From positions 62,001 through 126,000 of IMG/VR virus record IMGVR_UViG_3300025122_000005: a DNA stretch of 64,000 nucleotides; one strand, written 5' to 3'. Below, piece after piece: positions 1-64,000 of this stretch (the stretch's first letter is position 1; each line of letters starts with the position of its first letter). The position numbers and the translations under genes were made by a program. The notes below the pieces were generated by a model. That model ran no database searches and was not told the DNA's origin. It saw only the letters and a program-made list of their open reading frames with translations. The stretch comes from a virus.

Positions 1-47
1 CGTTCACTATCGCCAAGAAAAAATCAGAGATTTTAAAACTAAGAAAA

Positions 48-57
48 CTAATTACAA
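48..57 (+). promoter_or_regulatory. Candidate late-promoter motif CTAATTACAA
   Basis: Sequence CTAATTACAA lies 14 nt before the ATG of the first gene. The same or a near-identical 10-mer precedes several other transcription-unit starts (1967, 4323, 9317, 13294, 18933, 22356, 56187). A gp55-like late sigma is encoded in the window, so a late promoter is a reasonable inference. The motif is AT-rich and could recur by chance. Confidence 0.35.
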
Positions 58-71
58 CATTGGAGGATCTC

Positions 72-443
72 ATGAATATCACAAAACAAACGCTTAAGCA
101 AATCATCAAGGAAGAGATCACAAAGTTCTTATATGAGGGTGAAGATGTATTACATCCGGAGCAGAGCAGGAAATTGCGCGCATATGCCCAGGAGATTAAC
201 AAGGCAATTGAAGGCATGTCGCCGGACGAGGCGGGCATGTGGCTGACAGATAGAGCGAAAAGTGATGCAGCAAAGGATGCTCAGGACGACGGCGACCGGG
301 GAGATTATTGGGAACACTACTACGATGGCAAGTACTTGAAGACATACGAAGAAGCTTATCGACAAGCCCAATCTGTAGCACTCGGTGGCGAATATATGTA
401 TGAAACTAATTTAAACAGACGCGCTAAAAACCCCCAAAAATAA
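72..443 (+). CDS. Unknown protein with class B LxE-type N-terminal propeptide
   Basis: I do not recognise the family. The ATG at 72 is preceded by a clear GGAGG, so the in-frame TTG at 60 is unlikely. The product is 123 aa, acidic and helix-rich. The first 22 residues are amphipathic, start MNITKQTLKQII and end LYE at 20-22. The product at 2003 also has M-x-ITK at the start and L-S-E at 20-22, and the internal start at 9766 has a similar peptide. This matches the [LI]-x-E consensus of T4-type prohead protease cleavage sites, so the protein may be a packaged, processed virion cargo. That role is inferred from the tag only. Confidence 0.75.
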   Translation: MNITKQTLKQIIKEEITKFLYEGEDVLHPEQSRKLRAYAQEINKAIEGMSPDEAGMWLTDRAKSDAAKDAQDDGDRGDYWEHYYDGKYLKTYEEAYRQAQSVALGGEYMYETNLNRRAKNPQK

Positions 444-455
444 AATGCAGAGATT

Positions 456-1874
456 ATGAAATTAATAATTGAAAATTGGAGAAAGTATGCAACCCAAGTA
501 GATGAGATGGCAACCCGCGCATCTAAGGAAGGTGTAGATCTACCAGACCTCCTTGATACCCTACAGCACTACACAGTAAAGGATTTTGGTGGTCCACCAA
601 CGCATTATATAACGTATACGAGCCTTAATAAGGTCGGCATCAATCCGGGGTCCAAATACAGTACTCCGAATGGCATATACGCATACCCTTTAACAAACTC
701 CATATATAAATTAATTGAGAGTGGAAATCTACCGTATGCGCAAGAGAGAGAATATATATCAGTTATAACGCAAAAGGAAGGAGCGAATATGCTCACCCGA
801 GTCACGCCGATTCATATGCCGCGACTTCTGAAAAAAATATATTCTCAGGAAGCAATCGATGCCGGTGTCGTGAAGAACCAAGAGATCATTGAGGAAATCA
901 AAGATCACTACACACAAGGTCTAGATATCGACGTTAATCTCTTTAGTTTTCAGAAAATCGAAAAAGAAAGCCGTCACCAATACCCCTTCGGCATACTTTG
1001 GAACCTTACCCGCGTGGCATCCGACTATAACCCTAACACATGGTCTGCTTTGTTGCGATGGCTTGGCTTTGACGGTGCTTACGATTCTGGTGAGGGTATC
1101 ATTCACCCAAATGAACCAATTCAAGGAGTATTCTTCTCTAGATCTGCCTTAACCGTTGTCGAGACTTTCCCCAACAAGTATACTCCCGAACATATAAGGA
1201 TTCGCAAGAAGCAGTGGTTGAGGGCTGGAGCTAGCAAATTAGCATATACTGCATTACGAGACGAGAAATTATTTGGCCCATACCGGCAACATGAAGTCTT
1301 TAAAGATATTCGCAACACATTCATTAGAGAAATCATTGAGCATCTCTATGCCGACATACGATTGCTTACTCCGGAAAACTTTGGAGCAGTATATAACACT
1401 AAGTTCGACTGGGGATTGTCAACGATGGATGCATCGCGCTCCGATCAAGACGTTGAAGATCTCTTATATGTTTTAACCTCTGCGACCGAAAGTAACCAAT
1501 ACCGGGAGTTTTGGTATGGTTCCAAATTCTTAAACCGCGCCTTTGCTAGCTTTAGTGCCACTATAAGGGAATGGATGCGTACATGGGTACCGGGAGTACA
1601 AGGTGTTCCGGAAGGGTGGGAGCCCATGTATGCCAATTGGGATGAAAACGCTCCTAATGCCTCGAAGGGTAGAAAGGCTTATCACCGCGTCTCTAAACTG
1701 ACTGCATACGAATCATTCGGTCACGGTCTTAAGAGATTCCAAGAGGACATCAAAGAAGTATTAGATATTAGTGTTGAATTCAAAAATAAGTTTAATATTC
1801 CTAACATGTCATTAGATCAAAAGGCGGAGGAAGTTATGGCGAAGATGATGGATGACGTGGATGACGGAGAATAG
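456..1874 (+). CDS. Large class A tagged protein, unknown function
   Basis: A 472-aa protein that begins MKLIIENWRKYATQVDE, the class A tag shared with genes at 16263, 16761, 17348, 19459, 20502, 21138 and 21800. Here the [LIV]-x-E motif is V15-D-E17, three residues later than in the others. The body is not recognised. The segment around residues 205-225 (LGFDGAYDSGEGIIHP followed by QGVFFS) is weakly reminiscent of ADP-ribosyltransferase-like polyvalent domains; this is a guess. It sits 12 nt after the class B protein at 72, so both are probably co-expressed. T4 packages a large ADP-ribosyltransferase (Alt) in its head, which makes the weak resemblance worth testing. Confidence 0.8.
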   Translation: MKLIIENWRKYATQVDEMATRASKEGVDLPDLLDTLQHYTVKDFGGPPTHYITYTSLNKVGINPGSKYSTPNGIYAYPLTNSIYKLIESGNLPYAQEREYISVITQKEGANMLTRVTPIHMPRLLKKIYSQEAIDAGVVKNQEIIEEIKDHYTQGLDIDVNLFSFQKIEKESRHQYPFGILWNLTRVASDYNPNTWSALLRWLGFDGAYDSGEGIIHPNEPIQGVFFSRSALTVVETFPNKYTPEHIRIRKKQWLRAGASKLAYTALRDEKLFGPYRQHEVFKDIRNTFIREIIEHLYADIRLLTPENFGAVYNTKFDWGLSTMDASRSDQDVEDLLYVLTSATESNQYREFWYGSKFLNRAFASFSATIREWMRTWVPGVQGVPEGWEPMYANWDENAPNASKGRKAYHRVSKLTAYESFGHGLKRFQEDIKEVLDISVEFKNKFNIPNMSLDQKAEEVMAKMMDDVDDGE

Positions 1875-1966
1875 TGAAAAAATTCCCGACGAAAACCCGG
1901 TTTAGAATAAAAAAAATTCGTCAAAAATCACAAAAATAAAATTTTCGAGTTTTGCGAACACATAAA

Positions 1967-1976
1967 CTAATTATAA
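1967..1976 (+). promoter_or_regulatory. Candidate late-promoter motif CTAATTATAA
   Basis: CTAATTATAA lies in the 128-nt gap before the gene at 2003, 26 nt before its GTG start. It is a member of the CTA[AC]TTA family described at 48. The rest of the gap is A-rich with only a weak inverted repeat (GACGAA/TTCGTC, 1887-1892 and 1918-1923). Confidence 0.4.
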
Positions 1977-2002
1977 TAGCAAATTAATGGAGAAAACCCC
2001 CC

Positions 2003-3604
2003 GTGATAATTACAAAAAACAATATTCAAAGTTTAGTGGAAAACTTAACCCTTGAAGTCCTGAGTGAAGAAGAAGAAGCCCCAATTCAAAAAATGGATGA
2101 ATTGTTTGGCATTGGTTCAAAATCCAAAATGGATAAAGCCGTGGCAGACTCCGAAGCCGAAGAAAAGGGTGCTGAAAGATACCCATTCATGAAAGACTTC
2201 TTAAAAACCGGGGACGCATCAGCCCTTAAGAAGAATAAACAAGAAGTTGTTAATCTGGTAGCGGAACTGATTAATGGCATCGATATGTCTCTTAGTGAAC
2301 TGGCAGATCTAGAAAGGAGAGACAAGGAAGAACGCGAAAAAAGAGAACGCGACCAGAAATTCAGCCCAGGGCAACCTAGTCCAGGACAATCTAGCCCAGG
2401 TCAATCCCGTACAGAGCCAGAACCAAAGTTGGGAGACGCGATTAATGATAAAGGTGAAGAAATAAAACCTGGTGAAGAAGCAAAACCTGGCGAAGAAGAA
2501 AAAGAAGCCGCTGTTGATAAAGACGCGCCACTATCCGTGATGAGAAAACAAAAGAACATTAAGACAGGTGACGGTGCTACAGAAGAAACAATTGTCGGAA
2601 AGCTAGAAAAGATGATTCCTGATCTTGGACAATCCGGAGCACAATTTCTTGCGAAATCAATTGCCAGTTATCTTAAAAAACGTGGATTACCTGTTGCTGA
2701 ATCGAACATATTGAGCACTGCCAATCTTCTTTTGGCTGAAGCTACAAATATAAGCCTACCAGTACTTGAAGAGTTAAGCCCAGAAGCCGAGAAGCAGGCT
2801 AGATCTGGAAGGGTTAAATCTTTTACGGCCGGGATTCGCAGAAACTTAAGCAAGAATCTTGCTGACGATCCCAAAAAACAAAAGAAATTTCTTTATAAAG
2901 TGATTAATCTTTCAAAACAAGGGCGTAGCGGTCTTGAACAACTTAACCAAAATCTTGGTAGTCAGTTAAATGATGAGGAAATCGCCTCTGCAGCTGGGAA
3001 GTTGCAAAAGTGGGCGACCGATGCTTTAAGTACCTGGGGCAAAGAAGGGCACGCTTCAGGAGATTCCTTCCGCGATTTACAAGCAAATATGCAAACAAAC
3101 ATTAAAAACATTAAAGCAGCTGCAAAGGACATGGACCCACTTGGGAAGGTGATCGCTCGATCTCTTGCATCGAATTACGGAAATGCAGCAAAAAATCCGG
3201 GTCTCGCGACGTTATTGTCTGATCCTAAAGGTATCGCGGGAATTAGCGCATCAATTAAACAATTGTTGCAAAAGCAATTACAACTTCGTGGAAAAGACAC
3301 TGCAGATATCCAGAATCTCATGGAACAGCTAACAATTGTTATGGGTAGTCTTTTGAAAGAAGGCGTATGGGATATAAACACGGGCGATATCGTAAAATAT
3401 AAAGAAGAACATGTCCCGAGTGACCCAGCCAAGCCTGAATATACAGAAAAGTGGGCTGCGGCTAACCTCATAGGAGGTAAAGTTGTGAGTATTAGCCGAG
3501 CCGCGAAAGGCAGAGGTGTAAATGTAGATGTTCAGTGGAACCTAGGTGGCAAGCGTATAAGCCGTATGGCTGATACAAACGCGCTTGTAAAAAAGCGGAA
3601 ATAG
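2003..3604 (+). CDS. Class B tagged helical protein with acidic low-complexity segment
   Basis: A 533-aa protein starting at GTG 2003 (GGAG at 1989-1992). The first 22 residues (MIITKNNIQSLVENL to VLSE) match the class B propeptide layout, with L20-S-E22. Residues 30-50 contain MDELFGIGSKSKM, also found in the protein at 4353, and this block is nearly identical at DNA level. Residues about 120-165 are low complexity, with repeated SPGQ and PGEE/KPGEEA units. The C-terminal half is helical and lysine-rich. The last ~70 residues (GDIVKYKEEH ... WNLGGKRISRM) may be a small beta-barrel-like domain. No enzyme motif is seen. It is likely a virion internal or scaffold-associated protein, by inference from the tag. 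Confidence 0.8.
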   Translation: MIITKNNIQSLVENLTLEVLSEEEEAPIQKMDELFGIGSKSKMDKAVADSEAEEKGAERYPFMKDFLKTGDASALKKNKQEVVNLVAELINGIDMSLSELADLERRDKEEREKRERDQKFSPGQPSPGQSSPGQSRTEPEPKLGDAINDKGEEIKPGEEAKPGEEEKEAAVDKDAPLSVMRKQKNIKTGDGATEETIVGKLEKMIPDLGQSGAQFLAKSIASYLKKRGLPVAESNILSTANLLLAEATNISLPVLEELSPEAEKQARSGRVKSFTAGIRRNLSKNLADDPKKQKKFLYKVINLSKQGRSGLEQLNQNLGSQLNDEEIASAAGKLQKWATDALSTWGKEGHASGDSFRDLQANMQTNIKNIKAAAKDMDPLGKVIARSLASNYGNAAKNPGLATLLSDPKGIAGISASIKQLLQKQLQLRGKDTADIQNLMEQLTIVMGSLLKEGVWDINTGDIVKYKEEHVPSDPAKPEYTEKWAAANLIGGKVVSISRAAKGRGVNVDVQWNLGGKRISRMADTNALVKKRK

Positions 3605-3614
3605 AGGAGAAAAG

Positions 3615-3692
3615 ATGAAAATCAGTATGTCCAGATCACGTATTGCAGCTTCCTCTACTCCCACTCAACATGACGAGCCTCTTGACATATAG
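3615..3692 (+). CDS. Possible 25-residue peptide
   Basis: ATG at 3615 follows GAGGAG with normal spacing, and the ORF is Ser/Thr-rich with stop TAG at 3690-3692. Its last base is the first base of the GTG start of the thioredoxin-like gene, so it may act as a translational-coupling leader. No family is recognised. It may be no more than a leader. Confidence 0.4.
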   Translation: MKISMSRSRIAASSTPTQHDEPLDI

Positions 3693-4048
3693 TGTTTAAA
3701 ATAATTGCCACTGCTGTTTTAAGCGTTGCTTTATTATCTCCTGTATGTTCCACTAAAAAAGTATTTGAAGAAAAAATTAAAAGTCCAAAACAAACATATG
3801 TCGTCTTTGGGGCAGATTGGTGTGAACCGTGTGTTAAACTTAAAAGACTTCTTAAAGAGGTGGAAATTGCAAAAAAGATTGTTTTCCTCGACGCTTCCAA
3901 GCCTTGGGTGGCTGATATACTGACAAAACTTGAATATCGTGGGATCCCATACACTGTTGTATATAAAGATGGGAAGCCAACTGGGGTGGTCCGGTTCGGT
4001 TTACCAGATTCTTTAATATTTCTTATTGCCAACGTTGATCCTAGCTGA
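3692..4048 (+). CDS. Exported thioredoxin-like protein
   Basis: A 118-aa thioredoxin-fold protein. The N-terminus (residues 1-20, MFKIIATAVLSVALL then SPVCS) looks like a signal peptide. It is followed by the redox motif WCEPC in VVFGADWCEPCVKLKRLL at about 48-52 and by the cis-proline segment GIPYTVVYKDGKP at about 90-102. Size and motif fit a single thioredoxin domain. The signal suggests that it works outside the cytoplasm, reducing or oxidising disulfides. It starts at GTG overlapping the upstream peptide and is followed by a small lipoprotein gene. The Cys near residue 19 does not fit a canonical lipobox. Confidence 0.8.
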   Translation: MFKIIATAVLSVALLSPVCSTKKVFEEKIKSPKQTYVVFGADWCEPCVKLKRLLKEVEIAKKIVFLDASKPWVADILTKLEYRGIPYTVVYKDGKPTGVVRFGLPDSLIFLIANVDPS

Positions 4049-4073
4049 TACTTAATACTAGGAGGGTCAAACT

Positions 4074-4319
4074 ATGAAAAAAATTATGTATATTATTATG
4101 TTACTAATGTTTGTTAGTTGTTCTGTTGCCGCGAAAGGAGAGGATGTTAAGATAAAGTTTTATAACTTCGAGGATCTCTTAATCGATGGAAAAGTCAAAA
4201 AGCCTCAAGTACTCTACACCGATGCCAGACAGAAGGTGAAGTTTAACCGACTACTTAAGCTTAAAAAGGATCTTATACCAAGATTAAAGGGAACAAAAAA
4301 AGATGCAACATTGAGATAA
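4074..4319 (+). CDS. Small putative lipoprotein
   Basis: An 81-aa protein with AGGAGG 8 nt before the ATG. Residues 1-16 are a basic start and a hydrophobic stretch that ends in FVSCS, so Cys16 could be lipidated, although the lipobox is not perfect. The rest is basic and lysine-rich. It is paired with the exported thioredoxin-like gene just upstream. Together they suggest envelope-directed phage proteins. The family is not recognised. Confidence 0.65.
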   Translation: MKKIMYIIMLLMFVSCSVAAKGEDVKIKFYNFEDLLIDGKVKKPQVLYTDARQKVKFNRLLKLKKDLIPRLKGTKKDATLR

Positions 4320-4322
4320 TGA

Positions 4323-4332
4323 CTAATTACAA
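4323..4332 (+). promoter_or_regulatory. Candidate late-promoter motif CTAATTACAA
   Basis: Exact repeat of the decamer at 48-57, 20 nt before the ATG at 4353. An AAGGAAGG ribosome-binding site lies between the motif and the start. Confidence 0.35.
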
Positions 4333-4352
4333 GTAAAGGAAGGTGTTTTTGT

Positions 4353-5444
4353 ATGTTAATAAAAATCAATAAAAAACTGATAACAGAAAGAAAGAGGAGA
4401 ATCTCTTCTGCAAGGTCTGTTAAAATAAATATTAATAAAAAGATGTTGAAGGAGGCGAAGAACGCTTTGGACAATTTGTCAATTGCGTCCATTGATCATG
4501 AATCCAAGAATGTATATCTTTTTGAATCAAACGGCATCACAAAAACTAGTTTTAAAAGTCTTTTAGAATCGATTGATTCGAAAGAGCGCACACTAGAAGA
4601 AGCGATCCTTCTTTGGGAAAAGAATGCAATTTACCAATTAGACGAGGTTCTGCCTTTTTCTAGAATAGATGAATTCTTTGGCATTGGTTCAAAATCCAAA
4701 ATGGCTAAAGCTGTGGCAGACGTGGAATCCGGTGTCGATCCGAAAGGAAGTGCCTGGTCTGCAGTTAATTCAATTAGCGAGGCTGTTATCATGCTTTTAA
4801 TTCAGGGAAAAGATTTAATATTAAGAGCAATCCGAGGAGGTATAAGACTTTTTGCAAAAATTTTGAAACCTGTGATAGGTATTGTACGTAAAATCGTTGG
4901 GGTAGTTGGAAAATTTTGTTCGAAACATAAATTCTTGTGTAAAGTTGTGCTAGCAACATCTGTGATGTTGATTGTTTTTATGGCGATGGCTTTATTCGCT
5001 GCTGAAGCGCAAGCAAAAGTCACTTGGAAAGGACACTTACTTGACCAATCTATGGTGGATATGCTTAAAGGTGCAGTACACGATATGTCAACTCTTGGCG
5101 GTGATGTCGGTCCAGGGACCGGCCGTATGGAGATGGGAATGAAAGAAGCTATAGACGCTGCGACGTGGATAGACAAAGCCAATGCTAGTACCAATATGAT
5201 AGAGTTACAAGGATCAAAAGAAGCAGGCGGCGAAGTAATGAGCAAAATATTCCAGAAAATACTTAATGTACGCGAAGAATTAAAGACCTCGACGGATGGA
5301 TCCGCAGACGCATTCGGTGAAATATTGAATAAATGGACAGAACAAGGCAAAGGACTAATAGGACGTTACGAAGAAATAATTATTAAATATAAAGGCGGAG
5401 GAGGGTCTAGTTCTTTGTCGGGTGGTTGGAGCAGGGTAAAATAA
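4353..5444 (+). CDS. Membrane protein sharing the FGIGSKSKM module
   Basis: A 363-aa protein. The N-terminal ~35 residues are very basic and contain I-T-E (10-12) and L-K-E, both possible prohead-protease sites. Residues about 105-125 hold IDEFFGIGSKSKMAKAVAD, nearly identical to a block in the protein at 2003. A hydrophobic segment at about residues 199-222 (VVLATSVMLIVFMAMALFAA) is a likely membrane span. It is preceded by an amphipathic region with a cysteine pair (FCSKHKFLC). The C-terminus is Gly/Ser rich. The family is unknown. A membrane-active injected protein is possible but not shown. Confidence 0.75.
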   Translation: MLIKINKKLITERKRRISSARSVKININKKMLKEAKNALDNLSIASIDHESKNVYLFESNGITKTSFKSLLESIDSKERTLEEAILLWEKNAIYQLDEVLPFSRIDEFFGIGSKSKMAKAVADVESGVDPKGSAWSAVNSISEAVIMLLIQGKDLILRAIRGGIRLFAKILKPVIGIVRKIVGVVGKFCSKHKFLCKVVLATSVMLIVFMAMALFAAEAQAKVTWKGHLLDQSMVDMLKGAVHDMSTLGGDVGPGTGRMEMGMKEAIDAATWIDKANASTNMIELQGSKEAGGEVMSKIFQKILNVREELKTSTDGSADAFGEILNKWTEQGKGLIGRYEEIIIKYKGGGGSSSLSGGWSRVK

Positions 5445-5488
5445 GTAAAAGAGTTTAAACATTATATAATTTAAGGTAGAATTTGATT

Positions 5489-5692
5489 ATGTGTATAATA
5501 TGTATTGACCTAGAAAAAGAAAGACTCTCCACCCAGGAAGCATTTAGAAACTTAAATGAAATGTATGACTCTCTAGAAGAGGAGCATGTAAAAGAAGTAG
5601 TAGAAATATTATTTGAAAGACTCCATTCCAGAATGAACGACGAAGATGAAGAATCAGATCTCTGGGATGGTCTGGGAAATTTCATATTTTGA
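5489..5692 (+). CDS. Small acidic protein, unknown
   Basis: A 67-aa, strongly acidic, helix-rich ORF. ATG 5489 is preferred to the TTG at 5483. It begins MCIICIDLEKERL. It ends two bases before the start of the YkuK-like gene, so the pair is probably co-translated. No recognisable domain. Confidence 0.55.
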   Translation: MCIICIDLEKERLSTQEAFRNLNEMYDSLEEEHVKEVVEILFERLHSRMNDEDEESDLWDGLGNFIF

Positions 5693-5693
5693 T

Positions 5694-6179
5694 ATGTGCG
5701 ACCTGCTAAGATTAGATTGGATATCCGGATCCGGAAAGAAAACTAATTTTGAAGAAATAATTAAAATTTCAAAACATTCTATCAAAAAAGGTTCAAAAGT
5801 TTTCATTGGATCTGACTCCTTTATAACAAAAAAGAAAGTTAATTTTGCAACCGCCATCTGTCTTTACGGTGGTGGTGCTTCTAGCAGGTATTTTTTTGCT
5901 CGTGAACACCTACCGGAAAACAACTTTAAAGTATTAGTAACCAGGATAACGGAAGAAGTTAGAAGATCCGTGGATTTAGCAGAGCATATTATGACAAACC
6001 ACAATATAAAATCTGACAATATAGAATTGCATATTGACGTTTCTCCGTTTTACATGAAAAACGGCACTTCTAAGTTCTGCGATATGTTAAGAGGATATGT
6101 AACCGGGGCCGGGTTCGAATGTCGCGTTAAACCGCAAGCCTGGGCGTCACAGTCCGTTGCTGACAAGCACTCCAAGTGA
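5694..6179 (+). CDS. YkuK/DUF458-type RNase H-like protein
   Basis: A 161-aa protein from ATG 5694; an in-frame ATG upstream lies inside the previous gene. The pattern fits the DUF458 (YkuK) family: VFIGSDSF near residues 34-41, ATAICLYGGGASSRYFF, RITEEVRRSVDLAEHI in the middle, IELHIDVSPF near 120, and C-terminal KPQAWASQSVADKHSK. The acidic residues in IGSDS, HIDVS and VADKHSK are at places where the RNase H fold would hold metal. The cellular role of this family is not well established. Its last four bases overlap the next gene. Confidence 0.75.
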   Translation: MCDLLRLDWISGSGKKTNFEEIIKISKHSIKKGSKVFIGSDSFITKKKVNFATAICLYGGGASSRYFFAREHLPENNFKVLVTRITEEVRRSVDLAEHIMTNHNIKSDNIELHIDVSPFYMKNGTSKFCDMLRGYVTGAGFECRVKPQAWASQSVADKHSK

Positions 6180-6487
6180 CAAATTTAGAATTTAATCATA
6201 TTTCGTACTCAATTTCGTATAAAGAGCTGGTTTCTATGTGGGTTGATCTGTATTTCGGTACGGAAAATATTGTAGTTATTTATGATCCTGTAAATCACAT
6301 AAAGTATTTAAGGAATTTGGACATTGAACTAGACGAAATAAACCTCTATGAAGGTAAGATTTTAGCAGTACACGTAGTTGATGTTGCTGATGCTATTTTG
6401 CTGTGTGGGGAGATAGATCACACGTGTGGTCCATATGCTGAAGTGTGGTCAATGGGAGAATATATAACTGATAATATTGAAAAATAA
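6176..6487 (+). CDS. Unknown 103-aa protein
   Basis: GTG start overlaps the YkuK-like stop by four bases (GTGA arrangement). The product is acidic with mixed alpha/beta character. It contains VVIYDPVNHIKYLRNL and ILLCGEIDHTCGPYAEVWSMGE, but I recognise no family. It is probably translated together with the gene before it. Confidence 0.6.
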   Translation: MTNLEFNHISYSISYKELVSMWVDLYFGTENIVVIYDPVNHIKYLRNLDIELDEINLYEGKILAVHVVDVADAILLCGEIDHTCGPYAEVWSMGEYITDNIEK

Positions 6488-6524
6488 ATTAAAGTCTTTT
6501 AAATATTTTTGGTAATATGTACGT

Positions 6525-6551
6525 CTTGTTGGTAAATTTTCAACCAACAAG
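6525..6551 (+). promoter_or_regulatory. Hairpin overlapping a ribosome-binding site
   Basis: CTTGTTGGT (6525-6533) and ACCAACAAG (6543-6551) form a perfect 9-bp stem with a 9-nt loop. The last three stem bases are part of AAGGAG (6549-6554), the Shine-Dalgarno of the small ORF at 6561. The stem could hide the site and control translation. It has no T tract, so it is not a typical terminator. Confidence 0.5.
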
Positions 6552-6560
6552 GAGTACATT

Positions 6561-6647
6561 ATGGATCCTGCAATAGTGTTTCTTGGACTGTCATGTGGTA
6601 TCATTTATTTAACATACCACATAACTAAAGAGGAGTCTGAAAAGTGA
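6561..6647 (+). CDS. 28-residue single-span membrane peptide
   Basis: ATG 6561 has AAGGAG at ideal spacing. The product has a hydrophobic stretch (residues 4-18, AIVFLGLSCGIIYLT) and a short charged tail ending in KEESEK. It fits a small phage membrane peptide. The hairpin over its ribosome-binding site suggests controlled expression. No family is known to me. Confidence 0.5.
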   Translation: MDPAIVFLGLSCGIIYLTYHITKEESEK

Positions 6648-6677
6648 GAATTCTAATTACCATAGGAGGAAAAACAA

Positions 6678-6851
6678 ATGAATGAATTTATAAATTGGAT
6701 ATTAAACAAGGTTCAAAGAGAGTCGCAAGAAGAGTGGACACCCGAACCACTGCACCTAGAAGAAAACATTCGTCCAGAGGATTTGCCACCAAACGATGGA
6801 CCCTTCCCCAAGCCCCTACCCAACAAAAGAGTGATTATAATAGACATTTAA
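6678..6851 (+). CDS. Small proline-rich acidic protein
   Basis: ATG 6678 follows AGGAGG with a 7-nt spacer and opens a 57-aa frame: MNEFINWILNKVQRES, then an acidic proline-rich tail (RPEDLPPNDGPFPKP). A longer frame over the same DNA (from 6695) gives an Arg-rich, unlikely sequence, so this is the better reading. It ends 17 nt before the nucleotidyltransferase ATG. Function unknown. Confidence 0.6.
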   Translation: MNEFINWILNKVQRESQEEWTPEPLHLEENIRPEDLPPNDGPFPKPLPNKRVIIIDI

Positions 6852-6868
6852 GACTATTTATTAATAAC

Positions 6869-7696
6869 ATGACCAACTTTAGCAAAATTTGGAAGAGCCA
6901 CTTGCAAGAAGACGGATTTGATTCATCTAAGTTGGTGGTTCATGAAGTTTTAAATTCAAAATTTTGGGAAAAAGGCAAACTCAAACCAGAAGTATCAGAA
7001 AAATTAATGGAAATAGCGCAAGATTTTCATGATTTACTAAAATCTGAGATACCAAGCATACCAGATTTTGACAATGTGACGTTCACTGGGTCTCTAGCTA
7101 GCTATAACTACCACAATTTATCAGATATTGACCTTCATGTGCTTATTGATTTCGGAAATCTTGAAGATGGAGGTGAGATTTTAGAAAAATATTTCACAGC
7201 AAAGCGCATTCAGTGGAACAAAACTCATAAAATCATGATTTTTGACCACGAAGTAGAGATTTACATACAAGATACCAACGAAGAGCACTTTGCTAATGGT
7301 GTTTACTCTATTTTAACACAAGATTGGATCGATATGCCCATAAAAGAGAAGGTAGATATTGACCTTGAAGGCACCAAAAAGAAATATAATGCCATTTCTA
7401 AGGAAATTAAAGAGCTTTCTTCGATGTTTGAGGATAAAAAATTCAAAGAAGTGTATGATTACTCTGTTCAGCTTAAAGATAAGATCAAAAGAATGCGTCA
7501 ATCCGGGTTAGAAGACGAAGGAACCTACTCTAACGAGAATTTGGCGTTTAAAATGTTGCGAATTAATGACGAATTAGGCACCTTGAGCAGTCTTAAGATC
7601 GCGGCCTACGATAATATGAAGTCTTTGGACCAAAAGTCAGTATCGAATATCAATATTGCAGAGAATTGGTGGAGATTTCTTGGCGTTCGTACCTAA
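6869..7696 (+). CDS. Class A tagged nucleotidyltransferase-fold protein
   Basis: ATG 6869 is chosen, although its ribosome-binding site is weak, because it gives MTNFSKIWKSHLQE. That peptide has W8, L12 and E14 at exactly the positions of the MKLIMENW tag family. The 275-aa body has a pol-beta type nucleotidyltransferase core: GS at about residues 75-76, then SDIDLHVLIDF about 10 residues later with the metal-binding D-x-D, and a further acidic strand (HEVEIYIQD). The C-terminal part is helical (KELSSMFEDKKF, LKDKIKRMRQSG). The family transfers NMP to protein, RNA or small molecules; the substrate is not evident. If the tag is a packaging signal, this enzyme would be delivered into the host with the DNA. 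Confidence 0.8.
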   Translation: MTNFSKIWKSHLQEDGFDSSKLVVHEVLNSKFWEKGKLKPEVSEKLMEIAQDFHDLLKSEIPSIPDFDNVTFTGSLASYNYHNLSDIDLHVLIDFGNLEDGGEILEKYFTAKRIQWNKTHKIMIFDHEVEIYIQDTNEEHFANGVYSILTQDWIDMPIKEKVDIDLEGTKKKYNAISKEIKELSSMFEDKKFKEVYDYSVQLKDKIKRMRQSGLEDEGTYSNENLAFKMLRINDELGTLSSLKIAAYDNMKSLDQKSVSNINIAENWWRFLGVRT

Positions 7697-7707
7697 TTCT
7701 CTTTGAA

Positions 7708-8052
7708 ATGGAAAAATATAAAGCAAAATTGATCAGAATTGTCGATGGAGACACCATTGACGCTGAAATCGATGTCGGTTTCGACGTTTTTGTCCGAAAA
7801 CGCATACGATTATGGGGAATTAACGCCCCTGAGACGCGCTCCAGAGATAAAGATGAAGTTAAGGCTGGAAAAGACACTTACAGGCGGCTCGCGGCAATTC
7901 TGGCACTCTCAAACGGAGAATTTGAGCTTATTACGCACGGGGACGGCAAATATGGACGGTGTTTGGGCGAAATATTTGTAAAAGAGCACACTGAAAGCGT
8001 TAACCAGGTCCTAATTAATGAAGGGCTAGCCAAAATATACGAGGAAAAGTGA
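7708..8052 (+). CDS. SNase-like (thermonuclease) nuclease
   Basis: A 114-aa staphylococcal-nuclease-like domain from ATG 7708, just after the upstream stop. The family pattern is clear: KLIRIVDGDTIDAEID near residues 7-22 (calcium-binding Asp), then VRKRIRLWGINAPETRS with the catalytic Arg-Glu pair, and GRCLGEIF later, with the second catalytic Arg region. It is a compact, cytoplasmic-type enzyme with no signal peptide seen. It cleaves DNA or RNA with calcium in known members. Its use may be host genome degradation or nucleotide recycling. Confidence 0.85.
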   Translation: MEKYKAKLIRIVDGDTIDAEIDVGFDVFVRKRIRLWGINAPETRSRDKDEVKAGKDTYRRLAAILALSNGEFELITHGDGKYGRCLGEIFVKEHTESVNQVLINEGLAKIYEEK

Positions 8053-8255
8053 AAATGCCTATAAAATCTAGTAAAAATAAAAGTTTAGAAGAGGAAATCG
8101 CAAATTATTTCCAGAATGAGTCTGTGGACTTCGCACAATCAGAAGTAGACGATTACTTAACGCGAAATGAAGACGAAGAAGAGGGAATGTTTGATGACGT
8201 TTCTACAGAAGATCTTTTAGACCCCGACTCTCCAGCTCCTTGGAATAATATTTAA
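8049..8255 (+). CDS. Small acidic protein, unknown
   Basis: A 68-aa, very acidic protein with many Asp/Glu in the second half (NEDEEEGMFDDVSTED). GTG 8049 overlaps the nuclease stop and has GAGG at better spacing than the ATG at 8055, so the start is uncertain by two codons. An acidic partner next to a nuclease could be an inhibitor or DNA mimic, but nothing here proves it. Confidence 0.55.
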   Translation: MKMPIKSSKNKSLEEEIANYFQNESVDFAQSEVDDYLTRNEDEEEGMFDDVSTEDLLDPDSPAPWNNI

Positions 8256-8316
8256 AATAAGAATAATATTCAACTAGGAAATATGTTATCATTACATGAC
8301 TTTAAAGGAGTTAATA

Positions 8317-9315
8317 ATGATAGCCGATGTCGTCGTAGATCTTCAATACGGAGATTGTGGAAAAGGAAAAGTGTCCCACCATTTATGTAAGACAAATGAT
8401 TACACTCATGTTATACGCTATAACGGAGGATGTAACGCTGGTCACACCATCTACCACAATGGAGAGAAGTTTGTAACACACCACATACCTTGCGGGGTTT
8501 TCTTTGGAATACGATCAGTAATCGGTCCAGGATGTGTTGTGAATGTCAAGCAATTCCTTTCTGAAATAGAAGAATTGAATTCAAAAGGTATCGATACTGA
8601 TGGTTTGATATATATTGCCGCAACTGCACATATTATTACTGATTTTCATGTGGCACAAGATGGCCAGGATGAAATTATTGGTACCACAAAAAGGGGGAAC
8701 GGACCCGCATACAGAGATAAATACTCTCGTAAAGGACTGCGAGCCATTGATATGCCCGAATTATCACCTTATATAATCGACATGTACACTGAGATTCATG
8801 ACAATCTGGACTTTGATGAAGTCAAAATACTGTTTGAAGGAGCACAGGGGTTTGGATTAGACATTGATTGGGGAGATTACCCTTACGTAACTTCTTCTCA
8901 CTGCACAGTTGGTGGAGCAATATTGAATGGTGTCCCTCCGAAGGCAATTCGTGATGTCTGGGGAGTCGCTAAAGTGTACGAAACATATGTGGGTTCGAAA
9001 CTATTTGAAGGTGATGACCCAATATTCGCACAAATAAGAGAAATTGGAGAAGAATACGGTGCTACAACCGGTCGGCCACGACAAATTAACTGGATGGACT
9101 TCGATATGTTAAAAATGGCAATCAATATTAATGGAGTTAACAAGCTAGTTTTAAACAAAATGGATGTTTTGGATAAAGCGAAAAAATGGATGATCTATGA
9201 GGGTCTAAATATGTTTGAATTCACCAAATCTGAGGATATGCAGTACTGGATTAAAGAAATGCTTGAGAACAAAGAGATAGAAGTGGTATTTTCTGGGAAT
9301 AAAGAGCGCATTTAA
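8317..9315 (+). CDS. purA: Adenylosuccinate synthetase family (short, archaeal/phage-type PurA)
   Basis: A 332-aa enzyme from ATG 8317, which has AAAGGAG at ideal spacing; an earlier in-frame ATG at 8296 lacks one. Motifs: YGDCGKGK (GTP/IMP loop with the catalytic Asp of PurA), YNGGCNAGHT with the catalytic His, RGNGPAYRDKYSRKGLR, FEGAQGFGLDIDWGDYPYVTSS, GATTGRPRQINWMD and VLNKMDVLD. PurA joins IMP and Asp to make adenylosuccinate. The length is near 340, not the ~430 of bacterial PurA. In characterised phage PurZ such as that of phiVC8, the GDxGKG Asp is Ser; here it is Asp, which favours PurA. A PurZ-related role in 2-aminoadenine DNA cannot be fully excluded without the rest of the genome. 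Confidence 0.85.
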   Translation: MIADVVVDLQYGDCGKGKVSHHLCKTNDYTHVIRYNGGCNAGHTIYHNGEKFVTHHIPCGVFFGIRSVIGPGCVVNVKQFLSEIEELNSKGIDTDGLIYIAATAHIITDFHVAQDGQDEIIGTTKRGNGPAYRDKYSRKGLRAIDMPELSPYIIDMYTEIHDNLDFDEVKILFEGAQGFGLDIDWGDYPYVTSSHCTVGGAILNGVPPKAIRDVWGVAKVYETYVGSKLFEGDDPIFAQIREIGEEYGATTGRPRQINWMDFDMLKMAININGVNKLVLNKMDVLDKAKKWMIYEGLNMFEFTKSEDMQYWIKEMLENKEIEVVFSGNKERI

Positions 9316-9316
9316 C

Positions 9317-9326
9317 CTAATTATCA
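9317..9326 (+). promoter_or_regulatory. Candidate late-promoter motif CTAATTATCA
   Basis: CTAATTATCA lies 19 nt before the ATG at 9346, right after the purA stop. It is a CTA[AC]TTA family member and differs from the 1967 copy at one position. Confidence 0.3.
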
Positions 9327-9345
9327 TATTGGTGTACCTTATCAT

Positions 9346-10851
9346 ATGAAAATTAATATTGACGATATTGAACCGGTTGCGCATGACTTAATGCGACATT
9401 GCCAACAGAAACTGGGGTTTAAGGACCCTCCAGGTCTATTTTTTGCCGAAGATGGCGAAAATGGTGATAAATTACTGGGTAAAACTGCTTATTACGACCC
9501 TTCCAACAAAGATGTTGTTGTTTTCACAACAAACAGGCATGGAAAAGATGTTTTGAGATCAATTGCACACGAACTAGTACATCATATGCAAAACTTAAGA
9601 GGGGACTTTGATACCGGATGTGAAACAACACCCGGATATGCCCAAGCGAATCCAAAACTTCGTAAAATGGAAGCAGAGGCTTATTTACTAGGAAACATGT
9701 TATTTAGAGATTGGGAAGATGGTCGTAAGTCCAAAAAATTACAAGAACAAAAGGAGAAGTTCACAATGAAGAAGAGCACGATAAAAAAGATGATTAAAGA
9801 AGAGATTATGAGGATCCTCAATGAGGATGTTAAGAATCCAATTGAGGAAGAGTGTGATGAGTGCCCGGATATACGGGAAATACAGCGACCCGACCCTAGG
9901 GTTGGCAATAAAGGTCTTAGTGCTCAACCACGAGAAGTCATACCGGCAGATGTCGAGACCGAATCACCGACCGGCATAGACCCGACGCTTGAGCCTGGAT
10001 ACGAGGCTTCGCAGAGGATGGGTCGTGATTGGGAGTTTGAGGCTGCCATCAAGGATATTCTCGCGCGGCGACAGCAGGGACTAGGAGAAAATTTCGGAGA
10101 CCCGCGTCCCGATGAAGAGGGTTTGCCACACCCATTTGAGACCCCAGAGGAATATGAGGAATATTTAAGAGTCGGCAAAGAAATGGAAGCTGAATACGCC
10201 GCCGCCGCTGCCGCCGCTGCCGCCGACGACCCTTCTGGCGGTCAGATGCCCGAATCGAAAGGATACCCAGACCCGAAACATGGACCAACTGAAGAATGGA
10301 AAAAACTAAGCCAGCTAAGAACTGAATTAATACAACAGGGGGCCCCACCCGCGAAGATCGACAAAGTTGAAAAAATGATGAGAGCTATAAACCCTAGAGG
10401 GGTCATGCGGACCCGAGCGTCGATAGGCGGTCCCCTAGGAGGTTTTGATGAAGGAATCGAAGAAGGCTGTGGAGATGATCCCGAAGAACTCGAAGAAGAC
10501 CTTAATGAGGGCGATTTCGATTCTGATGTATCACAGACACTCTTCACCGGCATCAAGAGTAGTCAAGGCGAAGCCGATGCAAAAAGAAGAAAAGAAGAAG
10601 AAGAAGAGGCAGCAAAGGCAGCAGAAGGAGAGGCTATTCGAAGAGCCGTCGGGGGCGGTATCTCTCAAGGCCAGCACGCGCATTCCCAAGCCACCGCCGC
10701 CAAAAAGAAGACCAAATATCGTGGCAGTTCCTACGCGAACGAATCAGCAACAGTTCGAACACCTGAGATAGAAAACGCACTTTATGAATCTCGTTTCACG
10801 AGTCGCGATACAAAATTGTTTAAAAAACTTGTTGGTAAGTGGACAAAATAA
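9346..10851 (+). CDS. Zinc metallopeptidase domain followed by an internal class B tag and acidic tail
   Basis: A 501-aa frame. Residues 1-125 form a small zincin: HELVH at 75-79 and a likely third ligand in MEAEAYLLGN near 108-117. Residue 141 is a Met (ATG 9766) with AAGGAG nine bases upstream. From there MKKSTIKKMIKEEIMR leads to L-N-E at tag positions 18-20, matching the class B propeptide. So either a second product of 361 aa starts at 9766, or one polyprotein is cut at LNE. The tail is acidic with an alanine run (about residues 285-294) and low-complexity charged stretches. The metallopeptidase may process virion or host proteins; the substrate is unknown. Confidence 0.75.
   Translation: MKINIDDIEPVAHDLMRHCQQKLGFKDPPGLFFAEDGENGDKLLGKTAYYDPSNKDVVVFTTNRHGKDVLRSIAHELVHHMQNLRGDFDTGCETTPGYAQANPKLRKMEAEAYLLGNMLFRDWEDGRKSKKLQEQKEKFTMKKSTIKKMIKEEIMRILNEDVKNPIEEECDECPDIREIQRPDPRVGNKGLSAQPREVIPADVETESPTGIDPTLEPGYEASQRMGRDWEFEAAIKDILARRQQGLGENFGDPRPDEEGLPHPFETPEEYEEYLRVGKEMEAEYAAAAAAAAADDPSGGQMPESKGYPDPKHGPTEEWKKLSQLRTELIQQGAPPAKIDKVEKMMRAINPRGVMRTRASIGGPLGGFDEGIEEGCGDDPEELEEDLNEGDFDSDVSQTLFTGIKSSQGEADAKRRKEEEEEAAKAAEGEAIRRAVGGGISQGQHAHSQATAAKKKTKYRGSSYANESATVRTPEIENALYESRFTSRDTKLFKKLVGKWTK
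9766..10851 (+). CDS. Possible internal translation product with class B tag
   Basis: An in-frame ATG at 9766, inside the metallopeptidase frame, has AAGGAG at 9751-9756 with a 9-nt spacer. It begins a 20-residue peptide ending in L-N-E like those of the proteins at 72 and 2003. Those tags are at true N-termini, so independent translation from here is a plausible nested gene. It shares its stop codon with the full-length frame. Not proven from sequence alone. Confidence 0.45.
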   Translation: MKKSTIKKMIKEEIMRILNEDVKNPIEEECDECPDIREIQRPDPRVGNKGLSAQPREVIPADVETESPTGIDPTLEPGYEASQRMGRDWEFEAAIKDILARRQQGLGENFGDPRPDEEGLPHPFETPEEYEEYLRVGKEMEAEYAAAAAAAAADDPSGGQMPESKGYPDPKHGPTEEWKKLSQLRTELIQQGAPPAKIDKVEKMMRAINPRGVMRTRASIGGPLGGFDEGIEEGCGDDPEELEEDLNEGDFDSDVSQTLFTGIKSSQGEADAKRRKEEEEEAAKAAEGEAIRRAVGGGISQGQHAHSQATAAKKKTKYRGSSYANESATVRTPEIENALYESRFTSRDTKLFKKLVGKWTK

Positions 10852-10856
10852 ACAAT

Positions 10857-13301
10857 ATGAAAAATAATATCATATCCGAAGGAGGAAGCGGAGGACATAT
10901 GCTTCATCCTTTTAGTTTACCGCAAGTAAAAACTGGTAAAGATTTGATAGAATTTTTTGAAACCGCTGCTGCATTCGTATCAAAAAAGAGTACGAAGATT
11001 AAGGCAAGTGAATCCTCTAGTATTAAATTTGATGGTGTTAACGCAAGTATCAAGCTAATTGATGGTCCCGGCGGGAAAGAGTTTGCTCTTGACAGGGGCA
11101 GTCTTAAACCACTAGATATTGAGGGAGTAACTGCTGAAAAACTGCCTTCTAGATTTGTGGATAAAGAAAAGCTAGAAATTTTAAGAAGTGTTCTTGGCAG
11201 ATACTACCAATCTGGAACAGAACACCATTTTAAGTGCCCCAATTGCCAACACGAAAAGAGAACACTTTCCATTAATTTGGACAAAGGTGCTTTTAAATGT
11301 TGGGTGTGTGACTATTCAGGACTTAAGATAGCAAATCTTATAAAGAGATTTGGTTCTTTTTCTGACCACTCGAAGTGGGTCGAGATGGACGGGAAAGAAG
11401 GTCACGGAATGATCAAGATTGGTAAAATAATGCTTGACATCTTCAATCAAGCACTCCCTAAAATAAAACCAGAACTTGAATCTCTAGGGATGTGGGACGA
11501 TCAAACAAGATTTCTAAATGCAGAATTTGTGTGGGAAAAGACAAATATAGTCAAATATCCCGAAGATTTCATAGCTATTCACGGCGTCAATCAGTATTAC
11601 GAAAAAACACATTATCATACTGGCGAATATCGGCCGGGACTAACAAGACCAGTCGGGGATGATGGAAAACCTGTAAAGGATACTTCTGCAGAAATAGAAT
11701 ATGATGAAAATGCATTAGAAAGTTTAAAAGAAAAAGTTAAACCATTTTCTCAAAAATTTGGATTTAATTTATATACAGTGGTGCCGACTAAAATGCGAGA
11801 AGACATAAAGTCAATTAGTTTCGATAAAGCTTTAGATTTGGAAGTTCCAATTAAGTTTGATGAAAAAGTTGTAGCGAAGTCCTTAAGAGATTGGCTAACT
11901 AACAGTAATATGATCAACCCACGCTCAAGAATCGTATCACTTAGCGATGGAAGAAAAGTTACGGCACTTAGTAGACTAGTTTTCCAAGTGTTAATGGGTG
12001 GTGGGTCTCTAGCAGAGTTATTGATGGATCCTGAAGATGGACAACTTGCAATTAATGGAGCAATTTTCTATTATGCAACACAGGTATTAGGAAGTGTTTT
12101 ATTGGAATCTCTCACTAGTCCATTGGGAGACATAACTGGAACCGAAACAAAACATGAAGGAATAGTGTTGAGGAACAAGAAACTTTTTGGTTCTCGACCG
12201 GTTAAGATCACTGGTGATTTTATAACAGCCTTAGCAGATAGTCCTTTTGCGAAAAAACCAGAACAGGTAGATCCGGCAGAAGAAGAAAGAGAAGAAGAAC
12301 CGATTCAAGAACACGAAGACGACCTTGTAGACCTGCAGACCGACAATCCTGGCATAAGAAGAAAGATAGCAGTGTTTCCTGGTAAATTCAAACCTCCGCA
12401 AAAGGGTCACTTAGAAACTATTCGTTGTATGTTTGATAAAGGCATCAATCATTTATATGTTTTAATATCCCCTCTACCTAAAATGATAGGCGAAAAGAAA
12501 ATAGGAGTATTGGAATCAAAAAGTGTGTGGGAGTTGTACCTTAAGAATTTTGAATTTGGAGATAGAGTGTCTGTAATAGCATCTCCTTTTAATTCTCCCG
12601 TACAAGCTTCTTTTGATGTTATGAACGGAGAAGTGCCAGCATTTATCCCACAACCAGGTGACCTAATCATACCAGTTGCCAGCGACAAGCCAGATCGTAA
12701 ATCGGGTAAGCCAGATTATGAAAAATTTCTAAAATATCACTTGTACCAGCCGAAACTGCCGGGGGTGATTCCTGGAAATATTCTGGATTATCTTATATGT
12801 GCTCTTTCCGACGAGGAGGGACCTATCCACGCCAGTGATTTTCTAAATTCTCTAGAGAACGGAAAAGAAATCCACAGGTTTATCCCAAAGGGTATCAATC
12901 CAGATGATGTGAGGATGAGACTGGGACTTGACCCTGTAGAGAATCAATCATTGCCTGGGTCTCTTCAGCGTATTGGTAACGAATTTAATGAATCGAATCT
13001 TCTCTCTATGGTCGAGAATCTTTTACTCGAAGGAGATTGGCAACCGATAGCCAAGAGAAGATTGGACGCAGCACAAAAACGATTGCTGGATCTAGGCCTT
13101 CAAAATCCTGGCAAACCTTTTATGGATCCTCGACCAATTCGGAAGTCAAATGCTTTTTTTGCGAAAGAGGAAGTAAATAATGACAACCCAGACACTTCTC
13201 CGATTACAGAAGAAGAACTAGAAGAAATATCTCTTGCGGGTGCCGTCGAAGGTGCTCCGGGAAATATTCTGGACCCAGAAGATGAAAGAAAGACTACTTA
13301 A
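10857..13301 (+). CDS. Multidomain ligase-like / HxGH nucleotidyltransferase protein with inserted zinc finger
   Basis: An 814-aa protein from ATG 10857; ATG 10899 has a stronger GGAGG but would remove the conserved-looking GGSGGHMLHPF start. Domain order: a nucleotidyltransferase of ligase type with KFDGVNASIKL (K-x-D-G motif, about residues 62-72) and, far downstream, EGIVLRNKKLFGSRPVKI (ligase motifs IV/V, about 435-452). Between them lies a primase-like zinc finger, CPNC and CWVC about 29 residues apart, near residues 127-160. Then comes a nucleotidylyltransferase-like domain with FPGKFKPPQKGH (about 505-520), like NMN/cytidylyltransferases. Near residue 725 is SMVENLLLEGDW, similar to the class B tag. 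Substrate unknown; it is probably an RNA/DNA or nucleotide-transfer enzyme carried by the virion. Confidence 0.7.
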   Translation: MKNNIISEGGSGGHMLHPFSLPQVKTGKDLIEFFETAAAFVSKKSTKIKASESSSIKFDGVNASIKLIDGPGGKEFALDRGSLKPLDIEGVTAEKLPSRFVDKEKLEILRSVLGRYYQSGTEHHFKCPNCQHEKRTLSINLDKGAFKCWVCDYSGLKIANLIKRFGSFSDHSKWVEMDGKEGHGMIKIGKIMLDIFNQALPKIKPELESLGMWDDQTRFLNAEFVWEKTNIVKYPEDFIAIHGVNQYYEKTHYHTGEYRPGLTRPVGDDGKPVKDTSAEIEYDENALESLKEKVKPFSQKFGFNLYTVVPTKMREDIKSISFDKALDLEVPIKFDEKVVAKSLRDWLTNSNMINPRSRIVSLSDGRKVTALSRLVFQVLMGGGSLAELLMDPEDGQLAINGAIFYYATQVLGSVLLESLTSPLGDITGTETKHEGIVLRNKKLFGSRPVKITGDFITALADSPFAKKPEQVDPAEEEREEEPIQEHEDDLVDLQTDNPGIRRKIAVFPGKFKPPQKGHLETIRCMFDKGINHLYVLISPLPKMIGEKKIGVLESKSVWELYLKNFEFGDRVSVIASPFNSPVQASFDVMNGEVPAFIPQPGDLIIPVASDKPDRKSGKPDYEKFLKYHLYQPKLPGVIPGNILDYLICALSDEEGPIHASDFLNSLENGKEIHRFIPKGINPDDVRMRLGLDPVENQSLPGSLQRIGNEFNESNLLSMVENLLLEGDWQPIAKRRLDAAQKRLLDLGLQNPGKPFMDPRPIRKSNAFFAKEEVNNDNPDTSPITEEELEEISLAGAVEGAPGNILDPEDERKTT

Positions 13302-13303
13302 TA
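13294..13303 (+). promoter_or_regulatory. Candidate late-promoter motif CTACTTAATA
   Basis: CTACTTAATA overlaps the upstream stop (TAA 13299-13301) and lies 14 nt before ATG 13318, with AGGAG between. The sequence TACTTAATACTAGGAG recurs upstream of the gene at 4074. Confidence 0.35.
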
Positions 13304-13317
13304 CTAGGAGAAGTTTT

Positions 13318-14382
13318 ATGATATCGCATGAAGAATTAGCAGCAGAAATTAACTTAAGAAAATGTATCTCAAGAGCAATCGGCATTGTAGAGAGAAAATT
13401 GATTAAAGAATCAGTTGATGCCTTGAATAAAGAAATCTCACTTCGAAACATAATTCAAGATATGATTTTAGAAGCAGCAACTGCAGACTCTGAAAAGGAT
13501 CCTCATGAAGCCACCGGACTCAATGTACTGGAAGATCTTCTTAAAAAGATTATTCCCATTATAGAGACGGATTTTAAAATGCTCACAACAGATATATCTC
13601 AAAGAGAATCTTTCCGTGCACATATAATACACGCTATACAGAACACGCTTGCTCCCGTAAAAGTAAATGACAAAGCAGATGATCTTCTACAAGAGGGAAT
13701 GAGAGACTTAATAATTTCTTTAATCACCCTCATAGCGTCTACTGGGGTGGCTAGTGCTGCTCCGCAGGGTCCTGCGGGTCCTGCTAATGCTCCTTCTATA
13801 GAAGAAATAATGCCAAAGATAGAACAACAGACCGACGAAGATCTGTTGAATGCGTACCTCAAGGTCAAAACTGCACCCAAACAAGAAAAAGTTTCAGTAC
13901 TGAAGGATTTGGCTGATAAGGTTCCTTTAAGTAGGCTACCCGTGAAAGGCAGAGGACTTGGCGTTAAATTCCATGGTACATTTGAGGAATCTAGTCTAAA
14001 CGAGGACATTGGTGTCGACATCCTTGATAAAGACGAACAAGATAAAAAGATCGATATTAACAACGACGGGAAGGCAGATGTTGAAGAGCCGCCCGATCCA
14101 AAAGAAGAATTTAGTATTGAAGGTCATGACGAGACAGGCCGGAATGCTGCCTACATCACATTCAAAAAGATAGAAAACCAAATCGTTGATGCCTTCGTCT
14201 TCATGGGAAATGAAGAAGACCAAGAAATATTTTATGATTATTTGATTACCAATGTCAAACTTTATTTCGATGAGTTTGAAGACGAGTTAAATAAAAAGCT
14301 AGCTGAACCCACGACTGATACGTATGAGCAGGAAAAAGCAGCAGCTGCAGCGGAAGAACCCGTCGAAGATATAGCTGTTTAA
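13318..14382 (+). CDS. Virion-type protein with a collagen-like linker and calcium-loop motif
   Basis: A 354-aa protein from ATG 13318 with AGGAG upstream; the longer frame from 13234 overlaps the previous gene out of frame. The N-terminal ~60 residues contain LRNIIQDMILEAA, which resembles the class B tag but sits internally. A hydrophobic stretch (about residues 128-148, DLIISLITLIASTGVASAA) precedes a Pro/Gly/Ala segment (PQGPAGPANAP). The motif DINNDGKADVEE near 243-254 resembles a DxNxDGxxD calcium loop. The C-terminus is Ala/Glu rich. No enzyme domain is seen. Confidence 0.7.
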   Translation: MISHEELAAEINLRKCISRAIGIVERKLIKESVDALNKEISLRNIIQDMILEAATADSEKDPHEATGLNVLEDLLKKIIPIIETDFKMLTTDISQRESFRAHIIHAIQNTLAPVKVNDKADDLLQEGMRDLIISLITLIASTGVASAAPQGPAGPANAPSIEEIMPKIEQQTDEDLLNAYLKVKTAPKQEKVSVLKDLADKVPLSRLPVKGRGLGVKFHGTFEESSLNEDIGVDILDKDEQDKKIDINNDGKADVEEPPDPKEEFSIEGHDETGRNAAYITFKKIENQIVDAFVFMGNEEDQEIFYDYLITNVKLYFDEFEDELNKKLAEPTTDTYEQEKAAAAAEEPVEDIAV

Positions 14383-14435
14383 AAGCCTTTACTTTTCCTC
14401 CAAAATATGATACCCTTAATTCACGAATTCTAGAA

Positions 14436-14795
14436 GTGATGAGAGAGAAGAAATTACCTAAAAGACTAAGAGGCAAGAATTACTATCAAAGTATATCTAA
14501 AAAACTGTCTAATGAGAAGAAAATTAATGCAGAGTTTGAAGTAAGGTTAGCCTCTTTAAAGTTAGAAGAAATTATAGCTTTAAAATTAGAATTATCAGCT
14601 AAAAATGTAAGAGGTAAGTTATACGGATATCCTATTTGGAACACCTCTACCTATATTATAAAAGACTCTCTAATTAAATTTGCACTCTCAGCAACCAACT
14701 CTCATAGAGAAGCGGCCAATATGCTAGGAATAACAATATCAGAACTTAAAAGATTCATTAAGAAATACAAAGTAAATGAATATTTTGATGACTAG
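14436..14795 (+). CDS. Fis-type helix-turn-helix protein
   Basis: A 119-aa basic protein; GTG 14436 or ATG 14439 are both possible and neither has a strong ribosome-binding site. The C-terminal ~35 residues (KFALSATNSHREAANMLGIT then SELKRFIKKYK) fit the Fis/NtrC C-terminal helix-turn-helix, with the A-N-M-L-G-I core. The N-terminal half is Lys/Leu rich and probably helical. A DNA-binding role, perhaps in transcription switching, is inferred. It lies 54 nt after the previous gene. Confidence 0.65.
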   Translation: MMREKKLPKRLRGKNYYQSISKKLSNEKKINAEFEVRLASLKLEEIIALKLELSAKNVRGKLYGYPIWNTSTYIIKDSLIKFALSATNSHREAANMLGITISELKRFIKKYKVNEYFDD

Positions 14796-14821
14796 TTATA
14801 TAGATAAGGAGACTTAACATT

Positions 14822-16261
14822 ATGCCTAGGTTCACAGGACAGAACAAAAAGAGAATAGACCCAAGATATTTCTTAGAAGAAACAACGAATAGGGATTTAT
14901 CCCCGGAAGAAGAAAGAATCAAAGAACTTCTCGCCGCTTATGATGAAGCCCGAGAAGCTGAGTCCAAAGCTTGGCCAAGCATGGCTAATCCAAACGATAT
15001 AAGGCATCTCATGACCATGCAGACTAGATCTAATATCGAGGATCAACTAATTAAACTTCCAGGTGGGAAAGAAGCTTTGAAGGTACATAAAGATAGGAAG
15101 CACGCCAAATCGCAGATGAAAGATGATGATCGATACAAACAGCATGATAGGGATTTATCCCCGGAAGAAGAGTTATCCCCGGAAGAAGAAAGATACAAAA
15201 AACTTCTCGCCGATTATGATGAAGCCCGAGAAGCTGAGTCCGAAGCTTGGCCAAGCATGGCTGATCCAAACGATATAAGGCATCTCATGACCATGCAGAC
15301 TAGATCTAATATCGAGGATCAACTAATTAAACTTCCAGGTGGGAAAGAAGCTTTGAAGGTACATAAAGATAGGAAGCACGCCAAATCGCAGATGAAAGAT
15401 GATGATCGATACAAACAACACGAAGGAAACAAGACTAAGCAGAAATTAGAAGAACGACCGAAACCTAGGCTTAAAGACAAACCTGGGATTAAAGACAAAG
15501 AGCAAGGGAAGAATTCTAGCTTTCGACATTTCCGATGGGAAGAGGAGCGAAATGAGGCATACGAAAAATGGGAAGAGGTAGTTGCATATGCCTATACGGT
15601 AGAATATCTCCACGACCAAGGACGCGTCCACGACGACCTAGCAGAAAAAGCAAAAGAAGAATTAGATCTAATGCAACAAAATCTTATCGATGCATTTGGA
15701 TACCGTTGGGCAGACCTCGCCGCTTGGCGCAAAAAAATTGAAAACGACCGGCACTGGGATATACAGGACGACGAAGGTGCGTATCTCCCAAAAAGGTATG
15801 ATGAATGGCCGGAAGCAAAGCTGGAACCAATAGATCGAGGGTATGATCCTGATCTACAGAAGAGCAGTAGGATAGATTGGGAGAAACAAGGTGGATCGCG
15901 AGGATATCAACATTTAGAAGAAAGAGCCCCAGAACGCATTAGGACGCACCCATCCGGCGAAGAATACAAGTGGACGGGGTCTGAGCGGGACTTACCAGAC
16001 GAGTATATGAGTAGATATGTCACCAGTCCGATGGCTAACCCCTTACCTGGCCATGAAAAAAACATTGAAGACTTTTTGGAAGATTATGAGGATGCGGTAA
16101 AACGCGGCGATGTTGCCAAGGAAAAAGAAATAGAAAAAATACTTTTACGTACGGGACACATTAGTGATAGATATTATGGCGATTTGCAGGCAATAAAACG
16201 AAAAGTAGGAGACGCCCAAGCGCGCCCACAATGGTCAGGCGATCATGACTTGGGAGGATAA
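14822..16261 (+). CDS. Class C tagged protein with an internal tandem repeat
   Basis: A 479-aa, highly charged protein that starts MPRFTGQNKKRIDPRYFLEE. Almost the same 20 residues begin the protein at 17008, and they end in L18-E-E20, again the [LIV]-x-E pattern. Residues about 24-108 are repeated at about 110-199, covering LSPEEERIKELLAAYDEARE to KSQMKDDDRYKQH with few changes. The C-terminal part is unrelated and mixed-charge. No enzyme motif is seen. Recent tandem duplication is likely, given the near identity at DNA level. Proposed virion internal protein, by tag only. Confidence 0.75.
   Translation: MPRFTGQNKKRIDPRYFLEETTNRDLSPEEERIKELLAAYDEAREAESKAWPSMANPNDIRHLMTMQTRSNIEDQLIKLPGGKEALKVHKDRKHAKSQMKDDDRYKQHDRDLSPEEELSPEEERYKKLLADYDEAREAESEAWPSMADPNDIRHLMTMQTRSNIEDQLIKLPGGKEALKVHKDRKHAKSQMKDDDRYKQHEGNKTKQKLEERPKPRLKDKPGIKDKEQGKNSSFRHFRWEEERNEAYEKWEEVVAYAYTVEYLHDQGRVHDDLAEKAKEELDLMQQNLIDAFGYRWADLAAWRKKIENDRHWDIQDDEGAYLPKRYDEWPEAKLEPIDRGYDPDLQKSSRIDWEKQGGSRGYQHLEERAPERIRTHPSGEEYKWTGSERDLPDEYMSRYVTSPMANPLPGHEKNIEDFLEDYEDAVKRGDVAKEKEIEKILLRTGHISDRYYGDLQAIKRKVGDAQARPQWSGDHDLGG
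14891..15420 (+). repeat. Two ~255-275-bp tandem repeats inside the class C gene
   Basis: Copy one spans about 14891-15144 and copy two about 15149-15420. They are near-identical over their length; copy two has an extra 18-nt piece (a second TTATCCCCGGAAGAAGA) near its start. Both are in frame, so they repeat ~85 residues of protein. Confidence 0.85.
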
Positions 16262-16262
16262 T

Positions 16263-16760
16263 ATGAAGCTTATAATGGAAAATTGGCGCAAGCATGTATT
16301 AGAACAATCGTATATGAAGGACACTGGTATACAATATACCGCACTAGTGTTGGACAATCCTGCCGCTTTGGTTTCGAATCTTAAGGAGCAAGGCGTCGAA
16401 ATTCCGGAAGAATGGCTCGGGCTTGATCTGCCGCTAGAAGAAAAGCTTCCTCATCATAAGAAAAACGAGGATCTTCCTCATCATATGACAATTCTTTCTC
16501 CGAGGGATCAAAAAATTCGATATCCGTCAGAACTTTTGAATCAGCCGGGCGGAGCAACCGTAACAGGCTGGGCAATTGATGACAGAGTGTTAGCTGTCAC
16601 TGTCAAGACTGACTTGCCTACAAAACAAGATATTCCTCATATTACGATTGCTCTATCTCCAACTGGGAAGGCATCTGACTCAAATGATCTTTTGGCTTCC
16701 GGGGCCCCAAATAAGTTGAACCAGTTCCCTGTGAGCGGATCTATAAAGGAAATAACATAA
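16263..16760 (+). CDS. Class A tagged 2H phosphoesterase
   Basis: A 165-aa protein from ATG 16263; the earlier ATG at 16245 is in the previous gene. It starts MKLIMENWRKHVLE (V12-L-E14). The body has two H-x-T motifs in the 2H phosphoesterase pattern: HHMTILS at about 74-80 and PHITIALS at about 125-132. The first strand is YTALVLDNPAAL, and KASDSND follows the second motif. Known 2H enzymes cleave cyclic phosphates in RNA or cyclic nucleotides; T4 Acb1 is a 2H enzyme that destroys CBASS signals. A packaged version could act at infection onset, but substrate and target are inference. The ATG immediately follows the stop of the gene before it. Confidence 0.8.
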   Translation: MKLIMENWRKHVLEQSYMKDTGIQYTALVLDNPAALVSNLKEQGVEIPEEWLGLDLPLEEKLPHHKKNEDLPHHMTILSPRDQKIRYPSELLNQPGGATVTGWAIDDRVLAVTVKTDLPTKQDIPHITIALSPTGKASDSNDLLASGAPNKLNQFPVSGSIKEIT

Positions 16761-16952
16761 ATGAAATTAATAATGGAAAATTGGAATAGATATTTAAAGG
16801 AGCAGGAAACTCCATTAAATTTATTTGTTCTTGTTGGACCCCCATCTGTCGGCAAATCCAGTTGGATAAACGATACGTTTATTGATAAGGAACCATATAT
16901 TATCAATAGAGAACTGTTACAGAAATTGGCAAACTCAGGGGAGGCTAGATGA
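16761..16952 (+). pseudogene. Class A tagged P-loop kinase remnant
   Basis: A 63-aa ORF directly after the 2H gene. It has the tag MKLIMENWNRYLKE (L12-K-E14), then LFVLVGPPSVGKSSWI, a Walker A loop (GPPSVGKSS), and INRELL, the start of an AAA_33/polynucleotide-kinase-like fold. It stops after about 45 residues of the domain, far short of the ~150 needed. The frame is not recovered just downstream, so it looks like the remnant of a larger kinase gene, although a small functional peptide cannot be excluded. Confidence 0.55.
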
Positions 16953-17008
16953 AAGAAGAACCACAAATATTCACTAGAAAACAAGAACCAGAACAAGGAG
17001 ATAGATAA
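16949..17008 (+). CDS. Possible 19-residue ORF, probably a remnant
   Basis: ATG 16949 overlaps the previous stop (ATGA), and TAA at 17006-17008 overlaps the next ATG. It is short and hydrophilic and has no recognised domain. It may be what is left after loss of the kinase body, or a linker that couples translation. Confidence 0.25.
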   Translation: MKEEPQIFTRKQEPEQGDR

Positions 17009-17337
17009 TGCCAAAATTTTATGGACAAAACAAAAAGAGAATAGACCCAAGATATTTCTTAGAAGAAACAAAATATAGAGACACTCTTGCTTCAAAAAGC
17101 CGCGAGGAGCTTGTGGCAATGGCTGGCGTCATATTGTTAAAAGCTGGTGATGACGGTCCCGTGGTAGCACTTGATAAAGGAATTATTACACGCGAAGAAG
17201 ATGATATGCTTCAACATCTACGTAAAGTATTGGGATTCGGCGTTCAATCACATTCAGATGTAGATCCTGACCGCGCCGAGTTTGGTCCGACTGGACAACA
17301 TGGTCTAGGTCCTGGTTACAAACCAGGACCATCATAA
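17008..17337 (+). CDS. Class C tagged small protein
   Basis: A 109-aa protein starting MPKFYGQNKKRIDPRYFLEE; 18 of these 20 residues match the protein at 14822. The tag ends L18-E-E20. The body (REELVAMAGVILLKAG, then a Gly/Pro-rich end) is not recognised. AAGGAG lies 10 nt upstream. The gene overlaps its upstream neighbour by one base and the next by none, within the tagged-protein run. Confidence 0.7.
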   Translation: MPKFYGQNKKRIDPRYFLEETKYRDTLASKSREELVAMAGVILLKAGDDGPVVALDKGIITREEDDMLQHLRKVLGFGVQSHSDVDPDRAEFGPTGQHGLGPGYKPGPS

Positions 17338-17347
17338 GGAGAGCAAC

Positions 17348-17695
17348 GTGAAATTAATAATGGAAATTTGGAATAGGTTTATAAATGAACATGATCAGTC
17401 GTCTTATCGCGATCCATTGGACGACCTCACCGCTGGCGAAGGACCGGAAGGACGTTGGCAGCCTGACCGTATGAAAGGATTCGAACCGTACCAATTGGCA
17501 CATCTTGAAACTATTTTAAGCCAACTTCAACCAGATCTTTTAAAAAGCGCAGCAGAGGGTCACCAAGGTCGAGTTCATTTGCAGCAACACTTGGCACGCG
17601 ATCTGGCTTCCGTCGGGCAAGAAGCATATGAGGCTTTGATGGCAGCAGATTACGAAGGAGCAGAAATTGTTCAGGCATTAATAGATTTAAGTTAA
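17348..17695 (+). CDS. Class A tagged protein, unknown
   Basis: GTG start 17348 with AAGGAGAG upstream. The product is 115 aa and begins MKLIMEIWNRFINE (I12-N-E14). The rest is helical (YQLAHLETILSQLQPDLLKS, EALMAADYEGAEIVQAL) with no motif that I recognise. It lies in the run of tagged genes and is followed directly by the ssrA-like fragment at 17704. Confidence 0.7.
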   Translation: MKLIMEIWNRFINEHDQSSYRDPLDDLTAGEGPEGRWQPDRMKGFEPYQLAHLETILSQLQPDLLKSAAEGHQGRVHLQQHLARDLASVGQEAYEALMAADYEGAEIVQALIDLS

Positions 17696-17703
17696 GGGGT
17701 TAC

Positions 17704-17749
17704 GGGGGTGTAAAGGTATCGACAGGGTAAGGATAATAATACGTGCAAG
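17704..17749 (+). repeat. Duplicate of the tmRNA 5' end
   Basis: GGGGGTG (17704-17710), seven diverged bases, then 32 bases identical to the tmRNA at 18980-19011 (17718-17749). This reproduces the 5' acceptor strand and the first strand of helix 2. It then stops exactly where the tmRNA continues into pseudoknot 1, and the tail-fibre gene starts 11 nt later. It looks like a truncated duplicate, now part of a leader. Confidence 0.8.
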
Positions 17750-17759
17750 AGGGTAAAAG

Positions 17760-18896
17760 ATGAAAACAACAATAAAAGGCGATCAAATACGAGACAATTC
17801 AATTGACGAAAATGATATCGACGAAGACTCGATAAGAGCGTCGGAAATATCATCTGAGGCAATTACAGGACAGGGAGCATATTCCGGCGATGTCGACACT
17901 GTTAATGATAAAATTTTAATTTATGATGATAGTGCCAGTAGTCTTAAAAAGGTTTCTCCTGGAGAGATCTATCAAACAACCTCTCCCTCTATTCGGGTAA
18001 GCAATGGGCAATCAACTGCTGAAAATCGCTGGATTAAGATAGCGAGAACTTCCGTAGCGGGAGATGGTTGGCAAACCAACGTAACAACCTTGTTGGTCAC
18101 AATCACAGCATCGGAATATAGAGATGCCGAATCTTTTGATGGGTCTTTTTTAATTCAAGCAAAGTTTTCCGCGAAAGATTCATCCCCATATTATTACAGT
18201 TTTGGTACGCAAATAACCTGCGAACCATTAAATGCTGATGATATATCTGGATTTGACCCCACTAGTGATCTTGCAATTACGTTACAGGATCAGGATGCGA
18301 ATTTGATGGAAATATGGATTAAAGCTCCAACCCAATACAAGGAAGTCTTCGCAGCTCATGTGGGTGGGACAAATTTGTTAGATTTTTATGCAGTCGACCC
18401 ATCTGCCGTTATACAGACAAGTCAATCATGGTCGACATCGCTAACTAGTTTGGGTACTGAAATATATGGAACATGGGCTTCGAAAGTAACTTCAGGCTTA
18501 ACAGTCATCGGCGACGATCCAAGAATTAAAATCGATGGTATTACAGACAGTCACCCAGGTCTTGAATTTTATGAGAACGGTACCAGAAAGTGGATTATCT
18601 TTAACAACTACGGTGACGACAGTCTTGATTTCAAGACCAACTCCGACACACGAATGGTTATAAATCAAGACGGAACTGTGGGAATCGGAACACAATCACC
18701 CGCAACGGAACTTCATATCAATGGTGCCCTCACATTAAGTGAAAAGTCTTCTGACCCATCTAACCCATCGGAAGGTCAGTCTGTTTTATGGATGTCTGAC
18801 GGTACTGGTACTGGCGATGACGGAGATATTCTAATGAAGATCACGGCCGGCGGAAATACAAAGACTGTTACACTAGTTGATTTTAGCGCATCCTAG
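17760..18896 (+). CDS. Tail-fibre-like protein
   Basis: A 378-aa protein. The N-terminus has repeats of the type KGDQIRDNSIDENDIDEDSI, common at phage fibre bases. The middle is beta-rich. The C-terminus has GIGTQSPATELHINGAL, the repeat typical of marine and T4-like fibres, and ends in a short domain (DILMKITAGGNTKTVTLVDF). It has no class A/B/C tag, as expected for a protein outside the capsid. It is a likely host-recognition fibre or fibre-adaptor. Its leader is the partial tmRNA duplicate. Confidence 0.75.
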   Translation: MKTTIKGDQIRDNSIDENDIDEDSIRASEISSEAITGQGAYSGDVDTVNDKILIYDDSASSLKKVSPGEIYQTTSPSIRVSNGQSTAENRWIKIARTSVAGDGWQTNVTTLLVTITASEYRDAESFDGSFLIQAKFSAKDSSPYYYSFGTQITCEPLNADDISGFDPTSDLAITLQDQDANLMEIWIKAPTQYKEVFAAHVGGTNLLDFYAVDPSAVIQTSQSWSTSLTSLGTEIYGTWASKVTSGLTVIGDDPRIKIDGITDSHPGLEFYENGTRKWIIFNNYGDDSLDFKTNSDTRMVINQDGTVGIGTQSPATELHINGALTLSEKSSDPSNPSEGQSVLWMSDGTGTGDDGDILMKITAGGNTKTVTLVDFSAS

Positions 18897-18925
18897 GTCG
18901 TTATCCATCACCAAATTTTCTTATT

Positions 18926-18954
18926 TTGAATACTACTTATTATTATGCTATAAT
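18926..18954 (+). promoter_or_regulatory. Sigma70-like promoter upstream of tmRNA
   Basis: TTGAAT (18926-18931) and TATAAT (18949-18954) with a 17-nt spacer, 12 nt before the tmRNA 5' end. This is a good vegetative-type promoter and would allow expression by host polymerase early in infection. Confidence 0.6.
18933..18942 (+). promoter_or_regulatory. Candidate late-promoter motif CTACTTATTA
   Basis: Identical to the decamer at 56187-56196. It overlaps the sigma70-like promoter spacer, so the tmRNA might have both early and late transcription. Confidence 0.35.
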
Positions 18955-19053
18955 TAAAAAACTATGGGGGTGACTTGGAATCGACAGGGTAAGGATAATA
19001 ATACGTGCAAGGCTGTGTGAGTAGGCACAGTAAAACTACTCAAAAACATAAAC

Positions 19054-19098
19054 GCCAATAATGACGTTGAAATAGACGATTTCGCGATTGCCGCTTAA
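19054..19098 (+). other. tmRNA tag reading frame
   Basis: Resume codon GCC at 19054 follows ATAAAC. The frame encodes ANNDVEIDDFAIAA and ends with TAA at 19096-19098. The small hydrophobic end (AIAA) resembles the LAA-type degron recognised by ClpXP. Frame and resume codon are inferred from position after pseudoknot 1. Confidence 0.8.
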
Positions 19099-19168
19099 TC
19101 TTCCCGGGTTTCCGATGACCTGGTTACCAAATATCGGATTTACACATACACACACAAGGAGAAATATT

Positions 19169-19354
19169 ATGAGTAATAAAGAATCAGGATACGGAATTAG
19201 AGCAGATTTGCTCACGCTTGCAAGGGACATTCTCTCTGAGAATTTTCATAGCAGGCTTGAAGCCGCTGATGATAAGTCGTCTGTGGATGGTTTCACCACG
19301 GAAGACGTAGTTCGAGAAGCCGAAAAGCTTTACACTTTTGTTGTAAATCGCTAA
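19169..19354 (+). CDS. 61-aa protein encoded inside the tmRNA
   Basis: ATG 19169 has AAGGAG (19156-19161) with an 8-base-class spacer. The product (MSNKESGYGIRADLLTLARD then ILSENFHSRLE, ending VVREAEKLYTFVVNR) is helical and acidic-to-neutral. It resembles small phage proteins of the type RxxLLxxARDILSEN, whose function I do not know. The stop is two bases before the tmRNA 3' portion. An 11-base direct repeat (TTGTAAATCGC, 19341 and 19358) spans that junction, as if the ORF was inserted there. Confidence 0.75.
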   Translation: MSNKESGYGIRADLLTLARDILSENFHSRLEAADDKSSVDGFTTEDVVREAEKLYTFVVNR

Positions 19355-19458
19355 CCTTGTAAATCGCGTATTATTTGAGATGTTCTGGACGCGGGAGTCG
19401 GAGCCCGCCACCTCCACCAACTTTTCTTTTTTTTCTCTTGTTGAGACCTATTTAAAGT

Positions 19459-20118
19459 ATGAAACTTATAATGGAAAGTTGGCGGCAGTATTTAAATGAA
19501 TCACCGGACAAGACTTATTACTGGCAGACTAGAGGTCCATGGAAAAGCGAAAGTCAAATTGAATTTGGCGTTACCCATGTTCCCAAAGCGCGACCTAGAC
19601 CTCAAACCAGAATTGAACAAATATTCGAGGAAGTTAGAAAAAATCAATTTCCTAGTAGACCATCCCGTTTGAACTGCGTTTATTTGTGTGAGAACCTTAA
19701 AGGTTGGGAAGGGAAAAGCTTCTGTAGTTATCCCCCTCACAGTGATGGTGAAACCTACGAAGTAAAGCTTCGCGGAAACTATAACTTGTTTAAGACAAAT
19801 TCAGAATATTGGACAGAGGCTGAGGTGGCGTACACTCGCAATAAAAGAGAAGATGATGTAGAAAGATGGGCAAAGTCATATTGGGGCGGCGGCGGAATGC
19901 CAACGTTTACAGAAATACTGGTCAGCCCACCCGAATCAGCGATAATCATTAGGAAATATGGAAAACCAGAAGAGGAAGATACAGATATCGACAACGATGG
20001 TGATACTGACATTGAAGATGTTTTAGCAGTTGCTCAAGCTGCTGCCACACAGGGCACAACCGAAGGAGGCAAGTGGAGTAAGTTTTATCCGAGACAAAAG
20101 GTTGACATTTACTTCTAA
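19459..20118 (+). CDS. Class A tagged protein, possibly ADP-ribosyltransferase-like
   Basis: A 219-aa protein starting MKLIMESWRQYLNE (L12-N-E14). The segment IFEEVRKNQFPSRPSRLNCV and YLCENLKGW (about residues 53-80) resembles DUF2441/ART-like proteins with an FPxxPSR element; this resemblance is from memory and weak. A DxDxDGDTD calcium-loop-like motif (DIDNDGDTDIED) lies near 175-186, followed by an Ala-rich linker. The gene begins just after the tmRNA 3' end and its T-rich run, with no strong ribosome-binding site. Confidence 0.7.
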   Translation: MKLIMESWRQYLNESPDKTYYWQTRGPWKSESQIEFGVTHVPKARPRPQTRIEQIFEEVRKNQFPSRPSRLNCVYLCENLKGWEGKSFCSYPPHSDGETYEVKLRGNYNLFKTNSEYWTEAEVAYTRNKREDDVERWAKSYWGGGGMPTFTEILVSPPESAIIIRKYGKPEEEDTDIDNDGDTDIEDVLAVAQAAATQGTTEGGKWSKFYPRQKVDIYF

Positions 20119-20171
20119 ATGGAGTATAATTGTCTCATTTGAATCCTCGCCAAACAAAGAAGGAGAAGAAA

Positions 20172-20453
20172 GTGACTAACATGTTTGACCCATACAAGTA
20201 TCCAAACTGTATCGATCTAGACGTAAAGTGCGAACACGAGTTCCTGACAATTCGAGAAAACTATTCACGAACGGATTGGGTTCCAGAGGCGTATCACGGA
20301 CAGAAGGGAAAGGTGATCAAATCAGTATTTCCAAAGGCGTTCATTACGGGATCGGCATCATTCCTCTTAGAATTTGAGAACGAGGAGAGGATGTGGATAT
20401 CAAGCCTATCAGTTCAGGAATACATGTTTCCGTGGGAGAAAAAAAGAAAATGA
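20172..20453 (+). CDS. Unknown 93-aa protein
   Basis: GTG 20172 has AAGGAG at good spacing, so it is chosen over 20130. The product (VTNMFDPYKYPNCIDLDVKC ... VQEYMFPWEKKRK) has a compact SH3-like feel with GQKGKVIKSVFPKAF but no firm family. The TGA stop lies inside the tmRNA 3'-end duplicate, showing that this gene abuts the remnant. Confidence 0.6.
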   Translation: MTNMFDPYKYPNCIDLDVKCEHEFLTIRENYSRTDWVPEAYHGQKGKVIKSVFPKAFITGSASFLLEFENEERMWISSLSVQEYMFPWEKKRK

Positions 20454-20485
20454 CTCCCGCCACCTCCACCAACTTTTCTCTTTTT
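20432..20485 (+). terminator. tmRNA 3'-end duplicate forming a terminator-like hairpin
   Basis: GTGGGAG (20432-20438) and CTCCCGC (20454-20460) form a 7-bp stem with one G-U, followed by CACCTCCACCAACTTTTCTC and TTTTT. The stretch CCCGCCACCTCCACCAACTT is shared with the tmRNA 3' end (19404-19423). It therefore looks like a copied tmRNA 3' end with a T-rich tail, and may terminate transcription. Confidence 0.55.
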
Positions 20486-20501
20486 GGAGACTATTTAATA
20501 T

Positions 20502-21131
20502 ATGAAACTCATAATGGAAAATTGGAGAAGCTTTTTAACCGACGGCATCGCAACAGATCCTCGTATCCAAACAGCCATAGATAATCTTTTCGAAATGAGA
20601 AAGTTGGGAATCCACCTACAGCAATTCAATGAGGACGTTACAGTAAAATATATTCACCTCGAAGGAAGGGAGCGGGGATTTATATCTCCGGTTGAAGGAT
20701 ATATTAATATTGAAAAAAGAAAATACTATGCTGGACAATGTTTAGACGGCTGGACAGTAGAAAGGGCATTTGTTGAAAAAGGTTGGGGTCCGCTATTATA
20801 CGAGATCGCGATTGAATGGGCATCCAGAAACGGCGGAGGATTAACTCCTGACAGGCAGTCAGTTTCCGATGATGCAAAAAAGGTTTGGTATAAATATGAA
20901 TCTAGATCGGACATAATAAAAACACAACTTGATGCCCGTAAGGATGACGGATTAAAACAACTGACACCAGATGATCCGTCTGACGATTGCAACCAATATA
21001 TGTCCGTTCAAGATGTATATCCAGATGATTGGACGACTTCTCCATTATCTAAAATGTACAGCAAAAATAATCTAGAAGTAATAACACATTTGTTAATATC
21101 AAAGAAATTAATATTTAATGATAAGAGGTAA
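20502..21131 (+). CDS. Class A tagged GNAT-like protein
   Basis: A 209-aa protein starting MKLIMENWRSFLTD (L12-T-D14; Asp instead of Glu). The middle (GYINIEKRKYYAGQC, then EKGWGPLLYEIAIEWASRNG, GGLTPDRQSVSDDAKKVWYK, YESRSDI) matches phage GNAT-like proteins with the GxGxxL acetyl-CoA-type loop and the conserved TPDRxxVS element. An acetyltransferase role is likely, but the target is unknown. GGAG sits 12 nt upstream, a long spacer. It lies between the copied tmRNA 3' end and another tagged gene. Confidence 0.7.
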   Translation: MKLIMENWRSFLTDGIATDPRIQTAIDNLFEMRKLGIHLQQFNEDVTVKYIHLEGRERGFISPVEGYINIEKRKYYAGQCLDGWTVERAFVEKGWGPLLYEIAIEWASRNGGGLTPDRQSVSDDAKKVWYKYESRSDIIKTQLDARKDDGLKQLTPDDPSDDCNQYMSVQDVYPDDWTTSPLSKMYSKNNLEVITHLLISKKLIFNDKR

Positions 21132-21137
21132 TATATT

Positions 21138-21803
21138 ATGAAACTCATAATGGAAAACTGGCGACATCACTTAAAAGAACAAGGCGATTCTTTTAAATGC
21201 CCTCACGGAATGTTCGTTTCTGTAATGCTGCCACCCACTAAGCGTGAAATTGTTATACTGCCAACTAATAACGAAGGTCCGACTGCTTTTTACAGAAGCA
21301 CCGGATCCGGAACTGCAGGAAGAAATACAGAAGATATGTGGTTACCTATGGGTGGAGTTGGACAACATAATGGCGATCCTTGGATCATAAAACTACCTTC
21401 TAGTCACCCACAAGCGAAAGGCTCTAAATTCCCCAAAGAAGAATCAGAGTTTTGGAAAATTGGAAAGGAACTGGCTCGCTGTTACGAAAGAAACCCGTTC
21501 AAGTCCAAGGATTGGACAGGATATCTTACAAAATTTGAACTCCCTTCCTATGAACAGGTGGAGGAATACGCAGGTATTTTCCGAATTACTTATGGCGCAA
21601 TGATTGTCAACCACTGGTTGAATAGTAAGGGTGCGCTAAAAACAGATTGGCAGTCTGGAGGGATATACGGGTCTGTTAACCATCCGGTATCTGGGGTGGA
21701 AAAAGGCTCTGGATATACCACTGACCTCGCAGGGTTAACTGTAAGAGATATTCACAGTATGGTATGGAAAAATTCGCAAGAACAAGGCACACACAACATA
21801 TGA
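21138..21803 (+). CDS. Class A tagged protein, unknown
   Basis: A 221-aa protein starting MKLIMENWRHHLKE (L12-K-E14). The body (FVSVMLPPTKREIVILPTNN, FWKIGKELARCYERNP, YGAMIVNHWLNSKGAL) is not recognised. Codons for the tag differ synonymously from the neighbouring copies, which argues for selection on the peptide. It overlaps the next tagged gene by four bases (ATGA). Confidence 0.7.
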   Translation: MKLIMENWRHHLKEQGDSFKCPHGMFVSVMLPPTKREIVILPTNNEGPTAFYRSTGSGTAGRNTEDMWLPMGGVGQHNGDPWIIKLPSSHPQAKGSKFPKEESEFWKIGKELARCYERNPFKSKDWTGYLTKFELPSYEQVEEYAGIFRITYGAMIVNHWLNSKGALKTDWQSGGIYGSVNHPVSGVEKGSGYTTDLAGLTVRDIHSMVWKNSQEQGTHNI

Positions 21804-22354
21804 AACTAATAATTGAAAATTGGAGGTCCTTTTTGGAAGAAGCAAGAATCCCCTTGCCAAAACTGACACCACCAGACCCTCTCCCCAAACCAATCCCCGG
21901 ACGTCCAGATATGCCTGGCAGAAAACCGTCACACCAAAGCGACCATCCAGAACAAAGTGGCAAGCCAAAGACAGTGAAAATAGACGTTGACCCCGAAAAC
22001 CCAGATATTACAAGGGCACTTGAAATCGCAGATTCTGATTTGCCAGTAAGAAGGTTAAAGGGCGTAGAAGAATTGCTTGACATATTCAAAGAAGTACCTG
22101 AGAATAATCAATTGGCTCTATTTCAAACAGTGGGTTCCGTAATTGAAAAAGTAGAAAGCGACCCCGGAATTATTATATCTCCGAGATTACAATCTAAAAT
22201 AGATGATTTTAAGAGACTGAAAAAAGAAAGAGATGATTTAGAATCTTCTCCAACAGTGGCTCAGTATGCAAATACTCTGGACATGACGGAAACAATAGAA
22301 AATTTAGAATCAATATTGGAATCAATCTTAGGTGGAAAAGATCTTATAAAATAA
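21800..22354 (+). CDS. Class A tagged protein with proline-rich linker and helical tail
   Basis: A 184-aa protein from ATG 21800, overlapping the previous stop. The tag is MKLIIENWRSFLEE (L12-E-E14). A Pro-rich segment (PLPKLTPPDPLPKPIPGRPD) follows, then an acidic, coiled-coil-like helical half (VIEKVESDPG, KIDDFKRLKKERDDLESS, ENLESILESIL). Function unknown. It is the last gene of the tagged run. Confidence 0.7.
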   Translation: MKLIIENWRSFLEEARIPLPKLTPPDPLPKPIPGRPDMPGRKPSHQSDHPEQSGKPKTVKIDVDPENPDITRALEIADSDLPVRRLKGVEELLDIFKEVPENNQLALFQTVGSVIEKVESDPGIIISPRLQSKIDDFKRLKKERDDLESSPTVAQYANTLDMTETIENLESILESILGGKDLIK

Positions 22355-22355
22355 A

Positions 22356-22365
22356 CTACTTATAA
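22356..22365 (+). promoter_or_regulatory. Candidate late-promoter motif CTACTTATAA
   Basis: CTACTTATAA lies 18 nt before the fibre ATG at 22384, right after the previous stop. Only one base differs from the copies at 18933 and 56187. A late promoter would suit a fibre gene. Confidence 0.4.
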
Positions 22366-22383
22366 TTAAGAGAGGGTCCCTCT

Positions 22384-23799
22384 ATGTCCAAAAAGAAAGT
22401 TCAATTAAGTGATATAAATTGGGGTAATGCACAAACTGGATCTTTAGCCGGTCAAGAAAGTCATTTAGGTCTTAGCAGAGAAGGGATGATCATATTATCA
22501 TCTGTGGGCGGATCTAGCATTACTACACCGGCATCCAGCACAGATAATGCAATAGTTAGATTTAGCGGCACTGGTGGTTCGACTATTCAAGATTCTTCAG
22601 CAACGATAAGTGATGCTGGAATACTTTCTGCGTCCGCAATGACAGTAAGTAGTATTACAGTTGGTGCTTTATCTGGATCTGGTTTGATAAGAGGACACGC
22701 CCTTAGCGGTTCTAGTGTCACTGGGCACCTTGTTTCTGGATCTAGTGCTACATTTCACGAAGCAATAATAACCAGATTAAGTGCAAGTTCAATGCATATC
22801 GGAACAAATGACGCTGGTGCAGATAGACAAATAACTTTTGGAGACACCGGAACAGCAAAGACGGTCATCGGCGTCGATAACAGCTTAAACGAATTTGTTA
22901 TTTATCGTAATAAATCGTTAATTCCAAGCTCGCAGCCATCTGCCGGTCCCGACTTCACTATCCAAAGTAGCGAAGTTAACATAGGTAACGGCAACGCTTT
23001 GAGAATCGGTGGTGAAGCTTCAGCAACAGATGGAACAGATAGAATCATCAGTTTCAATCACGCCACCGCACCAACTTACATGGGCATAGATGACTCTCAG
23101 GATGCTTTTGTAATTTCGATTGGAGGAGCTTTTGCTTCTACAAACGCATTCGAGCTTCACACGTCTGGTGAGATACAACTTGGAAAAGGTAAGCTCCAAG
23201 TAGATGGCACTGGCGGCGGCTATACCAACGGGACTTATGGTGGGACTAACACACTAGGACTTTTCCATGATGCAAGTGATGGTAACAACGGCATAATGAT
23301 AACTAGGGTCGATCACTCAACAAGTGACGGCGATTTGCTGGGAGGCATCGGCTTTGATTCGACGGATTGGAAATCACCGAGTAGTATTTTGGAGGCATCA
23401 GCATTTATTGCAGCATATGCTGCAGAAGCTCATGGTGCTGAAGACAAGGGCGGTGATTTAGTATTTGGCACTTCGATGATTAATGATGACGATGATACTG
23501 CTTCTCATGAATGGATGAGAATAACTCACGAAGGAAGGGTTGGAATTGGTGTCTCTGGTTCTTCTGCGGGTACACCCGATAATAGGTTACATGTGTCTAG
23601 TCCAAATGGAACTGGAAAATCGACTATGAAGCTAGAACAACTAGACCCAGAAGAACCGTTTATTCATTTTTCAGGCAGTACAGCAAGTGACCAAACAAAG
23701 AGTCTTTCGACAGATACGTCCGTTGGAGCGTTGACTGGTCATGTTAGAGTTAGCATTAATGGAACCGATTATTGGATTCCTTATTATGCCGCTAATTAA
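22384..23799 (+). CDS. Tail-fibre-like protein
   Basis: A 471-aa Ser/Gly/Thr-rich protein with AGAGGG upstream. It contains STDNAIVRFSGTGGSTIQDS near residues 53-72 and VGIGVSGSSAGTPDNRLHVS near 385-405. Both repeat types are common in marine phage fibres. It ends with WIPYYAAN, typical of a C-terminal knob edge. It lacks any capsid-targeting tag. It is placed immediately before the endolysin. Confidence 0.75.
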   Translation: MSKKKVQLSDINWGNAQTGSLAGQESHLGLSREGMIILSSVGGSSITTPASSTDNAIVRFSGTGGSTIQDSSATISDAGILSASAMTVSSITVGALSGSGLIRGHALSGSSVTGHLVSGSSATFHEAIITRLSASSMHIGTNDAGADRQITFGDTGTAKTVIGVDNSLNEFVIYRNKSLIPSSQPSAGPDFTIQSSEVNIGNGNALRIGGEASATDGTDRIISFNHATAPTYMGIDDSQDAFVISIGGAFASTNAFELHTSGEIQLGKGKLQVDGTGGGYTNGTYGGTNTLGLFHDASDGNNGIMITRVDHSTSDGDLLGGIGFDSTDWKSPSSILEASAFIAAYAAEAHGAEDKGGDLVFGTSMINDDDDTASHEWMRITHEGRVGIGVSGSSAGTPDNRLHVSSPNGTGKSTMKLEQLDPEEPFIHFSGSTASDQTKSLSTDTSVGALTGHVRVSINGTDYWIPYYAAN

Positions 23800-23816
23800 A
23801 TTAGGAGAATATAAAA

Positions 23817-24647
23817 ATGAAAGTATGGATTCACGAAAAAGGACACAAAGGGCAGGAAGTTAGAAGAATACAAAAATCAATCGGAGGTTTAGTTGTAGAC
23901 GGCGATTATGGAAAAAAGACAGTACAGGCAGTAAAAGACTATCAGTCTGATAACTCTTTGTCAGTAGATGGCAGAGTTGGTCCTGAGACTAGAACATCTT
24001 TGGGAATAGAAATTTATCCAGGTATTGATGTTAGCCATCACCAAGGTATGATTGATTGGGACACTGTAAAAACAACAGGGTTAGCGGATTTCTGTTGGGT
24101 AAAAGCGACAGAGGGAAACACTTATCTAGATCCGAAGGCGAAGAGAAACATATCGGAGTGCCGACGAGTGGGTATACCGGTTGGTGCCTATCATTTCGCC
24201 CGGCCGGATCTTCATTTGGACCCTTATAAAGAGGTTAAAAATTTTGCCAAACATTGCCCTACAGATGTGGGAGATTTAAGACCAGTTTTGGATTTTGAAA
24301 GAAATGGAGACCACGATGCCGCGTCTATCCACAATTGGGTAGTTGAGTTTTTAAAAGAAATAGAAAAGGAAACAGGCATACGTCCAGTGATTTATACTGG
24401 AGGGAACATGGTCAAATATGGATTAAATAAGAACACTTCAATTTTAGATACGTATACATTGTGGCACGCTGCTTATAGTAGAAAATCTAGAGTAACCGGA
24501 ATAAAAAAGGATAGATTAGGGTCTTGGAAAGAGTGGAGAGTTTGGCAATGGACAGGGTATGAACAGATTGACGGAGTATCTGGCGATATTGATAGAAATT
24601 GGCTCGTCGGCGGACAATCTGGCTTTGATGAAATTTTAATTAAATAA
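23817..24647 (+). CDS. Endolysin: peptidoglycan-binding plus GH25 lysozyme
   Basis: A 276-aa protein. Residues 1-62 form a PG_binding_1 domain (GQEVRRIQKSIGG, VDGDYGKKTVQAVKDYQ, VDGRVGPETR). The rest is a GH25 (Chalaropsis-type) muramidase: GIDVSHHQGMIDWD at about 68-81 (conserved Asp), ATEGNTYLDP, GAYHFARP, and VLDFERNGD with catalytic-type DFE. It cuts the glycan of peptidoglycan at lysis. There is no signal peptide, so it needs a holin or another export route, which is not seen here. It follows the fibre gene by 17 nt. Confidence 0.9.
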   Translation: MKVWIHEKGHKGQEVRRIQKSIGGLVVDGDYGKKTVQAVKDYQSDNSLSVDGRVGPETRTSLGIEIYPGIDVSHHQGMIDWDTVKTTGLADFCWVKATEGNTYLDPKAKRNISECRRVGIPVGAYHFARPDLHLDPYKEVKNFAKHCPTDVGDLRPVLDFERNGDHDAASIHNWVVEFLKEIEKETGIRPVIYTGGNMVKYGLNKNTSILDTYTLWHAAYSRKSRVTGIKKDRLGSWKEWRVWQWTGYEQIDGVSGDIDRNWLVGGQSGFDEILIK

Positions 24648-24700
24648 AGTTCTTGACTTAATTAATTTATGATGGTATTATTACGTTTGAGGTAATAAAA

Positions 24701-24871
24701 ATGTCTAATTACGTAATTACTTTTTATAATAGAGAGAAAAAAGAATGGAGGTCTCAAGATGTTATGAGGCTGACCTTTTCTGAGGCTGTGATGTTTGCAA
24801 ACAAGCAAAGAAATAACATGGGATTTGATTGGGAGATTTCTTGTGTGGCGAAAACAAACAAGGATAAATAA
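24701..24871 (+). CDS. Small protein, unknown
   Basis: ATG 24701 with GAGG upstream opens a 56-aa frame: MSNYVITFYNREKKEWRSQD, then LTFSEAVMFANKQRNNMGFD and a short tail. It looks like a folded alpha/beta micro-domain. No family is known to me. It ends 28 nt before tilS. Confidence 0.55.
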   Translation: MSNYVITFYNREKKEWRSQDVMRLTFSEAVMFANKQRNNMGFDWEISCVAKTNKDK

Positions 24872-24899
24872 GCTAATTTAATGAGCGGAAGTGTTATAA

Positions 24900-25514
24900 A
24901 TGATTCGTATTATAGGCAAAATACCTCCAAAAGTGACCGTTGCGTGTTCTGGAGGAGTCGACTCAATGTCGGTAGTGCGCTTTCTTTTGAATGGGAAAAG
25001 AAAGGTGCGGCTTGCTTATTTTAATCACGATACCTCCCACTCAAAAGAATCAGAACACTTTGTTAGAAGCTTTGCAGCAAAAAATAAACTAATATTAACA
25101 GTTGGGAGAGTTAAAGGAATAAAGGAAAGGTCTTCTTCTTTAGAAGAATTCTGGAGAAAAGAAAGATATAATTTTCTAGACTCATTGAATGAGAGGAATG
25201 TTATAACATGCCATCATTTAGATGATGTTGTTGAGACATGGTTGTTTAGTTCTTTTCACGGTAATCCAAAAATGATACCATACAAAAGAGGGGACAGGAT
25301 CTATAGACCATTCCTTATGACTGAAAAGAAGGAAATACTAAATTATGCGGAAAGACAAGATGTTGAGTGGATCGAAGACCCGTCGAATCGTATGACAAAA
25401 AATATAATGAGAAACCACATTAGGCATAATGTCATGCCGGAAGTGTTAAAAGTAAATCCTGGCATAAGAAAGACAATTCGTAAAAAATTAATTGAAATTT
25501 ATAAAGATTATTGA
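24900..25514 (+). CDS. tilS: tRNA(Ile)-lysidine synthase, catalytic domain only
   Basis: A 204-aa TilS-type PP-loop enzyme. SGGVDS (17-22) is the ATP-binding loop, followed by YFNHDTSHSKE (about 40-50), CHHLDDVVET (104-113) and WIEDPSN (157-163), with RNHIRHNVMP (171-180), all typical of TilS. E. coli TilS is ~430 aa, so the C-terminal tRNA-binding domains are missing here. The enzyme converts C34 of tRNA-Ile(CAU) to lysidine so that it reads AUA. A CAU tRNA starts 16 nt after the stop. Confidence 0.9.
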   Translation: MIRIIGKIPPKVTVACSGGVDSMSVVRFLLNGKRKVRLAYFNHDTSHSKESEHFVRSFAAKNKLILTVGRVKGIKERSSSLEEFWRKERYNFLDSLNERNVITCHHLDDVVETWLFSSFHGNPKMIPYKRGDRIYRPFLMTEKKEILNYAERQDVEWIEDPSNRMTKNIMRNHIRHNVMPEVLKVNPGIRKTIRKKLIEIYKDY

Positions 25515-25521
25515 GTATAAT
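25492..25521 (+). promoter_or_regulatory. Possible sigma70-type promoter for the tRNA
   Basis: TTGAAA (25492-25497) and TATAAT (25516-25521) with an 18-nt spacer, ending 9 nt before the tRNA. Inside the end of tilS. Plausible but unproven. Confidence 0.4.
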
Positions 25522-25530
25522 GATAAATAC

Positions 25531-25604
25531 GGGCCTCTAGCTCAATAGGTTAGAGCATCCGGCTCATAACCGGCAGGTTCTCGGTTCAAGTCCGAGGTGG
25601 CCCA
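25531..25604 (+). tRNA. tRNA with CAU anticodon, probably tRNA-Ile2
   Basis: The 74-nt tRNA has a D-stem GCTC/GAGC, anticodon CAT at 25565-25567 in the loop CTCATAA, T-arm CTCGG-TTCAAGT-CCGAG, and acceptor GGGCCTC/GTGGCCC with one T-T mismatch (6-67); the 27-43 pair is also mismatched. No CCA is encoded. C4-G69 and C5-G68 are present; these pairs are known E. coli TilS determinants that separate tRNA-Ile2 from tRNA-Met. Together with adjacent tilS, this supports tRNA-Ile2 for AUA. Elongator Met cannot be fully excluded. Confidence 0.85.
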
Positions 25605-25621
25605 CTAAAATAGGAGAAACG

Positions 25622-26251
25622 ATGAGAAGTTATCAATGGGGTCTAGAAGAAGAAAAGGGAGAAGTCATAAAGAAGGTTTCTTCGCCGAAGGAAAATAACG
25701 ACAGCGATGACTTTAATGTTGTCGAATATTCAGGAAATAATATTTTCTTTTATTCTTCTGTCAATCGTCCGAAGATATTAAAGTTAAATAAGGCGATAAC
25801 AAATTTGGGGAATAATTTAGCAACTCGTGCGTTTGTATATCAATCAGAAAAAGCAGATTCTATAAGGCTCCACATCAACAGTTATGGTGGTAGTGTTTTT
25901 GCTGGATTATCTGCCGTTGATTACATATTGACATCGAAAGTTCCTGTAGAAACGATCATTGAAGGGTGCGCAGCAAGTGCCGCAACTCTAATAAGTGTCG
26001 TGGGCAGTAAAAGATATATGCATCGTAACGCATGTATGCTAGTACATCAGTTGTCCGGACACTTATGGGGCAAGTTTCAGGATATGCAAGATGACATGCA
26101 GAATTCTGAAATGTTAATGAAAAAGATAAAAAATATTTATAGACAATACACTAAGATACCAGAAGAAAAGATGGATGAAATTTTAAAACATGATATATGG
26201 TGGGATTCAGAACAATGTTTAGAATACGGTCTTATAGACGAGATTATTTAG
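25622..26251 (+). CDS. clpP: ClpP-type serine peptidase
   Basis: A 209-aa ClpP-fold protein. LHINSYGGSVFAGLSAVDYI (about 83-102) is the oxyanion segment, GCAASAATLIS (115-125) contains the nucleophile Ser119, and MLVHQLSGHLWG has His142. The last acid is likely in KHDIWWDSEQCLEYGLIDEI. The N-terminus has about 40 extra residues with an acidic stretch and may be a propeptide. ClpP needs an unfoldase (ClpX/A) to degrade tagged proteins; none is in the window, so it would use the host's. It follows the tRNA by 18 nt and an AGGAG. Confidence 0.88.
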   Translation: MRSYQWGLEEEKGEVIKKVSSPKENNDSDDFNVVEYSGNNIFFYSSVNRPKILKLNKAITNLGNNLATRAFVYQSEKADSIRLHINSYGGSVFAGLSAVDYILTSKVPVETIIEGCAASAATLISVVGSKRYMHRNACMLVHQLSGHLWGKFQDMQDDMQNSEMLMKKIKNIYRQYTKIPEEKMDEILKHDIWWDSEQCLEYGLIDEII

Positions 26252-26268
26252 AACGAGAAAAAGCATAA

Positions 26269-26457
26269 ATGCCTATTTATAGATATAAGTGTACGAATTG
26301 TGAACATGAATTTGAATCTTTGCAGACAATGAAGGAGGAGCCTTTAAGAAAGTGTATTAAGTGTTTACACGACGATACTCTGGAGAAATGCATAAGTATT
26401 ACAAGCTTTCGCTTGTTGGGAAAAGGATGGTTTAAAGATGACTACAATAAAAAATAG
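26269..26457 (+). CDS. FmdB-type zinc-ribbon protein
   Basis: A 62-aa protein: MPIYRYKCTNCEHEFESLQT with CTNC at 8-11, then CIKC near 29-32, a short loop and KCISITSFRLLGKGWF. This is the FmdB/CxxC zinc-ribbon pattern. A similar protein lies at 54902. Function of such proteins is unclear; they are often near regulators. The end overlaps the next ORF by 20 nt. Confidence 0.7.
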   Translation: MPIYRYKCTNCEHEFESLQTMKEEPLRKCIKCLHDDTLEKCISITSFRLLGKGWFKDDYNKK

Positions 26458-26749
26458 ATCGATAACTTCTAGCGAATCATTAAAATTCTTAAAAGAAAAG
26501 CTTAGTGATTTAAAATACCTAGGGGTTAAGTGGGACAATCACAAGAAGACTCCCAGAACGAGGGACACATATCAAGTAACTATAGACAAAATTTCTGACG
26601 CTGCCATCGGGCGTTTAATCGAAAGTGATCATATAAAAGACGTTTATTATAATCCATCTATGGCACCTCAAGGATCGGGATATGGAATAGATCTTAGATA
26701 TCGCCTGTATGTGTGTTACGAAAAGATTCCAATTAAAGGTATAAAATAA
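26438..26749 (+). CDS. Unknown 103-aa protein
   Basis: Overlaps the zinc-ribbon gene by 20 bases. The product has a central DKISDAAIGRLIESDHIKDV segment and Tyr-rich end. No family is recognised. Overlap and direction suggest co-translation with neighbours. Confidence 0.55.
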   Translation: MTTIKNRSITSSESLKFLKEKLSDLKYLGVKWDNHKKTPRTRDTYQVTIDKISDAAIGRLIESDHIKDVYYNPSMAPQGSGYGIDLRYRLYVCYEKIPIKGIK

Positions 26750-26750
26750 T

Positions 26751-26918
26751 ATGAAAGATAGAAGAAAAAGAATTGAGTTTCTTAAAATTGAAATAGAGAA
26801 ATTAGAATTAGAAATTACCAATGCAGAAAGTTTTGGTAAAATGCACTTTGCGTCTAGGTTGCGCCTCATTCAAGAAAGAAAAAATAACATTTTAAATTCT
26901 TGGATTTTAAATTCCTAA
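26751..26918 (+). CDS. 55-aa helical protein
   Basis: ATG 26751 is two bases after the previous stop. The sequence MKDRRKRIEFLKIEIEKLEL is a likely amphipathic coiled-coil helix. Its stop overlaps by four bases the end of the convergent lipoprotein protease gene. No family is known. Confidence 0.5.
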   Translation: MKDRRKRIEFLKIEIEKLELEITNAESFGKMHFASRLRLIQERKNNILNSWILNS

Positions 26919-27712
26919 AGATCCATTTTTAAAAATTTTTTAAATCCTTTATTTATAAAGTCTGCCGTTGCTTTATAACTAGAAGATAGTGTAACAATGT
27001 TAAACCTTGGATGCGTTGCAAAAAGAATTCCAATCAATCTCATTTGGCTATTAAAAATACCACTTCCGGAGCTGCCGCCGACAGCTGGTAACGTGACCAT
27101 TGCATTATCTGATTCTGGTATTGGACCGCTATATCTTCCTTCAAATATGGGCATTGTTGGAGGATGAAAGATACCGGCCGGTGCCGAAAGGGCGAATACT
27201 TTATCTCCAACTTTTGGACCGGTTGTTGCAAGTAAGACACCTTTAGTATACAATCCTTTTGAGAACAGGAGACACAGATCTCTTTTATTCCCAACACCGT
27301 TAACTGAATATATAACTTTAGCACTTCTTAATTCATTATATATATTCCTAACGTGCATTGAGATTTGGTATTTTTTAATCTCTGCAGCTGCAGCGGCACT
27401 TAAAGAAGATTGGCAAACGTGCCCGGCAGTAAGCAGCAGGGATCCCTTTCTAGCTATCCCTATAGAAACGCCCGATCCAGCTGAGACAAAAGAGTCTCCT
27501 TTTTTGCATATAGTGTTGGTTTTTTTTCGACATTCTAAAACTTTTAGAGTTTTGTAAATTTTAACAAAAGCTTTTGTAGGAACAGCGACATGTCCAATTG
27601 TCTCTGTTTGAATTGTGGTTTCTTTATCTGTCGCATATCTCTCTATGAGGTCCTGTGATCCCCCACAAGATAAAAATAATATGGGGATCAACAACATCAG
27701 TCTATTTCGCAT
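26915..27712 (-). CDS. Lipoprotein trypsin-like serine protease
   Basis: A 265-aa protein, the only convincing gene on the - strand. The N-terminus MRNRLMLLIPILFLSC is a lipoprotein signal: hydrophobic span then L-F-L-S-C, so Cys16 is probably lipidated. The body has the S1-type triad: LLTAGHVC (His near 96-97), KRDLCLLF (Asp near 140), and VGGSSGSGIF (Ser near 219). GRYSGP precedes, in a chymotrypsin-like order. It would act at the membrane or periplasm. On its own orientation it probably has its own promoter; a divergent gap (27713-27776) serves both sides. It is likely a moron-type gene, although origin is inference. Confidence 0.8.
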   Translation of the reverse strand: MRNRLMLLIPILFLSCGGSQDLIERYATDKETTIQTETIGHVAVPTKAFVKIYKTLKVLECRKKTNTICKKGDSFVSAGSGVSIGIARKGSLLLTAGHVCQSSLSAAAAAEIKKYQISMHVRNIYNELRSAKVIYSVNGVGNKRDLCLLFSKGLYTKGVLLATTGPKVGDKVFALSAPAGIFHPPTMPIFEGRYSGPIPESDNAMVTLPAVGGSSGSGIFNSQMRLIGILFATHPRFNIVTLSSSYKATADFINKGFKKFLKMDL

Positions 27713-27776
27713 ATTGTCTCCTATATATTAAGTATAAATAAAAGAATATTTTTTTTTAATTAAAAAGGAAAACACA

Positions 27777-28007
27777 ATGAAAGAGTACGCTATAGCTGTT
27801 ATTTTAATGTCATCGCCCCCGGTGGTGAGCAATACGAACGAACAACTCGTCTTAGACGGCAAGAATCAAGAGTCAGTTGTTTCAAAATATATGAAGCCAA
27901 TATCTTCGTATCAAAAAATCAACCCAGGAAAAAGAAGTCAAAGTGCCGCGTTTTCTAACTTTACTTACACTACTCTCCCTACTAGTTGGGTAAAAGTTAA
28001 GAGATAG
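27777..28007 (+). CDS. Small protein with possible signal peptide
   Basis: A 76-aa ORF with AAAAGGAAA upstream. Residues 4-19 are moderately hydrophobic (YAIAVILMSSPPVVS) and may be a signal or anchor; the rest is polar. It is divergent from the lipoprotein protease. TATAAATA (27733-27740), the T4 late -10 box, lies upstream. No family is known. Confidence 0.5.
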   Translation: MKEYAIAVILMSSPPVVSNTNEQLVLDGKNQESVVSKYMKPISSYQKINPGKRSQSAAFSNFTYTTLPTSWVKVKR

Positions 28008-28021
28008 CATATTTATTATAG

Positions 28022-29365
28022 GTGGAAGTGAGCAAAGATAAATTGTCAAAAACATACGTCCTCGATACTAATGTATACCTAACAGATTCTAAATCTCTAG
28101 AATCATTTGGAGAAGATAACATCATTATCCCGCTCAAGGTGCTGGACGAAGTGGATAAGCATAAAAAACGTCAAGACCCCGTCGGCGTCCATGCTAGAAA
28201 TATAATAAGAAAATTAGACAAACTTAGGGAACACGGCAATCTCCACCAGGGTGTAAAAATAGGAGATGGAAAGGGAATAGTGTTTGCAAAAAGTTATGAT
28301 CCATTCGCTCTTCCTGATGACCTAGATTTAGAAAATGCAGATAATCAAATAATTGCAACAGCACTTTCGGAAAAAAACAATAATCCCGACAGAGATATAA
28401 TTGTAGTTTCCCGCGATATTAATATGAGAGTTAAGTGTGACTCTTTGGGGCTGGAGTGCGAAGATTATAATATAGAACAGGTAGTGGAGGATATAAGTGG
28501 GTTATATACAGGGTTTAAAACGCACCTAGTGGATGACCAAATAATAGACAATGTTTATAATGACAACCCAGTATATCTTGACGAAGATGAAATAAAGGTT
28601 AACCCTAATCAGTTTGTGATGTTGGTGTCTAGTTCTAACGAGAAAAAAACTGCTCTGGTAAGATTTCTATCTTATGAACAGCCACTTAAGAAAGTTAGAA
28701 CATTTACAAAAGGAAAAGTATGGGGACTTAAGCCCAGAAATAAGGAGCAATCTTTTGCTCTAGATTTATTGATGGACCCGCAAGTTCCAGTGGTATCTTT
28801 AATAGGCAAAGCGGGGTCAGGCAAAACTTTGTTGGCACTAGCATCTGCCTTGCACCAAACGTTCGGGGAGGTGGCTAACGACCGCATGTATAATAGAATT
28901 GTTGTTACTAAGCCCGTCGAGCCAGTAGGCAAGGATATCGGATTTTTGCCTGGCACAATGGAGGAGAAAATGATGCCATGGCTGGCTCCAATACAAGATA
29001 ATTTACAATTTCTTTTCGGAAATGATAAAATGACTCTAGAGATGCACATGGAAGAGGGTCGCATCGAGGTTGAAGCCATGACTTATATAAGGGGCAGGTC
29101 GATTTCAAATGCTTTCATCATAATAGACGAAGCTCAGAATATGAATCGTCATGAAATCAAGACTGTTTTGACAAGAGTGGGAGAGGGAACAAAAATAATT
29201 TTAACAGGAGATATAGAACAGATCGATAATGTCTATATTGACGGAACAAACAATGGACTCTCGTACATCGTGGAAAAATTTAAAGATCAAGATATTGCTG
29301 GACACATAACCCTGTTTAAGGGAGAAAGGTCCAAAGTTGCAACTGTAGCAGCTAAACTATTATAA
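28022..29365 (+). CDS. phoH: PIN-PhoH fusion ATPase
   Basis: A 447-aa protein. Residues about 10-150 form a PIN RNase-like domain (YVLDTNVYLTDSKSL, VLDEVDKHKKRQDP, DNQIIATAL, IVVSRDINMRVK), with the acidic residues in place. The rest is PhoH: GKAGSGKT (about 261-268), YNRIVVTKPVEPVGKDIGFL, and IIIDEAQNM (Walker B, about 368-376), then LTGDIEQID. This is the PhoH2-type arrangement known from bacteria, where the pair shows RNA helicase and RNase activity. GTG 28022 or 28028 may be the start. It is a possible RNA-processing protein in infection. Confidence 0.85.
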   Translation: MEVSKDKLSKTYVLDTNVYLTDSKSLESFGEDNIIIPLKVLDEVDKHKKRQDPVGVHARNIIRKLDKLREHGNLHQGVKIGDGKGIVFAKSYDPFALPDDLDLENADNQIIATALSEKNNNPDRDIIVVSRDINMRVKCDSLGLECEDYNIEQVVEDISGLYTGFKTHLVDDQIIDNVYNDNPVYLDEDEIKVNPNQFVMLVSSSNEKKTALVRFLSYEQPLKKVRTFTKGKVWGLKPRNKEQSFALDLLMDPQVPVVSLIGKAGSGKTLLALASALHQTFGEVANDRMYNRIVVTKPVEPVGKDIGFLPGTMEEKMMPWLAPIQDNLQFLFGNDKMTLEMHMEEGRIEVEAMTYIRGRSISNAFIIIDEAQNMNRHEIKTVLTRVGEGTKIILTGDIEQIDNVYIDGTNNGLSYIVEKFKDQDIAGHITLFKGERSKVATVAAKLL

Positions 29366-29378
29366 CAAAGGAGTTAAA

Positions 29379-29693
29379 ATGAAAGTTGAGTTTACAGATA
29401 ACAGTGAGTTAGAAGAAGGTGGAACCATCAAGGAAAATGTAGAACCGACCACCGAAATGAAAAGTTGGATGGTCAACTATGTTGGAGAAAAGACCAATCC
29501 GGAAGATGATCAAGTAACGGTTGAAATGATCGTAGAAACCATGGCAAAAGAATTTCCAGAATTTCTTATGGCCATCGCAGAAGAAAATTGGATAAGAGGA
29601 TATCATCAGGCACTTGAAGATGTCACGGAAGGAGAGAGATTGCAGAGAGAGTCATCTTTGGTCTCCTCCGACAAAGAGGAAGAAGTTGATTGA
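29379..29693 (+). CDS. Acidic protein, unknown
   Basis: A 104-aa protein with AAAGGAG upstream. It is acidic, with MVNYVGEKTNPEDDQVTVEM and a KEFPEFLMAIAEENWIRGYH helix. Its 3' end overlaps the next gene. No family recognised. Confidence 0.6.
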   Translation: MKVEFTDNSELEEGGTIKENVEPTTEMKSWMVNYVGEKTNPEDDQVTVEMIVETMAKEFPEFLMAIAEENWIRGYHQALEDVTEGERLQRESSLVSSDKEEEVD

Positions 29694-30387
29694 AAACTAC
29701 ATAAAGGAAACTAATAAAAAATCCAGACAAGCATCGGGAGAAGATCAGTTTGGGTCTATTCAAGTAATAATGAAAGATCATTTTAGTACAAGAAATATTG
29801 ATCTAGATGTTGTTCTTGGTGAAGTATCTAGCAAGGTCCCTCCTGCGTATCTGGAGTATATTGATTATATTATGATTGGACACTTTGAAGAGTTAACTAA
29901 AAAAAGTGTCAATGCGGCTTATATGGACGGAGCGATATATGTCACCAATGAACAAGATGATGAGAGCGACATGATAGATGACCTTGTTCATGAAATCGCC
30001 CACGCCGTCGAGGAAAACAACTTTATAGAGATATATTCTGATGGTAACTTGGAATCGGAGTTTTTGTCCAAGAGGGAGAGATTATATCACTTGTTAGAAT
30101 CGGAAAAGGACTTAGATATAGAATATCAAGATTTTAAAAATCCCGAATATTCTAAAGAATTTGATGAGGTGCTGTTTTATCAAATTGGATACCCACTTCT
30201 AGCCGCGATAAGTGTTAATCTTTTTTATTCTCCATATGCGGCAACTTCCCTGAGAGAATACTTCGCCAGTGGGTTCGAGACTTTTTACAACAAAAAAGAT
30301 TTTAATAGATTAGCATCTATTAGTCCGATTTTGTTTGACAAACTAGAAAAATTAAACTATAATAAGGAGAAAGAATATGGAATTTAA
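29686..30387 (+). CDS. Zinc metallopeptidase-like protein (HEIAH)
   Basis: TTG 29686 with AGAGGAAG upstream gives 233 aa; an ATG start at 29614 is also possible but lies in the previous gene. The core is VHEIAHAVEENN (about residue 98) with the HExxH metal site and upstream DDLV. Later, SLREYFASGFETFY could give the third ligand. It is an uncharacterised metalloprotease of a kind often seen in phage genomes. It follows the acidic protein in an overlapping arrangement. Confidence 0.65.
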   Translation: MIENYIKETNKKSRQASGEDQFGSIQVIMKDHFSTRNIDLDVVLGEVSSKVPPAYLEYIDYIMIGHFEELTKKSVNAAYMDGAIYVTNEQDDESDMIDDLVHEIAHAVEENNFIEIYSDGNLESEFLSKRERLYHLLESEKDLDIEYQDFKNPEYSKEFDEVLFYQIGYPLLAAISVNLFYSPYAATSLREYFASGFETFYNKKDFNRLASISPILFDKLEKLNYNKEKEYGI

Positions 30388-30736
30388 GATAATTGAAAAT
30401 ACTTTGAATAGAGTAAAAGTATCGGTTAAAATAATAAAGAGATCGTTAGCTGTAGATCCAAACACACACGTCGATACACAAGACGTTGCAGACTTCCTCA
30501 AGAGGGAGGGTGTAGACTTTGCCAATTGCATTGGGGAAACGGTGTTGGATAATTATAGTGACAATCCAAAGTTGGAAGGTGAGTGGGTTTTCAACAAGAA
30601 TGTGCAAGTCCCCACTCAAAAGAAAAGGAAGACAAATGTCCCAGTTGCAACAGGCACAACAAAGAGAAGAAGAAAGCCTAAAACAAAGACCGAACCTCAA
30701 AAAAATCAGCTTCTCAGAACTGAAAATATGGAATGA
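30377..30736 (+). CDS. Unknown protein with basic tail
   Basis: A 119-aa protein. Residues 1-70 are ordinary (VSVKIIKRSLAVDPNTHVDT, DVADFLKREGVDFANCIGET); the last ~40 are Lys/Arg/Thr rich. That tail is read from DNA that also begins the nuclease at 30636 in another frame, a 101-base overlap. Its start overlaps the upstream gene by 11 bases. Confidence 0.55.
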   Translation: MEFKIIENTLNRVKVSVKIIKRSLAVDPNTHVDTQDVADFLKREGVDFANCIGETVLDNYSDNPKLEGEWVFNKNVQVPTQKKRKTNVPVATGTTKRRRKPKTKTEPQKNQLLRTENME

Positions 30737-31460
30737 GTGTCCATTCAAACATAAGTTAATTTATCTAGATGGGATAAAGAAGTTTAAGGGCAATGAATAC
30801 ACTGCATTTGGCACCGCCATTCATCACGTTTGCGAATTAAAAGTACAAGATTCCACTATCAACGGTGAAGACTCTTTTAAGAAAAAATTCGTAGAAGAAA
30901 TTAAAAATCTAGAATTAGAAGAAATTAATAAAAAATTAGTTGTAGAAATGGTAGAACAAGGAAAGAACTTAGTAAAATATATTCTTCCCGAGCTAGAGAG
31001 AACCTTCGAAAAATACGAAGTGGTCTCGGTGGAGGAGCAAATTTTTGAAGGGATTACCGAGTTTGAAACAGATTTTAATTTTAAAGGATTCATTGATCTG
31101 GTAATTAAGACACCAGACGACAGATATCATGTAATAGATTGGAAAACGTGCTCTTGGGGTTGGGACGCGCAAAGGAAATCGGAAAAGATGACAGTATATC
31201 AATTGAGCTTTTACAAGAATTATTTTTGTAAAAAACACAATATCGATCCGGATAATGTAGATACCTATTTTGCCCTTTTGAAGAGGACAGCTAAAAAAAA
31301 CAACGCTGAAATATTCAAGGTCACGAATGGCAAAAAGAGGGTAGCAAACGCCGTAGACTTATTATATCGAGCATTAACACATATTAATAGTAAAAATTAC
31401 ATTAAAAATAAGCTATCATGTAAAAGATGTGAATTCTATAAATCTTCTCACTGCCCATAA
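30636..31460 (+). CDS. Cas4/RecB-like PD-(D/E)XK nuclease
   Basis: A 274-aa protein from ATG 30636, which has AAGGAAG at good spacing. The nuclease core is FSELKIWNECPFKHKLIYLD (about 30-49), FGTAIHHVCE and GFIDLVIK ... VIDWKT with the D-x-K. Cysteines are at NECPF and then CKRCEFYKSSHC at the end, a layout like the 4Fe-4S cluster of Cas4/AddB. It would cleave DNA ends. It is probably involved in recombination, packaging or host DNA attack. It shares 101 bases with the previous gene. Confidence 0.8.
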   Translation: MSQLQQAQQREEESLKQRPNLKKISFSELKIWNECPFKHKLIYLDGIKKFKGNEYTAFGTAIHHVCELKVQDSTINGEDSFKKKFVEEIKNLELEEINKKLVVEMVEQGKNLVKYILPELERTFEKYEVVSVEEQIFEGITEFETDFNFKGFIDLVIKTPDDRYHVIDWKTCSWGWDAQRKSEKMTVYQLSFYKNYFCKKHNIDPDNVDTYFALLKRTAKKNNAEIFKVTNGKKRVANAVDLLYRALTHINSKNYIKNKLSCKRCEFYKSSHCP

Positions 31461-31471
31461 AGGAAACAACT

Positions 31472-32737
31472 ATGAAAAAAATTAAAGTCTTTATTATTTC
31501 AGACAGTCCACTTGCCCCTTCCGGGGTAGCTGGACAAACAAGATATATGATCGAGGGTTTGTTGCAAACTGGTAGGTTTAAATTTGTTTGTTTCGGCGGT
31601 GCAATAAAGCATGCTGATTACAAACCAATTACAACGGAAGAATATGGCGATGACTGGGTGATACACCCTATTGACGGATACGGCAATCAAGAGTCAGTTA
31701 GAACGCTATTGCAACAAGAAAAGCCAGATATAATGTGGATTATGACGGACCCGCGCTTTTGGCCATGGCTGTGGGAGATTGAGAACGAAGTAAGATCTGT
31801 CGTCCCGCTTGTATATTATCACGTATGGGATAACTTTCCTGCTCCAAAATTTAACAGAGACTTTTACATGTCTAATGATTTAATAGCTACGATAAGTAAG
31901 CTAACAGACGAGATCGTTGCCGAAGTAGCACCAGAGGTGCAAAGACTTAGGATTCCTCACACAACCAACGTACATGTATTCAAGAGATTACCCGATGAAG
32001 AAATAAAAGATTTTAGAAGAAAAAACAAATTAGCATATAAGAAAAACGGAGATCCAAAGACACTCTTCTTTTGGAACAATAGAAATGCCAGAAGAAAGCA
32101 GTCCGGCACTGTTCTTTGGTGGTTCTCTGAATTCCTAGAAAAGGTTGGAAAAGATAATGCCGCTATCATTATGCATACAGAACCAAAAGATCCAAATGGT
32201 CAAGATTTGGAGGCGATCATTGCGGAGACAAATATGGTTGACGGTCAGGCATTATTATCTGTTAACAAGCTCACCTTGAGTGATCTTGCAATGCTCTACA
32301 ACGTTTGTGATTGCACAATTAATATTTCAGATGCTGAAGGCTTTGGGCTGGCAACGCTGGAGTCTTTATCCTGTGAAACTCCGATAATTGTTAACATGAC
32401 AGGAGGTCTCCAGGAGCAAGTCACAGACGGTGAAAATTGGTTTGGAATAGGGCTCGAACCAAAATCTAAATCAATTATAGGGTCTCAGCAAGTGCCCTAT
32501 ATTTACGAGGATAGAATTTCTAAAGAAGATTTTATAAATGCTTTAGAAAAAATCTACAACATGACAGAGGAAGACAGAAGAGCATTGGGCGCAGCTGGCC
32601 GTCAACATGTGTTAAATAATTATGGATTTGACAGCTATATTGATACTTGGGACGAAACTTTAACAAGAATCCATGAAGAGGGCGGCTCGTGGGAAACTAG
32701 GAAACATAAAGCTTGGGATATGGTGGAAATAAAATGA
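31472..32737 (+). CDS. GT4-like glycosyltransferase
   Basis: A 421-aa GT-B protein. It starts KVFIISDSPLAPSGVAGQTR, a donor-type N-terminal Rossmann, and has the nucleotide-sugar end NISDAEGFGLATLESLSCET (about 285-305) with E-x7-E typical of GT4. Acceptor and donor are unknown. It opens the long overlapping glycan cluster. Its stop overlaps the next start by four bases (ATGA). Confidence 0.8.
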   Translation: MKKIKVFIISDSPLAPSGVAGQTRYMIEGLLQTGRFKFVCFGGAIKHADYKPITTEEYGDDWVIHPIDGYGNQESVRTLLQQEKPDIMWIMTDPRFWPWLWEIENEVRSVVPLVYYHVWDNFPAPKFNRDFYMSNDLIATISKLTDEIVAEVAPEVQRLRIPHTTNVHVFKRLPDEEIKDFRRKNKLAYKKNGDPKTLFFWNNRNARRKQSGTVLWWFSEFLEKVGKDNAAIIMHTEPKDPNGQDLEAIIAETNMVDGQALLSVNKLTLSDLAMLYNVCDCTINISDAEGFGLATLESLSCETPIIVNMTGGLQEQVTDGENWFGIGLEPKSKSIIGSQQVPYIYEDRISKEDFINALEKIYNMTEEDRRALGAAGRQHVLNNYGFDSYIDTWDETLTRIHEEGGSWETRKHKAWDMVEIK

Positions 32738-34830
32738 AGTATAAAGTTATTGTAGAAGGACCGGCACTAACACAATCCGGATATGGGGAACATACGAGGT
32801 TAGTATTGAGATCATTGCGTGCGAGAGAAGATCTTTTAGATGTCTACCTGTCTCCCTTAAATTGGGGAACCACTTCGTGGATTCTAGGAAATTCAGAAGA
32901 GAGGGAGTGGATGTCCACTTTACAACAAAAGCTGGAAGCCCTTCCAGAAAATGAAAGAAAATTTGATTTTCACATAAGGGTTGGGATTCCAAACGAGTTT
33001 AATAGACTGGCACCGTATGCTGTTACGGTCACTGCTGGTATCGAAACAACAAAGGTTGCTCCCAAGTGGATTGAAAAAAGTCATGAAATGGACAGGCTAG
33101 TTGTTCCTTCCGAATTTGCTAAGTGGGTTTTTGAAAATACAAAGTACGAAGTCCAAGATGAGAATGGAACAAAGACTCTTTTAGGGTGTGGGTCTCCTGT
33201 GGATGTTGTGCCTTATCCAGTAGGGAGTCTGGAAAAAGATGAGAATTTTAAGTTAGACCTAGAAACAGACTTTAACTATCTTATGGTGGCACAGTGGTCA
33301 ATTAGGAAAAATCTTGAGAACACTTTAAGATGGTTTATCGAAGAATTCAAGAATGAAGACGTTGGATTGGTTATAAAAACAAACACTGCTAAGAATAGTT
33401 ATATGGACAAGTCCTTTACTAAGAAAAAGTTAGAAATGTTTTTGGGCCAAAAGGAATTTCGAGATCGAAAATGCAGAATATATTTTTTGCACGGAGATAT
33501 GACCCGCGAAGAACTCAATTCCTTGTACACCCATCCAAAGATCAAGGCAATAATCAGTGCAACTCACGGCGAAGGTTTTGGGCTACCCTTATTCGAAGCG
33601 GCTTGTAACGGACTTCCTGTCCTTGCTACTGGATGGAGCGGTCATTTAGATTTTCTTTATGCTCCTGTAAAAACAAAGGGGAAGGGCGGCAAGCCGAAGA
33701 AAAAAGCCCTTTTCGCGAGAGTTGATTATGTTTTAGCACCTGTGCAAAAAGAAGCCATCTGGAAGGACATACTTCCCGAAGGATCTATGTGGTCTTACCC
33801 CAATAAAGTTGATTTTAAGAAAAAACTCCGAGCACTTCACACCAACAATGGGGTATATGTGTCCTGGGCTAAAAAACTTAAAACACATATACTTAAGAAT
33901 TATTCGGAAGAAGAGGTGCTGAAAAATATGTTGGCGGCTGTAATCCCCCAAACCATATTAAACCCACCAGAATATGTTTATGTTAGTGACGCCTTCGCAG
34001 GACAATATCAAGGCGGTGCTGAAATGAGCTTGCAAACCATAATTGAGAATTCTCCATCTAAGCAGATCGGAGCGATAAACTCTAATCTCTTGAATGAGAA
34101 GCTCATTTCAGATAATAAAAAAGCAAAATGGATTTTTGGTAATATCGCGAATATGTCTCCTGAAATTTTTGAGTTGATTCAAAAACATGAGATTGAATAT
34201 TCATTTATTGAATTTGATTATAAATTTTGCAAACATCGCAATCCTCTTTTATACGAGATGGTTGAAGGCGAAAAGTGCGACTATGGTGAAACGGAACAGG
34301 GTGGAAGGATAAAAAGATTTGTTGAAAATGCTAAATCTATATTTTTCATGTCAGAAAAACAGAAACAAATTTATCTTGAATCGATAAACATTGCCGATTC
34401 CGGAAAGGTGCATGTTTTGTCCTCGTTGTTTGGAAAAGAGTTCTTCGAGGTTGTGGAATCTTTCAGAGAACAAGCAAAGGGAAGAAAGAAGGGCAATTGG
34501 GTGGTTTTGGGATCCGATAGTTGGGTCAAGGGTGCTCAAGAGTCTGAAGAGTGGTGTAAGAAAAACAATCTAGAATACGAAGTATTGTGGGGATTAAAAC
34601 CGATACAATTTCTAGAAAAGTTGGCTCTATCTAAGGGCGTGTGTTTCAAGCCAGGAGGATTAGACACGTGTCCTAGATTTATAATTGAGGCAAAGTTGCT
34701 AGGGTGTGAACTGGAATTAAATGAGAACGTTCAACACCGCGAAGAAGAATGGTTTAACAAAGATCATGAGGAAATCGTAGAATATCTCAAATCTAGACCG
34801 TCTTATTTTTGGGAGAACGCATTTTGTTAA
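32734..34830 (+). CDS. Large GT-B glycosyltransferase (two Rossmann sets)
   Basis: A 698-aa protein from ATG 32734. The first half has GT4-like order: VEGPALTQSGYGEHTRLVLR at the start and THGEGFGLPLFEAACNGLPV near 273-292. The second half has a distinct region (DAFAGQYQGGAEMSLQTIIE near 415) that ends KPGGLDTCPRFIIEAKLLG, also GT-B-like. It may be a bifunctional fusion. Substrates are unknown. Confidence 0.75.
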   Translation: MKYKVIVEGPALTQSGYGEHTRLVLRSLRAREDLLDVYLSPLNWGTTSWILGNSEEREWMSTLQQKLEALPENERKFDFHIRVGIPNEFNRLAPYAVTVTAGIETTKVAPKWIEKSHEMDRLVVPSEFAKWVFENTKYEVQDENGTKTLLGCGSPVDVVPYPVGSLEKDENFKLDLETDFNYLMVAQWSIRKNLENTLRWFIEEFKNEDVGLVIKTNTAKNSYMDKSFTKKKLEMFLGQKEFRDRKCRIYFLHGDMTREELNSLYTHPKIKAIISATHGEGFGLPLFEAACNGLPVLATGWSGHLDFLYAPVKTKGKGGKPKKKALFARVDYVLAPVQKEAIWKDILPEGSMWSYPNKVDFKKKLRALHTNNGVYVSWAKKLKTHILKNYSEEEVLKNMLAAVIPQTILNPPEYVYVSDAFAGQYQGGAEMSLQTIIENSPSKQIGAINSNLLNEKLISDNKKAKWIFGNIANMSPEIFELIQKHEIEYSFIEFDYKFCKHRNPLLYEMVEGEKCDYGETEQGGRIKRFVENAKSIFFMSEKQKQIYLESINIADSGKVHVLSSLFGKEFFEVVESFREQAKGRKKGNWVVLGSDSWVKGAQESEEWCKKNNLEYEVLWGLKPIQFLEKLALSKGVCFKPGGLDTCPRFIIEAKLLGCELELNENVQHREEEWFNKDHEEIVEYLKSRPSYFWENAFC

Positions 34831-35621
34831 ACGAAGAAGAATGTTTGATAGAAAATCACTTCACCATAGTAATACTTTCCTATAACAATGAGAAGTGGAT
34901 TGAAAAAAATGTAAATTCTGCTATTAAGCAAGAATATGATAAATTTGATATTCGGTTTATAAATGATGCGTCAATTGATAAAACGGGCAAATTAGCAGAG
35001 AAGTTATTTAAAGAGTGGAGAGCAGGACCAAATGAAGATAGAAAGTTGTCCGTTGTGCATAACACTGATAATACTCGTGCCCTCCCTAATCTTGTCTCTG
35101 CAGTCAATTGCGCCCGTCCAGACTCCATTATAGTGGCTCTGGATGGTGATGATTGGTTGGCAAATAGATATGTGTTACAACATCTCAATGAGGTGTATCA
35201 AGATCCAAATGCTTGGATTACTGCTGGCTCTTACATCGAAAGCGTCGACGGGACGGTGGTTAGACCACGAGTGACAGATGATTATTGGACGGGGAATATA
35301 CGCCACAAGGAGTGGACCTTTTCTCACTTGAGAACATTTAGAAAAGAGCTTTTTATGAGCATCAAAGAGGAAGACATGAAAGATGCCGATGGTAATTTTT
35401 ATAAGTTCACTTGGGATAGAGTTATAATGTACCCAATGATTGAAATGGCCGGACCCAAACATTTTAAACCGGTAGACAAAATAACATATGTTTATAATCG
35501 AGATAATCCATTAGCTGTTGATAAGGTCCATCGAACCGATCAGCTTCGAATTGAAGCAGAACTAAAAGCAAAACAACCTTATGATAGATTAGAGGAACTT
35601 CCAATAAGTGACTACCTCTAA
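34824..35621 (+). CDS. GT2 glycosyltransferase
   Basis: A 265-aa GT-A protein. TTG 34824 is chosen for GGGAG at 34811-34815; TTG 34809 is possible. FTIVILSYNNEKWIEKNVNS starts the domain, FINDASIDKTG and VALDGDDWL (D-x-D) follow. The metal-binding DGDD fits GT2. It overlaps its upstream neighbour by seven bases. Donor unknown. Confidence 0.78.
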   Translation: MLNEEECLIENHFTIVILSYNNEKWIEKNVNSAIKQEYDKFDIRFINDASIDKTGKLAEKLFKEWRAGPNEDRKLSVVHNTDNTRALPNLVSAVNCARPDSIIVALDGDDWLANRYVLQHLNEVYQDPNAWITAGSYIESVDGTVVRPRVTDDYWTGNIRHKEWTFSHLRTFRKELFMSIKEEDMKDADGNFYKFTWDRVIMYPMIEMAGPKHFKPVDKITYVYNRDNPLAVDKVHRTDQLRIEAELKAKQPYDRLEELPISDYL

Positions 35622-36579
35622 AAAATTCAATATTTTAATGTGCTCCCGCCCTGGAGGAGATCGCGGACCTGGTCTCACTTTTAGTCATCATGTCGATGCC
35701 CTAAATCAAGACAAATTAGAAAGATTTAATGTGGAAGAGATCTGGAATCTTAAGCAGGGTGACGATATTAGCCAGTTCGATGTATTCTGGTTTTATGCTA
35801 AAGGATTCAATCCAACTTTATATTTTAATTTAAAACAAAACTTCCCTAATAAGAAGTTTGTTTTTGGACCAAATGTTCTCTTAGATTACCCAGACATAGG
35901 CGCAGCAGATGAGTGGGATCAGTGGTTTGTGAGAGAGGTCGCGTTTGACTTGTATATCGATCAAGTTGAGTTTTACAACAATCATGTTAAGAAGTTTTTG
36001 AGAAAAGACTTGGTTCATAAAGCTGATTATCTAGATAAGTGTGTAACCTTTGATATAGACCCAGAGATTATAAACAACAAGAACATAGAATATGATTGTC
36101 TTGTTTACTCCAAAAGAAGAAGGTACGATGACAACTATTTCGATTTTCACGAAGGCATAATAGATCTTCTAGAAGAAAACGATTTATCTTATATTGAATT
36201 AACTTATGGCAGCTATAAGCGAGAAGAGTATTTTGATGCGCTCTTGAAGTCCAAGTGTTGCATTAACTTAAGTCTAGACGAGTGCCCAGGCATCGCAACA
36301 TATGAGGCGATGTTTTTAGACGTTCCAGTGATTGGTTCTCCGCATAATACTCCGAGTATATTTGATCAAAACTTTTGGGTACACGATACAGATAGAATGA
36401 CAGAAAAGTATCTTAAGAGAAAAGACGGATCTGCTATCCCTTATATTGAGAAAGTAAAAGAATTCTTGAATGGTGACCTTAAGCCGTCAATCTCTCCGAG
36501 AAAATATATTCTCAAGCATGCTGGTTATGAGCGATATGCAAATGACGCTTATGATTTAATGATTAAATATTGTGGGTGA
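35608..36579 (+). CDS. Glycosyltransferase-like protein
   Basis: A 323-aa GT-B-like protein, GTG start overlapping the previous gene by 14 bases. N-terminal NILMCSRPGGDRGPGLTF and C-terminal CINLSLDECPGIATYEAMF (about 225-243) resemble the donor half of a GT4. No firm class is given. Role in the glycan cluster is by context. Confidence 0.65.
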   Translation: MTTSKKFNILMCSRPGGDRGPGLTFSHHVDALNQDKLERFNVEEIWNLKQGDDISQFDVFWFYAKGFNPTLYFNLKQNFPNKKFVFGPNVLLDYPDIGAADEWDQWFVREVAFDLYIDQVEFYNNHVKKFLRKDLVHKADYLDKCVTFDIDPEIINNKNIEYDCLVYSKRRRYDDNYFDFHEGIIDLLEENDLSYIELTYGSYKREEYFDALLKSKCCINLSLDECPGIATYEAMFLDVPVIGSPHNTPSIFDQNFWVHDTDRMTEKYLKRKDGSAIPYIEKVKEFLNGDLKPSISPRKYILKHAGYERYANDAYDLMIKYCG

Positions 36580-36585
36580 AATGAA

Positions 36586-37419
36586 GTGGGTTTAGGTGGG
36601 TATCTAGCATGGACAGCAGTCGCCAGAGAGGTGGCAAACAAGCTCTCTGAGGGACTTAAAGTGTTACCCTGTGAGGGTGATGGCAAAAACGTTAATAAAC
36701 TGCTTAGAAGTCCAGTATTCGAGAATAACCCCTATATTTACAAAAATGGAGACGGTGACGAGGCATTTCCTCTGTTTTTAAACAATCCTCAAGCAAATTA
36801 TTGCAAGAATGACACACCAATTAAGGCTTATCATAGGGGCGACAAACACATAATAGAACAGATGTGTGAATTTTATGGCATTGAAAACCCCGAACTTAGG
36901 TGTGAATTATACTTTACAAACGCTGAAAAAGAAAGAGTGAACAAGCTTTTAGAGGGATTGGAGTCGAAATTCATTACTATAGAACCGTATTCAAAGATGA
37001 ACTACACCAAAAACAGGTCCTACCCACTGGAAAACTGGCAAAACATAGTAGAAGCCTTAAAGGATAAGGTTCAAATAGTCCAACTAGGGACACACGCCGG
37101 ACCTTTGTTGAAAAACGTTGTAGATTATAGAGGATTGACATCGTTTAGAGAGGCAACGATATTAATTGGCCATTCCGAGTTGTTCTTGAGTACAGAGGGA
37201 GGGCTAGTACATGCTGCAACCGCCGTAGACACACCTTCCGTGGTAATAATAACTGGATACCAGGACGAAAGAATGGTAGCATATCCCCAAAACATTAATA
37301 TCAATATTGCAAATCACGGACCTTGTGGGCTTAAGGTAGAATGCCCTGAGTGTGTAGAAGACGCATCTAATCATGATGAAAAAGAAATTATTGACAAAGT
37401 ACTAGAGTTTCTGCTATAA
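36586..37419 (+). CDS. GT9 heptosyltransferase-like protein
   Basis: A 277-aa protein with a GTG start. The C-terminal pattern is that of ADP-heptose:LPS heptosyltransferases: FITIEPYSKM (about 125), VQLGTHAGP, GLTSFREATILIGHSELFLS and TEGGLVHAATAVDTPSVVII (about 206). It is shorter than the usual ~340 aa, with an abbreviated N-terminus. Two heptose-activation genes follow at once, so an ADP-heptose donor is likely. Confidence 0.8.
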   Translation: MGLGGYLAWTAVAREVANKLSEGLKVLPCEGDGKNVNKLLRSPVFENNPYIYKNGDGDEAFPLFLNNPQANYCKNDTPIKAYHRGDKHIIEQMCEFYGIENPELRCELYFTNAEKERVNKLLEGLESKFITIEPYSKMNYTKNRSYPLENWQNIVEALKDKVQIVQLGTHAGPLLKNVVDYRGLTSFREATILIGHSELFLSTEGGLVHAATAVDTPSVVIITGYQDERMVAYPQNININIANHGPCGLKVECPECVEDASNHDEKEIIDKVLEFLL

Positions 37420-37426
37420 TTCGCTT

Positions 37427-37825
37427 ATGGCTAAAAAAACAATATTTACCAATGGGTGTTTTGATATACTTCACCGTGGCCACATCGAGCTTCTAAAGTT
37501 TTGCAAATCGTATGGTCGTGTTATCGTGGGTCTTAATAGTGACAAAAGTGTGCGAAAATTAAAGGGACCTTCCCGTCCTGTCTTCTCGGAAAACGATAGA
37601 AAATTTATGTTGGAGTCCTGCAAATACGTGGACAAGGTGCACGTCTTTGAAGAAGACACTCCCATTAACTTGATTAGTAAGCTAAAGCCGGATATAATTG
37701 TGAAAGGTGGAGATTATGAAGAAGAGGATGTCGTCGGAAAAGACGTATGTGAATCTGTTATAATCTTTAATTATTTAGATGGATATTCAACAACTGAAAT
37801 CATTCAAGATATTAGTGATAGGTGA
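37427..37825 (+). CDS. Heptose-1-phosphate adenylyltransferase (HldE C-domain type)
   Basis: A 132-aa cytidylyltransferase-fold protein: FTNGCFDILHRGHIELL (residues 7-23) with the HxGH site, then VGLNSDKSVRKLKGPSRP and VKGGDYEEEDVVG. This is the RfaE domain II pattern. It makes ADP-heptose from heptose-1-phosphate and ATP. The last 47 bases overlap the kinase. E. coli has both activities in one protein with the kinase first; here they are separate and the order is reversed. Confidence 0.88.
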   Translation: MAKKTIFTNGCFDILHRGHIELLKFCKSYGRVIVGLNSDKSVRKLKGPSRPVFSENDRKFMLESCKYVDKVHVFEEDTPINLISKLKPDIIVKGGDYEEEDVVGKDVCESVIIFNYLDGYSTTEIIQDISDR

Positions 37826-38564
37826 TTCCTGTACGGATGTATATAACTACGGTACGTGCAATAGGATAAGTCCAGAAGCACCCGTCCCGATATTAAAGAC
37901 AACCTATGTAGAAGAAAAGCCTGGGATGGCTTTGAATGTTCAGAAGAATTTAGAAGCTTTTGGGCATGAATCTATGATATTAACAAATTCCGAAGTTATA
38001 AGAAAAGAAAGGTATGTAGATCAGAAGACGATGCAACACCTCTTAAGAGTCGACATCGGAGAAGAATCACCTCTCCAACCAATGGACAAAAGACTTATTA
38101 GAACAATCAAAGATTCCGGGTTTAAATATGATTGTGTTGTAGTCTCGGATTATGATAAGGGATTTATATGCAGTGATAATTGCGAAGACATAATAAGTGC
38201 CTTGAGAGATGAAGATACTGTTGTTTTTGTTGACTCGAAGAAACAGGACCTGTCTTGTTATCAAGAGTGCATAATAAAGCTGAATGAATTTGAATATGCA
38301 AATATTGAAAAGGAACCATTCAACTCAGAAGTAATAGTGACTTTAGGGTCTCAGGGTGCCAGATGGAGAGATCAGGATTTCCCAACAGAACCGGTTAATG
38401 TATTCGATGTTTGTGGAGCGGGAGACACGTTTATGGCAGCGTTTGTCACTGCTTACATGTCTACTTTTTCTTTTCCAGAATCTATCAAATTTGCGAATAA
38501 GTGTGCAAGACTATCAGTTAAAAAGTTTGGTAATTATGTGGTATCATTAGAGGACTTGAGATGA
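37779..38564 (+). CDS. Heptose-7-phosphate kinase-like PfkB protein (HldE N-domain type)
   Basis: A 261-aa PfkB/ribokinase-fold protein. ISPEAPVPILKTTYVEEKPG (about 29-48) and VNVFDVCGAGDTFMAAFV (about 205-222) are the RfaE domain I signatures, with GAGD as the catalytic-site anion hole. It is about 50 residues shorter than the domain in E. coli. It would phosphorylate heptose-7-phosphate at C1. It overlaps both neighbours. Confidence 0.85.
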   Translation: MDIQQLKSFKILVIGDSCTDVYNYGTCNRISPEAPVPILKTTYVEEKPGMALNVQKNLEAFGHESMILTNSEVIRKERYVDQKTMQHLLRVDIGEESPLQPMDKRLIRTIKDSGFKYDCVVVSDYDKGFICSDNCEDIISALRDEDTVVFVDSKKQDLSCYQECIIKLNEFEYANIEKEPFNSEVIVTLGSQGARWRDQDFPTEPVNVFDVCGAGDTFMAAFVTAYMSTFSFPESIKFANKCARLSVKKFGNYVVSLEDLR

Positions 38565-38881
38565 TTTATGTTTTTGATATCGATAATACAATTTGCGAGA
38601 CTGTAAACAGCGATTATAAAAACAGTATACCTATAAAAGAAAGAATTGATTCAATAAATGAGTTATACGAAAATGGTCATACAATAATATTTAATACGGC
38701 TAGAGGAATGGGAAGAACTAGAGATAATATTTTACTTGTTTACGAGATGTTTTTCGAGATGACAAAAAACCAGCTGGATAGTTGGGGAGTTAAATATGAT
38801 AAGTTATTTATGGGTAAGCCATCGGGCGATATTTATGTTGATGACAAGGGCATAAAAGATGACAGATTCTTCAAAATATAA
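38561..38881 (+). CDS. HAD-superfamily phosphatase
   Basis: A 106-aa protein: YVFDIDNTIC (DxD nucleophile, residues 3-12), FNTARGMGRT (motif II), KPSGDIYVDDKGI (motif IV). The compact form lacks a cap. In the heptose route a GmhB-type phosphatase acts between the kinase and adenylyltransferase. Position right after the kinase makes that role plausible, but GmhB proteins are larger, so this is inference. It overlaps both neighbours. Confidence 0.75.
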   Translation: MIYVFDIDNTICETVNSDYKNSIPIKERIDSINELYENGHTIIFNTARGMGRTRDNILLVYEMFFEMTKNQLDSWGVKYDKLFMGKPSGDIYVDDKGIKDDRFFKI

Positions 38882-39224
38882 ACCAAAATATGTCCCAAAA
38901 GGATGGGGGCACGAGCTTTGGATAGTAAATAAAGAAGAATATTGTGGGAAACTGTTGTTTATAAAGAAAGACAAGAAATGTTCGTGGCACTTTCACAGGT
39001 TGAAGGACGAAGTGTTTTATTTGCAATCTGGAAAGTTGTTGGTAAGATATTCAGACAAGGGAGATATTAACGAGTGTAAAACGTTGATTATGAATCCGGG
39101 AGACTCTTTTCATGTTTACAGGCTTCTGAAACATCAAATGGAGGCTCTGGAGGACTCGGAGTTGTTTGAGTTCTCTACACAACATTTTGATAGCGATTCA
39201 CATAGGATTATAAAAGGTGATTAA
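38859..39224 (+). CDS. Cupin-fold sugar isomerase-like protein
   Basis: A 121-aa single cupin. YVPKGWGHELWIVNKEEYCG opens it, CSWHFHRLKDEVFYLQSGKL (about 39-58) has the H-x-H and E metal site, and NPGDSFHVYR with QMEAL follows. It resembles the mannose-6-phosphate isomerase type II cupin. Function in the cluster may be sugar isomerisation. Overlaps the HAD gene by 23 bases. Confidence 0.72.
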   Translation: MTDSSKYKPKYVPKGWGHELWIVNKEEYCGKLLFIKKDKKCSWHFHRLKDEVFYLQSGKLLVRYSDKGDINECKTLIMNPGDSFHVYRLLKHQMEALEDSELFEFSTQHFDSDSHRIIKGD

Positions 39225-40853
39225 ATGAAAGTAGCGAGTGCTTGGTCGGGACACGACTGTTCGTTTTGCATATTGGACAATGGCCATCCAGTTGTCCATG
39301 CAGAATATGAAAGATATATAAGAGAAAAGGAGCCAGCCGGTGATGGAGTTCAATTTATGTTCGATGAATACAAAGCTCATCGAGATATTAAATATTTTGC
39401 GACCAATTATTCTTTTTCTAAGTTAGAGAATCATCCAGAGTCTCTTAGCAAACTTAAAGGAATATTAAAGCAAAATGGAGGAGAGATATATGTCGTAGGG
39501 CACCACCAAGCTCATGCAGCAAACGCATTCTTTTCTAGCAACCATGATAAAGCCTTGATTTTTACAATGGATGGTGGCGGCTTTGAAACAGAAGACGGAT
39601 TTATCACGGCTTTTACAGTCTGGGAAGGAAAAGATAACAAGATAAAGCCTGTGCATGTTTTCCCAATCCGAGATGTTAACATCGGTGGTGTTTGGACCCG
39701 CGTGACACGTTATGTCTTCGGACTGCAGTCGGGCTGGCCAAGAGGGCATCAAGCCGGAACGGTGATGGCGATGGCTTGCATGGGAGATAGTAAAAAATAT
39801 TTTAAAGACTTTGACAAGATGTTGAGATCAGACTCAGCCGCCGCCTGCTTTAAACCCCACACCCAACCAAGAGGTGCCAATGTTGGAACGGACCCCAAGC
39901 ACCCATATCTTTGGAAGTGGACCGAAATAGCACAAAGAGGCGAGCAAGAACAATTTGACCTAGCTGCAGGTCTTCAATCGGCTACAGAGGTGTACATGAG
40001 GGAAATAATAAAGATGTTTGTCGATAATCATCCGAATATTGAAAATCTGTGCTTTGCAGGCGGTGTTTCGTTAAACTCGGTAGTAATGGGCAAAATGTTA
40101 GACTGGTTTCCAGGCAAGAACATATATGTAACACCAACCCCTCATGATGGCGGTTTAACTCTGGGTGCAGCACAGCTTGTGTGGCACCACACTCTTGAGA
40201 ACCCAAGAATCTTATGGAAGGATAACTTCACACCTTATTTGGGATGCGACCATTCAGATCTTGTTGAGAAGACTATCAACAACAGAAAAGAGGAAATAGA
40301 GTCTGTAAAAGTAACAGACGAAGAGGTCATAAGCCTTTTGGATCAGCAAAAGATTGTTGCCGTCTTTGGCGGCGGTTCGGAATCAGGACGCCGCGCCTTG
40401 GGGAATCGTAGTATTCTGGCGGATCCTAGAAGCAAGGATATGAAAGAGATTATTAATGAAAAGGTGAAGCATCGTCAATGGTTCCGACCATTTGCGCCCT
40501 CCATCTTGAGGGAAGAGGTTAGCAATTGGTTCGAAAAAGACAAGGACAGTCCATATATGAGCTTTGTGCTTCAGTTTAAAGAAGAAAAGCAAAAAGAGGT
40601 TCCAGCAGTTGTTCATTTTAATGGATCTGCGAGACTTCAGACTGTCACTGAGAACGATAACGAGTGGTATTATAACTTTATAAAAAAATGGCACGCTAAG
40701 AGCGGTGTCCCAATTCTACTTAATACGAGTTTTAACGATAGAGAACCGATCTGTGAAACCCCGGAACATGCAATAAACTGCTTTCTAGGGACAGAGATAG
40801 ATTATCTCTATTTTTATGAGCAAGGTCTCTTGGTTAAAAGGAGAAATAAATGA
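39225..40853 (+). CDS. NodU/CmcH-family carbamoyltransferase
   Basis: A 542-aa protein. N-terminal YrdC-like/ASKHA part: SAWSGHDCSFCILDNG, GHHQAHAANAFFSS and FTMDGGGFE. FAGGVSLNSV is near 282-291. The C-terminal carbamoyltransferase part has SESGRRALGNRSILADPRSK and FRPFAPSIL, then SGVPILLNTSFNDREPICET. It adds carbamoyl from carbamoyl phosphate to a sugar hydroxyl, using ATP. It starts directly after the cupin gene and overlaps the next by four bases. Confidence 0.88.
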   Translation: MKVASAWSGHDCSFCILDNGHPVVHAEYERYIREKEPAGDGVQFMFDEYKAHRDIKYFATNYSFSKLENHPESLSKLKGILKQNGGEIYVVGHHQAHAANAFFSSNHDKALIFTMDGGGFETEDGFITAFTVWEGKDNKIKPVHVFPIRDVNIGGVWTRVTRYVFGLQSGWPRGHQAGTVMAMACMGDSKKYFKDFDKMLRSDSAAACFKPHTQPRGANVGTDPKHPYLWKWTEIAQRGEQEQFDLAAGLQSATEVYMREIIKMFVDNHPNIENLCFAGGVSLNSVVMGKMLDWFPGKNIYVTPTPHDGGLTLGAAQLVWHHTLENPRILWKDNFTPYLGCDHSDLVEKTINNRKEEIESVKVTDEEVISLLDQQKIVAVFGGGSESGRRALGNRSILADPRSKDMKEIINEKVKHRQWFRPFAPSILREEVSNWFEKDKDSPYMSFVLQFKEEKQKEVPAVVHFNGSARLQTVTENDNEWYYNFIKKWHAKSGVPILLNTSFNDREPICETPEHAINCFLGTEIDYLYFYEQGLLVKRRNK

Positions 40854-41797
40854 AAATTCTAGTAACTGGTGTCCTTGGCGTGATAGGGAGCAAGTTAGAA
40901 GAAATCTTGAAGATAAGGGGTCATCAAGTATTCGGTGTTGACCTTTATCACACAGATCGAACTTATGGTCACGGAATGGGCAAAGTAAAAGATGACGATT
41001 ATTTCCGCTGTGACATCGGAGAATTCCGACAGATAGAGCAAGTAATCGAATATGTAAAACCAGATCTGGTGTATAACTGCGCGGCAGAGTTTGGACGATG
41101 GAATGGCGAAAACTTTTATGAAAAGGTTTGGAAGTCCAATGTTATCGGAATGAAGCACATTGTTAGACTCCAAGAAAAGCACGGGTTTAAACTGGTTCAT
41201 TGTTCTTCTTCAGAGGTCTACGGTGATTACGAAGGCATCATGTACGAAGACGTTCTAAATCAAACTCCAATTATTCAAATGAATGATTATGCGATGAGTA
41301 AAAGAGTGAACGAGATGCAGGTTCACAACTCTCGTTCCCAATTCGGCACAGAAACAGTGTTGGTAAGGTTCTTCAACACTTATGGTCCCGGGGAATGGTA
41401 TCATCCATTCAGAAGTGTTAACTGTCTTTTTACATATAATCTTTTGCATGGAAAGCCGATTACCGTGTTTAAGGGTCACTCTAGAACCAGCACCTACATA
41501 TATGATAGTGTTCGGACCTTAGCGAATATTGCTGATAATTTTATAGATGGCCAAACTTATAATATTGCTTCAGATCAGGAGCACACCATTGAGTTGTTGG
41601 CACAGACTTTGGTGAAGTACACAAAAGCAGACCCTTCTTTGGTTGATTATCGAGAACATAATGAAATTTTGACAACAAAGCACAAGCACGTTGACGCATC
41701 AAAGTCTGTCAGAGACCTGGACCACAAAAACACTGTCACTCTTGAAGAGGGGGTGTGGGAGACGGTTCAATGGATGAAAGAGCATTATAGATTATGA
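40850..41797 (+). CDS. NAD-dependent sugar epimerase/dehydratase
   Basis: A 315-aa extended SDR. ILVTGVLGVIGSKL (residues 3-16) binds NAD. HCSSSEVYGD has the catalytic Ser/Thr and YAMSKRVNE has Y-x3-K. RFFNTYGPGEW and KGHSRTSTYIYD follow. Substrate cannot be assigned; an ADP-heptose 6-epimerase (HldD) or UDP-sugar epimerase role would fit context. Overlaps both neighbours by four bases. Confidence 0.85.
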   Translation: MKILVTGVLGVIGSKLEEILKIRGHQVFGVDLYHTDRTYGHGMGKVKDDDYFRCDIGEFRQIEQVIEYVKPDLVYNCAAEFGRWNGENFYEKVWKSNVIGMKHIVRLQEKHGFKLVHCSSSEVYGDYEGIMYEDVLNQTPIIQMNDYAMSKRVNEMQVHNSRSQFGTETVLVRFFNTYGPGEWYHPFRSVNCLFTYNLLHGKPITVFKGHSRTSTYIYDSVRTLANIADNFIDGQTYNIASDQEHTIELLAQTLVKYTKADPSLVDYREHNEILTTKHKHVDASKSVRDLDHKNTVTLEEGVWETVQWMKEHYRL

Positions 41798-42351
41798 TCT
41801 GGAATGAGATTGTTTGCTTAGGCGATTCGATAACTTACGGAGCCAGAGATGAATATGCTCGTTCTCCAACTATTGAACTGTCGAAAATAATGAAAGAGAA
41901 GACGGGAGAGGTTTACATTTGCCACAATTATGGAATAAGTGGAGAGACAAGCGTTGATTTACTCAAGAGGACCTGGAGAGCCTGCTCTTCACACAAGGTT
42001 GCAAATATTGCATTTATTATGATCGGCACGAATGACACTCAGAAGGCAATACCTCCGGAAATTTATGAAGACAACTTGCGTCAAATAATTGACATATGTA
42101 AAATACACGGCATGCATATTATAATATCAACTCTCCCAAGACTTGGGATGACTCCGCTCTATTATAAAAATTCTTACTTGACTAAATCATACAATGATGT
42201 TATAATGAGCCTATCTACTGAACTTAATCTCGACGTTTGTGACATGTCCGGCATTGAGGAGCATTATGTAGACGGCGTCCACTTCACAAATGCTGGGCAC
42301 AAGGAAATAGCAAATAGATGGGCAAACAAAATCCTGACATCTCAAACCTAA
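41794..42351 (+). CDS. SGNH/GDSL hydrolase
   Basis: A 185-aa protein. CLGDSITYGARDEYARS (about 7-23) has block I Ser, GISGETS gives block II Gly, MIGTNDTQ gives block III Asn, and VDGVHFTNAGH gives the C-terminal Asp-His pair. Such enzymes remove or add acyl groups, for example on sugars. Its end overlaps the formyltransferase by 34 bases. Confidence 0.85.
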   Translation: MIWNEIVCLGDSITYGARDEYARSPTIELSKIMKEKTGEVYICHNYGISGETSVDLLKRTWRACSSHKVANIAFIMIGTNDTQKAIPPEIYEDNLRQIIDICKIHGMHIIISTLPRLGMTPLYYKNSYLTKSYNDVIMSLSTELNLDVCDMSGIEEHYVDGVHFTNAGHKEIANRWANKILTSQT

Positions 42352-43274
42352 AGACGCTCGTAATAGGGTGCACTCCTCTAGCAAGAAAAGTTATTAATTG
42401 TTTAAAAGAAATTTCTGACATAGTTGGGATAATTGGATTAAATGATACCGAGGGTCGCAAGAAATCAAATTATGATAGTTTGGGAGACTTCGAAAACACT
42501 TTTGATATGCTTTGGACTGGGGATATAAACGCAACAGGAGACTGGATAAAAGAAAGAAACCCAGATGTGGTGATTCAATGCGGATGGTCACAAATATTCA
42601 AACCTCATATATTAAAAATCCCAAAAAAATATTGTTTAGGAATCCATCCGTCTCCACTACCAGAAGGCAGAGGTGCTGCAGTCATTAACTGGAAAATAAT
42701 TGAAAGTGATGGAAAACCGGTTGAGTGGGGGAATAGTCTTTTTGTGATGGAGCCCAAAACGGATACCGGAGCCGTGCTGGATTTTGAACCATTTACGATA
42801 GAAGTGCGAGATGATGCTAGAACAGCATATCAAAAAGTTGATCTGACAGCTTTAAAAATGATTCGTAGAACAATACCTATGATTGCGGCAGGCGAAGAAG
42901 AATTAAAACACCAAGATGATTCTAGAGTTACAAGATACTATAAAAGAACGCCAAAAGATGGTAAGATAAGTTTATCTTGGTCTGCTATAAAAATTAGAGA
43001 TTATGTGAGAGCATTGGCTTCTCCATATCCTGGTGCATATATTGAAACAAGGTGGGGAAAAATAATTTTATGGAATGTTTCTATAGATTCTTGCAAAATT
43101 CACGGACCTCCTGGTTTGATATATCGGGTAGTAAAAGGAAGGGGACTCCTGGTCAAGGTTGCTGGATTTTTATGTGTATGGATGGAACGAATAACAGTAA
43201 ACGGTGCCGAACGCTGGGCTGACGAATGGGCTATAGAGTCAGGCATAAAAGAAGGAGAAGCCTTAATTGATTAA
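42318..43274 (+). CDS. Formyltransferase (Fmt/sugar N-formyltransferase family)
   Basis: A 318-aa protein. YCLGIHPSPLPEGRGAAVIN (about 108-127) has the HPSxLPxxRG folate-site motif, and KTDTGAVLD with the conserved Asp follows. The C-terminal domain contains KDGKISLSWSAIKIRDYVRA. This matches ArnA-type or sugar N-formyltransferases. It would move formyl from N10-formyl-THF to an amino sugar. A second, shorter one is at 50265. Confidence 0.82.
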   Translation: MGKQNPDISNLKTLVIGCTPLARKVINCLKEISDIVGIIGLNDTEGRKKSNYDSLGDFENTFDMLWTGDINATGDWIKERNPDVVIQCGWSQIFKPHILKIPKKYCLGIHPSPLPEGRGAAVINWKIIESDGKPVEWGNSLFVMEPKTDTGAVLDFEPFTIEVRDDARTAYQKVDLTALKMIRRTIPMIAAGEEELKHQDDSRVTRYYKRTPKDGKISLSWSAIKIRDYVRALASPYPGAYIETRWGKIILWNVSIDSCKIHGPPGLIYRVVKGRGLLVKVAGFLCVWMERITVNGAERWADEWAIESGIKEGEALID

Positions 43275-44355
43275 AAATATTGTACATGTTGTGGGTGCAA
43301 GACCAAATTTTATTAAAGCCGCACCAGTAATTCATAATATAAAGGAAAAGGTGCCAGAGGTTAGACAAATCCTTATTCACACTGGTCAGCATTATGACAA
43401 AAATTTATCAGATGTGTTTTTTAGCGCATTGCGGATGCCAAAGCCGGACATCAATCTTAAGGTCGGTTCTTCAAAAATGCACGGGAAACAAGTCGCGGAT
43501 GTAATAGTTGGCATTGAAAAGTATTTGGTGAATAAAAAAGTAGACCTTTTAGTGGTGTACGGCGATGTCAATTCGACTCTCGGAGCAACTTTGGCAGCGG
43601 TGAAAATGGGTATTAAAGTCGCACATGTTGAATCTGGCTTGCGCAGCCGCGACAGATCAATGCCGGAAGAAATAAATAGAATGATCGTGGACAGAATATC
43701 AGATTATCACTTTGTTACGGAAAGGGACGCAGTTCACAACCTTCTCAGCGAAGGTATAAATCGTCATTCAATATTCTTTGTAGGAAACACTATGATTGAT
43801 TCTTTATACGGTGTTCTTGGTAAACTACCGGAATCTTCTGAAAAGGAAGATTATATCCTAGCAACACTTCACAGACCATCAAATGTTGATAATGAACCCG
43901 GACTTCGAAAAATATTAGATATATGTAAATCAGTTGGCAAGAAGGTGATATTTCCGATGCATCCGCGAACGAAGAACAATTTTGGAAAATTTGGATTGTT
44001 GGAAGAGGCACTAAAGGTTCCAAATCTTGAAATCATAGACCCTGTTGGGTATTTCGAATTTGTGTCTTTGATGAAAAACAGTTTTGCAGTATTGACAGAT
44101 TCCGGCGGCGTACAAGAAGAGACAACTGCGTTGTCTGTCCCGTGCCTAACTTTAAGAAATAATACCGAGAGACCTTCAACAATTGAGGAAGGAACAAACC
44201 AATTGGTAGACTCTGTAGAAGAAGTCACTTCAGCGGTTTTAGGTATCGAAAAGGAAGAGAATAAGGAACGTTCCAAGCCAGAGAAGTGGGACGGCCAATC
44301 AGGAAAGAGAATATCTCAAGTTATAAAACAAATATTTGAAAGAAAGGAGAATTAG
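43267..44355 (+). CDS. wecB: UDP-GlcNAc 2-epimerase (WecB type)
   Basis: A 362-aa GT-B-like enzyme: VVGARPNFIKAAPVI (about 7-21), LIHTGQHYDKNLSDVFF, VYGDVNSTLGATLAA, VAHVESGLRSRDRSMPEEIN, ATLHRPSNVDN and DSGGVQEETTALSVP. All are typical of non-hydrolysing UDP-GlcNAc 2-epimerases. It makes UDP-ManNAc, which could feed ManNAc-type or nonulosonic-acid synthesis. Overlaps the formyltransferase by eight bases. Confidence 0.88.
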   Translation: MIKNIVHVVGARPNFIKAAPVIHNIKEKVPEVRQILIHTGQHYDKNLSDVFFSALRMPKPDINLKVGSSKMHGKQVADVIVGIEKYLVNKKVDLLVVYGDVNSTLGATLAAVKMGIKVAHVESGLRSRDRSMPEEINRMIVDRISDYHFVTERDAVHNLLSEGINRHSIFFVGNTMIDSLYGVLGKLPESSEKEDYILATLHRPSNVDNEPGLRKILDICKSVGKKVIFPMHPRTKNNFGKFGLLEEALKVPNLEIIDPVGYFEFVSLMKNSFAVLTDSGGVQEETTALSVPCLTLRNNTERPSTIEEGTNQLVDSVEEVTSAVLGIEKEENKERSKPEKWDGQSGKRISQVIKQIFERKEN

Positions 44356-44357
44356 TT

Positions 44358-45077
44358 ATGGCTTATTGGGGGTACTACGATTTTATAGTAGACTATATCA
44401 AAGGCAAAGAGGAATCATCAGTGATAGAAATTGGGGTGGACAAGGGTCAAACTTTCATTCCTCTTCTTAGTTTTATGAGCAAACATTGCGAGAAATTTGA
44501 ATTAATAGGAGTAGACGTTTTACGTCGTGATGAACTTGCTGTCCAATGTGAGCAAATGGCGAAAGACCTTACAGAGGCTCAGAATGTAGTCTTTTACGAG
44601 GAATCTAGTTTGGTTGTCCTACCAAAATTTATCGAACATTTGAAAGAAAATGCACCGGAACAACAAGGGTTGTTTGACATAATGTTGATAGATGGTGATC
44701 ATAACTACTATACAGTAAAAAAGGAGATGGAATGCGTTCCAGATCTTCTCAAACCTGGCGGGTTTGTCGTTTTTGATGATTACTCAAATAAGTGGGGAAC
44801 TGAGGACGAGTACTTCGCAGATTTTAAAGAATATGAAAACAATGAATTTGTTACCCAAAGAGAAGGAACTGAACACTCAGATAAAAAAGGCACCAAACCT
44901 GCCATTGACGAATTTTTAGAGAATAACCCGGAATGGGTATCGACCGACGCTGTTTGTCCTGGCAGAGAGCCAATTCTCATATATAGATCCGGCGAATTAA
45001 ACTTTTATAACCCGACCACTGGCGAAGCCATCGACATAAACGAAATAGAAGCTGAGAATCCCGAGGAGGAAGGCTGA
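44358..45077 (+). CDS. Class I SAM-dependent methyltransferase-like protein
   Basis: A 239-aa protein. VIEIGVDKGQTFIPLLSFM (about 21-39) is motif I, LIGVDVLRRDEL motif II, and DIMLIDGDHNYYTVKKEMEC motif IV-like. KPGGFVVFDDYS follows. The form resembles Methyltransferase_24/CmcI-like enzymes, so a sugar-O-methylation role fits. The acidic C-terminal tail is extra. Confidence 0.75.
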   Translation: MAYWGYYDFIVDYIKGKEESSVIEIGVDKGQTFIPLLSFMSKHCEKFELIGVDVLRRDELAVQCEQMAKDLTEAQNVVFYEESSLVVLPKFIEHLKENAPEQQGLFDIMLIDGDHNYYTVKKEMECVPDLLKPGGFVVFDDYSNKWGTEDEYFADFKEYENNEFVTQREGTEHSDKKGTKPAIDEFLENNPEWVSTDAVCPGREPILIYRSGELNFYNPTTGEAIDINEIEAENPEEEG

Positions 45078-45078
45078 T

Positions 45079-46020
45079 ATGTCGGAAACAATGCCAAAAG
45101 TAACCTTTGCATTTATTAATTGTAATAGGTTACATTATTTGAGGAGTTGCTTGGAATCGTTCTTGCAGTGCACCGAAGATTACACAAATAAGGAAATTAT
45201 AGTTGTTGACAATGCATCTACAGAAGACGGCACAGATGAATATTTAGAAGACTTGAGGGAGAGGGGGTTTCGAGTTTTTAGACAGAAGCAAAGAGACCCA
45301 TCAAACGAGTATGCAAAGGCACTAAATATTGTATCTGAAAATGCAACTGGCAAATATATTGCCCCTATTCCGGCAGATTTTCAATTTATCATCAAGGGTG
45401 GTTGGTTAAAAGAATATGTTGATTTTTTTGAAAACTACGAAGACACTACTGGGTGTATCTCTTTCGACGCTCAGAGAAGGGTTAGGAACGCGTCAGGTAC
45501 ATACTCAAATGCCCTGGGTAGTAGTGATTTTAAATTCCTGTATCACTATAATCGAAATCCCGTAATGGGCGCAATGAATTGTATGGTCACAAAGAAGTTG
45601 TTAGATTTGATTTATCCTTGGGATGTAGACAATTTGTCTCACGAGGGTGGTGAAGATTCCGAGACAAAGATGTTGAAAAAAGCAGAAAGATTATTGAGAG
45701 AAAATTCAATGACTGTCTTTTATAGTGCCCCGATAATCCCTGTTTCGGTTGGCATCTTCAACGAAAAGGGAGAGAACGCAAGAATCAGAGGAATGACTAG
45801 ATACGGTGATTATTGGGCCCCACCCGGTGATGATGAGAAAATAAAGTATTATAAGATCCATGAATATCAAGAATTGTTGGAAAAACACAAGAATAACGAA
45901 ATTCCAGTGTCCATAGAGGATGTTTCCGAGGCCCTGGGTTGGAATTTGCCAATAGACTCTCAAGGCAATTGGATAAAACCAGAAAATCCACAAAACGTTA
46001 ATGGTGTTCCAGTTTGTTGA
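45079..46020 (+). CDS. GT2 glycosyltransferase
   Basis: A 313-aa GT-A: FAFINCNRLHYLRSCLESFL (about 10-29), IIVVDNASTEDGTDEYLEDL (about 39-58), APIPADFQF in the DxD position. The end has a long tail beyond the family core. The DxD is not perfect (ADFQ). It overlaps or abuts both neighbours. Donor unknown. Confidence 0.72.
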   Translation: MSETMPKVTFAFINCNRLHYLRSCLESFLQCTEDYTNKEIIVVDNASTEDGTDEYLEDLRERGFRVFRQKQRDPSNEYAKALNIVSENATGKYIAPIPADFQFIIKGGWLKEYVDFFENYEDTTGCISFDAQRRVRNASGTYSNALGSSDFKFLYHYNRNPVMGAMNCMVTKKLLDLIYPWDVDNLSHEGGEDSETKMLKKAERLLRENSMTVFYSAPIIPVSVGIFNEKGENARIRGMTRYGDYWAPPGDDEKIKYYKIHEYQELLEKHKNNEIPVSIEDVSEALGWNLPIDSQGNWIKPENPQNVNGVPVC

Positions 46021-46031
46021 TATCCACGCCT

Positions 46032-46937
46032 ATGAAGATTCTGATTAATAGACAAGTAGTGAATGGCCCATGGGGAGGGGGGAATAAATTTGTTAAAGCT
46101 TTTTATGAAATCGGTACAAGCCGGGGTCACAAGATAACGAATACTTTTGAGGATAATATAGATTTAATATTCTTACAAGACCCTCGGCCAAGCGCAAAAG
46201 TTGGAATAGGGATCAATGAAGCGATTCATTATCGTAAATTTTGCAAAAATACAAAACTAGTACAAAGAATTAATGAATGCGATGCTAGAAAGAATACTGA
46301 CTTTATGGATGCTCTTTTATTATCTTGTAGTGAGTGGCTAGACTATACTGTGTTCGTGTCCAATTGGATGCAAAACTATCATTTAACAAAAGGGTGGAAA
46401 TGCAAAAATTACTCAGCCATTTACAACGGTGTAGATCTGGACATATTTCAAAAACGAGAAAAAATTAATAATGGCAAAATTAACATCGTAACTCATCATT
46501 GGTCGGATAATTTTATGAAAGGTTTCGATTTTTACAATGAGATAGACAAGTTTGTAGGTGAAAATGAAAACTTTACTTTCACCTATATTGGTAGAGAGAT
46601 AGGGACCTTTAAGAACACCAAGGTTGTGCCGCCAATTTTCGGAGAAGAGCTAGGAAAAGAACTTGGAAAATATGATTTATATATTAGTGCATCTCGATTC
46701 GACCCTGGACCGAACCATATACTAGAAAGCTTAGCTTGTAAAATACCAACTTATGTGCACGCCGAAGGCGGCGGCTGTATTGAATTTGCAGGAGAGGACA
46801 TGGTCTTTAAAGATATAGAAGAGTTGTTGTCGATAATTACTTCGAAAAAATATAAACAAAATAAGATGCAACCAACAGATTGGGAGTCTTGTCTGAACCA
46901 ATACTTTGATTTATTTGAAAAGGATTTAACTAAATGA
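46032..46937 (+). CDS. Glycosyltransferase (GT-B)
   Basis: A 301-aa protein from ATG 46032. KILINRQVVNGPWGGGNKFV starts the first domain, VSNWMQNYHLTKGWKC and IYNGVDLDIF (about 135-144) mark the linker, and YDLYISASRFDPGPNHILES (about 216-235) gives the E-x7-E-like end. Fits GT4. Overlaps the remnant ORF by four bases. Confidence 0.75.
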   Translation: MKILINRQVVNGPWGGGNKFVKAFYEIGTSRGHKITNTFEDNIDLIFLQDPRPSAKVGIGINEAIHYRKFCKNTKLVQRINECDARKNTDFMDALLLSCSEWLDYTVFVSNWMQNYHLTKGWKCKNYSAIYNGVDLDIFQKREKINNGKINIVTHHWSDNFMKGFDFYNEIDKFVGENENFTFTYIGREIGTFKNTKVVPPIFGEELGKELGKYDLYISASRFDPGPNHILESLACKIPTYVHAEGGGCIEFAGEDMVFKDIEELLSIITSKKYKQNKMQPTDWESCLNQYFDLFEKDLTK

Positions 46938-47014
46938 ACAAATTTAAGTTTTCTGCACTAATAACAGCCAGTGGCGGTATCGGATCACGCCTCATTTTAC
47001 ACAAAATACATTAA
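46934..47014 (+). pseudogene. Truncated duplicate of the start of the next gene
   Basis: A 26-codon ORF from ATG 46934 whose residues 7-24 (SALITASGGIGSRLILHK) match residues 7-24 of the gene at 47036 (AALITASGGIGSHLVLHK), then TAA at 47012. DNA in the shared part is similar but diverged. It is best read as a leftover 5' end from a tandem duplication. Confidence 0.7.
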
Positions 47015-47035
47015 GATTATAGAGGGGACTATAGG

Positions 47036-47953
47036 GTGAAACCAAAGATAGCAGCATTAATAACGGCATCCGGCGGCATAGGGTCTCATCTTGTTTTGCA
47101 CAAATTGCAAGGGCACAAGAATTTAGTTACTCTTACTGAGGGTGCCTTCCGCAGCCAGGGCGGATCAACTAAGGGTGATTTAAAGAGATATTTGTCTCAA
47201 GGTGAGATGCCTTCATTCCGAGACGAACAATTGTTTCCTATAAAGAAAATCAATTCTCAAGAAAGTAAGTGGATTATCCTCAACAAGCCACCACTCAAAA
47301 TGATAAATTACCATAGAACTTTTCATCCGGATATTCCCATATTGTACATTTTCAGAAATCCTGTTTCTTTTTACTATACTTGGATAAAGAAATGGAAAGA
47401 ATATGGAGAAAGAAGATATGGTAAGACAGTTTCGGATGACAGGGTGTTTGAGTGGTTTAAGAATACATTCATGTCTTCGCTATTTGAATTGGCTCAAACG
47501 TTTAGATCGGGAACAGATCATATAATAAGTTTTGAACATTTTTTCAACGATATTGATTTCGAACTAGAAAGAATCTTTAAATGTTTGGATGTCCCTGTTG
47601 TAAAAAATGAGGATTTGAAAGTTCTAGATAAATGCAATGTTTGTGGGACTGAAAAAGTAATAAGAAAAGAAGTACACGTCCGCGGCGAAAGATTCGAAGA
47701 GGTCTTATGTTGCCATCGACATGGCCCGTGTTTGGGCCCAGGAGAATACAATTATATTAGGAAAGAAGACTCTTCCTTTTTGAACAAGTGGAAAGTAAAA
47801 CCTGATCAGGCTGAAGTGTGCAAGAAATTTTCCTCACTGTTTGGCGATGGTTTGATAAAATACTATTTGGAAGAGGGTTATTTGGAAGACAAAGACCGAA
47901 AGATCTTCGATAAGTTAATCCAAGAGTTCCTAGAAGGGTTGAGACGTGAGTGA
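47036..47953 (+). CDS. Sulfotransferase-like protein with cysteine/histidine cluster
   Basis: A 305-aa protein with a GTG start after AGAGGGG. TASGGIGSHLVLHKL (about 10-24) is in the P-loop position of PAPS sulfotransferases, and PILYIFRNPVSFYYTWIKKW (about 101-120) is like their 3'-phosphate motif. A later CNVCGTEK and CCHRHGPC look like a metal site, which is unusual. The sulfotransferase call is tentative. A truncated duplicate precedes it. Confidence 0.55.
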   Translation: MKPKIAALITASGGIGSHLVLHKLQGHKNLVTLTEGAFRSQGGSTKGDLKRYLSQGEMPSFRDEQLFPIKKINSQESKWIILNKPPLKMINYHRTFHPDIPILYIFRNPVSFYYTWIKKWKEYGERRYGKTVSDDRVFEWFKNTFMSSLFELAQTFRSGTDHIISFEHFFNDIDFELERIFKCLDVPVVKNEDLKVLDKCNVCGTEKVIRKEVHVRGERFEEVLCCHRHGPCLGPGEYNYIRKEDSSFLNKWKVKPDQAEVCKKFSSLFGDGLIKYYLEEGYLEDKDRKIFDKLIQEFLEGLRRE

Positions 47954-48968
47954 GATTGGATTCATTCTCAGGGAGATGACCCATCTTAGGTATTGGATGC
48001 CTCTCGTGCTGGAAGGCAACAACAGGGGGTTGAAATCTGTCTTTTATATTGCATCTTCACAGAAATATAATTGTCCACTTCTCTATATGGATAAAATAAA
48101 AGATTTGGCCAAAAAGCACAACATTGAAATCAGACCATTCGGAGAGGCTAAGAAATGTACAGGAGTTTTATTTTCCAGCGAAAACAGATGGGGGATCGAA
48201 ATTCTAAAAAAAACTCCTAGTACAAAAAAAGTTGTATGCACTTATCAGACAGATTTTGTAGAAAGTTATAACAACTTTTATAAAGAAGTGGCAGACTATA
48301 TTCTTATGCCTAGCGAGTTTTGTGCAAAATATTATAGATGTACTGAAGGGAATAACCTTTATCTCGGTATTCCGAAATATGATGCTTCTTTCACCGAAGA
48401 AGAGGCACTTAAAAACAACAAACTACAAGATACAAACAATGTTCTTTTGGTCTGGCCAAAAAATAGAGATTTGGGCAGAATCAACATGGAGAAACTCTTG
48501 AAATTCTTGCTGAAATCAGGATTCAGAGTTTTGGCTAAAACCAGAGGCAAAGACCCTATTCCAAGAAAACACAAAGAGATGCTAAAGAAAAATGGTGGTC
48601 GCCACCTAGAAGATCGATCATGGTTTCCTCACACTACACAAGAACTTTTAGAAACCTCTAAGCTTGTCATTAATTTTGGATCAACCACTATAGAAGAATG
48701 TGTGATGCACAATGTTCCGCTTATAAACTTTGATATTAAGCCGAGCGTGAGAAACGGAAACAAAAAGAAGTTTAGGGTGACGCATGATTACTTGTACAAT
48801 TATAATTATTGCATTCAGTTGAAAACTGATTTTACCGAAGGACAACTCCAAGCGGCCATTAAATATTTAACATCTGCAGACCTTAAGGAAGAATTCAGGA
48901 AGGCGAGACAGAATCACCTTTTTGATCATAAAGATTCTTGCAAAAGAATACTTGATGTGTTATTATAA
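47946..48968 (+). CDS. Glycosyl/glycerophosphotransferase-like GT-B protein
   Basis: A 340-aa protein with a GTG start overlapping by eight bases. VVCTYQTDFVES, YLGIPKYD and KLVINFGSTTIEECVMHNVP (about 238-257) are as in CDP-glycerol or capsule-type GT-B proteins. Substrate unknown. Part of the cluster by overlap. Confidence 0.65.
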   Translation: MSEIGFILREMTHLRYWMPLVLEGNNRGLKSVFYIASSQKYNCPLLYMDKIKDLAKKHNIEIRPFGEAKKCTGVLFSSENRWGIEILKKTPSTKKVVCTYQTDFVESYNNFYKEVADYILMPSEFCAKYYRCTEGNNLYLGIPKYDASFTEEEALKNNKLQDTNNVLLVWPKNRDLGRINMEKLLKFLLKSGFRVLAKTRGKDPIPRKHKEMLKKNGGRHLEDRSWFPHTTQELLETSKLVINFGSTTIEECVMHNVPLINFDIKPSVRNGNKKKFRVTHDYLYNYNYCIQLKTDFTEGQLQAAIKYLTSADLKEEFRKARQNHLFDHKDSCKRILDVLL

Positions 48969-48989
48969 AACGTTATGATAGAAGGACTC

Positions 48990-49601
48990 ATGATAGGACT
49001 GGCAGATATGGTCGAAGCCAAAAAACCCAAAGTTGTTGCAATAATCCCCGCTCGCGGCGGTTCGAAAAGACTAGAGCGTAAAAACATATATCCTATTTGG
49101 GGCAAGCCAATGTTATATTGGGCAATCAAGGCAGCAAAGGAAAGTGAACATATTACTGATGTGTGGGTCACCACTGAAGACGAAGAGATAAAAAATATCG
49201 CACTAGAGTGTGGTGCCAAGGTTCATGATAGGGATCCGAGGCATGCACAAGATCACGTATACAAGATGGAAGCCATCAGAGATGCAGCTAGCTTTATAGA
49301 GAGAAGGCACTTCAAACCAGAGATTGTTGTGTCCCTTCAGGCAAACTCCCCAGAAATTACAGGAGAAACGCTAGATAACGCCATTGAGGCATTCATTATT
49401 AACGATAGAAATGAGTTGATGAGTGTTGATGGCGAGTTGATGATGAACGCGGCATTTAGAATAATGAAGAATTGGTATGTTTATCAGAGGGACTTGAGTA
49501 CGAAAACTGGAGCATTTATTTGTGATGTTCACGATGTTCATACAATTGAAGATGTTAAATTTATAGAAAAGAGGGGTAATAAAAATGATAAAAACACCTA
49601 A
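48990..49601 (+). CDS. neuA: CMP-nonulosonate cytidylyltransferase (NeuA-like)
   Basis: A 203-aa protein; ATG 48990 has AAGGA before it, but 48975 and 49008 are possible. VVAIIPARGGSKRLERKNIY is the NeuA nucleotide-binding start, PMLYWAIKAAKES and VTTEDEEIKNIALECGAKVH follow. EVVSL-type LQANSPEITGETLDNAIEAF fits. It would activate a sialic-acid-like sugar with CTP. Its end overlaps the deacetylase by 17 bases. Confidence 0.82.
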   Translation: MIGLADMVEAKKPKVVAIIPARGGSKRLERKNIYPIWGKPMLYWAIKAAKESEHITDVWVTTEDEEIKNIALECGAKVHDRDPRHAQDHVYKMEAIRDAASFIERRHFKPEIVVSLQANSPEITGETLDNAIEAFIINDRNELMSVDGELMMNAAFRIMKNWYVYQRDLSTKTGAFICDVHDVHTIEDVKFIEKRGNKNDKNT

Positions 49602-50268
49602 AAGAGTATTGATATTCGCGGCCCACCATGATGATGAAACAATCGGATGTGGAGGTACCATTAGAAAATGGGCGGACAACGGCGGTCAGATTCACGTATG
49701 CTTCATGACAAACGGAGATACGGGAGTTGAGCAGAGTACTGATGGCGATAACATTGTAGAAACAAGAATAGGTGAATCTAAAAAGGCGGCAAAAATATTA
49801 GGAGTATATCGTCTCCACAACTTAAGCATACCATGTCAAAAAGTGGTTAATCGCCAATCTACTTTTCACAAAGTCATACAGAAAATAAGAGAAATAAAAC
49901 CTGAGTTAGTTGTAACGCACAATAGTGTGTGTAAGCATCGCGACCATAAGAGGACTTCTGCAATAGTTGAGGAAGCATGCTGGAAGGCTTCGGAGAACAT
50001 TCTAGAAGAATTAGGAGAAGTCCACACGATAAAGGACTTGTGGTCTTTTGAAATTACGGACCCACATTCAAATCCGGATATTGTTGTTGATATTACGGAC
50101 ACTTATGAATGGAAATGGTTGGCAATGGAAGAATATCTTTCTCAGTCTGGCATATTGCCGGGAATAATGGAGTACATCGAGGGCTTGTCAAAGGTCCGTG
50201 GATATTCAATAGGCGCAAGAAGAGGTGAGGCTTTTACTAGAATTGGAAAGGCACCGATAAAGATATGA
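49585..50268 (+). CDS. PIG-L/LmbE-family N-deacetylase
   Basis: A 227-aa protein: VLIFAAHHDDETIGCGGTIR (about 8-27) has the HxDD zinc site, and THNSVCKHRDHKRTSAIVEE (about 110-129) holds the H-x-D-H. It removes N-acetyl from an amino sugar. The next gene is a formyltransferase, which suggests deacetylation then N-formylation of the same sugar. Confidence 0.88.
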   Translation: MIKTPKRVLIFAAHHDDETIGCGGTIRKWADNGGQIHVCFMTNGDTGVEQSTDGDNIVETRIGESKKAAKILGVYRLHNLSIPCQKVVNRQSTFHKVIQKIREIKPELVVTHNSVCKHRDHKRTSAIVEEACWKASENILEELGEVHTIKDLWSFEITDPHSNPDIVVDITDTYEWKWLAMEEYLSQSGILPGIMEYIEGLSKVRGYSIGARRGEAFTRIGKAPIKI

Positions 50269-50978
50269 GCTATATCGCGATAACATCTAATCAACCCAGG
50301 CATAGGGAGTTTATAAACAGGCTTCAGAAAAAAGTAAACTTGTCCCTTGTTATTGTCGTGGAAAAGAAAAAGGGAAACTCTCAGTTTTATTGTTCAGAGC
50401 AATTAGCATTTGGGGGGAAAAAGGATCCCATTAGGGTGAACATCGTGGAATGCACGCCTGTGCAATTAAACTCTAAAAGAATGGCAGAATTGATTACGGA
50501 TGTCCGCCCGGAAGTTTGTTTTGTTTTTGGGGCACCTCTCTTAAAAGAAAACATATTTAGAATACCAAGAAGAGGATGTATAAACATACATACGGGATTA
50601 GTGCAACATCATCGTGGCGTCGACAGTCCTTATTGGGCTCTGTATGAGCGTAGACCTGAATTACTTGGCGCGACTTTGCATTATATAGATTCTTCGATAG
50701 ACGGAGGGGATATTATATCACAAGCAATAACAAAAGATCTGAAAGTAACAGACTCTCCGGATGATATATTTATGAAAACTTGTGCTACTGGATTTGACAT
50801 TTTAGAAGAAAGTGTGTATAATATATTAGATGACTCTGTTGAGGCACACCCTCTTAGCCAATATGGTAACCGAGGCAAACTTTATCAAAATAAAGATATG
50901 GATTATGGTATAATGCTAGAGATAAGATATAAAACACCACACGTGCTAAAGGAATATTTAAATGGAAATAATAGTTGA
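50265..50978 (+). CDS. Short formyltransferase-like protein
   Basis: A 237-aa protein overlapping the deacetylase by four bases. FVFGAPLLKENIFRIPRRGC, INIHTGLVQHHRGVDSPYWA (about 106-125) and HYIDSSIDGGDIISQA are Fmt-like; the catalytic N-x-H-x-G-x-H pattern is present in INIHTG. It lacks the C-terminal domain of Fmt. Paired with the deacetylase it could make an N-formyl sugar. Confidence 0.75.
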   Translation: MSYIAITSNQPRHREFINRLQKKVNLSLVIVVEKKKGNSQFYCSEQLAFGGKKDPIRVNIVECTPVQLNSKRMAELITDVRPEVCFVFGAPLLKENIFRIPRRGCINIHTGLVQHHRGVDSPYWALYERRPELLGATLHYIDSSIDGGDIISQAITKDLKVTDSPDDIFMKTCATGFDILEESVYNILDDSVEAHPLSQYGNRGKLYQNKDMDYGIMLEIRYKTPHVLKEYLNGNNS

Positions 50979-51669
50979 TCTTTGTAACCAACACCACGGA
51001 TCTTTAAGCGAATTAAAAAGGATGAGCTTGAATGCTTGGACTGCTGGCGCAGACGTGGTTAAAGTTCAATTGATGGACTCTGAAAAGTTCTTTGGAAGCA
51101 CAGAGAAGAAGTATAGAGATATTGATTTTGAAACTTTTGCAAGTCTTAATGATTTCTGCGTGAATCTTGGGATCCCTCTAATGGCAACTCCTTTTGATAT
51201 GGAAAGATTCGACTGGATAAAATCGTTGGGTATTAAGAGATACAAGATAGCGTCAAGAACAGCAAAGCAAAATCCAGTATTATGCGAAGCAATATTAAAG
51301 GAAAACAAACCCACGATTATATCGACCGGTCATTGTGCCAAGGGAGAATGGCCATTTGGTTTAGGAGAAAAAATAAGTTATTTATTTTGTGTGTCTAAAT
51401 ATCCGACATTCTTGCATGACCCGGCATTAAAAGCAATGCCGGAAGAATTTTCAAGATATTCCTATCATGGATATAGTGATCATGCAATTGGAATAGCTCC
51501 TGCGCTACAGGCTTATTTTAGGGGAGCAAAAATATTAGAAAAGCATTATAGTGAAAATCCTTTGGCACAATCAAAATTTGAAGGCGGTCATTTAGGATCC
51601 TTTGACCAAAAATCTCTTAAGCAATTCAAGGATCTAATTAAAGAACTAGAGATATTAAGGAGCAAATGA
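50962..51669 (+). CDS. neuB: NeuB-like nonulosonate synthase, barrel only
   Basis: A 235-aa protein overlapping by 17 bases. IIVDLCNQHHGSLSELKRMS, ADVVKVQLMD, IPLMATPFDMERFDWIKSLG and RYKIASRT are the TIM-barrel motifs of NeuB, with STGHC and CVSKYPTF near 135-155. It lacks the C-terminal SAF (antifreeze-like) domain (normally total ~340 aa). It would condense PEP with a 6-carbon amino sugar. NeuB normally works as a domain-swapped dimer through that domain, so function here needs testing. Confidence 0.78.
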   Translation: MEIIVDLCNQHHGSLSELKRMSLNAWTAGADVVKVQLMDSEKFFGSTEKKYRDIDFETFASLNDFCVNLGIPLMATPFDMERFDWIKSLGIKRYKIASRTAKQNPVLCEAILKENKPTIISTGHCAKGEWPFGLGEKISYLFCVSKYPTFLHDPALKAMPEEFSRYSYHGYSDHAIGIAPALQAYFRGAKILEKHYSENPLAQSKFEGGHLGSFDQKSLKQFKDLIKELEILRSK

Positions 51670-52286
51670 TGGTACCAGATATATCGATAATTATAACAAA
51701 CTATAACTATGGAAAATTTATTTCGCGATGCTTGAGGAGTTGCCTGAAACAAGAAAGGGCAATATATGAAGTTATTGTAGTCGATGATTGCAGTACCGAC
51801 AATTCCTTCGATATGATAAGACCTTTCGCAGAGCATGTAAGGCTGTTCAAGACACCAAAGAATTCAGGCGTCGCAGCTGCAGCAAATTTGGGAATTGAGA
51901 ATGCTAGGGGTCAATTCTTTTTTCGTGTTGATGCTGACGACTACATAAACAAAGATATGTCCTATATTATGAAAAAGTATTTAGAGTCCAATCATGACGC
52001 ATTTTGTGTTTCTTCTGATTATTTGATGGTTGATGAATACGAAAATACCATTGAAAGAAAATATGCTGAAAATGAAAACATATCTTGTGGTATAATGTAT
52101 CGTAGAGATCTGTTTTTATCTCTTGGAGGATACAATCCCAAAATGAGACATCGAGAAGAAGAAGAGTTAAAGAAGAGGCTAGGTGACGACTACAAGATTC
52201 ATCATCTAAAGATTCCGTTCTATAGATATAGAATGCATAACACCAACAAAACAAAACAACCGGAATATAAGACCTGGGAAGTATAA
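51666..52286 (+). CDS. GT2 glycosyltransferase
   Basis: A 206-aa compact GT-A. ISIIITNYNYGKFISRCLRS (about 5-24), VIVVDDCSTDNSFD (about 38-51), FFRVDADDYIN with D-x-D. It overlaps the NeuB-like gene by four bases. Donor not known; it may use the activated nonulosonate or another sugar. Confidence 0.78.
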   Translation: MMVPDISIIITNYNYGKFISRCLRSCLKQERAIYEVIVVDDCSTDNSFDMIRPFAEHVRLFKTPKNSGVAAAANLGIENARGQFFFRVDADDYINKDMSYIMKKYLESNHDAFCVSSDYLMVDEYENTIERKYAENENISCGIMYRRDLFLSLGGYNPKMRHREEEELKKRLGDDYKIHHLKIPFYRYRMHNTNKTKQPEYKTWEV

Positions 52287-52963
52287 TGGCAAAGAGAATA
52301 TTCATAACCGGATGTGCAAAGTCTGGCACTACTCTCTTGTTGAGAATGTGTTTTGCATTTAAAAATGCCGAGGTTTTGTACAGGACGGGGTTTAACGGTC
52401 ACGAGTTGACACTAAACGAGTTTCTGAACACGGAGACAGATAAAAAATTCTTGATAGGAAAGAGACTACCACCGTTTATCCTTAGCAACGTTCCCGCTCC
52501 AGAATTTGAGGACCAGCTTAGGTGGGTAAGGCAGAACGATATAGGGATTATAAACGTAGTCCGAGATGGAAGAGATGTTGTTTTATCGGATGGCGAGTAT
52601 GTCAAACCAGAAAGATGGATATCATCGATGATACAGAGAGAGCAATATTCTGACATCATAGACATGGAGATTAAGTACGAAGACATAATAAGGTTTCCAA
52701 ACAATATTCAGGAAAATATGATGAATGTTTTCGGACTAGAACGAAGTGCTCATTTTTCAGACTATCCTGACTTCGTCAAAGATTGGATATATGATTGGAA
52801 TGTTTCCGTCACCGGCCGAGCCGGGAAGCAAGAAAGTGATTATGGAAAAAGAAAGCTTTCGGAAGTTTCAATAGGAAAGAATCTAGAAGCATATAAGGAT
52901 CTTTGCACTGATGACCAATTAAATATCTTTAATGAGGAGCTAAAAAAGGCGGGGTACATTTAG
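52286..52963 (+). CDS. Sulfotransferase
   Basis: A 225-aa protein. RIFITGCAKSGTTLLLRMCF (residues 3-22) is the PAPS 5'-phosphosulfate loop, and INVVRDGRDVVLSDGEY (about 93-109) is the 3'-phosphate motif. These fit the sulfotransferase fold well. It would sulfate a sugar or protein. The ATG overlaps the stop of the previous GT by one base. Confidence 0.82.
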   Translation: MAKRIFITGCAKSGTTLLLRMCFAFKNAEVLYRTGFNGHELTLNEFLNTETDKKFLIGKRLPPFILSNVPAPEFEDQLRWVRQNDIGIINVVRDGRDVVLSDGEYVKPERWISSMIQREQYSDIIDMEIKYEDIIRFPNNIQENMMNVFGLERSAHFSDYPDFVKDWIYDWNVSVTGRAGKQESDYGKRKLSEVSIGKNLEAYKDLCTDDQLNIFNEELKKAGYI

Positions 52964-53811
52964 TGAACCTATTAGTGACCGGACATAAAGGATATATCGG
53001 CAATCATTTATTTTGGAAGCTAAACTCTCTAGGACACAGCGTCATGGGAATAGATTTGAAAATTGGTGAAGATATATTGGATGGTTTTCAGGAAAAACAT
53101 TTTAGATTTAATCCGGATGTAATTTTTCATTTAGCTGCCATACCAAGAGTTGTATACAGCATTGAAAACCCTGTAGAGGTTATGCACAACAACGTTCACT
53201 CCACTTCTTTGGTTCTGGAATTTGCCAAGAAAGTAGGGGCAAAAGTTGTGTATTCCAGTTCTTCTTCCGTGGTGGGCAATGGTGAAGGTCCCGAGAGTCC
53301 TTATGCGTTGTCAAAGTATGTGGGAGAGTTAGAAACATTGTTATACAGCAAGCTCTATGGGGTCGACACAGTCGCTCTTAGATATTTCAATGTTTACTCT
53401 GTGGACCAAATCGCGGACGGACCGTATGCCACGTGCGTTGCAAACTGGAGAAGATATATCAAAGAGGGGACAACGCCTTATATAACCGGCGACGGAAATC
53501 AGCGTAGAGACATGGCGCATGTTTCCGATGTTGTTTCTGCTAATATATTTTGCATGGAGAACATAAAAAAAGTCAGTGGGAATGTTTATGATGTTGGCAC
53601 TGGTAATAATATTTCGCTAAACGAGATGAAAGAACTGGTACTGAAGTCTTTACCGGACTTAAAATTTGATTACATAGAAGATCGTCCTGGTGATGTGAGG
53701 CTAACTAAGGCGAATGTGCGACCACTTATGGATCTAGGATGGGCACCAGAAGTAGACATAACAAGAGGAATAGCAGAGTGTTTTACGGGGATTTTAAATG
53801 AGCAAGATTAA
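52963..53811 (+). CDS. NAD-dependent sugar epimerase/dehydratase
   Basis: A 282-aa SDR, GTG start. LLVTGHKGYIGNHLFWKL (residues 3-20) binds NAD. VVYSSSSSVVGNGEGPESPY and YALSKYVGELE give Ser and Y-x3-K. LRYFNVYSVDQ follows. Similar to the one at 40850 and to UDP-glucose 4-epimerases. Substrate unknown. Confidence 0.85.
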   Translation: MNLLVTGHKGYIGNHLFWKLNSLGHSVMGIDLKIGEDILDGFQEKHFRFNPDVIFHLAAIPRVVYSIENPVEVMHNNVHSTSLVLEFAKKVGAKVVYSSSSSVVGNGEGPESPYALSKYVGELETLLYSKLYGVDTVALRYFNVYSVDQIADGPYATCVANWRRYIKEGTTPYITGDGNQRRDMAHVSDVVSANIFCMENIKKVSGNVYDVGTGNNISLNEMKELVLKSLPDLKFDYIEDRPGDVRLTKANVRPLMDLGWAPEVDITRGIAECFTGILNEQD

Positions 53812-54661
53812 AGCAGTGGGCGTCATCGGCAACGGGTTCGTCGGGCAAGCAATAGGGTTTGGGTTTGTCCCGGTTTTACCTGTGCACATATACGATATCG
53901 ATCCTTTACGTAGCATGAATACTCTTGAAGAGACTGTCAACGGATCAGATGTGGTTTTTGTATCCGTGCCCACACCGATGAATAAGGACGGATCAATAAG
54001 TTTGAGTATTGTTCGGTCTGTTTTGAACAACATATCTCGCGTCAGCACACGCAACGACAATGTTGTCGTCATTAAATCAACTGTTATACCTGGGACTACA
54101 GAGGCATTCTCCGAAGAGTTTAAAAATCTAAATTTAGTTTTTAATCCCGAATTTTTGACAGAGAGGCATGCCAAATATGATTTCTTAAATCAAGCAAGAA
54201 TTGTTCTCGGAGGTCTTCCAGAAAATACTGAAAAAGTAGCAAAATTGTACAGATTAAGATTTAAGCATTGCAACATTATGGAGATGGATTACAACACAGC
54301 AGAGTTTGTAAAATATTTTAATAACGTATTCTTCTCCGTGAAGGTTGCATTCGCAAACGAAATGAAATTAATATGCCAAAAAGCCAGAGTTAATTGGAGC
54401 GATGCTTTGGCTGGCTTCGCTGCTGACGGCCGCGTCGGCGACTCACACTTGAACGTGCCCGGACCTGATGGTAGGCTGGGATTCGGTGGGAGTTGTTTTC
54501 CAAAAGACATAAATGCGTTTATTTCTTTTGCAGACGATTGCGGAGTTAACGCTAATGTGGTTAAGGCTGCATGGCAAACAAATCTAGAGGTACGACCGGA
54601 AAGGGATTGGGAAAATCTCATTGGTCGTGCAGTAGTAAAAGAAATTGACAAGGAGGAATAA
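53798..54661 (+). CDS. Short UDP-sugar dehydrogenase
   Basis: A 287-aa protein of the UDP-glucose/GDP-mannose dehydrogenase family. VGVIGNGFVGQAIGFG (about 6-21) binds NAD; VVIKSTVIPGTTEAF, NPEFLTERHAKYDFLNQARI, and GFGGSCFPKDINAF (about 226-239) with the catalytic Cys follow. It lacks the ~120-aa C-terminal UDP-binding domain of normal Ugd. It would produce a uronic acid if active. It closes the glycan cluster. Confidence 0.82.
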   Translation: MSKIKAVGVIGNGFVGQAIGFGFVPVLPVHIYDIDPLRSMNTLEETVNGSDVVFVSVPTPMNKDGSISLSIVRSVLNNISRVSTRNDNVVVIKSTVIPGTTEAFSEEFKNLNLVFNPEFLTERHAKYDFLNQARIVLGGLPENTEKVAKLYRLRFKHCNIMEMDYNTAEFVKYFNNVFFSVKVAFANEMKLICQKARVNWSDALAGFAADGRVGDSHLNVPGPDGRLGFGGSCFPKDINAFISFADDCGVNANVVKAAWQTNLEVRPERDWENLIGRAVVKEIDKEE

Positions 54662-54662
54662 A

Positions 54663-54902
54663 ATGAAAATTTCTGATCAAGCATTGGGTGCTGTAATGAT
54701 GGCCCTACAAAAATCTCTTATGGAGCAGGTGGATATTGTTCCCATCCTAAGAGAATTCGATTTTCAAATAAATCAAAACGAGGAATTAGTGGTGACGAAC
54801 CCACCAGCGGTCCACTTTGAATCTGAGACTTTGTTCGACGAGACAGAGGAAGAGTTAGAAATATTTGACAACGAAACAACAAGTACGGTTGGAAGCGATT
54901 AG
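54663..54902 (+). CDS. Acidic protein, unknown
   Basis: A 79-aa protein from ATG 54663 with AAGGAGG upstream; an in-frame ATG at 54645 lies in the previous gene. It is very acidic at the end (EEELEIFDNETTS). Not recognised. The stop overlaps the next GTG. Confidence 0.55.
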   Translation: MKISDQALGAVMMALQKSLMEQVDIVPILREFDFQINQNEELVVTNPPAVHFESETLFDETEEELEIFDNETTSTVGSD

Positions 54903-55150
54903 TGCCCAGGTACGTCTATAGGTGTGAAGAATGCGAAGAAATTTTTGAAGTGGCACACTCTATGAGCCACATTCAAGAAGAGTGTTTATTGTGCAATTCT
55001 GAGAAAGAGGTAACTAGAATACCGGCACCTATTGGGGACAAGGTGGTAGAGAAGGCGGCGAAGACTGGAGATATCGTGAAGCAATATATTAAAGATGCGT
55101 CTTTAGATTTGCGTAATGATAAAAAATCTTCAAAGGTGGAATATAAATAA
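54902..55150 (+). CDS. FmdB-type zinc-ribbon protein
   Basis: An 82-aa protein, GTG start overlapping the previous stop by one base. MPRYVYRCEECEEIFEVAHS gives CEEC at 8-11, and CLLC at about 30-33. The C-terminus is Lys-rich. Similar in plan to the protein at 26269. Function unknown; possible regulator. Confidence 0.65.
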   Translation: MPRYVYRCEECEEIFEVAHSMSHIQEECLLCNSEKEVTRIPAPIGDKVVEKAAKTGDIVKQYIKDASLDLRNDKKSSKVEYK

Positions 55151-55151
55151 G

Positions 55152-55496
55152 ATGGAATTATTAAATATTATATTGATCCTTTCTCTTGTGGTGAACATCA
55201 TTATAGTGCCTTATGCTATTCGGTGTGCCAGAAGATTGTTGGTGGTGGCAAGCAACATGAATTCTTTACAAGAAGGGTTTACCGTATTCCAGGCTCATGT
55301 TGAGACTCTACATGAGTCTGAAATGTTTTATGGAGACACTTCCTTGCGATCTTTGATGGATCACACAAAAGTCATTCTAGAAGAACTAGACAAACATGAG
55401 GATATTTACGCTCTTGTTGTAGACGATACAGAATTAGAAGAGGATATAGGTTTTGGAGACTACGAAGAGAAAGCAGAAACGCCGCGCACGAACTAA
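55152..55496 (+). CDS. Single-span membrane protein
   Basis: A 114-aa protein from ATG 55152 immediately after the previous stop. Residues 3-22 (LLNIILILSLVVNIIIVPYA) form a clear membrane span, followed by a coiled helical domain and acidic tail. Overlaps the sigma-factor frame by 44 bases. No family known. Confidence 0.55.
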   Translation: MELLNIILILSLVVNIIIVPYAIRCARRLLVVASNMNSLQEGFTVFQAHVETLHESEMFYGDTSLRSLMDHTKVILEELDKHEDIYALVVDDTELEEDIGFGDYEEKAETPRTN

Positions 55497-56172
55497 AAAT
55501 TATTATTTTACCAAAGTTCATGAAAATGCCATTGTAGAATATGCAAAAACTAATGATAACAAAATTAGAACACGTTTGTATATCGACTATATACAACCTG
55601 CATTTCATGAAATGGTCGAGAAAATAACTTATACTTATAAGTTTACTACGTTACCAAATATAGATCCTCTCAAGGAAGAGTGTAAAATTTGGCTTACCAC
55701 AATATTGGATAAATACGATCCGACAAAGGGGTCTAAAGCGTTCTCCTATTTTAGTGTTGTTACAAAGCACTGGTTTATCCATAAGCTAAAAAAGAATTCA
55801 GCTAAAAACAAAAAAGAAGTTAGCTATGAAGATCTAGTAAAAGAGTCGATTCACGAAGATCTTATAACTAATGAAGAAGTATATATCAACACAAGAGAAC
55901 AAGCCGAATTCTGGCAATCTTTGTTGTTTGAGGTCGACCGATGGCACAGAGTAGATCTTAAGGAAAACGAAAGGAAGGTCGTGGAAGCAGTAAAGGTGCT
56001 GCTAACAAGTGCCGACCAAATAGAGATCTTCAATAAAAAAGCAATATATCTATACCTCAGAGAAATAACCGGTCTCAACACAAAGCAAATTGTCAATAAT
56101 TTAAATAAACTTCGTTTAAAATATAGAATCTTTAAGCTCAAGTGGGACCGGGGAGAATATGAAAAGAAATAA
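55453..56172 (+). CDS. T4 gp55-like late RNA polymerase sigma factor
   Basis: A 239-aa protein. FTKVHENAIVEYAKTNDNKI, RTRLYIDYIQPAFHEMVEKI (about 41-60) and LKEECKIWLTTILDKYDPTK, then SYFSVVTKHWFIHKLKK follow T4-like gp55 well, including the core-binding and -10 recognition region. It directs RNA polymerase to late promoters. Start may be later than 55453. A sliding clamp and co-activator, needed in T4, are not in this window. The candidate CTA[AC]TTA motif might be its target. Confidence 0.78.
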   Translation: METTKRKQKRRARTKNYYFTKVHENAIVEYAKTNDNKIRTRLYIDYIQPAFHEMVEKITYTYKFTTLPNIDPLKEECKIWLTTILDKYDPTKGSKAFSYFSVVTKHWFIHKLKKNSAKNKKEVSYEDLVKESIHEDLITNEEVYINTREQAEFWQSLLFEVDRWHRVDLKENERKVVEAVKVLLTSADQIEIFNKKAIYLYLREITGLNTKQIVNNLNKLRLKYRIFKLKWDRGEYEKK

Positions 56173-56186
56173 TTTGTCTTTAATAT

Positions 56187-56196
56187 CTACTTATTA
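56187..56196 (+). promoter_or_regulatory. Candidate late-promoter motif CTACTTATTA
   Basis: Identical to 18933-18942, and 5 nt before the ATG at 56202, in a 29-nt gap after the sigma gene. The very short spacing leaves little leader. Confidence 0.3.
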
Positions 56197-56201
56197 GTAC
56201 T

Positions 56202-56519
56202 ATGAGCGAACTTAAATTACAAGAATTTATTGAAAAATCTCTTGGCAACATAAGCGAAGACAGAGCGGTAACAAAAACTCTTTTAACCCATCTAATGAAA
56301 TATATGATGGTATCAGAAGACCGGCACAAAGAAGCCGGTATTATCGCTGCTAAATATGTGGAGACACTACAAAGATCAAATGAGCAGTTGGTTAAGTTGG
56401 CAGCACTAATGCACAGAAGAACAGCAGCTGATGAAAAAATATCTGAAGAAGAAAAAGATAATTTATTTGACCTAATCCAAGAACAAGAAAAAGTTTCCGG
56501 GAAAAAAGAAGATGCCTGA
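56202..56519 (+). CDS. Helical protein, unknown
   Basis: A 105-aa helix-rich protein with an acidic tail (KISEEEKDNLFDLIQEQEKV). Lies between the sigma factor and the baseplate-like peptidase and overlaps the latter by eight bases. A chaperone or baseplate-assembly role is only a guess. Confidence 0.6.
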   Translation: MSELKLQEFIEKSLGNISEDRAVTKTLLTHLMKYMMVSEDRHKEAGIIAAKYVETLQRSNEQLVKLAALMHRRTAADEKISEEEKDNLFDLIQEQEKVSGKKEDA

Positions 56520-57951
56520 TCCCGACGAAAATTTTCTCAACCCAGATTACGGAGTTCACGGTGCGCACAAGAATCCGAAACAGAAGACCATTTCTGGTCC
56601 AGATCACGCCGGCCTAGCAAATGATTTAGATGTGATAAAAATGGCGGTCGAAGGATCTTTAGATTATTTAACCCCGAAAAGACTAGATGACGGCATCACA
56701 GGTCGTCGCTCGGCAATAGTTCTAAAAGTTGTAGAAGTTGCACTTGAGGACGTAAGAGACCCGATTATTCAAGCAGCACAGAGTGCTTCTGGATTAACGC
56801 CTTCCGAGTTGGGAAAAAAGAAAAATATTCTATTAGTTTATGCTGCTCCAACGGGAGGAAGAGCTTCTTCTTTAATGTTGCCGAAAGACGATAATGATGA
56901 AGATAGGCTGCGAGATTTTCCGAGATTTTATACCTTTGGCGAAAGTAAAGATGCCGCAACTTGGCAGGGCCAACCATGCATGGTCGAAATAACAGACAAA
57001 GAGTTATCAATGTTCGGAATATTTTATAAAACAAACAATCCCACGCCACATTCTCAGGCTCCGACAACGGGCGTTCATGATAATAGTGGAGGTGCTTCCG
57101 GAGCAGCTGCAGCATATAACTCACCGGATGGGCGTGCGACGGTGCCATCAGATTTAAAATTTGATGACACAGGGGAACGAAGTAAATGGGAAAAACCTCC
57201 AGCTGATAAATTTTATCCAAGGGGGAACAAGAAAAGGGCGAAAGTCGGAAAAGATTATACCTCGTTGAGAACAGACGTGTCAAAACATTATGAAGCTCTC
57301 TATAAAGAAGTTCATGCCATGGGAGGTATTATAACTAGTGCAGGGGGGAAGCGACATTTGGCAGATCCGGCGAAGAGCAGAAATGCTGCTCTCTTTTCTC
57401 ATCATAAGTTAGGGAGAGCATTTGACATGTCACCTTACAGTTGTTTTCAAACCAGTAACGACCCGTATTTTGCACAAAGTGCTTGGGGCAATAATGATAA
57501 AATTCGAGTAAGGCGACAAGCTTGGAATATTTGGTGTGTTGCGGATGAAACAAGCCCCGGGGCAACTATGAGTGTGCCAGAAGTTGAAATAATAGCGTGG
57601 TTTTGCAAAAAGCTTGGCGGAGGCAAAACCACAATGCACTCCAAGAAGATTAAAAAGAGAATGTTTAATTTTACAGAATTAGCTGCAAAACATGGGTTTA
57701 CTGGGATTTATTCTAGGCAGCATACAATGAGGGGCAACGAATTCGGAGGATTGGAGTGGTGGCATTTCCAGTCTAACGTTGGGTTAATAACCATGAAAAC
57801 AACGTTTTTAGAAGATGCGTTGAAGTTATATTCCAGTAAACAGATCTTAAACGAAAAATGGGGTGCCGGTGCCAAGAATCACGAAATCTTCTCTAGAACA
57901 TATTATGTAGGAAGCACCTGGAAGACTAAAAGCAAGAAGATAGTATCATAA
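56512..57951 (+). CDS. Virion protein with M15-type peptidase domain
   Basis: A 479-aa protein. HHKLGRAFDMSP (about residues 297-308) gives the H and D metal site of M15/LAS peptidases, and GGLEWWHFQSN (about 413-423) gives the second His. The N-terminal half is a beta-rich and disordered linker (TGVHDNSGGASGAAAAYN). M15 enzymes cut peptidoglycan cross-links. Beside baseplate genes it may be a tail-associated lysin, similar in purpose to T4 gp5. Confidence 0.72.
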   Translation: MPDPDENFLNPDYGVHGAHKNPKQKTISGPDHAGLANDLDVIKMAVEGSLDYLTPKRLDDGITGRRSAIVLKVVEVALEDVRDPIIQAAQSASGLTPSELGKKKNILLVYAAPTGGRASSLMLPKDDNDEDRLRDFPRFYTFGESKDAATWQGQPCMVEITDKELSMFGIFYKTNNPTPHSQAPTTGVHDNSGGASGAAAAYNSPDGRATVPSDLKFDDTGERSKWEKPPADKFYPRGNKKRAKVGKDYTSLRTDVSKHYEALYKEVHAMGGIITSAGGKRHLADPAKSRNAALFSHHKLGRAFDMSPYSCFQTSNDPYFAQSAWGNNDKIRVRRQAWNIWCVADETSPGATMSVPEVEIIAWFCKKLGGGKTTMHSKKIKKRMFNFTELAAKHGFTGIYSRQHTMRGNEFGGLEWWHFQSNVGLITMKTTFLEDALKLYSSKQILNEKWGAGAKNHEIFSRTYYVGSTWKTKSKKIVS

Positions 57952-57967
57952 AGACGAGATTATAAAC

Positions 57968-59929
57968 ATGGTAGCAATTGTAAAAGCCCATATAAAAAAT
58001 GAGAAAAATGCAAATATCAAAGTTGTAGTATTTGATAGTGTAAACGGTGCTATTTTAAGACAAAAGGTTATCGAACACGCTCCGAATAGTAAAGGGGTTG
58101 ATGTCGCAAAGGACTGGTTAACGAAGGAATACAGAGACTTTGAATTTACAACAGAGGGAATTTCCGGCACGGACGAAAGACCGCCACCTCCACCAACCAA
58201 TGAAGAGCCACCACCTTCCTTAGAGGACGGGAAAACTCTTGATGAAATATTACAACAAAGGGGAGACTTAACAAAACCGACGCCGGTAACAAAGAAGGAC
58301 GGCACAATTGTTCTAGAAGGTCATACAGTTGTAGATCGCGATATAAATCCAGACAAAATTGGTACTCCACCAACGAGTACGGAAGGCGAGATGGAGATAA
58401 CACTTGCGGAGATGGATCTTGCTCTCGCCGATGCAGAATCTCTCGCAAAGGCAAAGGCATCAAAAGAGGTGGAAGTGGAGAGCCTTCCGCAGGTTCGGTT
58501 GGAACTCCCGGAATTTAGGATTTCTCCGGATGCCACCACTGAGCAAAAGGCATCTCAACTGCGATTATATGGCGACCGTCTTGCTAGGGATTTTCTTGTA
58601 GTTGGCAGCGACTTTTCTGCTCCTCCTGCGGGGCAAGCGAATGTTCCCAACGCCCAAGAAGAGGCCAAGCGTGCCAAGTGCAAAGAAGATAAGGAAAAAG
58701 CATTAAAAGAAAACATAGAAGAAAGAATGGTGAACGTCCGAGGGAATACCTATCATCTCGGGGACAAACCTCTTCCTGCTGACGGCGATAAATGTGATCC
58801 GGTTCAGGCAAAGGTGGATGCAAATGAGCCCGTCAGGGCAGATAAAGGCACCGACGTTTCAGAAACGGTGGCAGAGGAGACACCCCACGATGAGGGAATA
58901 GAACTAAAGCCGGTTGTTCCAAAAGTAAAAAGAGCAATACAGAGGTCTGGATTAACAAAAAAAGAAAAAGAAAATTATGATAAACTACCAAAATCACTAA
59001 AGGCATCAAATCAAGGGGCTTATGGTGACCACTTGTTGGACCCTGTCCCGACATACCGGAAAGCCCCGGTGGATGTCGTGCTTAAAAACAGGTATAATTC
59101 TTGGATTGTTCTAGGAAGAGATAGGACAGATAGTTTGAAAAGCGGATTTGGAGGGAAAGGAAACACTCAGTGCGCAGCAATAGACATTGTTGCCGGTCGT
59201 ATGAGTCCGACCCCAAAGACGGTGGATAAAAAAGGAAATTTGGTCTATGTGGATCCAATTTTCAATGTTGCCTATAACCCCCATGATGAAAGTGGGAATA
59301 GGATCCCGTCGATGGACGCGGCTAGAATATATCTTAGTCAGAAAACTCTTGTTGACCAAAACTTTAAATTAAATCGCGGGTCAATTGGGAACAATGAAGA
59401 GAAGCCAAACAGGAAGGACACTAATCCAAGATCCGCCATTGCCCTTAAGGCAGACGGGATAAGAGTGATAGCAAGAGAGGGCATTAAATTGGTTACGGGA
59501 GTTGACGGATATAATTCTCAAGGTGGTCAGATGACCATTCGTCGCGGAGTAGATATAATAGCAGGAAACGGTAAATGGCCAGGGTCGGGGCTGCAACCAA
59601 TGGTTCTGGGAGATAATATGGCTGATTGTCTTTTTGACTTGGGAGTGATAGTCAGTGAGACGGTGGGGGCGGTTCAGTCTATTCTCGAAAATTTAGCCAT
59701 AACGAACGTATTGTTGAGTTCCCACGTTCATCTCTCTCCATTTTTTGGTTTACCCACAACCCCGGCACCGGGTCCAGCTTTCTTCATACCACCGCAGATA
59801 ACTAAATTGGCAAGTGTTGACACATTTTCTAACGGTGCTGGGAAGTGGGATATTACACGATGGCGTCAAAATTATTTACGTCCCAATGGAGCAAAGCGCA
59901 TAAAGAGTAAGTGGAATAATGTTAATTAA
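57968..59929 (+). CDS. Baseplate or virion structural protein
   Basis: A 653-aa protein. The N-terminal part is acidic and Pro-rich; KADGIRVIAREGIKLVTGVD and NSWIVLGRDRTDSLKSGFGG occur in its C-terminal half and look like T4-like baseplate proteins. SSHVHLSPFFGLPTTPAPGP is near the end. I cannot give a gp number. It is placed between the M15 protein and a very large protein. Confidence 0.6.
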   Translation: MVAIVKAHIKNEKNANIKVVVFDSVNGAILRQKVIEHAPNSKGVDVAKDWLTKEYRDFEFTTEGISGTDERPPPPPTNEEPPPSLEDGKTLDEILQQRGDLTKPTPVTKKDGTIVLEGHTVVDRDINPDKIGTPPTSTEGEMEITLAEMDLALADAESLAKAKASKEVEVESLPQVRLELPEFRISPDATTEQKASQLRLYGDRLARDFLVVGSDFSAPPAGQANVPNAQEEAKRAKCKEDKEKALKENIEERMVNVRGNTYHLGDKPLPADGDKCDPVQAKVDANEPVRADKGTDVSETVAEETPHDEGIELKPVVPKVKRAIQRSGLTKKEKENYDKLPKSLKASNQGAYGDHLLDPVPTYRKAPVDVVLKNRYNSWIVLGRDRTDSLKSGFGGKGNTQCAAIDIVAGRMSPTPKTVDKKGNLVYVDPIFNVAYNPHDESGNRIPSMDAARIYLSQKTLVDQNFKLNRGSIGNNEEKPNRKDTNPRSAIALKADGIRVIAREGIKLVTGVDGYNSQGGQMTIRRGVDIIAGNGKWPGSGLQPMVLGDNMADCLFDLGVIVSETVGAVQSILENLAITNVLLSSHVHLSPFFGLPTTPAPGPAFFIPPQITKLASVDTFSNGAGKWDITRWRQNYLRPNGAKRIKSKWNNVN

Positions 59930-59947
59930 TTTTTGGAAGATAAAAAT

Positions 59948-62900
59948 ATGAGTTATACAAGACAAGAGCAAGAAGCAAATTTTGTAAGACAATTTAGCTT
60001 ATTGGGAAGAGAAGGGTTTATGTTGGAAGACGGTATTCCGTCCGAAGAGCAAAGACTTACTCACTTCTCCCATCAGCAATTTGATGACGACCGGAATTAT
60101 CCTTTACAGAGACACGATTATGTTGACATCTTGCCAGAAAACCCAGCATTTCCAGGCGCAGATGGTCTTCGCTTAGTGTTGGAAACGGAATTTGTGTATT
60201 CTCCCGACCCTATTATCAATCAGGTGACCGGTCAAGTGCGTCGTCAACCCCCGATTGTTGTTAAAAGTTATTCCACTAGTAACGTTTATGGTGGAGTTAA
60301 TTCTTCAACCAATGAGACCCGGGCATTCCACGATTCTCTTAACACAGTGGAAAGAGAGATTCATTCTGACCCTCCAACGGGATATATTGAAGCTGCAGTT
60401 GCAGAAAGAGAAGAGGAGCAGAGACCTGCGACTCCGGATCTTGAAGTTGACTTAGGGTCTGAAATACGACAACGCTTAGGAGAAGCAGATGTCCTTCTGG
60501 TTGATTTGACCTCATTAAGAGAAAACATAATAAGGACCACCCCGGGCGTAGACGCCCGTCGAGATAGAGAAGCCGAAGCGATTAGAGATAGATATGGTGT
60601 AGAGATTTTAAGCGTTACACTGGGGAACCCCCAAAGACCAGAGACAATAATACAATATAGTTTCCAAGACGCTCGGGCTCTTGCCCCCGCCCGTGCTGCC
60701 ATCACCGGATTAATATCGGAGGAAATAACGGATAGGTGGACGAACATCACCGAGATATTTAATTCTGGAGAAGGCATCCCGGAAGCAAACTACGTAGAAG
60801 AATACGATGAGGTAGATTACAGGGCACCAGAAGGCAGCACAGGTGGCACGCAACCAGGAGAATTGGTGAGGTGGCCACAAGAAGCAGAAATTGAAAGGCT
60901 GATTCACTATTACAACGAGTCACAGGCTGATTTAGACGGAGGACAAACAGCTCGTCAAATTAGTCCCGAGTATGCTGCTTACGGAATATCCATGATAACC
61001 ATTAGGCGATCTCCGATAAGTGAGGCGTGGGATCATGTTGAATCAATTAATGTCGTATATGAAGAACCGAATCGATATACCGGCTCTCAGCAAACATCCA
61101 AGACTTTCATACCAGAAAATAGAATCAGAATTCCTTCGCGAGCTACGAGTCAGGCTCATAGAAACGATGTAGTGATGGCTAGGTTGGAAGAAGAGTTAAT
61201 AGAAATTGATGTATTGATTATTGAACTCGACGAGTTATCTATGGCAGATGACCCTCTTGAAGCCGGAATATTGAAGAAGGTTCGTGAGATCATTGGAAAA
61301 CTGGACAACATTGTATCTAGGGCGAATAGAGAACCCGACGGTGAGGCACGCGCCAGCATAATTTCCAAAGTGGAAGAACAGCGTGAACTAGTCGAACCAC
61401 ATAAAATTTTAGGAGAGCAACTACAAGCTCAACTTCAAGAACTTTATGACGAATCAGACAAAGAGATACAAGAAATATTAGGCAAGAAGCAGTCAATATT
61501 GGCAACAAAAAGATTCATCATTGTTGATTCTAAACAGAGAAGTCTAGAATTTAAACTGCCGATTAAAAAGAACGATAAAAGTATTCAAGTTTTAGTTATC
61601 AAAAAATTCTTGGGATTACCGTTTTCATCCGGCGACATCTTCGATGAGGAAACAAAGAAGAGATTACAGAAGTGGCAACAGGACAACAGCAAGGATATTC
61701 TGGGACTAGAACCAGGCGAGGGTGAATATACTACGGATTTTCATGACCCGCACTTTGTTGAGTCACCGTTGTGGATCACTCAACGCGGGAGAGTAGACAC
61801 TTTATCCTATATTATTATGAAGAGGCAGGGGCTAGCATCTGCGGTTGCAGAGGTTTTAGATGAACTAGGGGACATTCAAGGGTCGATTAGGGGAACAGCC
61901 GCTGACCCTCTAGCAATATTGGGAGAGCGAGAGCCCGGAGACGTTAAGTCTGATCCGTGGGAGGATCCTGATTACTATTACTGTACATGGTTCTCTAACG
62001 CAACCAGAAGAGATATCAATTCCACTCGTGAAGGATCTTACGAGAACTTCTTAAGAAAGCAGTCCGAGATTGCTTTGCGAGAAGGGACAGAGAAGATCTT
62101 TGACCATTATGGGAAATACACTTCTTGGGTAGTGAAGGGGAGCAAGTCGTCTCACAATGTTTATGCGCCTGTGTTATATTACCAGAATAGAATAGAAACA
62201 ACGGCTATTCCGAAAGACAAAGAATATACGTTAACGATAAAGCAACAACCGTTGGCTGTAAACGTGGCTTTGGCGGGTCAAGACACACCTGTAGACGTTT
62301 TATTTGGTCAGGATTTGAAAGAAGGCGCATGGACTATATTTGCCTCTATCCACAAAATTCATAGCCCAACTAGGAGACCAAATTCAAAATTTAAGTTTAC
62401 AATAAGAGTCAACAAGAAGATGCTAGACCAAGTTACTTATCCTCCTGGGCCAACTCAAGCTATGACTCTTGGGGCACTAATTGGGGAAATAAGAGAAACT
62501 GGTAAGCGGATTATTGAAGCGGTTTCTGCAGCTGATGAAATGGCTGAAGAGCTAGCTTCGGCCGCCCACGATAGAGCAAACGACGCCATCGATGCAGTTA
62601 ATAACGCAGGAAAGGCAGTAACAGAGGGCATTGATTGGGTGTCAGAAAACAAAACCGAAGCAGTAAAGAAGGGCGTCGGAGCAGCTTTCGGGATGGCAAA
62701 AAAGTACGCTCGCGACGCAGAGGCGGAAGCTCTCAAGCAATTGAGTGGATTCGGAGACAGAGTCAGTAGGAAGCAGGAAAGAGCATTTCAGGCAGCATTG
62801 GCATCGATGGATATAAGAAGGGAAAGCCTTCCATCGACGGTCACATATGAACCAAGGTATATGGAAGACAAAATTGAGAAAATAAGAGATCTGTTTTTGA

Positions 62901-64000
62901 AATATAGCGCGGACCTTTGGACGTGGAGGATTAAAGGCGGCCGCATGCGCCCTCAAATTGATTTTAAGAAGGAAGCCGATAATCTTAAGGAGGCTTTCAC
63001 TGCCCTTAAAACAATCCTAAGAGCTAACGGATACTCCAACCCAAAGATGGGTGACGAGATAGAGATTACTTTTGAAGAGGTATTGATGGAGAGAAAGGTC
63101 TCTAAAAAACCGCTTAAGACGGTTGAGGATCGTGCCGGTGTAGTTCCTGTCATGATCACATATAAGAAGCCTGGAGAATTTGAAGTGCAAAAGATTCTTC
63201 AGCGAGCCACAAAAAATATGCACAAGAAACATCCGTGGAATAATCCACGAACAATGAATTATTTGATGAATTTGGACGATTTATATAAGGCGGCAATTGA
63301 GGACGCAAGAATATGTTTAGAGGATTTTGAAGAGCTTCTGGGAGCACCGAGAGAGAATATGTTTGAGGTTATCCAACAATTCACAACTCCGTATGTAATA
63401 ATACTGAAGGCTAATGCAAAATCGCAAATTAATTTACCATCGGAGGCAAAATTTTTTGGACCCATAAAGAGATGGCAAGACAAGGCAAACGAAGACTGGA
63501 ATTTAGACGGCAAGAATCCAAAATCAACACTATTCAGGGACGGGATGATAAGGTTCGAAAAGGGAAAGACATATAGTATTATTGATCCGATCCCGAAAGA
63601 AGACCTTTGTACCTTAGAAGAGCTTTATCAGGAGTTTCTAGATAAGTTTGATTTCGCGGCATTATTTTGTAGTTATGCGTCTTGTATACCAGCAATCCCG
63701 TGGCCGATAAAGTTTGACTGGGATTTTGATTGGAAAATGCCACCAATGCCGAAAATGCCCCGTTGGGATCCGTTAAGGATACTCATTCCAATGATTGAAG
63801 CAGCATTATTAGAAATGTTAATCGCATTTTTGTGCGGCTTGGTAAGAGGAATATTGGACCTTATTAAATTCCCCAGTTGTTCAGACTTGTTGGACTACGG
63901 TGCCTCTTTGTGGGACGATGCATGGGGGAAGAAAGAAGGCACAGATAAGAAATTGCTAGTGATGAAGGACGCCGCCAACGCACTGGATGAAATGGACCTT
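59948..64000 (+). CDS. Very large virion protein, 3' end outside the window
   Basis: The frame opens at ATG 59948 and stays open to the last base (1351 codons), so the stop is beyond 64000. The start (MSYTRQEQEANFVRQFSLLG) and the mid part (helical, acidic, RDAEAEALKQLSGFGDRVSR) look structural. A Cys-containing Trp/Pro segment (IPWPIKFDWDFDWKMPPMPK) and a hydrophobic stretch (LLEMLIAFLCGLVRGILDLI) are near the end. I sampled several stretches and found no stop. Very large proteins are common near T4-like baseplates, but I do not recognise this one. Confidence 0.7.
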   Translation, partial: MSYTRQEQEANFVRQFSLLGREGFMLEDGIPSEEQRLTHFSHQQFDDDRNYPLQRHDYVDILPENPAFPGADGLRLVLETEFVYSPDPIINQVTGQVRRQPPIVVKSYSTSNVYGGVNSSTNETRAFHDSLNTVEREIHSDPPTGYIEAAVAEREEEQRPATPDLEVDLGSEIRQRLGEADVLLVDLTSLRENIIRTTPGVDARRDREAEAIRDRYGVEILSVTLGNPQRPETIIQYSFQDARALAPARAAITGLISEEITDRWTNITEIFNSGEGIPEANYVEEYDEVDYRAPEGSTGGTQPGELVRWPQEAEIERLIHYYNESQADLDGGQTARQISPEYAAYGISMITIRRSPISEAWDHVESINVVYEEPNRYTGSQQTSKTFIPENRIRIPSRATSQAHRNDVVMARLEEELIEIDVLIIELDELSMADDPLEAGILKKVREIIGKLDNIVSRANREPDGEARASIISKVEEQRELVEPHKILGEQLQAQLQELYDESDKEIQEILGKKQSILATKRFIIVDSKQRSLEFKLPIKKNDKSIQVLVIKKFLGLPFSSGDIFDEETKKRLQKWQQDNSKDILGLEPGEGEYTTDFHDPHFVESPLWITQRGRVDTLSYIIMKRQGLASAVAEVLDELGDIQGSIRGTAADPLAILGEREPGDVKSDPWEDPDYYYCTWFSNATRRDINSTREGSYENFLRKQSEIALREGTEKIFDHYGKYTSWVVKGSKSSHNVYAPVLYYQNRIETTAIPKDKEYTLTIKQQPLAVNVALAGQDTPVDVLFGQDLKEGAWTIFASIHKIHSPTRRPNSKFKFTIRVNKKMLDQVTYPPGPTQAMTLGALIGEIRETGKRIIEAVSAADEMAEELASAAHDRANDAIDAVNNAGKAVTEGIDWVSENKTEAVKKGVGAAFGMAKKYARDAEAEALKQLSGFGDRVSRKQERAFQAALASMDIRRESLPSTVTYEPRYMEDKIEKIRDLFLKYSADLWTWRIKGGRMRPQIDFKKEADNLKEAFTALKTILRANGYSNPKMGDEIEITFEEVLMERKVSKKPLKTVEDRAGVVPVMITYKKPGEFEVQKILQRATKNMHKKHPWNNPRTMNYLMNLDDLYKAAIEDARICLEDFEELLGAPRENMFEVIQQFTTPYVIILKANAKSQINLPSEAKFFGPIKRWQDKANEDWNLDGKNPKSTLFRDGMIRFEKGKTYSIIDPIPKEDLCTLEELYQEFLDKFDFAALFCSYASCIPAIPWPIKFDWDFDWKMPPMPKMPRWDPLRILIPMIEAALLEMLIAFLCGLVRGILDLIKFPSCSDLLDYGASLWDDAWGKKEGTDKKLLVMKDAANALDEMDL

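Follow-up and report, generated by a model that had tools for sequence, protein, structure and literature searches.

A phage gene for tmRNA, the RNA by which stalled ribosomes are rescued, lies with a complete small ORF inside it at positions 18966–19419 of the window, i.e. the whole 64,000-nt stretch of viral DNA that was analysed. We consider it likely that the last pseudoknot of this tmRNA was replaced by a small protein gene and that one transcript serves as both tmRNA and mRNA. The architecture, its recurrence in other contigs and the constraint on both of its parts are apparent from the sequences compared.

The gene (454 nt including the CCA; like its promoter and its parts described below, on the plus strand) matched the Rfam model RF00023 from end to end, with 96.7 bits (gathering score 47) and E=6.9e-38. 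It was the only tmRNA in the 190,183-base record that holds the window, and a search of this 190-kb record with the Rfam model found no second, intact copy. A sigma-70-like promoter (TTGAAT-17-TATAAT, 18926–18954) with 10 of 12 consensus matches and a TG before the −10 element ends 11 nt before the tmRNA 5′ end.

The acceptor stem is formed by GGGGGTG (18966–18972) and CACCTCC (19409–19415), and the discriminator A and an encoded CCA complete the 3′ end at 19419, in agreement with RF00023. The resulting GGGGGUG/CACCUCC-A-CCA is an alanine-type acceptor (G3·U70, A73). The 5′ strand of helix 2 (ATAATACGTG-CAAGG, 18998–19012) pairs with 19365–19374 and 19355–19359; the 3′ strand (19355–19374) was placed by this pairing and by RF00023. 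Helix 2 was paired in all sequences, with two-sided changes. Pseudoknot 1 (PK1; CTGTG/CACAG and GAGTAG/CTACTC, 19013–19041) was identified by pairing in the alignment. It is followed by a resume codon and a tag reading frame with a hydrophobic end, ANNDVEIDDFAIAA-stop, at 19054–19098; the tag of the sibling contig L002 is ANDNVEIDDFAIAA. Pseudoknot 2 (PK2, 19104–19138) consists of CCGGG (19104–19108) with CCTGG (19119–19123) and TCCGAT (19111–19116) with ATCGGA (19133–19138). Its stems are unlike those of ORF-less relatives in sequence, with pairing kept. The T arm, GCGGG-AGTCGGAG-CCCGC (19391–19408), has a non-canonical loop (TTCGACT or TTCAACT in relatives). Direct reading and the RF00023 match thus bear out an earlier note on this DNA, which had listed the acceptor stem, helix 2, PK1, PK2 and a tag frame. 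Both PK1 and PK2 are present; the last pseudoknot before helix 2, which 12 ORF-less relatives have, is missing, and the ORF stands in its place. This pseudoknot is also absent from some known tmRNA lineages.

The 61-codon ORF with its own AAGGAG that the same note had described was found at 19169–19354 (61 aa, P0001), between PK2 and the 3′ strand of helix 2, with the AAGGAG at 19156–19161; family members of the protein occur elsewhere. The ribosome-binding site is part of a leader, TTTACACATACACACACAAGGAGAAATATT (19139–19168), which resembles the leader of free-standing family members (CTTATACACACACAAAGGAG). The ORF had been said to end two bases before the 3′ half. There are no spare bases: the stop abuts helix 2 (CCUUG at 19355), and the TAA is the conserved UAA of the tmRNA itself, before helix 2.

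Two DNA patterns derived from the window tmRNA yielded twelve complete ORF-less relatives of 299–308 nt (L016, L018–L021, L069–L071, L073–L075 and L077; Rfam scoring for the first five). These 12 were aligned with two ORF-bearing tmRNAs from which the ORF had been cut out. On this alignment of 14 sequences, 97.7% of the cells of the proposed structure were paired and 16 pairs showed two-sided changes, far above slid controls. All seven acceptor pairs were kept across the 14 sequences, and pair 3 was G·U in 14/14. In the ORF-less forms, the 58–61 nt between PK2 and UAACC comprise an AU-rich spacer and the last pseudoknot. The ORF and its leader evidently took the place of this segment. No family gene was detectable in four ORF-less relatives with a tmRNA (records of 130–175 kb).

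The 11-nt direct repeat TTGTAAATCGC reported at the 3′ junction is real (19341–19351 and 19357–19367, spanning 19341..19367). The simple insertion that it had been taken to suggest did not stand: a replacement accounts better for the locus than a clean insertion with target-site duplication, which was rejected because the 12 relatives hold 58–61 nt at that place. The last three codons of the ORF (V-N-R) agree with the helix 2 strand and not with the usual Q-K-K of the family; hence, the junction at the ORF 3′ end was probably rewritten during the replacement event.

The same architecture was found in 11 other contigs. Two of them, L002 and L008, are siblings of the window with 99.3–99.7% identity over 9.6–29 kb; L008 starts inside the ORF, its 5′ side being cut off. 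As the three contigs of this lineage are at least 99.3% identical, they count as one phage. The other nine (L255, L293, L296–L301 and L335) form a diverged group with an ORF of 68–69 aa, again after PK2 and before UAACC, which is 41% identical to the window-type ORF where tested. Complete ORF-bearing siblings scored 82–114 bits with RF00023. The tags of the diverged group are ANDNVALTLAA or ANNDVALPLAA, and its T-loops are canonical.

In the tree of the protein family, starred branches (95/85) separate the window ORF from those of the diverged group, and three changes of the label are needed; the tree comprises 67 columns and is weakly resolved. Because of this split, the architecture probably arose at least twice. 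Within the diverged group, L255 and L301 have almost identical tmRNA 5′ halves and ORFs that are only about 71% alike, while the tmRNAs of L293 and L301 are more different and their ORFs 91% alike. This pattern may reflect a swap of ORFs between tmRNA backbones.

The embedded ORF is under purifying selection while inside the tmRNA of the diverged group. The dN/dS values were 0.18 (L293 vs L300), 0.22 (L255 vs L300) and 0.32 (L255 vs L293), and the excess of silent changes in diverged-group comparisons was significant (binomial p=0.002, 0.0003 and 0.004). Between L300 and L301, five synonymous and no nonsynonymous changes were found.

The RNA fold around the ORF is conserved as well. The strands of helix 2, which flank the ORF, formed 11/11 pairs in 9/9 ORF-bearing tmRNAs tested, counted as sequences and not as independent events, some of the diverged ones being near-copies; a shift of one to three bases, made as a control, left only 3–7 of the 11 paired. 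Five positions of helix 2 (counted by hand) changed on both sides, e.g. A-T in L255 and T-A in L293. Moreover, the acceptor of L293 shows a change from T-A to C-G, and the T-stems of L296–L298 are rewritten and still pair. Pair conservation could partly come from common descent. These compensatory changes in helix 2, the acceptor and the T-stem are the main argument that the ORF-bearing RNA has been kept as a tmRNA. The earlier suggestion that one transcript may be both tmRNA and mRNA thus gains support from two ORF lineages, from purifying selection on the ORF and from the covarying helix 2.

The same changes argue against the view that the tmRNA was destroyed or made dispensable by the insertion, with the ORF just borrowing the promoter and the tmRNA likeness being a residue. 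We regard this as unlikely, also because the T-loops are canonical in L002 and all nine contigs of the diverged group. It draws its strength from the window copy, the sole exception among the ORF-bearing copies. Here, the T-loop AGUCGGAG lacks the UUCRA motif (UUCGACU or UUCAACU in relatives), and ARAGORN did not call the gene. Compared by eye, this loop resembles AGTCGAA, the normal loop in reverse complement, apart from one insertion and one change. Compared with the 99.7%-identical sibling L002, the D-loop and the tag region differ in patches and the ORF differs by one base; partial tmRNA copies also flank the locus. The window copy is either losing its ability to act as a tmRNA or misassembled at the T-loop. 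Given the altered T-loop, the window copy may be impaired as a tmRNA and serve chiefly as an mRNA. For a dual gene, the other contigs are therefore stronger evidence than the window.

The altered D-loop (18972–18975) and T-loop (19396–19399) of the window carry complementary GACU/AGUC, absent in the sibling; this is possibly a substitute contact and possibly chance.

Truncated tmRNA copies were seen at 17704–17749 and 20452–20485 of the window and at 1560–1590 and 2287–2320 of L078. A 46-nt 5′ fragment precedes the gene at 17760, and 3′-end fragments precede genes starting with MKLIMEN. The tmRNA locus looks like a recombination site at which gene cassettes are exchanged at the tmRNA ends. At least seven genes start with MKLIMENW..., often followed by an L/I-x-E motif (window 16245–22354; L078 1616–2342). 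This shared start is similar to the propeptide that targets T4 internal head proteins to the capsid; by this analogy, the products may be packaged and injected. Two such genes are adjacent at 16245–16952 of the window: one matches the tRNA-ligase phosphodiesterase domain and the next has a P-loop (GPPSVGKSS), which suggests an RNA-repair or cyclic-nucleotide-cleaving pair.

The D-loop variant TAAAGGTATCG occurred only in L002, L020, L069 and L074, in which an HNH endonuclease gene or the leader of one comes after the tmRNA (4/4 vs 0/9 tmRNAs; Fisher p=0.0014, for a comparison chosen after looking). Three of these have a changed T-stem. The pattern is in keeping with free-standing homing at the tmRNA.

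The ORF belongs to a family of phage proteins of about 60–70 residues with 150 matched viral loci. Its usual setting is a free-standing gene beside ssDNA-binding and UvsX-like genes. The phage of the window has both of these genes without a family copy there, and the copy in the tmRNA is the only one in the record. A CACACACA-AAGGAG-type leader precedes family members in every setting. The leader and ribosome-binding site moved into the tmRNA together with the ORF. Eight other contigs have the family gene on the same strand as a complete tmRNA gene, about 80–770 nt downstream of it (distances by hand arithmetic): the gap is about 80–170 nt in L218, L234, L277, L287 and L289 and 490–770 nt in L274, L279 and L288. 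With family genes both inside and just downstream of tmRNAs, the gene and the tmRNA are associated in more than one way.

Searches of PHROGs, Pfam and PDB sequences and a fold search gave no function and no known domain for the family. AlphaFold predicted two helices with a pLDDT of 73, too weak to interpret. No family member was found by tblastn in 50,697 cultured phages, which leaves the family without an available isolate. No cultured phage matched the tmRNA locus, and no bacterial genome matched a tmRNA pattern. The ORF-bearing tmRNAs belong to several uncultured phages, which are probably marine.

A short intergenic hairpin, GGGAGGC-N-GGGTTA-N-GCCTC, precedes many genes in L003–L010, L034–L053 and L213–L222 and also occurs at position 10820 of L023, after the ssDNA-binding gene of the window's phage. 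Some of its loops could pair with AACCC downstream to form a pseudoknot. No Rfam family was found for it.

From these features, transcription, processing, translation and tagging of the ORF-bearing tmRNA would be expected to proceed as follows. A single transcript from the promoter just upstream would carry both functions. In its tmRNA state, it would be folded and trimmed, with the alanine-type tRNA-like domain, PK1, the tag frame and PK2, and the ORF would form a long loop closed by helix 2. In its mRNA state, ribosomes would translate from the AAGGAG/AUG to the stop codon UAA, which directly adjoins helix 2. A ribosome at this stop would cover the 3′ strand of helix 2 and should open the helix; accordingly, a molecule would probably be either translated or folded at a time, and translation and the tmRNA fold would probably be mutually exclusive, as in a two-state switch. 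SmpB was not found in the window's phage; hence, host SmpB would be needed.

The literature makes the replacement of the last pseudoknot by an ORF appear tolerable. PK2–PK4 of Escherichia coli tmRNA are interchangeable at little cost to tagging, and the hp5-PK2-PK3-PK4 block of one species can stand in for that of another (PMC4236655). According to the title of Nameki 2000, as cited in PMC4236655 and PMC1168896, three of the four pseudoknots are substitutable by single-stranded RNA. Disruption of pseudoknots, unlike swapping, does affect tagging and maturation (PMC4236655).

Nucleases could also cut out the ORF, with or without prior translation, so that a 5′ piece with the tag and a 3′ piece with the acceptor remain, joined by helix 2 as in permuted tmRNAs but with the gene order normal. 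Base pairing keeps the pieces of known two-piece tmRNAs together (PMC11915505), and the ORF loop is indeed closed by helix 2. We think this improbable, as RNAfold (single-sequence predictions without pseudoknots) gave no conserved processing helix around the ORF, and an ORF under purifying selection is not a mere spacer. It is more improbable still that tmRNA and protein come from separate transcripts, the latter from an internal promoter. L296 and L299 do contain a consensus TTGACA-18-TATAAT (12/12 matches, 1410–1439) inside ~45 extra nt between PK2 and the ORF leader, and L255 has a near-consensus TTAACA-18-TATAAT, though its −10 element ends just before the start codon; the ORF may therefore be expressed separately in those phages. 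The best internal promoter of the window reached only 9/12 matches, and the AAGGAG leader lies within the tmRNA transcript anyway.

A chance ORF was ruled out by the conservation of the family, by purifying selection and by a control of 46 tmRNAs from other viral contigs (332–409 nt; both ends findable by pattern, many of them host tmRNAs at prophage ends), in which an internal ORF of >45 aa occurred in 0/46. A group I intron or homing gene within the tmRNA was ruled out by position, the insert lying between PK2 and helix 2 and not in the T-loop, and by the Rfam scan of the window tmRNA, which matched no intron family.

In a survey of 97,179 tmRNA sequences, three kinds of gene were named: the standard one, one with a T-loop intron (in some cases including a homing endonuclease gene) and the permuted one (PMC11915505). 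With the standard one-piece form (RF00023), the tmRNA described here shares the tRNA-like domain with its G·U acceptor pair, helix 2, PK1, the tag frame, PK2 and the 3′ half. It differs in the gene of 61–69 codons in place of the last pseudoknot and in its length (about 450–530 vs about 300–410 nt). The group I intron form likewise can have a protein gene inside the tmRNA gene (PMC11915505), but its insert is self-splicing and sits in the T-loop; here, the ORF lies between PK2 and helix 2, with no Rfam intron. The permuted two-piece form (RF04321) also has extra genetic content, in one case a tRNA-Ala in the intervening sequence (PMC11915505). Unlike it, the present order is 5′ half, ORF and 3′ half, and the content is a conserved protein gene. 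RF04321 scored only 40 bits on the window tmRNA, below the cut-off, and the 3′ piece is not encoded first.

Phage-borne ssrA is also found in the mycobacteriophage Bxz1 group and Bacillus phage G (PMC4131195) and in Stenotrophomonas phage Marzo. Unlike the window's, these tmRNAs are without an annotated or reported embedded protein gene in the accounts covered. No literature report of a protein gene in the body of a one-piece tmRNA was found, in a search with thin coverage of subscription papers. An 83-nt tmRNA-model match (54.6 bits) at 1501–1583 of L065 (G008:115477–115559, minus strand) seems to be little more than a tRNA-like domain, comparable to the domain-only form that has been described for mycobacteriophage DS6A (PMC4131195).

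Such transcripts may form a class of bifunctional RNAs, each a working tmRNA and the mRNA of a conserved phage protein with repeated linkage to tmRNA. The protein and trans-translation may cooperate, and translation of the ORF may toggle the two states via helix 2. We offer this wider reading tentatively, at rather less than even chances. If the RNA is kept with a translated gene in its loop, it would be a natural test of the expandability of tmRNA as a structural RNA. The finding raises the question of why this protein family recurs next to and inside phage tmRNA genes, and whether phages pair trans-translation with a dedicated partner protein.
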